A stretch of 35,890 nucleotides of DNA from Aquificaceae bacterium (GCA_027014155.1 JALWEG010000067.1:31950-67839), one strand, 5' to 3'. Counted from the first letter of the stretch, positions 1-35,890 are shown. The notes: generated by a model from the letters alone, not told the origin. Made by a program: numbers and translations.

Positions 1-95
1 AAGAGGGAGGACGGGAGCACGACGAGGTTATTTTGAAGCTGAGGGAGCTGTTCAATGCAAAAATCGTTGAGAAAAAGAAGCGAGGTAAGGGCTAA
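1..95 (+). CDS. C-terminal end of an unidentified protein (5' truncated)
   Basis: Frame 3 is open from the window edge to a TAA at 93-95. It gives about 30 charged residues ending in a basic tail (VEKKKRGKG). The other two forward frames stop earlier or read less like protein. The stop lies 41 bases inside the next gene, which fits the dense packing of this genome. Too little is present to name a family, and most of the gene lies upstream of the window. Confidence 0.5.
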   Translation, partial: EGGREHDEVILKLRELFNAKIVEKKKRGKG

Positions 96-327
96 GGTTC
101 TGACCGTCAAGCTTCCAAAAAAGGACATAGGTCTTTTTAACTCCCTAATAGACGGAGCGGGCAGGCTGGCGATAGTGAGGACGAGAGACAATCAAGAAGG
201 TGTGGTTGACCTGATAGCCACACCTTACCGCTTCGGTGAGCTTCTGGAATTGATTGAAGGTATAAAAGCCCACATTGAGGGCATAAAAGTTTTGGGAGAA
301 TCGGACTTTTCCGAAACGGACTTTTAG
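55..327 (+). CDS. DUF4911-like small protein
   Basis: This encodes 90 residues without membrane segments or cysteines. The pattern is an N-terminal basic strand (AKVLTVKLPKKDIG), a central small-molecule-binding-like segment (GRLAIVRTRDNQEGVVDLIATP) and a helical tail. It resembles the small DUF4911 family often found beside tldD-type genes; that assignment is from memory of the family and is tentative. The start at ATG 55 follows a GAGGGAG Shine-Dalgarno and overlaps the upstream gene by 41 bases; a TTG at 67 would shorten the overlap. The stop is 13 bases before the tldD start, so the two are probably cotranscribed. No biochemical role is known to me. Confidence 0.6.
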   Translation: MQKSLRKRSEVRAKVLTVKLPKKDIGLFNSLIDGAGRLAIVRTRDNQEGVVDLIATPYRFGELLELIEGIKAHIEGIKVLGESDFSETDF

Positions 328-340
328 GAGGTGCGTGGAG

Positions 341-1750
341 ATGATGAAAGCCTCTATAGACAATGACATAAAGGAGATGCTAAAGGACAAGGCGGGATAC
401 ATACTTTCCAATCTCATGTCCGGCGGGGGTGAGTATGGGGAGATATTCTACGAGAAATCCAAAAGCTCAAGAATGCACCTGGAAAACGGCAAGATAGACA
501 AGGTCTCCTTCGGTATAGACGAGGGCGTAGGATTGAGGCTGATAAAGGACGGACGTACCTATTACGGATACACCACCAGACCTACCTACGAGGAACTCTT
601 AGAGCTGGCAAAAGCTCTTGCGAGGTCTGAAGGGCACGGTGCCGTGGCCATAGGTAAGAGACACTTAGAGGGCTGGACACCCGTCATCATAGACCCCGAT
701 TCACAAGACCTGCACTACAGGGCTCAGTTGCTCAAGAGAGCCGAAGAAAAGGCCAGGAGCTACGGGGACAGAATAAAGCAAGTTATGTCCGTGCTGATGG
801 ACAAAACGAGGGAGATACTGGTCATAAACTCTCTGGGTGAAACGGCGGAGGATATCCAGAAGAGGGTGGTTTTCTTCGTTGAGGTCGTAGCCACCAACGG
901 CGAAGAGCTTCAGCGCGGATACGAATCTCTGGGGGGCAGAAAGGGCTTTGAGATTTTTGAAGATACCCCTCCGGAAACGGTAGCTCAGAGGGCTGCAGAG
1001 AGAGCACTGCTCATGCTGGAAGCAAAACCCGCACCGGCAGGTAGCTTTCCGGTGGTTATGTCGGCTCAGGCGGGGGGAACTATGATTCATGAAGCGGTGG
1101 GACACGGACTTGAGGCGGATTTGGTTCAGCAAGGGCTGTCCGTTTACGCGGGAAAATTGGAACAGAAGGTTGCCTCCGAACTGGTGAGCGTGGTGGACGA
1201 CGCCACTTTACCCACACACAACGGCTCCTTCACCGTAGACGACGAGGGTGTTCCGGCACAGAGGAAGGTTCTCATAAAGGACGGATATCTGGTGGGTTAT
1301 ATGTACGACAGGCTCAGAGCTATGAGGGAGGGTAAAAGCTCCACCGGCAACGGCAGAAGGCAGAGCTACGCCCACATACCCATAGTCAGAATGACCAATA
1401 CCTTCATAGATAAAGGCAGGGACAATCCGCAGGACATTCTGAAGGACACCAGGAGTGGGGTCTACGTGGTGAAGATGGGTGGAGGTGAGGTAAACACCGT
1501 CACGGGCGATTTCGTCTTTGAGATTATGGAAGGCTACATGATAGAGAACGGAGAGATAACCTATCCAATAAGAGGTGCCACCTTGATAGGAAACGGCCCA
1601 AGAGCTTTGCAGGACATAGACGCGGTAGGAAACGACTTAGGGTGGGCGATAGGTACATGCGGCAAGGACGGACAGGGTGTTCCCGTAACGGACGCCCAAC
1701 CCACGGTAAGAATCAGGAAGATGACCTTGGGAGGTATAAAGCATAACTAA
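341..1750 (+). CDS. tldD: TldD family metalloprotease
   Basis: TldD, with TldE/PmbA, forms a cytoplasmic heterodimeric zinc protease that degrades unfolded or modified peptides, matures microcins and helps CcdA turnover in E. coli. The product is 469 aa, near the usual length. The zinc motif H-E-A-V-G-H is at about residues 250-255, followed by GLEADLV. A conserved C-terminal Gly-Thr-Cys (GTCGKDGQG) supplies a likely third ligand. I start at ATG 341, nine bases after AGGAGG (326-331). The in-frame GTG at 335 is too close to that Shine-Dalgarno. The TldE partner is not in this window. The family call is firm; the substrate is unknown. Confidence 0.93.
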   Translation: MMKASIDNDIKEMLKDKAGYILSNLMSGGGEYGEIFYEKSKSSRMHLENGKIDKVSFGIDEGVGLRLIKDGRTYYGYTTRPTYEELLELAKALARSEGHGAVAIGKRHLEGWTPVIIDPDSQDLHYRAQLLKRAEEKARSYGDRIKQVMSVLMDKTREILVINSLGETAEDIQKRVVFFVEVVATNGEELQRGYESLGGRKGFEIFEDTPPETVAQRAAERALLMLEAKPAPAGSFPVVMSAQAGGTMIHEAVGHGLEADLVQQGLSVYAGKLEQKVASELVSVVDDATLPTHNGSFTVDDEGVPAQRKVLIKDGYLVGYMYDRLRAMREGKSSTGNGRRQSYAHIPIVRMTNTFIDKGRDNPQDILKDTRSGVYVVKMGGGEVNTVTGDFVFEIMEGYMIENGEITYPIRGATLIGNGPRALQDIDAVGNDLGWAIGTCGKDGQGVPVTDAQPTVRIRKMTLGGIKHN

Positions 1751-1770
1751 CCGCGAATATACGTTGACTC

Positions 1771-1956
1771 ATGAAGCTCAGAAGGGGAACTTACAGGGAA
1801 ATAGGCAAGCACTTCTTGACGATAGCGGTAATATTTCTCTCCGTAGGATTGATTACTCCGCTCTTTCAGACTCAAAAATTGCCATTTGTATCCATGCTCG
1901 TAAGCTTTACTCTCTGGAGTATTCTCTTTGTGGCAGGTATATATTTGATTAAATAG
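1771..1956 (+). CDS. Small two-helix membrane protein, unknown function
   Basis: This encodes 61 residues: a basic N-terminus (MKLRRGTYREIGKH), a hydrophobic segment at about 15-31 (FLTIAVIFLSVGLITPLF) and a second at about 39-60 (VSMLVSFTLWSILFVAGIYLI). A hairpin membrane protein with an N-terminal cytoplasmic tail is likely. It starts 20 bases after tldD and is followed 14 bases later by another tiny membrane protein. There is no good Shine-Dalgarno, so the start is uncertain. Hydrophobic character and position support it as a real gene. I do not recognise a family. Confidence 0.6.
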   Translation: MKLRRGTYREIGKHFLTIAVIFLSVGLITPLFQTQKLPFVSMLVSFTLWSILFVAGIYLIK

Positions 1957-1970
1957 AGGTGAAGAAGAAG

Positions 1971-2084
1971 ATGAGTGAATACACTATAGGTATGTTTTTA
2001 GTAGGTCTCGGAGTGATAGTAGTGGCTCTGTTTTTCGTATGGCTGGCACACAAAGACAGACCTACCTCTAAAACATCTATGTAA
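1971..2084 (+). CDS. 37-aa single-helix membrane protein, unknown function
   Basis: The frame ATG 1971 to TAA 2082-2084 encodes 37 residues. A short N-terminus (MSEYT) precedes a single strong hydrophobic helix (IGMFLVGLGVIVVALFFVW) and a polar tail (LAHKDRPTSKTSM). A purine-rich stretch with AGAGGTG and GAAGAAGAAG precedes the ATG. It lies 14 bases after the 61-aa membrane protein and is probably cotranscribed with it. The shape resembles small accessory subunits of respiratory complexes such as CcoQ-like proteins, but nothing in the sequence proves this. Function unknown. Confidence 0.6.
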   Translation: MSEYTIGMFLVGLGVIVVALFFVWLAHKDRPTSKTSM

Positions 2085-2139
2085 CTGCTCTATTTGTTTA
2101 AAGGACCGGTCAGTTCACCTTCACGGCCACCGCAGGGAA

Positions 2140-3243
2140 TCACATCGCTGAGGATTCTTTACCTTTAGATTGTGTGAGAGAGAGCAGAAATCTCTCATAT
2201 CTGTCGGCTATCCTGTCCCATGTGAAGTTTTTGGCGTATTTCAAAGCTCTTTTGGAAAGCTTTTCAAGCAAACCTCTTTGATTCCATAAAAGTTCTATCT
2301 TCTCCCTCAAATCTTCAGAATTTCCACTTCTGAAGGATATACCTATTCCTTCCTTAACTACATACTTTAGCTCTTCTATATCGCTAACCAATACAGGTTT
2401 TCCCTTAGAAGCTGCTTCAAGGACAACTATACCCTGCCCTTCATACCTGGAAGGCAAGACTAAGAACCTGCACCGTTCAATTAACTTAACTTTCTCTAAC
2501 TCGTCAACAAAACCGAGATACTTTACCTTGCTGGAAAGAGAAAAGCGACTATTCAAATTATTTTCTAACAATTTAGAATCTTTTCCTTTACCAACTATGA
2601 ATAGTTTTACATCAACATCTTCAACAGCTTTCAACAATACATCTAAACCTTTATTATAAAAATCAATTCTGCCAACGTATAAGATGTAGTCTCCTAAAGT
2701 TATCGTAGATGGTTCAACCAAATCCACACCATTAGGAATTATATCTATCTCTTTGAATCCAAATTTTCTTGCGGTTACTTCCGAGACACTTAGAATATTC
2801 AAAAATTTCTTTGGATATAACTGTTCTATTACATAGAACGGCAAGCCGAATATGGAATATCTTCTCAGTATTTCTTTATCATGCTTGTGATGAATCTGTA
2901 GAAGAGTTGGTATTTTATTTTGAAATTTATAAGAAAAAATCGGATTCCAAGGTGCAAAGTCTTCAACTACGATATCGTAGTCTCTGAAACGCTTTCTCAG
3001 AAATGCATGGGCGTAAAGTCCGTAAGATAGAACGCTAAGATAGTAAGACTTGGGCAGACCTAAGAACTTGTAGTATACGCCTTCTCTGAAACCTTCCATA
3101 GCTCCCGGATAGTTTCCGCATACCACTGTGGCGCTGTGGCCCTTCTTAGTTAAACGGCGGTAAAGCTCGTGCACCCTGACGGCACCCCCACCGCCTACCC
3201 AGGGGTTATCCACATGGTCGTATATAAAATGCAGGATTCTCAT
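2140..3243 (-). CDS. Glycosyltransferase family 4 (GT-B)
   Basis: A 367-aa protein of the usual size for GT4 enzymes, which move sugars from nucleotide donors to glycolipid or polysaccharide acceptors on the cytoplasmic membrane face. The N-terminal Rossmann half contains the glycine loop WVGGGGAVRVHEL near residue 20. The C-terminal half contains YVGRIDFYNKGLDVLLKA and the donor-site motif EGQGIVVLEAASKGKPV with the E-x7-E spacing. It is transcribed divergently from ilvB and is not part of either neighbouring operon. The middle of the gene is markedly AT-rich (53 of 180 bases G+C at 2521-2700 by my count), while its 5' end matches the surroundings. This suggests horizontal acquisition or a mosaic. 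Donor and acceptor are unknown. Confidence 0.9.
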   Translation of the reverse strand: MRILHFIYDHVDNPWVGGGGAVRVHELYRRLTKKGHSATVVCGNYPGAMEGFREGVYYKFLGLPKSYYLSVLSYGLYAHAFLRKRFRDYDIVVEDFAPWNPIFSYKFQNKIPTLLQIHHKHDKEILRRYSIFGLPFYVIEQLYPKKFLNILSVSEVTARKFGFKEIDIIPNGVDLVEPSTITLGDYILYVGRIDFYNKGLDVLLKAVEDVDVKLFIVGKGKDSKLLENNLNSRFSLSSKVKYLGFVDELEKVKLIERCRFLVLPSRYEGQGIVVLEAASKGKPVLVSDIEELKYVVKEGIGISFRSGNSEDLREKIELLWNQRGLLEKLSKRALKYAKNFTWDRIADRYERFLLSLTQSKGKESSAM

Positions 3244-3263
3244 CTGAGCAAACGCACTTGAAC

Positions 3264-3292
3264 TTGTTAGTAGATTAATACAAATTTAAAAT
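3264..3292 (+). promoter_or_regulatory. Sigma70-type promoter for ilvB
   Basis: TTGTTA at 3264-3269, a 17-base spacer and TAAAAT at 3287-3292 form a good -35/-10 pair. They lie 36 bases before the ilvB start, in the 85-base gap between divergent genes. Transcription would begin near 3299. I see no leader peptide or attenuator hairpin in the short leader. Inference from sequence match only. Confidence 0.55.
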
Positions 3293-3328
3293 AACTTTTT
3301 TAAGCTCAGGCGGCGTAGGAGGTTTTTA

Positions 3329-5080
3329 ATGTCAAGGAAAGGCGCTGACATAGTTATTGAGACCCTTAAAAAAGAAGGGGTTGAGGTTATATTTGGACTG
3401 CCCGGCGGTGCGATAATGGAGGTGTACGACGCCCTTTACAGAGACGGAAGTCTTCTCCACGTGCTCGCCCGTCATGAACAGGGAGCCGGACACATGGCGG
3501 AAGGATATGCCAAGGCGACGGGCAAGGTAGGCGTCGCCATGACCACCTCGGGACCCGGAGCTACCAATATAGTGACCGCGATAGCGGACGCTTACATGGA
3601 CTCGGTGCCCATAGTGGTGATAACCGGCCAGGTTCCTACTCACCTAATAGGCAACGATGCCTTTCAAGAGGTTGATATAGTCGGTATAACCCGCCCCATA
3701 ACGAAACACAACTTCTTGGTCAGAAACATAGAGGAGCTTCCCCTGATGATAAGAGAGGCCTTTTACATAGCTAAGACCGGTAGGCCGGGTCCGGTTTTAG
3801 TGGATATACCCAAGGACATAACCCAGCAGCTCTCGGACGTTCCTATACCTTCAGAAAAGGAGGTCAAGGAAGCTCTGCCCGGCTATAAACCCCACGTTGA
3901 GGGCAACATTCAGCAGATAAAGAAGGCGGCCAAGCTCATAATGGAAGCCAAGAGGCCTGTTCTTTACGTGGGCGGTGGAGCGGTAAACGCTGAGGCGCAG
4001 GAGGAGCTTATCCAGTTGGCCGAGATGATGAGGATTCCCGTGGCCACCACCACCCAGGGCAAAGGTGCATTTCCGGAAAATCACCCGTTGTCCCTTAGAA
4101 TGTTGGGAATGCACGGAACCTACTACGCCAATATGGCCGTCTACAACGCCGACCTGCTTATAGCCGTCGGAGCGAGGTTTGACGACAGGGTCACGGGTAA
4201 GGTTGACGAGTTTGCTCCGGACGCCAAGATAATCCACATAGATATAGACCCGGCTTCCATATCCAAGAACATAACCGTTGACGTGCCCATAGTGGGCGAC
4301 GTAAAGATAGTTCTGGGCAAGCTGATAGGTGAAATAAAGAGAAAAGGTGCCAAACTAAGGTATCCGGAGGATAGAGAGGACTGGATTGCTCAGATAGAGA
4401 AGTGGAAGAAGATGTACCCTTTAACGTACAAAAACTCCAAAGAGGTTATAAAACCCCAGTACGTTATAGAACAGATATACGAGATAACCAACGGAGACGC
4501 CATAATAACCGCCGGTGTAGGGCAGCACCAGATGTGGGCCGCCATGTACTACAGATACTCCTTCCCAAGGCAGTTCTTGAACTCCGGCGGACTCGGAACC
4601 ATGGGTTTTGGGCTTCCGTCCGCCATAGGCGCCAAGGTGGGCAGACCCGACAAGGAGGTTTTCTGTATAGACGGGGACGGCTCTTTTCTTATGACCATGC
4701 AGGAGATAATCACCGCCGTTCAGTACAAGATACCCATAAAGGTGGCCATAGTGAACAACGCCTACCTGGGCATGGTTCGCCAGTGGCAGGAGCTTTTCTA
4801 CGATAGAAGATACTCCGAGGTGGACCTGAGTCTCCAGCCTGACTTCGTGAAGCTGGCCGAATCCATGGGCGCGGTTGGCTTTAGAGCCGAAAAACCCAAA
4901 GAGGTTAAGGAGATTCTGGCAGAAGCCATGAAGGTGGAGGACAAGCCTGTAATAATGGACTTCGTAGTTGATAGGGAAGAAAACGTCCTGCCTATGGTTC
5001 CTGCAGGAAAGAGCTACAGGGACATGATACTTGAGGACGGCAAAGATGCAGATGCAGAGACTATGTATCTCGTAGGTTAG
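3329..5080 (+). CDS. ilvB: Acetolactate synthase, large (catalytic) subunit
   Basis: A thiamine-diphosphate enzyme that condenses two pyruvates to acetolactate (valine/leucine branch), or pyruvate with 2-ketobutyrate (isoleucine branch). The 583 aa are typical. The N-terminal domain carries the catalytic Glu50 in [15 protein letters not shown]. The central FAD-type domain follows ([12 protein letters not shown], about 280-291). The C-terminal TPP site has GDGSF at 449-453 and the metal ligand Asn pair at about 476-477. A strong AGGAGG precedes ATG 3329. The gene is followed 11 bases later by its regulatory subunit gene, so an ilvBN operon is clear. Confidence 0.97.
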
Positions 5081-5091
5081 GAGGTTTTTTC

Positions 5092-5673
5092 ATGGCTGAC
5101 ACGGTAGGAGTAGAAGGAATCAAAGCGGTAAAGGCTCCCAGATTCAGAGAACTTAAGAAGGGAGAAACCCGCAAGCACATAATCAACGTCCTCGTAAGGA
5201 ACGAGCTGGGCGTTTTGGCAAGGATAGCCACCCTGATAGCCGGTAAAGGCTACAACATAGAAGGTCTCTCGGTGGGAGAGACCCACGAGAAGGGGCTCTC
5301 AAGGATGACCATAGAGGTAATAGGGGACGACATAGTTATAGACCAGGTAGTAAAACAGCTCAGGAAGCTGATAGACACCTTGAAGGTTAGAGACCTGACC
5401 GACGTACCCCACGTTGAGAGGGAGCTGGTTCTCGTTAAGGTTCACGCTCCCACCTCAAGGGCGAGGGACGAGATACTGCGAATAGTGGAGATATTTAGAG
5501 GTAAGGTGGTGGACGTATCACCCGAGACCTACACCATAGAGATAACGGGCGACGAAGATAAGATAAACGCATTTATAGAACTCCTAAAGCCCTTTGGTAT
5601 AAAAGAGCTGGCCAGAACGGGTAAAATAGCTATGAGAAGGGAACTATTCGTAGAAGAAAACCTACAGGAGTGA
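5092..5673 (+). CDS. ilvN: Acetolactate synthase, small (regulatory) subunit
   Basis: A 193-aa subunit that stimulates IlvB and confers feedback inhibition by valine. An ACT domain occupies about residues 22-95, recognised by the pattern [31 protein letters not shown] split across its first half. The C-terminal ALS_ss domain follows ([11 protein letters not shown]-type segment, then [19 protein letters not shown]). About 20 residues precede the ACT domain, a slightly longer N-terminus than usual. Shine-Dalgarno AGGAGG lies just before ATG 5092. The gene ends 5 bases before the Tat-signal protein gene, which may be read from the same mRNA. Confidence 0.96.
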
Positions 5674-5678
5674 GGGCT

Positions 5679-6290
5679 ATGGACAGAAGGAAGTTTTTGG
5701 GTCTGGCAGCTTTAAGTCTGCCTTTTGGAATTGCTCTTGCGGGAGGCAACAACTTCATAGTTCCGGATACAGTCAATCCGAGGCTTAGAATGGCACTCGG
5801 CGCGGCCGAGCTTATAAAGAGGAGGGGCATAAGAAAGGTGGCGGTCGTGTTTATGGAAGAGTCCCAGCTCTGCGCCATATTCGCCGCGGCTTTGGTGGTA
5901 GCGCTCAGGGATAGAGGTATAAAGAGCTGGTATCTGGAAGGAGGCAAGGGACTGGCAGAGCGCATAAAGGGAACCGGCACCGACTACGTATATATGGCTT
6001 ACTTTGGCGAGCTTCCCGAGGACAAGGTGCAGGAAGCTTTTGACACCGACCTGTTGGAACTTGCGGAATCTAAGCTGAAGGTAAACCTCATATTCCACCC
6101 CTCCACGGTATCCAAGGGCTTCGTTAACAACACCGTTTTTGACGAGACCGTAAGCTCTTACCTAAAATCCCTGAAGGGAGTTTACGCCGTAATAAGAAGG
6201 GACGATAACCTGCTCTTTGCGAAGGCCTCGGAGATTTCCGACTTGGGAATCTCCTTCAAGGAACTGATAAAGGTGAAGTATGGCCAGTAG
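5679..6290 (+). CDS. Tat-exported protein of unknown function
   Basis: A 203-aa product that begins with a twin-arginine signal: DRRKFLG, a hydrophobic run (LAALSLPFGIAL) and an Ala-x-Ala site near ALA-GG. It should be exported folded to the periplasm. The mature part alternates beta strands and helices (RKVAVVFMEESQLCAIFAAAL, KLKVNLIFHPSTVSKGF) and has no motif I recognise. ATG 5679 follows CAGGAG; an upstream GTG at 5670 would add only three residues before the signal. The stop lies 11 bases inside the next gene, indicating translational coupling to a membrane coiled-coil protein. A periplasmic sensor or ligand-binding role is possible but only inferred. Confidence 0.75.
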   Translation: MDRRKFLGLAALSLPFGIALAGGNNFIVPDTVNPRLRMALGAAELIKRRGIRKVAVVFMEESQLCAIFAAALVVALRDRGIKSWYLEGGKGLAERIKGTGTDYVYMAYFGELPEDKVQEAFDTDLLELAESKLKVNLIFHPSTVSKGFVNNTVFDETVSSYLKSLKGVYAVIRRDDNLLFAKASEISDLGISFKELIKVKYGQ

Positions 6291-6990
6291 CAGAAGTATA
6301 GAGATTCCGAGGAAGGCTTCTTTATCCGACGAGCTCGTGAAGTTCTTCTTCTTGAGTTCCACCTTCCTCTTTCTGTCTCTATGCGTGATACTTTACGGGT
6401 TGGGCGGAGTGGGCATGCTTTACTCCGTTGCCATATCCCTAATCGTATCCTTAGGGTGGACGTCTCTGCTACTTTACTGGCTTAAGGATAAACTTGAGAG
6501 AGTTTTGGGAAGAGTGGTTTACGTTATAGACCTCTTTGAGCAGTCAAGGTACGAAAAGGCCGTAGCCACCGTCCCCATATACGAAGAGATGCTGATAATA
6601 ATAGACAGCATAAAGGATATACTCGCCAGCGTGGAGAGCAAGTGCAGTAGAGAGATTAGCGAACTTCAGGAAGAGTTGGACGTGATTTCGGAAAACACCT
6701 CCAAGATTATAGAAGGCCTACAGCTCGTTGCCGAGGGCAACTTGAGGGCAGAGTTTCCCTCGGGCTTGGATTTAGCGGGAGCCATAGGACAGGCGGTCGG
6801 TCAGAGCCTTGCAGAGATAAGAAAAAGATTGCTTAAAGTCAAAGAGGACTTAGAACGCTTACACTCAAGGACTCAGAGCTTGGCCAAGAACTGTGAGTCA
6901 ATAAATGATAAATCACTAAAAGATGAGATATATAATATTCTCCAGGAAGAGGAGAAGATACTAAAGGAGCTGGGTTTTTTTAAATGTTGA
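6280..6990 (+). CDS. Two-TM, HAMP-like coiled-coil membrane protein
   Basis: A 236-aa protein. A short basic N-terminus is followed by TM1 (about 21-43) and TM2 (about 46-68). A long cytoplasmic part then has HAMP-like and heptad-repeat character (ESKCSREISELQEELDVI; IRKRLLKVKEDLERLHSR). The overall plan is that of a chemoreceptor or sensor stripped of its periplasmic domain and of the methyl-accepting hairpin. It starts 11 bases inside the Tat-protein gene with AAGGTG as Shine-Dalgarno, and is followed 30 bases later by the roadblock gene. I infer a membrane scaffold or signal transmitter for the downstream GTPase module. It is not a complete methyl-accepting protein. Confidence 0.7.
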   Translation: MASSRSIEIPRKASLSDELVKFFFLSSTFLFLSLCVILYGLGGVGMLYSVAISLIVSLGWTSLLLYWLKDKLERVLGRVVYVIDLFEQSRYEKAVATVPIYEEMLIIIDSIKDILASVESKCSREISELQEELDVISENTSKIIEGLQLVAEGNLRAEFPSGLDLAGAIGQAVGQSLAEIRKRLLKVKEDLERLHSRTQSLAKNCESINDKSLKDEIYNILQEEEKILKELGFFKC

Positions 6991-7020
6991 GGCTTTTGCG
7001 AGATAAGGGAGGTTTACATA

Positions 7021-7377
7021 ATGGATAGATACGAGGCCATACTGCAGGAGTTGATTAAGAGTTCCGGTTTGGAAGGTGCCGTGCTGGTGAGCGCCGACGG
7101 ACTACCCATATCCTCCGTTCTCAAGCCCGGGATAGAGGAGGACAGGGTGGCTGCCATGAGCGCCGCCATACTCTCCTTAGGGGAGAGGGTCGTGGAAGAG
7201 CTTCAGAAGGGAACCCTTGAACAGATATCTGTCAAGGGGGATAGTGGTTATATAATACTTACCGGGGTAGGAACGGAAGCGGTTCTAACCGTGCTGGCCG
7301 ACGTAAACGCCAAGCTGGGATTGCTTCTTATGGAGATAAGAAAGGCGCAGAAGGAACTTAAAGAAGCTATAGGTTGA
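7021..7377 (+). CDS. Roadblock/LC7 domain protein (MglB-like)
   Basis: A 118-aa single-domain protein. The roadblock fold is recognised from the N-terminal helix ILQELIKSSGLEGAVLVSADGLPISS, the central helix AAMSAAILSLGERVVEEL and the strand ISVKGDSGYIILTGVG. In bacteria such dimers (MglB of Myxococcus and Thermus) act as GTPase-activating or scaffolding partners of MglA-type small GTPases. A GTPase gene lies two genes downstream, which supports that pairing here. A strong GGGAGG Shine-Dalgarno precedes ATG 7021, and only 4 bases separate its stop from the PATAN gene. The exact partner and biological output are inferred. Confidence 0.9.
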   Translation: MDRYEAILQELIKSSGLEGAVLVSADGLPISSVLKPGIEEDRVAAMSAAILSLGERVVEELQKGTLEQISVKGDSGYIILTGVGTEAVLTVLADVNAKLGLLLMEIRKAQKELKEAIG

Positions 7378-7381
7378 TTAA

Positions 7382-8077
7382 ATGGCACTGACAGGGGATT
7401 TATCTGTATTCAACTTTGCGGACATACTCCAGGTTCTCGCTAAGGATAGAAAGAGCGGTGTTCTCTTAGTGGAGTGGAAGGACATAGTAATAGCCTACTA
7501 CATAAAAGATGGGGAGCTGGTATTCGCAAGGCCTGTGGACAAGGTCTTTCGCGTTTACACCGACAGGGACTTTGACAAGCTCTTAGACAAGCTCAGGATA
7601 AGGAAAGAGGACCTCCACAAGACTATAGATAAGTTCTTCCTCAGCAGGTTGGGCAACAAAGAGGGCATATTCTCCTTCACCCCCGGATTCATAAAGTACA
7701 ACTCCGACATACCGGTGTTCTATCCCGTGGAAGAGCTTATAATGAGGGCGTCGCGGGTCCTAACTCCCGAGGAGGTGGAGAGAAAGATATCCGACGAAAT
7801 GCTGATCTTTGAAAAGGATAAGAACTGGGAAAACATACTCTCTAAGGTTAAGCTTACAGAAGAAGAGAAAAAGGTTCTTGACCTCGTTGACGGGAACAGG
7901 AGCGTAGCGGACGTACGCAAGGCCGCCTCAGGACTTGATACGCTTACGGTGGACAGAGCACTCTACGGATTTCTCGCCACGGGAATACTCAGGCGGAAAA
8001 AGAAGGAAAGAACCCAAAGGCCTTCCATATCCCTTGACCTGCTCGCCAAGATAATAGAACGCATAAAGAAGCTTTAA
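7382..8077 (+). CDS. DUF4388 / PATAN domain protein with C-terminal winged helix
   Basis: A 231-aa protein. The first ~60 residues match the PATAN (DUF4388) start pattern: GDLSVFNFADILQVLAKDRKSGVLLVEW, then a strand and IKDGELVFARPV. The middle is helical. Residues about 160-215 (VLDLVDGNRSVADVRKAA through YGFLATGILRR) look like the small winged-helix segment often fused to this domain. The family is known mainly from bacterial gliding, cyanobacterial phototaxis (PatA, PixE) and chemosensory loci, as a protein-interaction module. It sits between the roadblock and GTPase genes, so it is likely an adaptor in the same pathway. Confidence 0.85.
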   Translation: MALTGDLSVFNFADILQVLAKDRKSGVLLVEWKDIVIAYYIKDGELVFARPVDKVFRVYTDRDFDKLLDKLRIRKEDLHKTIDKFFLSRLGNKEGIFSFTPGFIKYNSDIPVFYPVEELIMRASRVLTPEEVERKISDEMLIFEKDKNWENILSKVKLTEEEKKVLDLVDGNRSVADVRKAASGLDTLTVDRALYGFLATGILRRKKKERTQRPSISLDLLAKIIERIKKL

Positions 8078-8094
8078 AAATCTGACGGGGAGCT

Positions 8095-8640
8095 ATGAAG
8101 ACGATAAAGAAGATAAAGATAGTTGTAGCCGGACCCTTTGCTGCCGGCAAAACCCAGTTCATAAACACGGTCAGCGATATAAAGACCGTGGCCACGGAAA
8201 GAAAGACCACCGCCAAGGGAGAGAAGGAGGTAAAACACCAAACCACCGTGGCCATGGATTTCGGAAAGATAAGGATAGACGACGAGCATGAGCTTTATCT
8301 CTTCGGAACCCCCGGCCAGTCCAGATTTGACTTCATGTGGGAAATCTTAGGAGAGGGAGCCTTAGGGATAATAATCTTGGTGGACAGCACCGACCCGAAA
8401 ACCTTTCACGAGGCCAGAAGGATTATCAACTTCTTCCAGTCAAGGTTCCCCGTTCCCATCGTGGTAGGCGCAAATAAACAAGACTTGCCCAACGCTTGGT
8501 CTGCTGACGACATAAGTTTCGCCTTAGACATATCGGAAGACGAAGGAATACCGGTTATACCTTTGTCCGCCAAGAACAAAGAGGACGTCAAAAGGGTGCT
8601 CCTCACGCTGCTCCAGATAATACGCGAATATATTTCTTAA
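8095..8640 (+). CDS. MglA/COG2229-type small GTPase
   Basis: A 181-aa Ras-like GTPase. P-loop GPFAAGKT is at 13-20. G3 reads FGTPGQ at 70-75, where the usual DxxG aspartate is replaced by Gly, a trait of the bacterial COG2229/MglA group. G4 NKQD is at 127-130 and G5 SAK at 158-160. There is no membrane anchor. MglA-type GTPases set cell polarity and control type IV pili or gliding, with roadblock proteins as their GAPs. It closes the cassette that begins at the Tat-exported protein, 17 bases after the PATAN gene. The closest functional assignment (polarity or motility switch) is inference. Confidence 0.92.
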   Translation: MKTIKKIKIVVAGPFAAGKTQFINTVSDIKTVATERKTTAKGEKEVKHQTTVAMDFGKIRIDDEHELYLFGTPGQSRFDFMWEILGEGALGIIILVDSTDPKTFHEARRIINFFQSRFPVPIVVGANKQDLPNAWSADDISFALDISEDEGIPVIPLSAKNKEDVKRVLLTLLQIIREYIS

Positions 8641-8680
8641 CGAGAAAGTACGAACTCTTTCCGTAGCCAAGCAGAAGCAC

Positions 8681-8709
8681 TTGATTTCGTCCAATTTAAA
8701 TGCTATCAT
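8681..8709 (+). promoter_or_regulatory. Sigma70-type promoter for the spc ribosomal operon
   Basis: TTGATT at 8681-8686, 17 bases, then TATCAT at 8704-8709. This lies in the 120-base gap before rplN, the largest gap before the ribosomal block. Transcription would start near 8716, leaving a leader of about 45 bases. No clear S8-binding hairpin is visible to me in that leader. Confidence 0.6.
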
Positions 8710-8760
8710 AGTGTTTTGTCTTTTTGAAGTAGCGTTTAAGAACTTTCGGGGTGATTAACC

Positions 8761-9126
8761 ATGATACAGAGACAGAGTTATACTAACGTTGCCGATAACT
8801 CGGGGGCCAAGAAGGTGAGGATAATAGGGATTCCTTACGCTCCGAGAAAGTATGCAACACTCGGCGACGTGGTCACGGTAACGGTAAAAGATGCGATGCC
8901 CAACGGAGCCGCAAAGAAGGGGAAGATTTACAGAGCCGTGGTGGTCAGGACGGCGAAAGAGGTCAGGAGGGAAGACGGAAGCTACATAAAGTTTGACGAT
9001 AACGCGGTGGTCCTTCTAAACCAGTACGGAGAGCCTCTGGGGACCCGCATACTTGGCCCTATAGCGAGAGAGGTCAGGAACAGGGGCTTTACCAAGATAG
9101 CTTCCTTGGCACCGGAGGTGGTTTAA
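8761..9126 (+). CDS. rplN: 50S ribosomal protein L14
   Basis: 121 aa, the standard length. It begins [19 protein letters not shown], the classic L14 start, with the central [11 protein letters not shown] and the C-terminal [12 protein letters not shown]. It binds 23S rRNA at the subunit interface. It is the first gene of this ribosomal operon; the S10 genes that usually precede it (rpsQ, rpmC, rplP) are absent. A GGGGTG sequence 7-8 bases before the ATG could serve as a Shine-Dalgarno. The stop abuts the rplX start with no gap. Confidence 0.98.
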
Positions 9127-9486
9127 ATGGCTGCGAAGATAAAGAAAGGCGATACAGTAATGGTGGTTCGGGGCAAAGCCTCAAACAAAGGTGAGACGGG
9201 AAAGGTGATAGAGGTCTCTAAAGACAGAAGCCGTGTGGTCATAGAAGGCGTAAACATAGTAAAGAAACACCTTAAAGAAATTCCCAACGTAAGAGAGGGC
9301 GGCATATACGAGGTAGAGGCTCCGGTTCACGTGAGCAACGTCATGCTGGTTTGTCCCAACTGCAAGAAACCGACCAAGGTTGGATTTAAGATAGTCAAAG
9401 AGAAAAAGGTTCTGAGAAAGTTCAGGTTCTGCAAAAAATGTGGAGAGAACATAGACTTGGTTAGTGAAAAGGAGTTGAGAGGTTAA
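9127..9486 (+). CDS. rplX: 50S ribosomal protein L24, with C-terminal zinc ribbon
   Basis: 119 aa, slightly longer than most bacterial L24. The KOW domain is N-terminal ([22 protein letters not shown]). The C-terminal half carries four cysteines in two C-x2-C pairs, C76/C79 and C102/C105, that form a zinc ribbon absent from E. coli L24. L24 starts assembly of the 50S subunit near the exit tunnel. It directly follows rplN and precedes rplE by 4 bases. Confidence 0.97.
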
Positions 9487-9490
9487 AGGT

Positions 9491-10060
9491 ATGGCTACAG
9501 CGGTTGAGAAAAAATACGTCCCGAGGCTTTACAAAAGGTATATAGACGAGGTGGTACCCAAGCTAACTCAGAAGTTCGGATACGAGAACCCGATGGAAGT
9601 TCCTAAGATAGTCAAGATAGTGGTTAACATGGGCGTCGGTGAAGCGGTTCAAGATATAAAGCTCTTAGAGCGCGCGATGGATGACCTCAAGCTCATAACC
9701 GGACAGCAACCCGTGATAAGGAGAGCTAAGAAATCCGAGGCGGGCTTCAAGCTCAGGAAGGGCATGCCCGTAGGTGCTAAGGTTACCCTCAGAAAGGAGC
9801 GCATGTGGGACTTCCTTGATAGAGTCATATCGGTAGCCTTGCCCCGTGTCAAGGACTTTAAGGGTCTTAACCCCCGCTCCTTTGACGGAAGGGGAAACTA
9901 CGCCTTCGGGATATCCGAGCAGATAGTCTTTCCGGAGATAGATTACGATAAGGTGGATAGGATAAGAGGGCTGGACATAGCTATAAACACCACGGCACGC
10001 ACAGATGAGGAAGCTCTGTGGCTTCTGTCCTTGCTGGGGCTGCCGATAAGAGCGTTTTGA
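9491..10060 (+). CDS. rplE: 50S ribosomal protein L5
   Basis: 189 aa. Diagnostic stretches are [15 protein letters not shown] near the start, [20 protein letters not shown] in the middle and [19 protein letters not shown] near the end. L5 binds 5S rRNA and contacts P-site tRNA. It has about 10 more N-terminal residues than the E. coli protein. It lies between rplX and rpsN as in most bacteria. Confidence 0.98.
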
Positions 10061-10070
10061 GGAGGTTGAC

Positions 10071-10259
10071 ATGCCTAAAAAGGGAAAGGTAGCTAAGGAC
10101 CTTAAGTACTATCCCAAGTTTACGACGAGGAGAAAGAACAGGTGCCCTATATGCGGAAGGCCGCGGGGCTATTTGAGATACTTCAATATGTGTAGGCTCT
10201 GTTTCCGGGAAAGGGCCCTCAGGGGCGAGCTGCCCGGAGTTAGAAAATCAAGCTGGTAA
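10071..10259 (+). CDS. rpsN: 30S ribosomal protein S14, zinc-binding type
   Basis: 62 aa, the short zinc-containing form (S14 type Z). Two cysteine pairs, C25/C28 and C41/C44, are in [20 protein letters not shown]. The C-terminus GVRKSSW is conserved. It sits near the decoding-site head of the 30S subunit. GAGGTTG precedes the ATG. No zinc-free paralogue is in the window. Confidence 0.98.
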
Positions 10260-10276
10260 ATCGGAGGTAAAGGGAT

Positions 10277-10687
10277 ATGGACCCCGTTGCAGACATGTTC
10301 TCTGCCATTAAGAACGCCATAATGCGAAGGAAGGATTACGTGGACGTTCCTTCATCAAAACTGAAAGAGCGTATCCTTGAAGTTCTCAAGAAGGAGGGCT
10401 TTATAAAGGACTGGGAAAAGCTCCAGGACCAAGAGCATACCAAGGGAACCCAGTATACTCTCAGGATACACCTCAAGTATTTAGACCCTAAGAAGGAAAA
10501 GAGTGCTCTTACGGGTCTTGTGAAGGTCTCTAAACCCGGTAAAAGGGTTTACTCACCTCTCAGAACGGTACCTTACGTAAAGAGAGGTCTTGGAGTGGCC
10601 ATACTCTCCACCGACAGCGGAGTCATTACAGACCACGAGGCGAGGAAGCTCAAAAAGGGCGGAGAGGTTATAGCCTTCGTATGGTAA
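10277..10687 (+). CDS. rpsH: 30S ribosomal protein S8
   Basis: 136 aa. Recognised by [27 protein letters not shown] at the start and [21 protein letters not shown] near the C-terminus. S8 binds the central domain of 16S rRNA and, in E. coli, represses its own operon by binding mRNA near rplE. I do not see a convincing copy of that site here. A GGAGG lies 8-12 bases before the ATG. Confidence 0.98.
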
Positions 10688-10697
10688 GGAGGAGAAG

Positions 10698-11243
10698 ATG
10701 TCAAGGATAGGCAAGAATCCTATACCCATACCCGACGGCGTTAAGGTTAGCGTAAATGGAAGCTCGGTAAGCGTAGAAGGGCCCAAGGGCAAGCTCTCCA
10801 TGGAGGTCCACCCCGACATCAAGGTGGAAGTTAATGAAGCAGAGAAGGTGGTAAAGGTATCCCGTCCCACCGATAGGTCTCATCACAGAGCCCTTCACGG
10901 AACCACCGCCGCACTGATAAGGAACATGGTCAAGGGTGTATCTGAAGGTTTCACGGTAGTTCTTGAGCTACACGGGTTGGGATACAGAGCCTCTATGAAG
11001 GGTAATAACCTTGAGCTTAACTTGGGTAAATCCCACCCGGACGTATATCCTGTTCCGGAGGGGATAAAGATAGAGGTGAAGGGAAACGAGATACACGTGA
11101 GCGGGATAGACAAACAGAAGGTAGGCCAGGTGGCCGCCGAGATAAGGGCTTTGAGAAAGCCCGAACCTTACAAGGGTAAAGGTATAAGGTATAAGGGTGA
11201 AGTTCTCAAGCTCAAACCCGGAAAGGCTGCAGGCAAGAAGTAA
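10698..11243 (+). CDS. rplF: 50S ribosomal protein L6
   Basis: 181 aa with the duplicated L6 fold. Diagnostic stretches are [17 protein letters not shown] at the start, the internal LHGLGYRA and the C-terminal signature [14 protein letters not shown]. It binds near the GTPase-associated centre of the 50S subunit. It follows rpsH by 10 bases with a strong AAGGAGGAG Shine-Dalgarno, and precedes rplR. Confidence 0.98.
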
Positions 11244-11258
11244 AGGAGGAGTTCGGTA

Positions 11259-11630
11259 ATGGCCAAGCTGGGAAGACATGAGAAGAGAGAGAGAAGACAC
11301 AGGAGAATTAGAAAGAAGGTGTTTGGCACTCCAGAGAGACCGAGGCTCTGCATACACAGGAGCCTCAAACACTTGAGGGCACAGATAATTGACGATACCA
11401 CCGGCAACACCCTCGTATGGGCATCTACCTTGGACAAAGAATACGAAGAGCTGGCCGGAAAGCGGGGCGGAAAGTCCGTAGAGGCGGCTCAGAACTTGGC
11501 GCAGGTTCTCGTAAAGAGAGCCCTGGATAAAGGAATAAAAAGGGTCGTCTTTGATAGAGGCGGATTTAAGTATCACGGCAAGATAAAAGCCTTTGCCGAC
11601 AAATGTAGAGAGTTAGGCTTAGAGTTCTAA
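11259..11630 (+). CDS. rplR: 50S ribosomal protein L18
   Basis: 123 aa. It starts with a basic arm rich in Arg and His ([18 protein letters not shown]) followed by [21 protein letters not shown] and ends [23 protein letters not shown], all typical. L18 carries 5S rRNA into the ribosome with L5. GGAGGAG precedes the ATG. The order rplF-rplR-rpsE is conserved. Confidence 0.98.
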
Positions 11631-11641
11631 GGAGGTCTTTC

Positions 11642-12262
11642 ATGGGAGGCAAAAACATAGATGCGCTGATAGACAAGAGAAGAAGAGAGATGGGCATAGC
11701 CGAGATGGTGGACGAGCTTCAACTGGAGGAGAGGCTCCTTTACGCCAAAAGAACGGCGAGGGTGACCAAAGGAGGTAGGCGGTTTGGCTTTAGCTCCATG
11801 GTTATAGTTGGAGACAGAAGGGGCTTTGTGGGGTTCGGACACGGAAAGGCTAAGGAGGTGCCCCTCTCCATAGCGAAGGCCGTGGAGCAGGCCAAGAAGA
11901 AGATAATAAGGGTGCCCATAATAAACGGAACCGTTCCTCACGACGTTATAGGAACCTTCGGGCCCACTAAGATATTCGTGATGCCCGCAAGGAGGGGAAC
12001 CGGTGTAGTCGCAGGAGGAGCGGCAAAACCCACCTTTGAGCTGGCCGGATACACCGACGTCCTGACCAAGATAGTGGGTAGCACAAATCCCAACAACGTG
12101 GTTAGAGCGGTCTTTGATGCCTTCCTTCAGCTTAAAACCCTTGAGGAGGTGGCTCAAGAGAGGGGAATACCCCTTGAGGAGCTAAAGAGCAGGTATAACA
12201 TCTACGCTACGCCTAAGCTAAAGGTTAAGGTATATCACCCTTGGAGGGGCATCTATGGCTAA
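11642..12262 (+). CDS. rpsE: 30S ribosomal protein S5
   Basis: 206 aa, longer than E. coli S5 because of N- and C-terminal extensions. Core motifs are RVTKGGRRFGFSSMVIVGD, GHGKAKEVP and PARRGTGVVAGGAAKP. S5 acts at the mRNA entry site and influences decoding accuracy. AAGGAGG precedes ATG 11642. Its last 8 bases overlap rpmD, implying coupled translation. Confidence 0.98.
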   Translation: MGGKNIDALIDKRRREMGIAEMVDELQLEERLLYAKRTARVTKGGRRFGFSSMVIVGDRRGFVGFGHGKAKEVPLSIAKAVEQAKKKIIRVPIINGTVPHDVIGTFGPTKIFVMPARRGTGVVAGGAAKPTFELAGYTDVLTKIVGSTNPNNVVRAVFDAFLQLKTLEEVAQERGIPLEELKSRYNIYATPKLKVKVYHPWRGIYG

Positions 12263-12449
12263 GAAACTTAAGGTTACTCTGGTTAGAGGACTTGCCGGCA
12301 AGAGGAAAGAACACATACAGGCGGTAAAGAGCTTGGGTCTTAAGAAGGTGAGGCAGTCCAGAATCCTTGAAGACAACCCCATGGTAAGGGGGAACATTCA
12401 GAAGGTAAAACACCTCATACAAGTGGAGGAAGTTCAAGATGAAACTTAA
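12255..12449 (+). CDS. rpmD: 50S ribosomal protein L30
   Basis: 64 aa, typical of bacterial L30. Pattern: [27 protein letters not shown], then [15 protein letters not shown]. The start lies inside the end of rpsE (8-base overlap) and the end overlaps rplO by 11 bases, so it has no independent Shine-Dalgarno outside coding sequence. Confidence 0.97.
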
Positions 12450-12888
12450 CGAGCTTGCGCCCAACAAAGGTGCCACCGGTAAAAAGAAGAGGGTAGGTAG
12501 AGGTATAGCCGCCGGACAGGGAAAGACCGCCGGCAAAGGACATAAGGGACAGACATCAAGGTCTGGAGACAGAACCCTTCCGGCCTTCTTTGAGGGCGGA
12601 CAGACTCCTCTGCATCAGAGGATTCCCAAAAGGGGATTTGTCAACGTTTTCAAGAAGAGGTTTGCTCCGGTCAACGTGAAAACCTTGGAAAAGCTTTTTG
12701 AGGAGGGAACTCAAATCACGCCCGAGCTTCTCGCTCAGAAGGGTATAGTTCCCAAAGGCTCGCCGGTGAAGATTCTGGGAGACGGAGAGTTAACCAAGAA
12801 GCTCAAGGTAAAGGCCCACTCTTTTTCCAAGAGCGCAAAGGAGAAGATAGAAAAGGCAGGTGGTTCCTACGAGGTAGTCCAGGGGTGA
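12439..12888 (+). CDS. rplO: 50S ribosomal protein L15
   Basis: 149 aa. The glycine-rich basic N-terminus ([26 protein letters not shown]) and the C-terminal [22 protein letters not shown] are diagnostic. L15 is a late 50S assembly protein. The gene overlaps rpmD by 11 bases and secY by 4, matching the classic rpmD-rplO-secY order. Confidence 0.98.
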
Positions 12889-14183
12889 TAGATTACCTCA
12901 AGAATATCTTAGAATCGCCCGACCTGCGCAAGAGGTTCCTGTTCACTCTCTTTATGTTCGCCATATACAGGTTGGGCAGCCATATACCGCTTCCAGGCAT
13001 AGATACCAACGCACTGAATGACTTCCTTCAGTCCTTGCAGGGAACCCTGTTTAATCTCTACGACATATTTTCCGGAGGAAACCTGGGCAGAATGACCATA
13101 TTCGCTCTGGGTGTTATGCCCTACATATCCGCCTCCATAATGATGCAGTTGCTCACGGTGGCCATACCCCGTCTCCAGCAACTCGCCAAGGAGGAGGGGG
13201 ATTACGGAAGGTACAAGATTAACGAGTACACCAAGTACCTGACTCTCTTCGTAGCCTTTATCCAGTCCATAGGCATATCCATCTGGCTCCAGAATCAGGT
13301 CTCGCCCAGAGGGTTCTTGGTGGTCCCTCAGGGTGGAATGGCCTTCATAGTGGTATCGGTCATAACCCTCGTTGCAGGGACCATGTTTCTGGTCTGGATA
13401 GGAGAGAGGATTTCCGAAAAGGGTATAGGGAACGGCATGTCCCTTCTGATATTTGCCGGTATAGTGGCGGGGTTTCCCAACGCCTCTATCAGGTTCTTTG
13501 ACATGATAAGGAACGGTGAAATCGCTCCTTTCACGGTAGCAGGAGTCCTGATAATGGTGCTCCTCATCATAGTGGGCATAGTGTACATACAGGAGGCCGA
13601 AAGAAGAATTCCGATACAGTATCCCCGCAGGCAGGTGGGAAGGCAGGAGTTCAGAGGTGGTTCCACGTACCTTCCCATAAAGATTAATCCCGCGGGTGTT
13701 ATACCCATAATATTCGCTCAAGCTCTCCTGATAATACCTTCAAGCGTCTTGGCCTTTATAAACCACCCCATAGCACAGATTCTTCACGACGCCTTTAATC
13801 CCACCGCTCCCCTTTACAACCTCTTCTACATTATGCTGATAGTCTTCTTCACTTACTTCTACACCGCAGTGATAATAAACCCCGTTGAACTGGCGGACAA
13901 TCTGCGCAAGGGAGGTGCCTTCATACCCGGAGTTAGACCAGGTCTTGAAACCCAGAAGTACATGGAGACCATAATCAACCGCCTCGTATTCATAGGTGCC
14001 ATCTTCCTCTCCGTGGTGGCGATAATACCCCTCATAATCAGTATGCAGCTCAACATTCCCTTCTACTTCGGTGGAACTACTGCATTGATAGTGGTGGGCG
14101 TTGCCTTAGATACACTAAAGCAGGTAGAGGCCAATCTGCTGACCAAGAAATACAGAGGTTTTGTAAGGAAGAAAAGGAGGTAA
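12885..14183 (+). CDS. secY: Preprotein translocase channel subunit SecY
   Basis: 432 aa with ten predicted membrane helices. Motifs are [18 protein letters not shown] in the second helix region, [21 protein letters not shown] and the C-terminal loop [16 protein letters not shown]. SecY forms the membrane pore for Sec export and insertion. Translation starts at GTG 12885, overlapping the rplO stop by 4 bases (GTGA), so it is coupled to L15 synthesis. The partner genes secE and secG are not in the window. Confidence 0.97.
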
Positions 14184-14184
14184 T

Positions 14185-14193
14185 TGTTATAAT
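14185..14193 (+). promoter_or_regulatory. Extended -10 promoter at adk, probably giving a leaderless mRNA
   Basis: TG (14185-14186), T, TATAAT (14188-14193) is a perfect extended -10 element. The adk ATG begins 10 bases after its last base, so transcription would start at or within about 3 bases of the ATG. No Shine-Dalgarno lies at a usable distance; GGAGG at 14176-14180 is 22 bases away. See also the matching element at map. Confidence 0.5.
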
Positions 14194-14199
14194 AAATAA

Positions 14200-14835
<636 letters not shown>

Positions 14836-14837
14836 TT

Positions 14838-15614
14838 ATGGGTTTAGAGCTGTATTCATTTAAGGAGATAGATAAGATAAGAGCCGCGTCCCAGATAGTG
14901 GCCGAGGTGCTCCAGAGGGTCGCCGAGAACGTAAAGCCCGGAGCGACCGCTTGGGACCTGGAGATGATAGCCAGAGAGGAGGTAAAGAAGAGGGGCGCCA
15001 AGGCGGCCTTTTACAACTACAAACCTCCCTTTAGCAACAGGAGGTTCCCCGCGGCTCTGTGCGTTTCCATAAACGAAGAGGTGGTGCACGGACTTCCTAA
15101 AAAGGAACGGCTCATAAAGGAAGGGGACCTGGTCAGCTTAGACTTCGGAGCGATATATAACGGCTACGCAGGAGACTCGGCCATAACCGTGCCCGTGGGA
15201 GAGATAGACGAAGACAAGGAGAGGCTCATAAAGGCTACTAAATTGGCCCTTGAAAGAGCTGTATCCCTTTGCACTGCCGGAAATTGGCTCTCCCAGATAG
15301 TTGAAGCTATTCACTCCACGGCCGAAGAGTTTAAGGTGTTTCCCGTTAAGAAATACGGAGGGCACGGGATAGGCAGAAAGGTTCACGAAGAGCCCTTCGT
15401 GCCCAACAACAGGAAGGATATGGACAAGAAGGACATAAAGTTGAGGCAAGGCATGGTCATAGCTATAGAGCCGATGTTCTCCTTGGGCACGGAGGAGACC
15501 ACCTACGATGGAGACGGGTGGACCGTAAAGACGAAGGACGGGAGCTACTCCGCCCACTTTGAGCACACGGTAGCTATAACGAAAAAGGGACCCATGGTTC
15601 TTACGGAGTTGTAA
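14838..15614 (+). CDS. map: Methionine aminopeptidase, type I
   Basis: 258 aa, a cytoplasmic dinuclear metalloenzyme that removes the initiator Met. The metal-ligand pattern is present: the first Asp in [22 protein letters not shown] with the second Asp downstream, His in [20 protein letters not shown], Glu in [11 protein letters not shown] and the final Glu in [10 protein letters not shown]. It lies 2 bases after adk, with no Shine-Dalgarno but the TATATT-9-ATG arrangement noted separately. It is followed 2 bases later by infA. Confidence 0.97.
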
Positions 15615-15616
15615 AA

Positions 15617-15862
15617 ATGGCGAAGAAGAGAAAGAGGAAGGACAAACAGCCCCAAGAGAAGGGTATAGTGGTTGAGGGCGAGGTGGTTGAGACCTTGCCC
15701 AACGGCATGTTCCGGGTCAAGCTGGAGAGCGGCCACGAGATTCTCGCCCACATATCGGGCAAGATGAGAATCCACTTCATAAGGATACTGCCCGGAGACA
15801 AGGTCAAGGTGGAGCTATCACCCTACGACCTTACCAGAGGACGCATCACCTACAGGCTTTGA
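15617..15862 (+). CDS. infA: Translation initiation factor IF-1
   Basis: 81 aa, an S1/OB-fold factor that blocks the A site during initiation. The usual core is present ([47 protein letters not shown]). An extra basic arm of about nine residues ([11 protein letters not shown]) precedes it, making it longer than the common 72-aa form. Only a weak upstream GGAG is visible. It sits between map and rpmJ as in many bacteria. Confidence 0.97.
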
Positions 15863-15886
15863 TTTTCTGAACGGCTTTCGCTTATG

Positions 15887-15895
15887 TGATATAAT
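15887..15895 (+). promoter_or_regulatory. Extended -10 promoter before rpmJ
   Basis: TG at 15887-15888, A, TATAAT at 15890-15895 form an extended -10 box in the 68-base gap between infA and rpmJ. No good -35 is present (nearest TTCTGA with a 19-base spacer). Initiation would be near 15902, giving a leader of about 29 bases with AAGGAGG. It may boost expression of the alpha part of the operon. Confidence 0.55.
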
Positions 15896-15930
15896 ATTTT
15901 GTTCAGCATGCCTTTAAGGAGGTTTATGTA

Positions 15931-16044
15931 GTGAAGGTGAAACCCTCTGTTAAGAAGATGTGCGCCAAGTGCAAGATTATAAGGAGAAAGGGACGGGTTA
16001 TGGTAATCTGTGAGAATCCTAAACACAAGCAGAGGCAAGGATAA
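15931..16044 (+). CDS. rpmJ: 50S ribosomal protein L36
   Basis: 37 aa starting at GTG 15931, eight bases after AAGGAGG (15916-15922). The sequence begins [21 protein letters not shown] and has the zinc ligands C11, C14, C27 and H32, the C-x2-C-x12-C-x4-H form. It is the zinc-binding version of L36. It lies between infA and rpsM, as expected, and ends 14 bases before rpsM. Confidence 0.96.
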
Positions 16045-16058
16045 GCGGAGGTTTTATT

Positions 16059-16427
16059 ATGGCAAGGATAGCGGGAGTAGATATACCCGACGGAAAAAAG
16101 CTTGAGGTGGCGCTGACCTACATATACGGCATAGGTTGGTCCAGAGCCAAAGAGATATGCGACAGCGTGGGCATTCCCGCCACCAAAAGGGTGGGAGAGC
16201 TGTCCCCCGAAGAGCTGGCAAAGCTCAGAAAGTTTATAGATGAGAACTACAGGGTGGAAGGCGACCTCAGAAGGGAGGTTCAGCTGAACATAAAGAAGCT
16301 GATAGATATGGGTACTTACAGGGGGATAAGGCACTCAAGGGGCCTGCCCGTAAGAGGCCAGAACACGAGAACCAACGCCAAAACTCGCAAGGGTAGGCGC
16401 GGCCGCGGGGTTATGAAGAGGAAGTAA
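16059..16427 (+). CDS. rpsM: 30S ribosomal protein S13
   Basis: 122 aa. Diagnostic: [26 protein letters not shown] at the start, [17 protein letters not shown] in the second half and a basic tail with TRKGRRGRG. It contacts tRNA and bridges the subunits in the 30S head. CGGAGG precedes ATG 16059. It opens the alpha-operon portion (S13, S11, S4, alpha, L17). Confidence 0.98.
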
Positions 16428-16441
16428 TCGGAGGTTCGGCT

Positions 16442-16825
16442 ATGGCTAAGAAGAGTAGAAAGAAAGAGAAGAAGAAGGTAAGCAAGGGTATAGTCCACAT
16501 ACATACCACTTTTAATAACACCATAATCACGATAACCGACACCAACGGCAACACCCTAACGTGGGAAAGCGGTGGAACCGTAGGATTCAAGGGAACAAGA
16601 AAGAGCACCCCCTATGCCGCTCAGCTGGCCGCTCAAAAGGCTATGAAGAAGGCTCTCAACGAATACGGACTGCAGGAGGTTGATATATGGGTCAAGGGAC
16701 CCGGTGCTGGTAGAGAGTCAGCTCTGAGGGCGGTGATATCCTCCGGGGTTAAGGTAAACTCCATAAGGGACGTGACCCCCATTCCCCACAACGGATGCAG
16801 ACCCCCTGCAAGGAGGAGAGTCTGA
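16442..16825 (+). CDS. rpsK: 30S ribosomal protein S11
   Basis: 127 aa. Recognised by [49 protein letters not shown]-type core ([17 protein letters not shown]) and the C-terminal [16 protein letters not shown]. It helps form the mRNA exit region of the 30S platform. The TGA stop overlaps the rpsD ATG by one base (TGATG). Confidence 0.98.
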
Positions 16826-17460
16826 TGGGAAGATACTTAGGACCTATGGTAAAGCTGGACAGACGCTTTGGCGTCGTTGTATCCGGTAAAAAGTCGGCTC
16901 CGAGAATACTCCAAAAGAGGAACTATCCCCCCGGCCAGCACGGCAGGACCTGGGGAAGGAGAAAGAAGCAGAGCGAGTATGCGGTACGTCTCATAGAGAA
17001 GCAGAAGCTCAAGTTCCTTTACGGTGGCCTAAGGGAAAAGCAGTTCAAGAGATACTTTGATATGGCCGCCAAGTCTAAGGAGAACACAGGTAAGGTGCTC
17101 CTTCAGCTCCTTGAACGCAGGCTGGACAACGTGGTTTACAGGCTGGGTATAGCCTCCACGAGAAGGCAGGCAAGGCAGTTCGTCTCCCACGGCCACATAC
17201 TCGTCAACGGCAAGAGGGTAAACATACCCTCATACCTGGTTGACCCCGAAGACATAATTGAGGTGAGACCCAAGTCAAGGAATATACCCTTCATAAAGGA
17301 GAATATTGAGAATATAGACCCCAGGAGTGTCCCGGAATGGCTGGAGCTGGACAAGGACAACTTCCGTGGTAAGGTGATAAAGCTACCCGAGAACGTGGAA
17401 GAGTACCTTGAGATACCCATAAATCTGCAGTATATCATTGAGTTCTACTCAAAGGTGTAA
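16825..17460 (+). CDS. rpsD: 30S ribosomal protein S4
   Basis: 211 aa. It begins [16 protein letters not shown] and continues RNYPPGQHGRTW. The S4 RNA-binding domain is at about 100-165 (RRLDNVVYRLGIASTRRQARQFVSHGHILVNGKRV). It lacks the N-terminal cysteines of zinc-type S4. I start at ATG 16825, overlapping the rpsK stop by one base; an upstream in-frame ATG at 16795 is inside rpsK and would add a non-S4 sequence. S4 starts 30S assembly and in E. coli regulates this operon. Confidence 0.98.
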   Translation: MGRYLGPMVKLDRRFGVVVSGKKSAPRILQKRNYPPGQHGRTWGRRKKQSEYAVRLIEKQKLKFLYGGLREKQFKRYFDMAAKSKENTGKVLLQLLERRLDNVVYRLGIASTRRQARQFVSHGHILVNGKRVNIPSYLVDPEDIIEVRPKSRNIPFIKENIENIDPRSVPEWLELDKDNFRGKVIKLPENVEEYLEIPINLQYIIEFYSKV

Positions 17461-17475
17461 TCGGAGGTTTTCGTT

Positions 17476-18426
17476 ATGTTGAACGAGTTTATATACCCCA
17501 GCAAGGTCTATTGGGAAGAGAAAAGGGAAGATTACGGAAGATTCGTTGCCGAGCCTTTGGAAAGGGGATTCGGCACCACCTTCGGGAACTCCCTGAGAAG
17601 AACTCTTCTCTCCTCTATAGGCGGAACCGCCATGACGGCGGTCAAGATATACGGAGTTTACCACGAGTTCTCAAGCCTTGAGGGTGTAGTTGAGGACGTG
17701 GTAGAGATAATAGCCAACCTCAAGAAGGTGAACTTCAATCTGACCGACGGGGACGTGGAGGTTCTATACCTCAAGAAGAGGGGAGAGGGAGAGGTAAAGG
17801 CCGGCGATATAACCTTGCCCTCTAACGTGGAGATAAACAATCCCCAACAGCACATATGCACCATAAGCGACCCCGAGGTTGAGTTCAACGCAGAAATCAG
17901 GATAGAGAAGGGTAAAGGCTACGTGCTGGCGGAGGAGATGGAAACCATCGGAGAGACGGGCTGGATACTGGTGGATGCCGATTTCTCACCCGTTAAGCTG
18001 GCAACCTTCAGGGTTGAGCAAACGAGGGTGGGAGATAAGACGGACTACGAGAAGCTTATAGTGGAGCTTCACACCAACGGTATAAAGGGCCCCGAGGAGT
18101 GCGTGAAAGAGGCCATAGGGATACTCCAAAAGCATCTGTCCATACTGGAGAACATCTCTTCCGAGCTACCGGTCATAGAGGAGCCGGTGGTAGTTGACGA
18201 GCTTTCGGAAAAGCTCTCTTTGTCCATAGAAGAGCTGGACATATCTCAGAGGGCGCTTAACTCCCTAAAGAGAATAGGCATCACCACCATAGGTGAGCTG
18301 GTTCAGATGTCCGAGGAGGAGTTAAAGAGCACCAAAAACATAGGACGTAAGGCTCTTGCCGAGATAAAGGAGGCTCTCAAGAACTTGGGTATGTATCTCG
18401 GAATGGGAGTAGAAAACAAGGGGTGA
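17476..18426 (+). CDS. rpoA: RNA polymerase alpha subunit
   Basis: 316 aa. The N-terminal dimerisation domain contains FVAEPLERGFGTTFGNSLRRTLLSS and VVEDVVEIIANLKKV. A linker rich in acidic residues follows near 220-240. The C-terminal domain (about 245-308) has ELDISQRALNSLKRIGI, TIGELVQMSEEEL and NIGRKALAEIKEAL. The alpha-CTD contacts UP elements and activators. CGGAGG precedes the ATG. It lies between rpsD and rplQ as usual. Confidence 0.98.
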   Translation: MLNEFIYPSKVYWEEKREDYGRFVAEPLERGFGTTFGNSLRRTLLSSIGGTAMTAVKIYGVYHEFSSLEGVVEDVVEIIANLKKVNFNLTDGDVEVLYLKKRGEGEVKAGDITLPSNVEINNPQQHICTISDPEVEFNAEIRIEKGKGYVLAEEMETIGETGWILVDADFSPVKLATFRVEQTRVGDKTDYEKLIVELHTNGIKGPEECVKEAIGILQKHLSILENISSELPVIEEPVVVDELSEKLSLSIEELDISQRALNSLKRIGITTIGELVQMSEEELKSTKNIGRKALAEIKEALKNLGMYLGMGVENKG

Positions 18427-18432
18427 TGAGAG

Positions 18433-18789
18433 ATGAGACACAGGGTTAAGAAAAAAAAGTTTGATAGAACCAAAGAACAGAGGTTAGCTCTATACAGGAG
18501 CTTGGCGCGTTCTCTCATACTTGAGGAGAGGGTCAAGACGACCCTGCAAAGGGGAAAGGCGCTCAGGAGCTTTGCCGAAAAGCTCATAACTTTGGCAAAG
18601 CGTGGAGACCTCGCCTCAAGGAGGAGGGCGCTGGAGCTTCTACCGGATAAGGCCGCCGTCAGAAAGCTATTTGACGACCTCGCTCCCAGGTTTGAGGACA
18701 GAAACGGCGGCTACCTCAGGGTCCTCAAGCTCCACGACAGAAGAAAAGGGGACGGAGCCGAGCTTTGCATAGTGGAATGGGTTGAGTGA
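18433..18789 (+). CDS. rplQ: 50S ribosomal protein L17
   Basis: 118 aa. The start [20 protein letters not shown] and the middle [32 protein letters not shown] are diagnostic, as is the tail [26 protein letters not shown]. It is the last ribosomal gene of the operon. Its TGA overlaps the yggT ATG by one base, so yggT is probably on the same mRNA. Confidence 0.98.
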
Positions 18790-19031
18790 TGCTTTTTAAA
18801 CTCTTACATCTGCTCATAGAGCTTTTGATTATACTCGTGTTCGTTCACGCCTTGGGTTCTTGGTTCCCCCAAATCAGGGAGAGCCGATTTTACTGGTATC
18901 TTGATAGATTGATAGAGCCGCTCCTTCGTCCCATAAGGCAGGTTCTACCCAACTTCGGAGGCATAGACATATCCCCCATGGTGCTTATCTTTATCCTTAT
19001 CCTAATAGATAGGCTCATCACGGGTAGGTAA
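18789..19031 (+). CDS. yggT: YggT family membrane protein
   Basis: An 80-aa protein with two hydrophobic helices (LLHLLIELLIILVFVHALGSW and the C-terminal MVLIFILILIDRLI). The family signature is present between them: LIEPLLRPIRQVLP then GGIDISPM. YggT-type proteins (CCB3 in plastids) are linked to osmotic stress, cell division or cytochrome assembly, without one settled role. ATG 18789 overlaps the rplQ stop (TGATG); a GTG at 18786 would add one residue. The next gene begins directly after its stop. Confidence 0.88.
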   Translation: MLFKLLHLLIELLIILVFVHALGSWFPQIRESRFYWYLDRLIEPLLRPIRQVLPNFGGIDISPMVLIFILILIDRLITGR

Positions 19032-19559
19032 ATGAAACGCCCCATAATGCTCATAGACCTGGACAGGTGTATAGGTTGCCTGTCCTGCGAAGTGGCCTGC
19101 GTTCAGGAAAAGGGTATAGAAAACCTCTTCATAAGACCAATGAAGGTGTTCCGCATTGAGGGCATCTCGGAAAAGCCGGACGGATTCTTCCTTCCTATGA
19201 ACTGCTTTCACTGCACACCAGCACCATGCGCGATGGCCTGTCCCACCTCCGCGATGAGGAAGAGGGAGGAAGACGGCATAGTCTTCGTAGAACATACCCT
19301 CTGCATAGGTTGTAAAGCCTGCATAATCGCCTGTCCTTACGGAGCTATTACCTTCAATCCGGCAACTCAAAAGGTAGAAAAGTGCGATTACTGCTACGAG
19401 AGGTTGGGTAAGGGTTTATTGCCCTCTTGCGTATCCAAGTGCATAACCAACTGTCTATACTTCGTTGAGATAGACGAGGTGCCCCGGCAGAGGCACAAGG
19501 TCAGGAGGATAGATTCGGAGCTTTACAGGGAACTCTTCGGAGAGGCTACGAGAGTTTAA
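19032..19559 (+). CDS. Four-cluster ferredoxin (HycB/CooF/DmsB-like electron transfer subunit)
   Basis: A 175-aa iron-sulfur protein with four cysteine groups: CIGCLSCEVAC near residue 13; CFHCTPAPCAMAC near 58; CIGCKACIIAC near 94; and CDYCYERLGKGLLPSCVSKC plus a further Cys near 118-140. This is the 4x[4Fe-4S] pattern of small electron-transfer subunits in molybdopterin oxidoreductases, formate-hydrogen lyase and CO dehydrogenase complexes. There is no signal peptide, so it is cytoplasmic. It follows yggT with no gap, but no catalytic partner gene is adjacent. It converges with ridA and overlaps its end by 14 bases. The partner enzyme cannot be told from the sequence. Confidence 0.88.
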   Translation: MKRPIMLIDLDRCIGCLSCEVACVQEKGIENLFIRPMKVFRIEGISEKPDGFFLPMNCFHCTPAPCAMACPTSAMRKREEDGIVFVEHTLCIGCKACIIACPYGAITFNPATQKVEKCDYCYERLGKGLLPSCVSKCITNCLYFVEIDEVPRQRHKVRRIDSELYRELFGEATRV

Positions 19560-19932
19560 CCGCCACCACCTCAAGCTCTACTAAGGCTCCTAAGGGCAAG
19601 GACTTCACCCCCACGGCAACCCTTGCAGGTTTTATACCGACGTCTTTGAAGAACTCCTCGTATACGGCGTTAAGCTCGCCGAACCTGTCCATATCGGTGA
19701 TATACACAACCACCTTTACCACATTATCTCTATCAAAGCCTGCGGCTCTCAAAACGGCATCTACGTTGTGTAAACACTGAGATACCTGCCCCTTGAACCC
19801 CTCCACCAGCTTGCCCGTGCTCGGGTCTATGCCTATCTGTCCGGACAGGTATAGGGTGTTCCCTACCTGAACCGCCTGAGAGTAGGGACCTACCGGCTTT
19901 GGAGCCTCAGAGGATTCTACCTTTATCTTCAT
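19546..19932 (-). CDS. ridA: RidA (YjgF/YER057c/UK114) reactive-intermediate deaminase
   Basis: 128 aa, standard size. It hydrolyses reactive enamine/imine intermediates, such as those from threonine or serine dehydratase, protecting branched-chain and PLP enzymes. Motifs are KPVGPYSQAVQVGNTLYLSGQIGIDPSTG, the catalytic-site Arg in GIKPARVAVGV and LPLGALVELEVVAV. It starts 10 bases after purM on the same strand and is probably cotranscribed. The start codon lacks a strong Shine-Dalgarno. Confidence 0.95.
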   Translation of the reverse strand: MKIKVESSEAPKPVGPYSQAVQVGNTLYLSGQIGIDPSTGKLVEGFKGQVSQCLHNVDAVLRAAGFDRDNVVKVVVYITDMDRFGELNAVYEEFFKDVGIKPARVAVGVKSLPLGALVELEVVAVKLS

Positions 19933-19942
19933 AGCATCTATT

Positions 19943-20920
19943 TTAGATTATCTCAACCCCTTTGTTGCCCTTCTCCACGTAGCCCAGTCTGAAAGCCCCT
20001 TCGGGGGTCTCGTTTCCTTCAGTTATGAGAATCATTCCTACACCCATGTTGAAGGTTCTGAACATCTCCTCTTCCGGAACATTTCCCAACTCCCGTATCC
20101 AATCAAAAACGGGGTTTGGGGGCAGTTGGGACTTCTCCACCACGGCTTTTAAGCCCTCCGGTAGAACCCTTACGAGATTTCCGGGTATGCCTCCCCCGGT
20201 TATATGGGCTATGGCCTTAACCTTTACCCGGCTCTTCAAACGCTCAAGCTCCTTAACGTATATCCTGGTAGGGACGAGGAGCAGCTCCGCCACGGTGGTC
20301 TTGAACTCTTCCAGATAGTCCGTAAACTTAAGTCCTCTATCCTTAAGAACCTTCCTTATGAGCGAAAACCCGTTGCTGTGGAATCCGGAAGAGGGTAAAC
20401 CCAATAGGGTATCTCCTTCCTTTATGCTCTCTCCCGTGATAACCTCCTCTCGCTCGCACACACCCACGCAGAAACCCGCAAGGTCGTAAACCCCCTCCGG
20501 GTAAAAGTCCGGCATCTCCGCCGTCTCGCCACCCAAGAGAATCAGGCCCGCCTCCTCACAGCCCTTTACCACTCCGTCTATGACCCGCTGCAGGACCCCA
20601 AGCTCAAGTCTGCCGGTGGCTATGTAGTCAAGGAAGAACCAGGGCCTTGCCCCCGTGGTTATGAGGTCGTTGACATTCATGGCAACGAGGTCTATGCCCA
20701 CCCCCTCGTGCTTGCCTACCGCCTGAGCCACCATCAGCTTGGTGCCCACCCCGTCGGCTGAGGAAAAGACGACGGGATTTTTAAAGCCCTCAAGGGCAAG
20801 TCCTCCAGCAAAACCCCCGAAGGGGGTTATGGTACCTTTACTCTTAAGCTTACCCTTTATATACTCTACAAACCTCTCCGCCTTGTCTATGTCTACACCC
20901 GAATCCCTGTAAGTGGTCAT
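19943..20920 (-). CDS. purM: Phosphoribosylformylglycinamidine cyclo-ligase (AIR synthase)
   Basis: 325 aa. It performs the ATP-dependent ring closure of FGAM to aminoimidazole ribotide in purine synthesis. Diagnostic: YRDSGVDIDKAERFV at the start, SADGVGTKLMVAQ, the GGETAEMPDFYPEGVYDLAGF segment and HITGGGIPGNLVRVLP. It starts at ATG 20920 after GAGGGTG. No other pur genes are in the window. It heads a two-gene unit with ridA. The 64-base gap upstream holds an imperfect GC hairpin but no clear promoter. Confidence 0.96.
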   Translation of the reverse strand: MTTYRDSGVDIDKAERFVEYIKGKLKSKGTITPFGGFAGGLALEGFKNPVVFSSADGVGTKLMVAQAVGKHEGVGIDLVAMNVNDLITTGARPWFFLDYIATGRLELGVLQRVIDGVVKGCEEAGLILLGGETAEMPDFYPEGVYDLAGFCVGVCEREEVITGESIKEGDTLLGLPSSGFHSNGFSLIRKVLKDRGLKFTDYLEEFKTTVAELLLVPTRIYVKELERLKSRVKVKAIAHITGGGIPGNLVRVLPEGLKAVVEKSQLPPNPVFDWIRELGNVPEEEMFRTFNMGVGMILITEGNETPEGAFRLGYVEKGNKGVEII

Positions 20921-20984
20921 AGCACCCTCAAACCTAAGCCGGACAGACGGGAAAAGCGGGAAAAAATCCCTGCCAGATTACCTT

Positions 20985-21413
20985 CTATCCTACCACAAGA
21001 AGCTTCCTCAGCTCTGCAGGAGTGATTATCTTTATGCCTTCAATCTCTCCGACACAAATTAGGTCTTCATCTCCACTGATTATGTAATCCGCTCTGCCCG
21101 ATACCGCACATTCCAGAAACTTAACGTCGTCCTCGTCTATGCATATTTCCTTATCCACTTTTACAGTTTCCTTCACTAATTTCGTGTAAGGCACAACCTC
21201 AGAGTAAATTAGAAAGTCTATCTCTTCATCTTCAAGACCGAACTTTGGATAGTGTAGGACTTTAACAAGCTCCTTAAGTGTATCTTCTGAAAAGAGCAAA
21301 ATTATACTTCTCTCCTTCCATGCCTCGTGAATGAATGCGAGTCTGCCCCCAAAAAGGAGAGAAGACAGTATCACATTGGTGTCCAGAACTACTTTGAGCT
21401 TTTTCTTGCCCAC
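20985..21413 (-). CDS. PIN-domain toxin (VapC-like ribonuclease)
   Basis: 142 aa of the 'putative toxin component, PIN family' group. Acidic active-site residues are visible: Asp in VVLDTNVILSSLL near residue 11, and the pair in EDDVKFLECAVSGRADYIISGDEDLI. Such toxins are Mg-dependent RNases that usually cut tRNA or rRNA. It overlaps the upstream antitoxin gene by 25 bases, so the two are translationally coupled. The initiator could be ATG 21413, inside the antitoxin end. Confidence 0.9.
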   Translation of the reverse strand: MGKKKLKVVLDTNVILSSLLFGGRLAFIHEAWKERSIILLFSEDTLKELVKVLHYPKFGLEDEEIDFLIYSEVVPYTKLVKETVKVDKEICIDEDDVKFLECAVSGRADYIISGDEDLICVGEIEGIKIITPAELRKLLVVG

Positions 21414-21628
21414 CTTATAGCCTCTTTAATGTCCTCTTCTTTTAATCTCGCTTCTTTTATCTTATTTCTGATTTTCTCAATGGTTAGGCTTGAAGGAACT
21501 ACCTTAACAGGTATAAGCACTATTCTGTCCCCTTCCGTCTTCACCTCAAAATACTCCGCTGAAGGGAAGCTTTTGAGAATCTCCTTTGGAAGCGTAATTT
21601 GATTTTTAGACGTTTTCTTCACCAACAT
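21389..21628 (-). CDS. AbrB/SpoVT-type antitoxin
   Basis: 79 aa. The N-terminal swapped-hairpin DNA-binding pattern is clear: KKTSKNQITLPKEILKSF followed by YFEVKTEGDRIVLIPVK. A charged helical tail (IRNKIKEARLKEEDIKEAIRWARKS) likely wraps the PIN toxin. Shine-Dalgarno GGAGG stands before the ATG on the minus strand. A perfect palindrome directly upstream overlaps the predicted -10 box, a typical autoregulatory site. Confidence 0.9.
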   Translation of the reverse strand: MLVKKTSKNQITLPKEILKSFPSAEYFEVKTEGDRIVLIPVKVVPSSLTIEKIRNKIKEARLKEEDIKEAIRWARKSSK

Positions 21629-21640
21629 ATACCTTACCTC

Positions 21641-21659
21641 CTTACTTTTAGAAAGTAAG
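21641..21659. promoter_or_regulatory. Palindromic operator of the toxin-antitoxin operon
   Basis: CTTACTTT (21641-21648) and AAAGTAAG (21652-21659) are perfect inverted 8-mers with a 3-base centre. The site covers the predicted -10 of the antitoxin promoter and ends just before its Shine-Dalgarno. It is a good candidate for binding by the AbrB-type antitoxin or its complex. In RNA the same repeat would form a hairpin before the GGAGG. Confidence 0.6.
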
Positions 21660-21679
21660 GGAAGATTACTTTATGTCAA
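21652..21679 (-). promoter_or_regulatory. Promoter for the toxin-antitoxin operon
   Basis: On the minus strand TTGACA (21679-21674) is a consensus -35, followed by 16 bases and TACTTT (21657-21652) as a weak -10. The -10 lies inside the palindromic operator, so repressor binding would block polymerase. Confidence 0.5.
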
Positions 21680-21703
21680 GGCTGCATCGGACGGGGATAG
21701 TCT

Positions 21704-21731
21704 TTGTCAGGTATACCACAACGCGTTTAAT
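21704..21731 (+). promoter_or_regulatory. Promoter for hypF
   Basis: TTGTCA (21704-21709), 16 bases, TTTAAT (21726-21731): each box matches the sigma70 consensus at 5 of 6. Initiation would fall near 21738, about 29 bases before the chosen hypF start. It is divergent from the toxin-antitoxin promoter. Confidence 0.5.
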
Positions 21732-21766
21732 AGCTGATAATGTATTATCCATACTTAAGGCCAACC

Positions 21767-24007
21767 ATGGAAAGGTTGAGGGTTAGACTCAAAGGTGCGG
21801 TTCAAGGCGTAGGCTTCAGACCCTTCGTTTACAGGGTGGCAAGAGAGCTGGGATTGAAGGGCTTTGTACTAAATGACTCCGGAGGAGTGGAGATAGAGGT
21901 GGAGGGTGAGAGAAGTAAGCTTGAGGAGTTTCTCGTAAGGCTGAATAGAGATAAACCTCCTTTGGCACACATATACTCCCAGGACTTGGAGTTTCTGCCG
22001 TCCGTTGGGTATGAGGACTTTGAGATAAAGGAGAGCCGAGGGGAAGGAGAAAGGGAGGTCTCCGTCCTTCCCGATATAGCCACCTGCGACAAGTGCCTTA
22101 AAGAACTCTTTGAGCCTAACGATAGACGGTACATGTATCCCTTTATAAACTGCACCAATTGCGGGCCCAGATTCACCATCGTAGAAGCGTTGCCCTACGA
22201 TAGACCCAACACTTCCATGAAGAAGTTTTCCATGTGCAAAGAATGTCTGCGGGAGTATAGAGACCCTATGGATAGAAGGTTCCACGCCCAGCCCAACGCG
22301 TGTCCCGTCTGCGGACCCCAGGTCAGGCTTTTATCCTCTAAGGGCAAGGAGATAGCCCGAGGGAGAGAGGCGCTAAAGGCTCTTGTAGAGAAGCTCGCGA
22401 AGGGGCGTATATGCGCCGTTAAGGGCATAGGTGGCTTTCATCTTATGTGCAACGCTACCGATGAGGAAGCTGTAAGGGAACTGAGGGAGAGAAAGAGGAG
22501 GCAGGAAAAGCCTTTTGCCGTGATGTTTAAAGACTTGGGACAGATGAAAGAGTTCGCTCTGCCCACGAAGCTTGAAGAGGCACTTCTTCTCTCTCCCGAA
22601 AGGCCGATAGTCCTAATAGACAAGAAGAAGGAGCTTGCGCCCTCCGTTGCACCCGGTTTGAAAAAGGTAGGCGCCTTTCTACCGTACTCCCCCCTGCACC
22701 ACATAATTTTGCGAGAGTTGAGCTTCCCACTGGTAGCCACATCCGGCAATCTCTCCAATGAACCCATAGTTAAAGACAACGACGAAGCTCTGGAAAAGCT
22801 TTCTCCGTTCTGCGATTACCTGCTGGTGCATAACAGGGACATAGTTAGAAGGTGCGACGACTCGGTGGTAAAGGTGATAGCCAAAATCCCCACACCTATA
22901 AGGCGCTCAAGGGGATACGCCCCCCTGCCCATAAAGCTCGGCTTTCCTTTAGAAAAGAGAATCCTTGCGGTCGGAGGAATGTTGAAAAACACCTTCGCCA
23001 TAGGTTCCCAAGAGCGGGTAATACTCAGCCAACACGTGGGCGATATAAACAACCTCAGCAACCTTGAGGCCTTTGAGGAGGCCGTTCACGACTTGCTAAA
23101 ACTTTATCAATTTGAGCCACAGCTTGTAGTCTGCGATATGCACCCCAGATACGAGACCTCCCGCTGGGCACAGGATTTCTCAAGGCAGAGGGGAATTCCC
23201 TTAATCAAGGTGCAACATCACTATGCCCACGTGCTCTCTTGCATGGCGGAGAACGGCATAAAGGAAAAGGTTTTAGGAATCGCGTGGGACGGAACCGGAT
23301 ACGGAGAGGACGGAACCCTGTGGGGAGGAGAGTTCCTCATAGCCGATTACCAAAGCTATATCCGCGCTTACCACATCAAGCCATTCAAACTGATAGGTGG
23401 AGAGAGAGCGGTTAAGGAACCCAAACGGGTGGCCATCTCTATTCTTTTCCATATTTATGGGAAGGACGCCTTCGGCGTGGTTGAGGAAAGAATTAAAGGG
23501 CTATCCGAGAAGGAGGTAGAACTCCTTTACAAAGCCTGGAGTGGGAACGTGAACTCTCCGCTGTCCTCCTCCGTAGGCAGGCTCTTTGATGCCGTAGCTT
23601 CTCTCTTGGGACTTAAGCAGGTGTTGTCCTACGAAGGCCAAGCCGCCATAATGTTGGAAGATAGGTTTGACGGCTCCGTAAACGAGGCCTACCCCTTTGA
23701 GATAGAGGGCAGGCAGATAAACTGGGTGCCTACCTTTTTGGCACTGCTTTCCGACAAAGAGGTGGAGAAGATTCCTTCAAGGTTTATAAACACCCTCGCC
23801 CGTATAAGCTTAAGTGTAGCACGAGAGGTGGGCATTCAGAAGGTATGCCTGTCGGGAGGCGTTATGCAAAACGCACCTCTGGTGGAGAAAATTAAGGAGC
23901 GGCTACAGGCGGAAGGGTTTGAGGTGTATACTCACAGAAGCGTCCCACCCAACGACGGGGGCATAAGTTTGGGTCAAGCGGTATATAGAAATGTGCAGAG
24001 TCTCTAA
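21767..24007 (+). CDS. hypF: Carbamoyltransferase HypF ([NiFe]-hydrogenase maturation)
   Basis: 746 aa from ATG 21767. HypF makes the carbamoyl group from carbamoyl phosphate and ATP and passes it to HypE for the cyanide ligands of [NiFe]-hydrogenase. Domains in order: acylphosphatase (LKGAVQGVGFRPFVYRVA), two zinc-finger pairs (CDKCLKELF, CTNCGPRF; CKECLREY, CPVCGPQ), the YrdC-like domain (GRICAVKGIGGFHLMCNA) and the Kae1-like domain with HHYAHVLSCMAENG and LSGGVMQNAPL. The ATG at 21740 would add nine residues of no family match and is too near the predicted transcription start. No other hyp or hydrogenase genes are here. Its stop overlaps the convergent gene's stop. Confidence 0.96.
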   Translation: MERLRVRLKGAVQGVGFRPFVYRVARELGLKGFVLNDSGGVEIEVEGERSKLEEFLVRLNRDKPPLAHIYSQDLEFLPSVGYEDFEIKESRGEGEREVSVLPDIATCDKCLKELFEPNDRRYMYPFINCTNCGPRFTIVEALPYDRPNTSMKKFSMCKECLREYRDPMDRRFHAQPNACPVCGPQVRLLSSKGKEIARGREALKALVEKLAKGRICAVKGIGGFHLMCNATDEEAVRELRERKRRQEKPFAVMFKDLGQMKEFALPTKLEEALLLSPERPIVLIDKKKELAPSVAPGLKKVGAFLPYSPLHHIILRELSFPLVATSGNLSNEPIVKDNDEALEKLSPFCDYLLVHNRDIVRRCDDSVVKVIAKIPTPIRRSRGYAPLPIKLGFPLEKRILAVGGMLKNTFAIGSQERVILSQHVGDINNLSNLEAFEEAVHDLLKLYQFEPQLVVCDMHPRYETSRWAQDFSRQRGIPLIKVQHHYAHVLSCMAENGIKEKVLGIAWDGTGYGEDGTLWGGEFLIADYQSYIRAYHIKPFKLIGGERAVKEPKRVAISILFHIYGKDAFGVVEERIKGLSEKEVELLYKAWSGNVNSPLSSSVGRLFDAVASLLGLKQVLSYEGQAAIMLEDRFDGSVNEAYPFEIEGRQINWVPTFLALLSDKEVEKIPSRFINTLARISLSVAREVGIQKVCLSGGVMQNAPLVEKIKERLQAEGFEVYTHRSVPPNDGGISLGQAVYRNVQSL

Positions 24008-24606
24008 TCTCCCCAATACCTCTGTTCCTTCCAGGGGTCTCCCAACATGTGGTAGCCCCTTTCTTCCCAGTATCCCGCCTTATCCGATTCCCTGAGCTCT
24101 ATACCCCAAACGTACTTGGCACTCTTCCACGCATAGAGCTGGGGAACCACGAGCCTCAGGGGATAGCCGTGCTCCTTGGGAAGGACCTCGCCGAACATCT
24201 TGTAGGCTAATAGGGAGTCCTCTTTGGCAAAAAACTCCAAAGGCATATTGGTGGTGTATCCCTCAAGGCAGTAAACGAAGACGAACTTGGCCTTCCGTGT
24301 GGGTTTAACCAGCTCCAGTATCTCCCGCGTGGGCACACCCTCCCACTCTATCTCCTTAACGCTCCACCTCGTTACGCAGTGAAAGTCGGCAACCAACCGT
24401 GCGGAAGGTAGTTCAAGAAGCTCTCGGTACTTTAATTTCAGAGGGTTCTCTACCTCGCCCCACACCTTGAACCTGTATCTATCCATGTCCCAGTCCGGGA
24501 GTCTGTCCACGATGTCGTAAATGAGGGGATACTGAATCCAGTGCTGACCTGGGGGAAGTCTATCCCTTTCCTCCTTTTTTACCGTATCGCTTAGTATCTT
24601 CTTCAT
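24004..24606 (-). CDS. Sulfite oxidase-like molybdopterin oxidoreductase (MsrP/YuiH family, short form)
   Basis: A 200-aa single-domain Mo-cofactor enzyme. The Mo-coordinating cysteine is in LVADFHCVTRWSV (about residue 80), preceded by the usual YRELLELPS segment. GVPTREILELV, the TNMPLEF segment and the C-terminal HGYPLRLVVPQLYAWKSAKYVWGIEL are also diagnostic. Unlike MsrP it has no Tat signal, so it is probably cytoplasmic. It lacks the C-terminal dimer domain of full sulfite oxidases. The ATG at 24606 overlaps the peptidase stop in an ATGA. No haem partner (MsrQ) is adjacent. Substrate unknown. Confidence 0.87.
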   Translation of the reverse strand: MKKILSDTVKKEERDRLPPGQHWIQYPLIYDIVDRLPDWDMDRYRFKVWGEVENPLKLKYRELLELPSARLVADFHCVTRWSVKEIEWEGVPTREILELVKPTRKAKFVFVYCLEGYTTNMPLEFFAKEDSLLAYKMFGEVLPKEHGYPLRLVVPQLYAWKSAKYVWGIELRESDKAGYWEERGYHMLGDPWKEQRYWGD

Positions 24607-25673
24607 AAAGAATGAATCTTTGCAAACTCGTAGAGGGTGTCTCTGAAGTTCGTCAGGTCTGATACGGGTATGGCCTCCCGCTCGGTATGGCTGTCTCTTA
24701 AACTTCCGAAGCCGAACACCAAACACTCCAGTCCCGCCCTGTGGAAGTTGGCGGCGTCCGTCCACGAGGGCATAGTGTAAAGCTCCGGAGATTTGCCCAT
24801 AACGTTCCTGTATGCACCCTTAAACCTCTCAAGTATGGCTCCGCACCTAAAATCTATGAATTCCTCGTAATCCTCGCACCTGTAGGTCAGTTTACAACCT
24901 TGGGCTTCCTTCAATACCTCCTTAATTTTTGTCTCTACGTCTTTAAACCTTTCCCCCCTGAAGAGCTTAACCTCCAGCAGAGCACGGGCGAGCTTGGGAG
25001 TGGCGTAGTATCTCCAGCCACCCTTGAGCATCAGCAGGTTAACCTCACGCTCCAAAGCTCTCTCCAGTTTATCTACCAAACGGAAGAGAAGCTTTATAGG
25101 ATTTAGTACTCCCTCAAACTCCGAGGCGTGAAAGGAAGGACACCGAGCCTCAAGGCTAAACTCTAAGGTTCCCATCTGGGATACGCCCAACTTGCCGTAA
25201 GTAGGCTCAAGCACTAAAACGCTCTTTATTCCCTTGAGGTGCGGGATAAGCCTTTCAGAACCCAAGGCGGAGTTGCTTTCTTCATCTACCACGAAGGCCA
25301 TAGAGAGGGGAAAAGCTCTGTCCGGAAGGCGGCGCCTAAACTTTCTGAGCGCACCCAGCAAAGCCGCCACACCCCCCTTAACATCGCTGGCACCCCTGCC
25401 GCATATCTTTCCGTTCCTTTCTTTGGGCCTTGTAGCTTCCGCACCCATATCTATGGGTGGGACCGTATCAACGTGAACCGAAACGAGGGTCTCAGAACTT
25501 AAGCTTAGTATGTTCCACCTGTCCCTCTCAACTGGTAGAACTTCAAAGTCTATACCCTCTTCCTTTAAAAAGGAAGCTACGTACTCAAGAACTCCCTTCT
25601 CTTTTCCGGAGTAGCTGGGTATGGATATGAGCTTTTTGAGAATCTCTTCAGTGCTGGTGTCCGCCAGCTCCAT
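24603..25673 (-). CDS. M20 family zinc peptidase / deacylase
   Basis: 356 aa, with the M20 (ArgE/DapE/LysK-like) pattern: HVDTVPP (first metal His), CGRGASDVKGGVAALLGAL (bridging Asp), VDEESNSALGSE (catalytic and ligand Glu), a dimerisation domain and FGFGSLRDSHTEREAI (last His). These enzymes hydrolyse N-acyl or peptide bonds in amino-acid pathways. It could be a LysK/ArgE-type deacetylase or a dipeptidase; the sequence alone does not decide. ATG 25673 lies inside the slyD end (26-base overlap) and the following gene is coupled by ATGA. Confidence 0.88.
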   Translation of the reverse strand: MELADTSTEEILKKLISIPSYSGKEKGVLEYVASFLKEEGIDFEVLPVERDRWNILSLSSETLVSVHVDTVPPIDMGAEATRPKERNGKICGRGASDVKGGVAALLGALRKFRRRLPDRAFPLSMAFVVDEESNSALGSERLIPHLKGIKSVLVLEPTYGKLGVSQMGTLEFSLEARCPSFHASEFEGVLNPIKLLFRLVDKLERALEREVNLLMLKGGWRYYATPKLARALLEVKLFRGERFKDVETKIKEVLKEAQGCKLTYRCEDYEEFIDFRCGAILERFKGAYRNVMGKSPELYTMPSWTDAANFHRAGLECLVFGFGSLRDSHTEREAIPVSDLTNFRDTLYEFAKIHSL

Positions 25674-26136
25674 GGGCGTGCCTATGGAGAATCTCGTCGG
25701 GGCTGGCCTCCCTGACGCTGAGCACTTCAACCTCAAAGACCAAATCAACCCCCGCCAAGGGGTGATTCATATCAACGGTAACGCTTTTGTCGTCAAAGTC
25801 AACGACTATCATGTTTATAATCTGTCCTTCGGGCGTCTGCGCCTGAACGGGAAGTCCCTTTTCCAGAGGTATGTTCTGGAAGTACTCTCTGGGAACCACC
25901 TGCACGAGGTTAGGGTCTCTCTTGCCGTAAGCCTCCTCCGCCGGGACCTCTATGCTCTTGCTCTCTCCCTCCTCCATGCCCATCATTCTGCTCTCTAAGC
26001 CGGGGATAATCTCCCCCGCTCCAGCCAAGAAGGTCAAGGGCTGTCCGTGGGCGTGGCTTGAGTCCAAAACCTCACCCGTCTCTTTGTCCTTCAAGGTGTA
26101 GTGGAAGGATACCACCGTGTTCTTTGCTACCTGCAT
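25648..26136 (-). CDS. slyD: SlyD-type FKBP peptidyl-prolyl isomerase with His-rich tail
   Basis: 162 aa. The FKBP half-domains are VVSFHYTLKDKETGEVLDSS, LTFLAGAGEIIPGLESRMMGM and VTVDMNHPLAGVDLVFEVEVL, with the insert-in-flap segment between about 75 and 125. The C-terminus ends HRHAHGAGGHQH, five histidines that could bind nickel. SlyD chaperones folding and supplies Ni to hydrogenase maturation in E. coli, which fits the nearby hypF. It has its own promoter (26171-26199) and a good AAGGAG Shine-Dalgarno. Confidence 0.95.
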   Translation of the reverse strand: MQVAKNTVVSFHYTLKDKETGEVLDSSHAHGQPLTFLAGAGEIIPGLESRMMGMEEGESKSIEVPAEEAYGKRDPNLVQVVPREYFQNIPLEKGLPVQAQTPEGQIINMIVVDFDDKSVTVDMNHPLAGVDLVFEVEVLSVREASPDEILHRHAHGAGGHQH

Positions 26137-26170
26137 ACTTATCTCCTTTCTGTAAAGATTTAATTCCTTG

Positions 26171-26199
26171 AATTTAACCTAAGTGGGTAGGTTTGTCAA
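26171..26199 (-). promoter_or_regulatory. Sigma70 promoter for slyD
   Basis: On the minus strand a perfect TTGACA (26199-26194), 17 bases and TAAATT (26176-26171). It lies in the 72-base gap after the glycosyltransferase gene. Transcription would start near 26163, about 27 bases before the ATG. This is the best -35/-10 match in the window. Confidence 0.7.
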
Positions 26200-26208
26200 A
26201 TTGTGAAT

Positions 26209-27309
26209 TTACGGGACCAACTCCCTCAAAAGCTCGGCGTACTTTTGCACCGTCCTGTCTATGGAAAACTCCCTCGCGGTGGCTATAGCCTCTGCCGTCA
26301 ACTCCCTCCTGCTCTTTTCGTTCAGGGATAAAGCCTTACTTATCTTGTCCGCCAAAGCCTTAGGGTCTCCTACCGGCGATAGAAAGCCGTTCCTTGAATC
26401 CTGTAGATACTCGGGTATGCCTCCCGCCGCCGTGGCTACCACCACCCTGCCGCAGGCCATAGCTTGAAGCAGAGCACCGGCTATACCCTCAGAGAAAGAG
26501 GGAAGGATAAATAAATCCGCGCCCTGAAGAAGCTCGTGTACATCTTCCCTAAAGCCCAAACCTAAACACCTATCTTCAAGACCGTACCTTTTGTAAGTAT
26601 CCAAAGCATCTTGGGACTCCGTTCCTCTACCCACGAACACCATCTTGAAGTTCACTTCCTTCAGACGCCTCAGAGCATCAAGTAGAACTTCCTGCCCCTT
26701 CCTCCAGGGTTGCCAGTTGGCCACGTTCATAAGTAAAAGTTCCCCTTCCTTCACACCTAAGGCACCTCTGACCTTGGGATAAAGCTCCGGCCTCGGATAG
26801 AACCTTGATAGCTCTATCCCGCTCTCTATCACCCTAAGCTTTTCCGGGTAAAAGTTCGCTTCCCTCAGCTGACGGGCTACCTCCTTGGATACCACCACTA
26901 TCCTGTCCGCCACTGAGTATTTGAGCCACTTGGAGATTGCGTTGGGTATGTAGCCAGACCTTCTGAGTGCCACCACCCTGGGCTTTTCCCTCAGGAAGGG
27001 ATATACGGCCCTCACGTAGTCAAAGGCGTGGGAGGAGTGGGCTATAAGGACGTCGTAATCTCCGGACTCAATTATATCCTTGAGCCTTTTCAAGTTCATG
27101 GGATTGAAGCGGGAAATTCCGCCCCTGTATCTCTCATAAAACCTTAGCTCAACTTCTCCCCTGAGTTTGCTAACCATCTCCTCGTGCTCAAAGGCCAAAG
27201 CTAAATGGCTCTCTACCCCTTCCCTTTGGAGATACTTTGTTATCAGGTAGGTTTGCTCTTTGGTTCCGCACCAGCCTACGCCGTCTATCACGTTCAGGAC
27301 TTTAATCAT
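26209..27309 (-). CDS. Glycosyltransferase family 4 (GT-B)
   Basis: 366 aa. The N-terminal half begins IKVLNVIDGVGWCGTKEQTYL. The C-terminal half has LLMNVANWQPWRKGQEVLLDALRRL and the donor-site EGIAGALLQAMACGRVVVATAAGGIPEYL. Base composition matches its neighbours, unlike the other GT4 gene. It overlaps the transporter gene end by 8 bases and is the last gene of the secretion-linked operon. It may build lipopolysaccharide or another surface glycan. Donor and acceptor are unknown. Confidence 0.92.
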   Translation of the reverse strand: MIKVLNVIDGVGWCGTKEQTYLITKYLQREGVESHLALAFEHEEMVSKLRGEVELRFYERYRGGISRFNPMNLKRLKDIIESGDYDVLIAHSSHAFDYVRAVYPFLREKPRVVALRRSGYIPNAISKWLKYSVADRIVVVSKEVARQLREANFYPEKLRVIESGIELSRFYPRPELYPKVRGALGVKEGELLLMNVANWQPWRKGQEVLLDALRRLKEVNFKMVFVGRGTESQDALDTYKRYGLEDRCLGLGFREDVHELLQGADLFILPSFSEGIAGALLQAMACGRVVVATAAGGIPEYLQDSRNGFLSPVGDPKALADKISKALSLNEKSRRELTAEAIATAREFSIDRTVQKYAELLRELVP

Positions 27310-28210
27310 CTGGCCTACCCCTTGAGGAGCTCAGCAGCGCTATTACCATGCCTACAACGTTCTGGGAGAGGCTGAACACGGCGGAAGGTAGGGAAGCTGC
27401 CAGGGAAAAGTGTTTGACGGCGAGCACCGCCGACAGACCCGAGTTCTGCATTCCCACCTCTATGGCCAAGGTCTTCCTCATGGCCGGATTCATTCCTACG
27501 GCCTTTCCCAGAAGGTAGCCGAGGGCAAAGCCCAGAAGGTTGTGAACCAGAACACCCACCAGCACCGACAGAGAGATGCTCGCAAGCCTTTCCGAGTTCA
27601 GAGCGAATATCACCGCTATTATGAATCCTATCGCCAGAACCGAAACGAAGGGAAGTAGGGGTTCCACCCGCCGAACCCTCTCACCCGCAAAGGCCCTAAG
27701 TGCCATTCCCAGAAGGACGGGAAGGATTACTATCTTTGCCGTTGATAGAATCATAGGAAGGAGAGGGACGTGAACCATCTTTCCCACCAAGAACCAAGTC
27801 CAGAGGGGAGTAAATAAGGGAGAGAGCATGGTGGACAGAGTGGTCATGGAGATTGAATAGGCCAGCACACCCCCCGAGAGGTAGGTTATCAGGTTGGAAG
27901 CGGTGCCCCCCGGAGCGGAACCCACGAGGACGAAGCCGGTAATGGTGTCCTTATCCATATCCAAAACGAAGGCTACGGCGAACCCGGCCAAGGGCATGAT
28001 GGAGTACTGGAGCAAGGCTCCGTAGAGTACGGGGTAGGGCCTGGTCAGTATTCTCTTAAAGTCTTCCAAGGTAAGCGTCAATCCCATACTCAGCATTATC
28101 AGAGTGAGCAGTGGAATTATCAGGCTTCTGAACTCCCTTAGCTCAGCCGGGAAGACGAGTCCGGTCAGCGATACGGCCAAGAGAAGTATAAACAGGTAGG
28201 TCTCTCTCAT
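27302..28210 (-). CDS. Bile acid:sodium symporter (BASS) family transporter
   Basis: 302 aa, nine or ten hydrophobic helices. BASS-type motifs are MGLTLTLEDFKRIL near residue 42, GFVLVGSAPGGTASNLITYLSGG near 90-112 and IEVGMQNSGLSAVLAVKHF near the C-terminus. Family members carry organic anions (bile acids, pyruvate, pantothenate, arsenite in related groups) with sodium. I start at ATG 28210, coupled to the gspF stop in an ATGA; an open upstream extension lies inside gspF. Substrate unknown. Confidence 0.9.
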   Translation of the reverse strand: MRETYLFILLLAVSLTGLVFPAELREFRSLIIPLLTLIMLSMGLTLTLEDFKRILTRPYPVLYGALLQYSIMPLAGFAVAFVLDMDKDTITGFVLVGSAPGGTASNLITYLSGGVLAYSISMTTLSTMLSPLFTPLWTWFLVGKMVHVPLLPMILSTAKIVILPVLLGMALRAFAGERVRRVEPLLPFVSVLAIGFIIAVIFALNSERLASISLSVLVGVLVHNLLGFALGYLLGKAVGMNPAMRKTLAIEVGMQNSGLSAVLAVKHFSLAASLPSAVFSLSQNVVGMVIALLSSSRGRPDD

Positions 28211-29403
28211 CTCTTGCCTACGGAAGAGGTTATCTCCGTTATCGGGAGCAGGACGCTCAGGACTATTATGGCCACCACGGCTCCTATCACCAGCATGGTG
28301 ATGGGCTCTATCATTCTCGTCCACAGGCTTATGGCCTTTAATGCCTCCTTTCTGTATATCTCTCGGGATAGGCTAAGCATCTTCTCAAGCTCCCCGCTGG
28401 ACTCTCCGGTCTCCACCAGGTTGACGAACAGGGGAGGAAAGACCTTCGCCTCTTTGAGGAGCCAAGTCAGGCTCCTGCCCTTGCCCAGCTCTTCCAAGTG
28501 CTCTCTGAGAAGCCTTTGCATGTAAGCGTTGGATAGACTGTCGGTGCTTACCTTGACCGCCTCGGTTATGGGTGCGGCGGAACCGAGCATCATGTGCAGT
28601 ACGCCGGCAAATCGGGAGAGGTTAAAGTAAAGGTTTACCTTACCTACCACCGGAAGCTTTAAGATGAATCTGTCTATAGCCTCCTTGCTTATGCGTTTCC
28701 TAAACACCAAGGCGAGTAGGAGTAGAAAGGGAGAGGCGTAAAGGGTGTATGTAATCGCGTCCGCCATCAGTAGTATGAACTTGGTGATGGTGGGCAACTC
28801 CTTCCCGAATCCCTCAAGTACGCTGGCTATCCTGGGAACGACGAACTTTACCGAAACCATAACGGCCAGGAAGCTCAGAGTTATGACGAAGGCCGGATAC
28901 ATAAGGGCGTTCATCAGTTTGGACTTCATATCAGCGAGGGTTTCCAGGTAATGTCCGACAGACTCAAGCACCTCTTCCAAGTTTTCCGCCGTCTCCGCGC
29001 TCGCCAATGTGTGGGGTACGAACTCCGGGAATATATCGCTCTCGGCAAAGGCAGAGGCAACGCTCTTGCCCTTTTCCAGCTTCGTCTTTATCTCTTCAAG
29101 GGCACGGGAGATTAACGGGTTCTCCACTTGGGAGGAAAGCAAACCTACGGCCGTGGGCAGAGGAATGCCCGCCCTGAGCATCGTTGAGAGCTGAATGAAT
29201 ACAAAGGCCAGGTCCTCGTAAGATACACCCCTACCGAGGCGTAGCTCAAAGAGGGAGAGCTTTCCTTTGACCGGAGAGACGGAAACGGGAACTATGCCTT
29301 CTTCCTTCAGCTCCCTGAGCAGCTCGGCTCTGGATTTGGCCTCTCTCTTACCCTTTACCTTCCTTCCGTCCTGCCTTACACCCTCGTAGAGGAACTCTTG
29401 CAT
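28207..29403 (-). CDS. gspF: Type II secretion / type IV pilus inner-membrane protein GspF/PilC
   Basis: 398 aa with two T2SSF domains and three membrane spans. The N-terminus EFLYEGVRQDGRKVKGKREA is typical. Domain 1 has FVFIQLSTMLRAGIPLPTAV and domain 2 the repeat FAGVLHMMLGSAAPITEAV. NLVETGESSGELEKML precedes the last membrane helix. It is the platform protein that couples the assembly ATPase to pseudopilin or pilin assembly. ATG 29403 overlaps the gspK stop by one base; a GTG at 29406 would add one residue. The ATPase and secretin genes are not in the window. Confidence 0.95.
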   Translation of the reverse strand: MQEFLYEGVRQDGRKVKGKREAKSRAELLRELKEEGIVPVSVSPVKGKLSLFELRLGRGVSYEDLAFVFIQLSTMLRAGIPLPTAVGLLSSQVENPLISRALEEIKTKLEKGKSVASAFAESDIFPEFVPHTLASAETAENLEEVLESVGHYLETLADMKSKLMNALMYPAFVITLSFLAVMVSVKFVVPRIASVLEGFGKELPTITKFILLMADAITYTLYASPFLLLLALVFRKRISKEAIDRFILKLPVVGKVNLYFNLSRFAGVLHMMLGSAAPITEAVKVSTDSLSNAYMQRLLREHLEELGKGRSLTWLLKEAKVFPPLFVNLVETGESSGELEKMLSLSREIYRKEALKAISLWTRMIEPITMLVIGAVVAIIVLSVLLPITEITSSVGKR

Positions 29404-30257
29404 CACGTGAGCTCTTTGTAGAGTATTCTCCTGACCTGCCTGTCGTATATAACCTCCATTCTGGACTCTACATCCCCTATCTTTATCTTAATCTCTATAT
29501 GGAAGACCCGACTTCTAACATCAATTATATTCTGGAACTTGCTGAGCATATCAAAGGTCATACCCTCAACCAGAACAAGGTCTTGAACCTTCCTAAAGGA
29601 GTTCTTGCCCCTGTAGGATATTATCCTGTCTGCCAGACTCTCATCTATTGAAGGGTGCAGAGCCATGAGCACGTGTTTGGGAGCAGTGTTTATATTTATC
29701 TTGCCCGAAGAGTAAACGCTCGTCAGGTCGTAGAGTCCGGGCAGGAACTCGTCTCCTAAGAGCCTACCGGTCAGATACTCTTTGGACATTCCCAAGTACT
29801 CCAGCTCGTGCTTGCTGTCCATAGGCTTCCTCTTTATGGGATACTCGGTGTTGAACTCGCCCGGCATCGCTCCTATCCATATCTTCAACCTCTCAAGGTA
29901 GTCGTACTCTATGTTAAGAAGCTCAAAGAGCCTTTGCACCACCGCCTCGTACTGGGGTTGCCTGAGCATATTGAGGTTTATGAACCTGTCCTCGTCGTAT
30001 ATGGATACCTCAAGGGTTCCCTTTTCGGTCTCTATGGTCAGTGGAAAGGCCCAGGGGTCGTGTAGGGTATCCACGTTAGAGCTCTCCATAGCAAGGGCGT
30101 TAAGAACCATAGGCAGTATGGATACCAAGGCGTGGGTCGCCTGCTGCTTTTTGTAAATTTCCTCAACAAACCTTCCGGTGGTGCTGGCGCTTTGAAAAGA
30201 AGAGACCACGTATCCGGACAGAGCCAAGAAGAAGGCCAAAGCCACCAATATAGCCAT
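29403..30257 (-). CDS. gspK: GspK-like minor pseudopilin (type II secretion)
   Basis: 284 aa. The GspK pattern is clear after the N-terminal helix: DPWAFP (67-72), DEDRFINLNML (89-98), and the helix-hairpin-helix-like GKININTAPKHVL (185-197) followed by SYRGKNSFRKVQDL. GspK caps the pseudopilus tip with GspI/J. Oddly the frame opens directly with the hydrophobic helix MAILVALAFFLALSG. There is no basic leader or Gly cleavage site, and the codons upstream offer none before a stop. The start overlaps the preceding gene by one base (TAATG). Companion pseudopilins are absent here. Confidence 0.85.
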   Translation of the reverse strand: MAILVALAFFLALSGYVVSSFQSASTTGRFVEEIYKKQQATHALVSILPMVLNALAMESSNVDTLHDPWAFPLTIETEKGTLEVSIYDEDRFINLNMLRQPQYEAVVQRLFELLNIEYDYLERLKIWIGAMPGEFNTEYPIKRKPMDSKHELEYLGMSKEYLTGRLLGDEFLPGLYDLTSVYSSGKININTAPKHVLMALHPSIDESLADRIISYRGKNSFRKVQDLVLVEGMTFDMLSKFQNIIDVRSRVFHIEIKIKIGDVESRMEVIYDRQVRRILYKELT

Positions 30258-31927
30258 TAAAAGGGTGGAATGAATACATTATGTAAGGCGAACTTCTCCA
30301 ACACCTTTAGCTTTGAGTAAGGTTTCATATCGGAGCTTACCACTTGACCCACAATCATTCCTACGAGGGACTCTGACTGCACGAGCACCTCCTCAACTTT
30401 ACCTTCCTTGATATAGACGAAGGCTTCCACGTACTCCTCAAATTTCTCTCTTTGCTCCGTTTCCAAGGAGTCAAGTATATCCTGAAGTATTCCCTTGAGC
30501 GTATCCGAGTCCGGTAGCGAGAGGTCGTGTCCCAGTCCGTTTCCGGATATCTCCGTAAGCAACTGCAGATTGCTGGGTGCGTGTCCGTACATGGGATACA
30601 CCTCTTTAAAGCTCAACTCCCTAAGCTCCGCCAAGGCCTTAGAAACCACCAAAGAGGAGGGCATGTAAACCCGGTGATATAGAGCTGCAAGTTTCTGCAC
30701 ATCTTCATCTCGGATATTGGCACTGAAAGAGCTTCCCAGCTCCGGCGTAAAGACGCAGGACAGCTCCTCATCAAAGAGAGCTAAACCTCCAGGATAGGGA
30801 GTGTGATGCACCGGTACGAACCTGAGCCTGTGCCCCGTCATAAGATTCATCATGCTGAAGGCCGAGTTGTCCACCACCTTGACCCTCAGACCGGCCATGC
30901 CCATACGGGCAAAGATGTCGCTCACGTAAGAAGAGGTTATCACGTAGAGGCGGGGGTTTTCCTGATAAAGCTTGGATACGTTGAAGAGGGTTCTAACGTC
31001 CGGAGAAAGAACCACCACTGCCGACAGAGCTCCCACTCCGCCGATGACCTCCTCTAAGAATCTCTTAATCTCCTCCCAGCTGTCGGCACCCCCGGCGTTT
31101 ATTAGGAAGTTCAGGCTGCTCTCTTTACCTTCAAACACCCTGAGATAGTAGTTCCTTTTAGTCAGCTTTCTCTCATCAAAAACGCTGAGGAGGTGAAGGC
31201 TATCCCCAAAAGATACCGTTTGAACTCTATCAAGAACTTCCCCTTCACCTTCAGAAGCTCCTACCTCAACCGAGGTGGCTACACCTGCAGGTTGGACTTC
31301 TCCCAGAAGCATCTGCAGGAATTCCTGAGTGCTTTTGAACTCCTCCACCGGATCCTTTATCTGAGCAAAGGGAGCCACCTCTATATACAAACTTCTCTCT
31401 GCGAGCTTTTCTTTCAAAATTTCAATACCGCAGCTCATAGCCTTGAGCATGCCTTTCTCAATACAGGCTTCACACTTCCACTCTCCGTCCTTCAGCACCA
31501 AATTGAAGCTCTTTCCCTTCCTGCTGGCACTTATGGCTATGTTCACTATTCCATAAAGGTTCAGGTCTCTTTCTACCTCCAGCTTCTCAAGCATAACCAG
31601 CTTGTTTAAAAGCTCCAGAGGGTTGAAGGGCTTTACAACCGTATTCAGTTCTGAAAATCCTAAGGATATAAGAAAATCCATCTGCCCTTGGGTATCGCAT
31701 ATGAAGAAGGGAACTACTATTCTTCCTTCAGAAAGCATGTTGTTGCGCCAAACTTCCAGTTCGTCTGCCGGCAGTATAAAAACGTCAACTCTAACCTGGC
31801 TCAGAAACTTACTTACGCTCTCTTCGTCGGGAGCCACCATAAGCATGTGTCCCGTGACGTCAAATATGTCCCCCAAGAGGTCAAAAACTTCCCTGTTCTT
31901 GTCGTAAAGGATAGCTTTCAAAGACAT
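30257..31927 (-). CDS. Fusion of pseudo-receiver, PATAN-like and degenerate flavodiiron-type beta-lactamase domains
   Basis: 556 aa, no membrane helix. Residues 1-110 look like a response-regulator receiver (AILYDKNREVFDLLG; VVKPF at 97-101), but the phosphoacceptor position reads Pro53, so phosphorylation is unlikely. Residues ~120-190 faintly resemble the PATAN/DUF4388 domain. Residues ~235-455 follow the flavodiiron-protein beta-lactamase (ODP) order: LNFLINAGG, ITSSY, FVPVHHTPYPGG (371-381), CVFTPELGSS and YPMYGHAP. The metal-binding HxExDH is replaced by LSPDVRT (307-313). One His survives in HH and Glu takes the Asp place, so iron binding is doubtful. It is coupled to gspK by one base. 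A sensor or regulator of the secretion/pilus machine is inferred. Confidence 0.7.
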   Translation of the reverse strand: MSLKAILYDKNREVFDLLGDIFDVTGHMLMVAPDEESVSKFLSQVRVDVFILPADELEVWRNNMLSEGRIVVPFFICDTQGQMDFLISLGFSELNTVVKPFNPLELLNKLVMLEKLEVERDLNLYGIVNIAISASRKGKSFNLVLKDGEWKCEACIEKGMLKAMSCGIEILKEKLAERSLYIEVAPFAQIKDPVEEFKSTQEFLQMLLGEVQPAGVATSVEVGASEGEGEVLDRVQTVSFGDSLHLLSVFDERKLTKRNYYLRVFEGKESSLNFLINAGGADSWEEIKRFLEEVIGGVGALSAVVVLSPDVRTLFNVSKLYQENPRLYVITSSYVSDIFARMGMAGLRVKVVDNSAFSMMNLMTGHRLRFVPVHHTPYPGGLALFDEELSCVFTPELGSSFSANIRDEDVQKLAALYHRVYMPSSLVVSKALAELRELSFKEVYPMYGHAPSNLQLLTEISGNGLGHDLSLPDSDTLKGILQDILDSLETEQREKFEEYVEAFVYIKEGKVEEVLVQSESLVGMIVGQVVSSDMKPYSKLKVLEKFALHNVFIPPF

Positions 31928-32175
31928 TACCTCAATTCCTCCTTCTTGGAAGCTACATCTAAAAGCTTAACGTTATCTTTGAGTATGTTAAAGGCCTGAA
32001 CCAGCATAAAGAAGGAGTGCTCTACGTTGAGCAACGCACCTTGGAAGGAGAGGTCGTCCGTTCTGAGCCTAAGCTCTCTAAATCTCCTATACAGGTCATC
32101 TACCCTCGTGCCGCACTCAATTATCAACCTTATAGCCTCTTCTGAAAGCTCAGAAGCTTCCTTTTTGGTATCCAT
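31927..32175 (-). CDS. Small coiled-coil protein, unknown function
   Basis: 82 residues, nearly all helical and charged (EASELSEEAIRLIIECGTRVDDLYRRFREL; NILKDNVKLLDVASKKEELR). It contains a single Cys and no membrane segment. It is the first gene of the operon that contains gspK and gspF, with its own promoter and a short inverted repeat upstream. The stop overlaps the next start by one base. No Shine-Dalgarno is visible before ATG 32175. It may be an adaptor for the downstream fusion protein, but I do not recognise a family. Confidence 0.65.
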   Translation of the reverse strand: MDTKKEASELSEEAIRLIIECGTRVDDLYRRFRELRLRTDDLSFQGALLNVEHSFFMLVQAFNILKDNVKLLDVASKKEELR

Positions 32176-32195
32176 AATAACCCAAGCCTGTTATT
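32176..32195. repeat. Inverted repeat in the leader of the secretion-linked operon
   Basis: AATAAC (32176-32181) and GTTATT (32190-32195) are perfect inverted 6-mers with an 8-base loop. They lie between the predicted -10 and the ATG at 32175, so they could be an operator or an RNA hairpin that abuts the start codon. Confidence 0.4.
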
Positions 32196-32224
32196 ATTTT
32201 ACGCTCCGGCCTAAGTATAGGCAA
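32196..32224 (-). promoter_or_regulatory. Promoter for the secretion-linked operon
   Basis: On the minus strand TTGCCT (32224-32219), 17 bases, TAAAAT (32201-32196). Start would be near 32189, only about 14 bases before the ATG, inside the inverted repeat. It lies in the 50-base gap after the nuclease gene. Confidence 0.55.
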
Positions 32225-32225
32225 T

Positions 32226-32825
32226 TTAGAGCAGCTGAAACTCTCTTTCACCCCACAGTCCCCTCTTCAACCTCATAGCTTCCCGCTGAGCCTTTCTGAA
32301 CAGCTCGGCATACTTTACGTTGGGCGGAAAGGTGTAAACCTTGGCGTAGCCCTCTCTGACCAGTAGCTCGTTGAGCATCCGTCCGTCGGGCAGATAGACG
32401 TAGGCCAGAACCCTTCCGTACTTATCAAACACCTGAACGTCCGTTTCCAAAACCACCTCGGTGCCCTTTCTCAGTAGGCTACGGGTGAACATCTTAGCCT
32501 CTTTGCCCATGCTGATTATCTCTTCTATGCGGGCACCGCTGCGCTTGGCATCTCTGTAGGCCTTCTTATTTTTTGAGCTTTCGGGCGTGTCTATACCTAT
32601 CAGCCTAACCTTCACCTCCTTACCGTTCCCAAGCTTGCACTTGAAAGTGTCTCCGTCGTAAACCTTGACCACCACGCAGGACAGCTTTGTATTGGGTGCG
32701 AGTTTATGTGCCTGTCCCAAATCCTTGAACCGGCTTTTGGACAGCTCGGAGTATATGAGCAGAACCGCCAGAACGAGTATCAGACTGATTATCTTGTTGA
32801 GCTTCCCCACCTTTCTCCTACTCAA
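32226..32825 (-). CDS. Membrane-anchored thermonuclease (staphylococcal nuclease homologue)
   Basis: 199 aa. A signal-anchor helix (KIISLILVLAVLLIYSEL, about 10-27) puts the catalytic domain outside the cytoplasm. The SNase fold has VVVKVYDGDTFKCKL, KVRLIGIDTPES with the catalytic Arg and Glu, and DKYGRVLAYVYLPDGRMLNELLV with the second Arg. It is a Ca-dependent nuclease in the family, used for nutrient salvage or DNA processing. It overlaps the yicC end by 8 bases and is the last gene of the hldD-yicC unit. Confidence 0.93.
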   Translation of the reverse strand: MSRRKVGKLNKIISLILVLAVLLIYSELSKSRFKDLGQAHKLAPNTKLSCVVVKVYDGDTFKCKLGNGKEVKVRLIGIDTPESSKNKKAYRDAKRSGARIEEIISMGKEAKMFTRSLLRKGTEVVLETDVQVFDKYGRVLAYVYLPDGRMLNELLVREGYAKVYTFPPNVKYAELFRKAQREAMRLKRGLWGEREFQLL

Positions 32826-33666
32826 CGTTGGCCACCTGTTGTTTTATCCTGTCTATCTCCCCCTTGATATCCACCACGTAGGGGGACATGTCCGGTATCT
32901 TGTTCCCGAGGGTGTTAATTTCCCTGTGCATCTCTTGAGCTAAGAACTCAAGTTTCTTTCCCACATCGCCGTCGGACTCCATCAGCCTCTTGAATCTATC
33001 TATGTGGCTTTTGAGTCTGGTTATCTCCTCCTCCACGTCCATCTTTTCTAACAGAAACAACAATTCATTGATAACCGTAGGGTGCTCCTCGGGAAGCTCC
33101 AGCCTTTTGGCCCTCTCAACTATCTTGCTCTTTACCTTGTCCAGCACCTCTTCTTTTCTTGAGATTATCTCCCGCAGATAGCTCTCTATATTCTTTATAC
33201 GGGTGGTCAGGTCCTCCTTTAAAACTTTCCCTTCCCTTTCCCTGCTCTCTATAAGCTCTTTTAGAGCTTTCTGCAACGCTTCAACGGCTAAGCTGGACAG
33301 CTCCTCATCCACCTCAGTCTGGCTTTTTTCCGAATACCTTAGGGAGAGTTCAAAGAGCTTGTCGTCTCCTACCTCAAGACCTGCACCTTGGGAGATCCTC
33401 TTCAAAAGCTCAACGTTCTCCTTGAGTTTGTCCAAGTCTATCGGTAGGCCGGACTCTTTGTTCTCTACATCAAGCATAACTTGAACGCTACCTCTCCTGA
33501 GGCCGGACTTTATCGTAGCCCTCAACTTCTCTTCAAGGGGCATCAGGTAAGAGGTCATACGCAGGGATATATCCAGACCTCTACCGTTGAGAGACCTGAG
33601 CATGACCGAAACCTTCCAATTCTGTCCCTCCGCTTCCCCTTTACCGAAACCGGTCATACTCCTCAT
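32818..33666 (-). CDS. yicC: YicC family endoribonuclease
   Basis: 282 aa, standard length. It starts MRSMTGFGKGE, the family signature. A long coiled-coil middle follows, and the C-terminal DUF1732 segment contains EEHPTVINELLFLLEKMDVEEEITRLKSHI and EMHREINTLGNKIPD. E. coli YicC is an RNase that targets the small RNA RyhB and others. The start overlaps the hldD stop by 4 bases (ATGA) and the end overlaps the nuclease gene by 8. Confidence 0.95.
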   Translation of the reverse strand: MRSMTGFGKGEAEGQNWKVSVMLRSLNGRGLDISLRMTSYLMPLEEKLRATIKSGLRRGSVQVMLDVENKESGLPIDLDKLKENVELLKRISQGAGLEVGDDKLFELSLRYSEKSQTEVDEELSSLAVEALQKALKELIESREREGKVLKEDLTTRIKNIESYLREIISRKEEVLDKVKSKIVERAKRLELPEEHPTVINELLFLLEKMDVEEEITRLKSHIDRFKRLMESDGDVGKKLEFLAQEMHREINTLGNKIPDMSPYVVDIKGEIDRIKQQVANVE

Positions 33667-34589
33667 GAGCTTCCCTCAAGATGTCTTACGTAATCTCTTA
33701 TCCCCTCCTCAAGGGAGAACTGCGGACTGTAGCCCAGCTCCACCTTCGCTCTGCTTATGTCCGCCTGAGTGAACTCCTGATAGAACTCGTAGGGGCAGTC
33801 AAAGTAGTCCGGTTCGTAGTTGGTGGAAAGTTCTCGGTTGAGTATTTCTACTATCTCATTAAAACTACGGGCTTCGCCCGTCCCTATATTGAATATTCCG
33901 GAGACGTCCTTTTCTAAGGCCAGAAGGTTGGCCTGAACCACGTCCTCTATGTAAACGAAGTCCCTCCTTTGCTCGCCCCACTTAAAGAGCCTCGGTCTCT
34001 TGCCGGCTTTCATCTGCAGATAGAGTTGATAAATCATGCTGGCCGTCTTCCCTTTGTAGCTCTCCCGCATTCCATAGACGTTGAAGTATCTGAAGCCTAT
34101 AACCTTAAGCTCGGGATACCTTTGGGTGTACTCTTGTGCTATGTAATCCATAGAAAGCTTGGAAAATCCATATACGTTTTCTGGCTCCAGTCCCGTATCC
34201 TCCCTCATAGGAGCCGGTGTATTCCCGTAAACGCCTGCCGAAGAGGCGTATATCACCTTTGCACCCCACTCCAAGGCAAGCTCCAGGATATACCTAAAGC
34301 TGTCGGCGTTGGTTCTCATCATGAGATATTGGTCGCTTACCGTGGTATCGGTTATGGCCGCCTTGTGGAAGATAACATCAAAGGCGAACCTATATCTAAG
34401 TTCCTCCCACGTTCCGCGCTCCTTTATATCCGCGGTTATCACCTGCCCCTTGAAGCCTATAAGGTTCTTAAAGTGCCCCGAGGAGAAGTCGTCAAGCACG
34501 TAAAGGCTTGCCTGAGGGTATCTTTCCTGCAGTGCGAAGGCCACGTTGGAGCCTATGAACCCCGCACCTCCTGTTATAAGTATCCGCAT
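33663..34589 (-). CDS. hldD: NAD(P)-dependent sugar epimerase, HldD-like (ADP-glycero-manno-heptose epimerase)
   Basis: 308 aa, an extended short-chain dehydrogenase. Cofactor motif GGAGFIGS is at 7-14. The catalytic Tyr-x3-Lys is Y140/K144 in NVYGFSKLSMDY, with SSAGVYG upstream. The substrate region GFRYFNVYGMRESYKGKTASMIYQLYLQMKAG is typical of HldD, which makes L,D-heptose for lipopolysaccharide core. A different UDP-sugar epimerase is possible. The ATG has no Shine-Dalgarno; TATAAT stands nine bases upstream on the minus strand. It is divergent from tRNA-Thr. Confidence 0.88.
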   Translation of the reverse strand: MRILITGGAGFIGSNVAFALQERYPQASLYVLDDFSSGHFKNLIGFKGQVITADIKERGTWEELRYRFAFDVIFHKAAITDTTVSDQYLMMRTNADSFRYILELALEWGAKVIYASSAGVYGNTPAPMREDTGLEPENVYGFSKLSMDYIAQEYTQRYPELKVIGFRYFNVYGMRESYKGKTASMIYQLYLQMKAGKRPRLFKWGEQRRDFVYIEDVVQANLLALEKDVSGIFNIGTGEARSFNEIVEILNRELSTNYEPDYFDCPYEFYQEFTQADISRAKVELGYSPQFSLEEGIRDYVRHLEGSS

Positions 34590-34598
34590 GGAGAAAAT

Positions 34599-34604
34599 AT
34601 TATA
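34599..34604 (-). promoter_or_regulatory. -10 element before hldD
   Basis: On the minus strand TATAAT (34604-34599) stands nine bases before the hldD ATG with no Shine-Dalgarno between. A second TATAAT lies 2 bases further upstream (34612-34607) and would allow a short leader. No -35 is visible. On the plus strand the same AT-rich patch (TATTAT 34598-34603, TTATAT 34608-34613) may serve the tRNA gene. Confidence 0.4.
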
Positions 34605-34624
34605 AAATTATATGAATTCGGCCA

Positions 34625-34697
34625 GCCCGGGTAGCTCAGTCGGTGGAGCGCACCCTTGGTAAGGGTGAGGTCGCCGGTTCAAGTCCGGTCCCGGGCT
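34625..34697 (+). tRNA. tRNA-Thr, anticodon GGT
   Basis: A full 73-base cloverleaf. Acceptor GCCCGGG (34625-34631) pairs with CCCGGGC (34690-34696), with discriminator T at 34697. The D arm is GCTC...GAGC. The anticodon stem CACCC/GGGTG encloses the loop TTGGTAA with anticodon GGT (reads ACC/ACT). The T arm is GCCGG-TTCAAGT-CCGGT. CCA is not encoded. It sits 73 bases upstream of tuf, the same order as E. coli thrT-tufB. Confidence 0.96.
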
Positions 34698-34708
34698 TTC
34701 AAATTCTG

Positions 34709-34717
34709 TGTTATAAT
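34709..34717 (+). promoter_or_regulatory. Extended -10 promoter before tuf
   Basis: TG (34709-34710), T, TATAAT (34712-34717), identical to the adk element. No -35 is visible because the tRNA gene occupies that position. Initiation near 34724 would give a leader of about 47 bases with GGAGG at 34756-34760. tuf may also be read through from the tRNA promoter. Confidence 0.55.
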
Positions 34718-34770
34718 ATCCTTTTAAAACTTTGATATAAGCGTTAAACTCTATCGGAGGTAATAGAGAG

Positions 34771-35890
34771 ATGGCGAAGGAAAAATTTGAGAGAACTAAA
34801 GAGCACGTTAACGTCGGTACCATAGGACACGTTGACCACGGCAAATCCACTCTCACTTCCGCTATCACCTGCACACTCGCTGCCGGTATCATAGACGGTG
34901 GTAAAGCCGAATGCCTTCAATACGAAGAGATTGACAAAGCTCCCGAAGAAAAAGAAAGAGGTATTACCATAAACATCACCCACGTGGAATACGAAACCCC
35001 CAAACGTCACTACGCTCACGTTGACTGTCCAGGACATGCCGACTACATCAAAAATATGATTACAGGTGCCGCTCAGATGGACGGTGCTATCCTCGTGGTC
35101 TCCGCCGCCGACGGCCCCATGCCTCAAACCAGAGAACACGTCCTGCTCGCAAGGCAGGTTAACGTCCCCTACATAGTTGTATACCTCAATAAGTGCGACA
35201 TGGTGGACGATGAGGAACTCCTTGAGCTTGTAGAGCTTGAAGTTAGAGAGCTCCTGAGCAAGTACGAGTTCCCCGGAGATGACGTTCCCGTTATAAGAGG
35301 CTCCGCTCTCGGTGCTCTGGAGGAGATTAAGTCCGGTAATCCCGGTAAGTGGGTGGAGAGCATCAAGGAGCTGGTCAACGCCTTGGACGATTACATACCT
35401 TCCCCTCAGAGGGACGTGGACAAGCCTTTCCTTATGCCTATAGAGGACGTCTTTACCATCTCCGGAAGGGGAACGGTGGTGACGGGTAGAGTTGAGAGGG
35501 GAGTTCTCAAACCCGGTGATGAGGTGGAGATAGTGGGACTTAAAGATGAGTCCACCAAGACGGTGGCCACCTCTATAGAGATGTTCAGGAAGATTTTGGA
35601 CGAGGCGCTTCCCGGAGACAACGTGGGAGTGCTTTTGAGGGGAGTTGGCAAGGACGATGTTGAGAGGGGACAGGTGCTTGCACAGCCTGGGAGCGTGACG
35701 CCTCACAAGAGGTTTAAGGCACAGGTTTATATTCTGTCCAAAGAGGAAGGCGGAAGGCACACACCCTTTTTCCTCAATTACAGGCCGCAGTTTTACTTTA
35801 GGACGGCGGACGTGACGGGGACGGTTGTGAAGTTGCCTGAGGGAGTGGAGATGGTGATGCCTGGGGACAATGTGGAGATAGAGGTGGAGT
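34771..35890 (+). CDS. tuf: Elongation factor Tu (3' truncated by window end)
   Basis: 373 codons are present. EF-Tu carries aminoacyl-tRNA to the ribosome as a GTPase. G1 is GHVDHGKS (19-26), G3 is DCPGHADY and G4 is NKCD. Domains 2 and 3 are intact up to [13 protein letters not shown]; roughly 30 residues are missing at the end. The segment [21 protein letters not shown] resembles Aquifex EF-Tu as I recall it. GGAGG lies ten bases before the ATG. Codon choice changes sharply near 35150: GAA:GAG is 9:3 before and 3:23 after, and AAA:AAG is 8:1 before and 3:12 after. Confidence 0.98.

Follow-up and report, generated by a model that had tools for sequence, protein, structure and literature searches.

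The window analysed here is a 35,890-nt stretch of an Aquificaceae-type genome (G000, contig C67, 31950–67839), and the region under study occupies positions 5679–8640 of its plus strand. An earlier, sequence-only reading had proposed five co-directional genes, and all five open reading frames are present on that strand (Table 1). The gaps between them, from gene 1 to gene 5, are -11, 30, 4 and 17 bp, the first being an 11-bp overlap of the membrane-protein ORF with the gene for the exported protein. ilvB-ilvN lies directly 5′ of the cassette and rplN starts 120 bp 3′ of it. The number of terminator-like sites here does not exceed that in shuffled sequence, and a promoter scan gave no clear excess over shuffles. 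Elsewhere in the window, a glycosyltransferase gene (2140–3243, minus strand) coincides with a dip in G+C content (0.37 against about 0.50) and was possibly acquired.

Table 1. Genes of the cassette, in positions of the window
Feature	Position	Strand	Evidence
Exported protein, twin-arginine leader	5679..6290	+	ORF; leader MDRRKFLGLAALSLPFGIALA
Membrane protein, two TM helices and coiled coil	6280..6990	+	ORF, alignment, AF2 model
Roadblock/LC7 (MglB-family) protein, putative GAP	7021..7377	+	Pfam Robl_LC7 E=5.3e-21; PDB relatives
PATAN (DUF4388) protein	7382..8077	+	Pfam DUF4388 E=1.7e-20
Small Ras-like GTPase	8095..8640	+	Pfam/NCBIfam: Ras, ATP_bind_1, TIGR00231 small_GTP

The exported and membrane proteins reach no curated family cut-off in a Pfam/NCBIfam search, and the roadblock/LC7 and PATAN identities first proposed by eye are borne out by Pfam. 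The roadblock protein has relatives in the PDB down to 2e-25, and its segment VSADGLPISS contains the Asp-Gly pair of the MglB partners of Groups 2–5. The PATAN protein passes the curated DUF4388 cut-off over residues 4–128 (73.7 bits against 25). Its C terminus is basic in the alignment, with a weak match of positions 159–202 to Z-alpha winged helices (E=0.003). We assign it a putative role as effector/adaptor or as exchange factor; binding of PATAN domains to PilB has been reported (Han et al. 2022, cited in PMC10519157).

The GTPase harbours the motifs GPFAAGKT (G1), TTVAMD (G2), FGTPGQ (G3) and NKQD (G4), which are intact and nearly invariant among its aligned relatives. Within the MglA family, Group 1 is defined by TVPGQ in G3 and an intrinsic arginine beside the G2 threonine, and Group 5 by GTPGQ in G3, a threonine replacing the arginine in G2 and [NT]KxD in G4 (PMC4316618). 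The window GTPase and its relatives have FGTPGQ rather than TVPGQ, and the window GTPase has TTVAMD where a paralogue on contig C23 has RT; GTPGQ, TTVAMD and NKQD all agree with Group 5. Judged by its motifs, the enzyme fits Groups 2–5 and, by the G4 motif and the phylum, probably Group 5, members of which have been reported from Aquificae (PMC4316618). The term 'MglA-like' used in the sequence-only reading is thus acceptable in the broad family sense only, given GTPGQ and the replaced G2 arginine, and the accompanying label of a polarity switch disagrees with the published Group 1 features; MglA-type GTPases are encoded elsewhere in the same genome. A canonical MglA/MglB pair, with this GTPase as the organism's MglA setting front-rear polarity for motility, would explain why a roadblock gene adjoins a Ras-like GTPase gene in a genome with pilus genes. 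It is nevertheless very unlikely, in view of the G3 and G2 residues, of the true MglA-type GTPases on contigs C23 and C4, and of the best 60 PDB matches of the window GTPase, which include no MglA chain.

We surveyed gene order in 121 Aquificota genomes (families f1–f3, genera g1 etc. and the like are labels of this survey). The strength of linkage differs sharply among the five genes: four are ordered far beyond chance, and the Tat gene is weakly linked. Cassette-type GTPases occur in 83 genomes, in families f1 to f3, with the PATAN gene directly 5′ of the GTPase gene at all 83 loci and the roadblock gene directly 5′ of PATAN at 75. The remaining eight loci belong to seven f3 genomes and to G101, a fragmentary genome of f1; at two of the f3 loci (L111 in G067, L112 in G070) the roadblock gene is detached from the PATAN-GTPase pair and sits after fliI and flgD. 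The membrane-protein gene is found in 24 genomes (Aquificaceae genera g1, g7, g8 and g9), directly 5′ of the roadblock gene in every one. The conserved co-occurrence anticipated for the whole set therefore holds for these four genes, but not for the Tat gene, which adjoins in 5 of 20 genomes. Since half of the Aquificaceae cassettes (g2–g5) have no adjoining membrane-protein gene, the membrane partner is not obligatory. When GTDB contigs were scanned with the PATAN alignment, 57 loci came up, almost all of them under the label Aquificota; the two labelled otherwise align like Aquificota copies and were treated as mislabelled bins, so that at this sensitivity no broader distribution was apparent.

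The membrane protein was correctly described as a two-TM coiled-coil protein: sequence, alignment and AF2 model agree on two TM helices, a short loop and a long cytoplasmic coiled coil. The model (mean pLDDT 72, a modest value) has helices at residues 15–40, 46–91, 100–154, 165–203 and 210–235, and the break at 155–164 covers a conserved HAMP-like interruption of the coiled coil, G...P.GLD..GA.G (G153...P160-G162-L163-D164...G167-A168-G170). Foldseek returned no significant match to this model, and the protein has neither a kinase domain, with no curated family over cut-off, nor a Pfam HAMP match. A profile comparison with HAMP (HHalign, 75%, score 30.3, against a maximum of 18.6 for shuffles and 25.9 for the reversed alignment) is no more than suggestive of a HAMP nature. 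In Hydrogenothermaceae (Persephonella, Sulfurihydrogenibium and similar), a 2-TM protein of about 129 aa with a clear Pfam HAMP domain (PF00672, E=4.1e-11) is encoded upstream of the same core, followed by an acidic protein of mostly 310–380 aa and then directly by the roadblock protein; by our own reading of the search output, at least 21 of the 27 genomes of this family have HAMP matches at the cassette. A membrane partner thus recurs near the core in two families. Homology between the two membrane proteins was considered and is not established, the full-length comparison being weak and the HAMP score near the reversed control. The envelope-to-GTPase link of the sequence-only reading finds support in gene order as far as the membrane protein is concerned, which where present always adjoins the core and has a similarly placed HAMP counterpart in another family; for the Tat protein it finds none.

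The gene for the exported protein begins with ATG at 5679, an alternative GTG lying at 5670. Its leader has, by eye, the twin arginine, hydrophobic stretch and AxA-like site of a Tat substrate, in keeping with the Tat-type leader originally claimed and predicting export, and the RR leader is kept in four full-length g1 and g9 copies in the alignment. Aligned relatives from g2, g4 and g5 are located elsewhere, and their leaders lack RR and look Sec-like by eye. Altogether, homologues occur in 20 genomes; a membrane-protein gene adjoins in only five of them, from g1 and g9, the other 15 copies being located elsewhere, and 19 of the 24 membrane-protein genes have no adjoining Tat gene. At five g2 loci examined (L072, L074, L075, L076 and L078) the relative is followed by a gene of an ApbE cluster, assigned from two scanned members that are ApbE (flavin transferase), which hints at a periplasmic redox role. 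Sequence searches of PDB and Pfam gave nothing significant for this family, and in the AF2 model (pLDDT 89) the fold is similar to a single lobe of type-I periplasmic binding proteins (best Foldseek PDB match E 5.6e-6, TMq about 0.5).

Could the Tat protein be the true sensor, binding a ligand and docking on a sensor-less TM protein in a relay from periplasm through membrane to cytoplasm? The overlapping genes, the adjacency kept in two genera, the RR leaders of the copies beside the cassette and the binding-protein-like fold are compatible with such a role, as is the presence of accessory proteins with the sensor-less CvnA kinases of conservons (PMC13343842). However, those conservon accessories are GAF or cytochrome P450 proteins; the model is a single lobe with no known ligand; 19 of 24 membrane-protein genes do without a Tat neighbour; and 15 of 20 homologues reside elsewhere, the five g2 loci before apbE suggesting another periplasmic role. 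We consider this relay distinctly improbable. Gene order speaks rather for a passenger role, and we view the protein as an optional accessory at most, a lineage-specific neighbour that is mostly a local passenger. In most genomes it is no neighbour of the GTPase (adjoining in 5 of 20, with an apbE partner in another genus), which is the observation that the sequence-only reading had itself named as speaking against its proposal; it does not apply to the membrane protein. Alternatively, both the Tat and the membrane-protein genes could be an operon accident, carried along behind ilvBN in the scrambled operons of Aquificales and playing no part in GTPase function. The cassette does follow ilvN, a gene of an unrelated pathway, in g1, g7 and g9, and the Tat gene is easily lost. 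Nonetheless, the membrane-protein gene stays with the roadblock gene in 24 of 24 genomes, even in g8, which has no ilvN upstream of the cassette, and in another family the core has a companion of a different sort, a 2-TM HAMP protein. We consider such an accident unlikely.

In Groups 1 and 5, PATAN, MglB and GTPase genes have been reported to be neighbours occasionally (Wuichet and Sogaard-Andersen 2014, PMC4316618), and the triad is traced there to Makarova 2006. The statement that no system with this gene set had been described was therefore too broad as regards the triad; it stands for the membrane partner, of which we found no description in the literature searched. The cassette shares protein types, group motifs and phylum with Group 5 as published, and differs in a nearly invariant triad order and in a recurrent membrane partner unmentioned in that work. 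With the actinobacterial conservons (AGPS, CvnA-B-C-D) it shares the order of membrane protein, roadblock, third small protein and GTPase, a GTPase of GTPGQ type, and accessory proteins beside sensor-less membrane partners. It departs from them in having no histidine-kinase-like CvnA, in placing PATAN where conservons have CvnC, and in a G4 of NKQD (NKxD) instead of the NxFD of the conservon Group 2 GTPases. In those systems the roadblock protein is described as a GAP and the CvnC homologue as a likely GEF (PMC13343842). The Myxococcus and Thermus MglA-MglB systems (Group 1) likewise combine roadblock and Ras-like GTPase, whereas the cassette GTPase has no TVPGQ and arginine signature and coexists with separate MglA-type genes. 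Lastly, PixG, PilG and TaxP2 of Synechocystis contain a PATAN domain, with a reported contact to the pilus motor PilB; unlike them, the cassette protein has no receiver domain that we could find and is paired with roadblock and GTPase.

Paralogous modules in Aquificota support the broader notion of HAMP receptors giving input to roadblock/GTPase modules in this phylum. The C23 paralogue, which matches Thermus MglA at 2.6e-37, is encoded in G000 (L051:2369-4897) with a 362-aa protein that has no Pfam match and a TM-Tll0287-TM-HAMP receptor. This receptor gene lies downstream of the MglA-type gene, and its product has a periplasmic sensor with a CxxCH motif and ends just after HAMP. Receptor and paralogous GTPase are no more than 3 kb apart at 21 of the 24 loci with a TM-Tll0287-TM-HAMP receptor. 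A third GTPase of the same genome, also MglA-type, is found with a DUF4388-domain gene beside pilT (C4, L253:7006-9011), in what we read as a pilB-pilT-pilC run, pilB and pilC being named by likeness. In genome G029, one roadblock-MglA pair lies between two HAMP receptors, both of which have a partner protein of their own, the partners having a common C-terminal domain (L254:5578-11001). The same genome has tandem pairs of 2-TM HAMP-only proteins (L251:4718-6201 and L252:4611-6054), and behind each pair comes a small protein that has the same C-terminal domain; one of the arrays diverges from rplN and the other converges on a gspE/pilB-ATPase-like gene.

A fixed three-gene switch that often stands directly behind a small membrane protein suggests kinase-free envelope control of a G protein. 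From sequence, gene order and motifs we infer a series of functional steps, in which the membrane protein would dimerise and its coiled-coil/HAMP-like segment would pass the state of the envelope to the roadblock dimer, which would serve the Group 5 GTPase as its GAP. The GTP state would be relayed by the PATAN protein, as effector/adaptor or as an exchange factor like CvnC, to a type IV pilus or a type II secretion machine, at the level of its inner-membrane/ATPase part; the Tat protein would be an optional accessory at most. Our leading reading, to which we give a little less than an even chance, is that the cassette is a kinase-free, membrane-coupled, conservon-like signalling module of the bacterial Ras type. 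Signal input to bacterial Ras-like GTPases is poorly known, the input half of conservons being largely unresolved, and here a compact core, widespread in Aquificaceae and Hydrogenothermaceae, lies repeatedly near a small kinase-less membrane protein. The direct action of HAMP-type helices on a roadblock GAP becomes a testable question, and the thermophile origin of the proteins should make reconstitution and structural work practical.

As to output, a type IV pilus or type II secretion machine is the likely target. We favour its control because of two gene-order links and the PATAN-PilB report. First, in the seven g9 (Aquifex-type) genomes a gspL/pilM-like gene directly follows the GTPase gene (7 of 7, usually with a 4-bp overlap), and a small gspM-like gene follows wherever the contig was read; this adjacency is restricted to the one genus. 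Second, in a Hydrogenobacter-type genome (G032, L153:5351-12246) the paralogous module of MglA, roadblock and HAMP receptor runs directly into gspE-gspL-gspM-gspK on one strand. PilT is found in 120 of 121 genomes, and pilT thus occurs with and without the core, so phylogenetic profiling lends no support to a pilus output. A flagellar output was rejected as the general role, as the core is kept without FliG (for example in all five g5 genomes) and is missing in g6, g17 and g20 despite FliG. A transcriptional output, with the winged-helix-like C-terminal domain of the PATAN protein binding DNA and the GTPase controlling gene expression, would suit the basic C terminus and the weak winged-helix match, and conservon systems change gene expression (PMC8510531 and PMC13343842). 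Against this, the match is marginal (E=0.003), winged-helix folds bind proteins too, and the gene-order links point to secretion/pilus components; we hold transcriptional control to be unlikely as well. On the pilus/secretion reading, a further proposal is that HAMP or HAMP-like helices in Aquificota act directly, kinase-free, on roadblock/GTPase complexes and in this way gate the motors of pili or type II secretion. This is a possibility we rate as doubtful; if true, it would give HAMP domains an output other than kinases and chemoreceptors. Also in the window (28207–31927, minus strand), GspF and GspK genes adjoin the gene for a 556-aa protein with an ODP domain (oxygen-binding di-iron, beta-lactamase fold), the N-terminal region of which looks receiver-like by eye.
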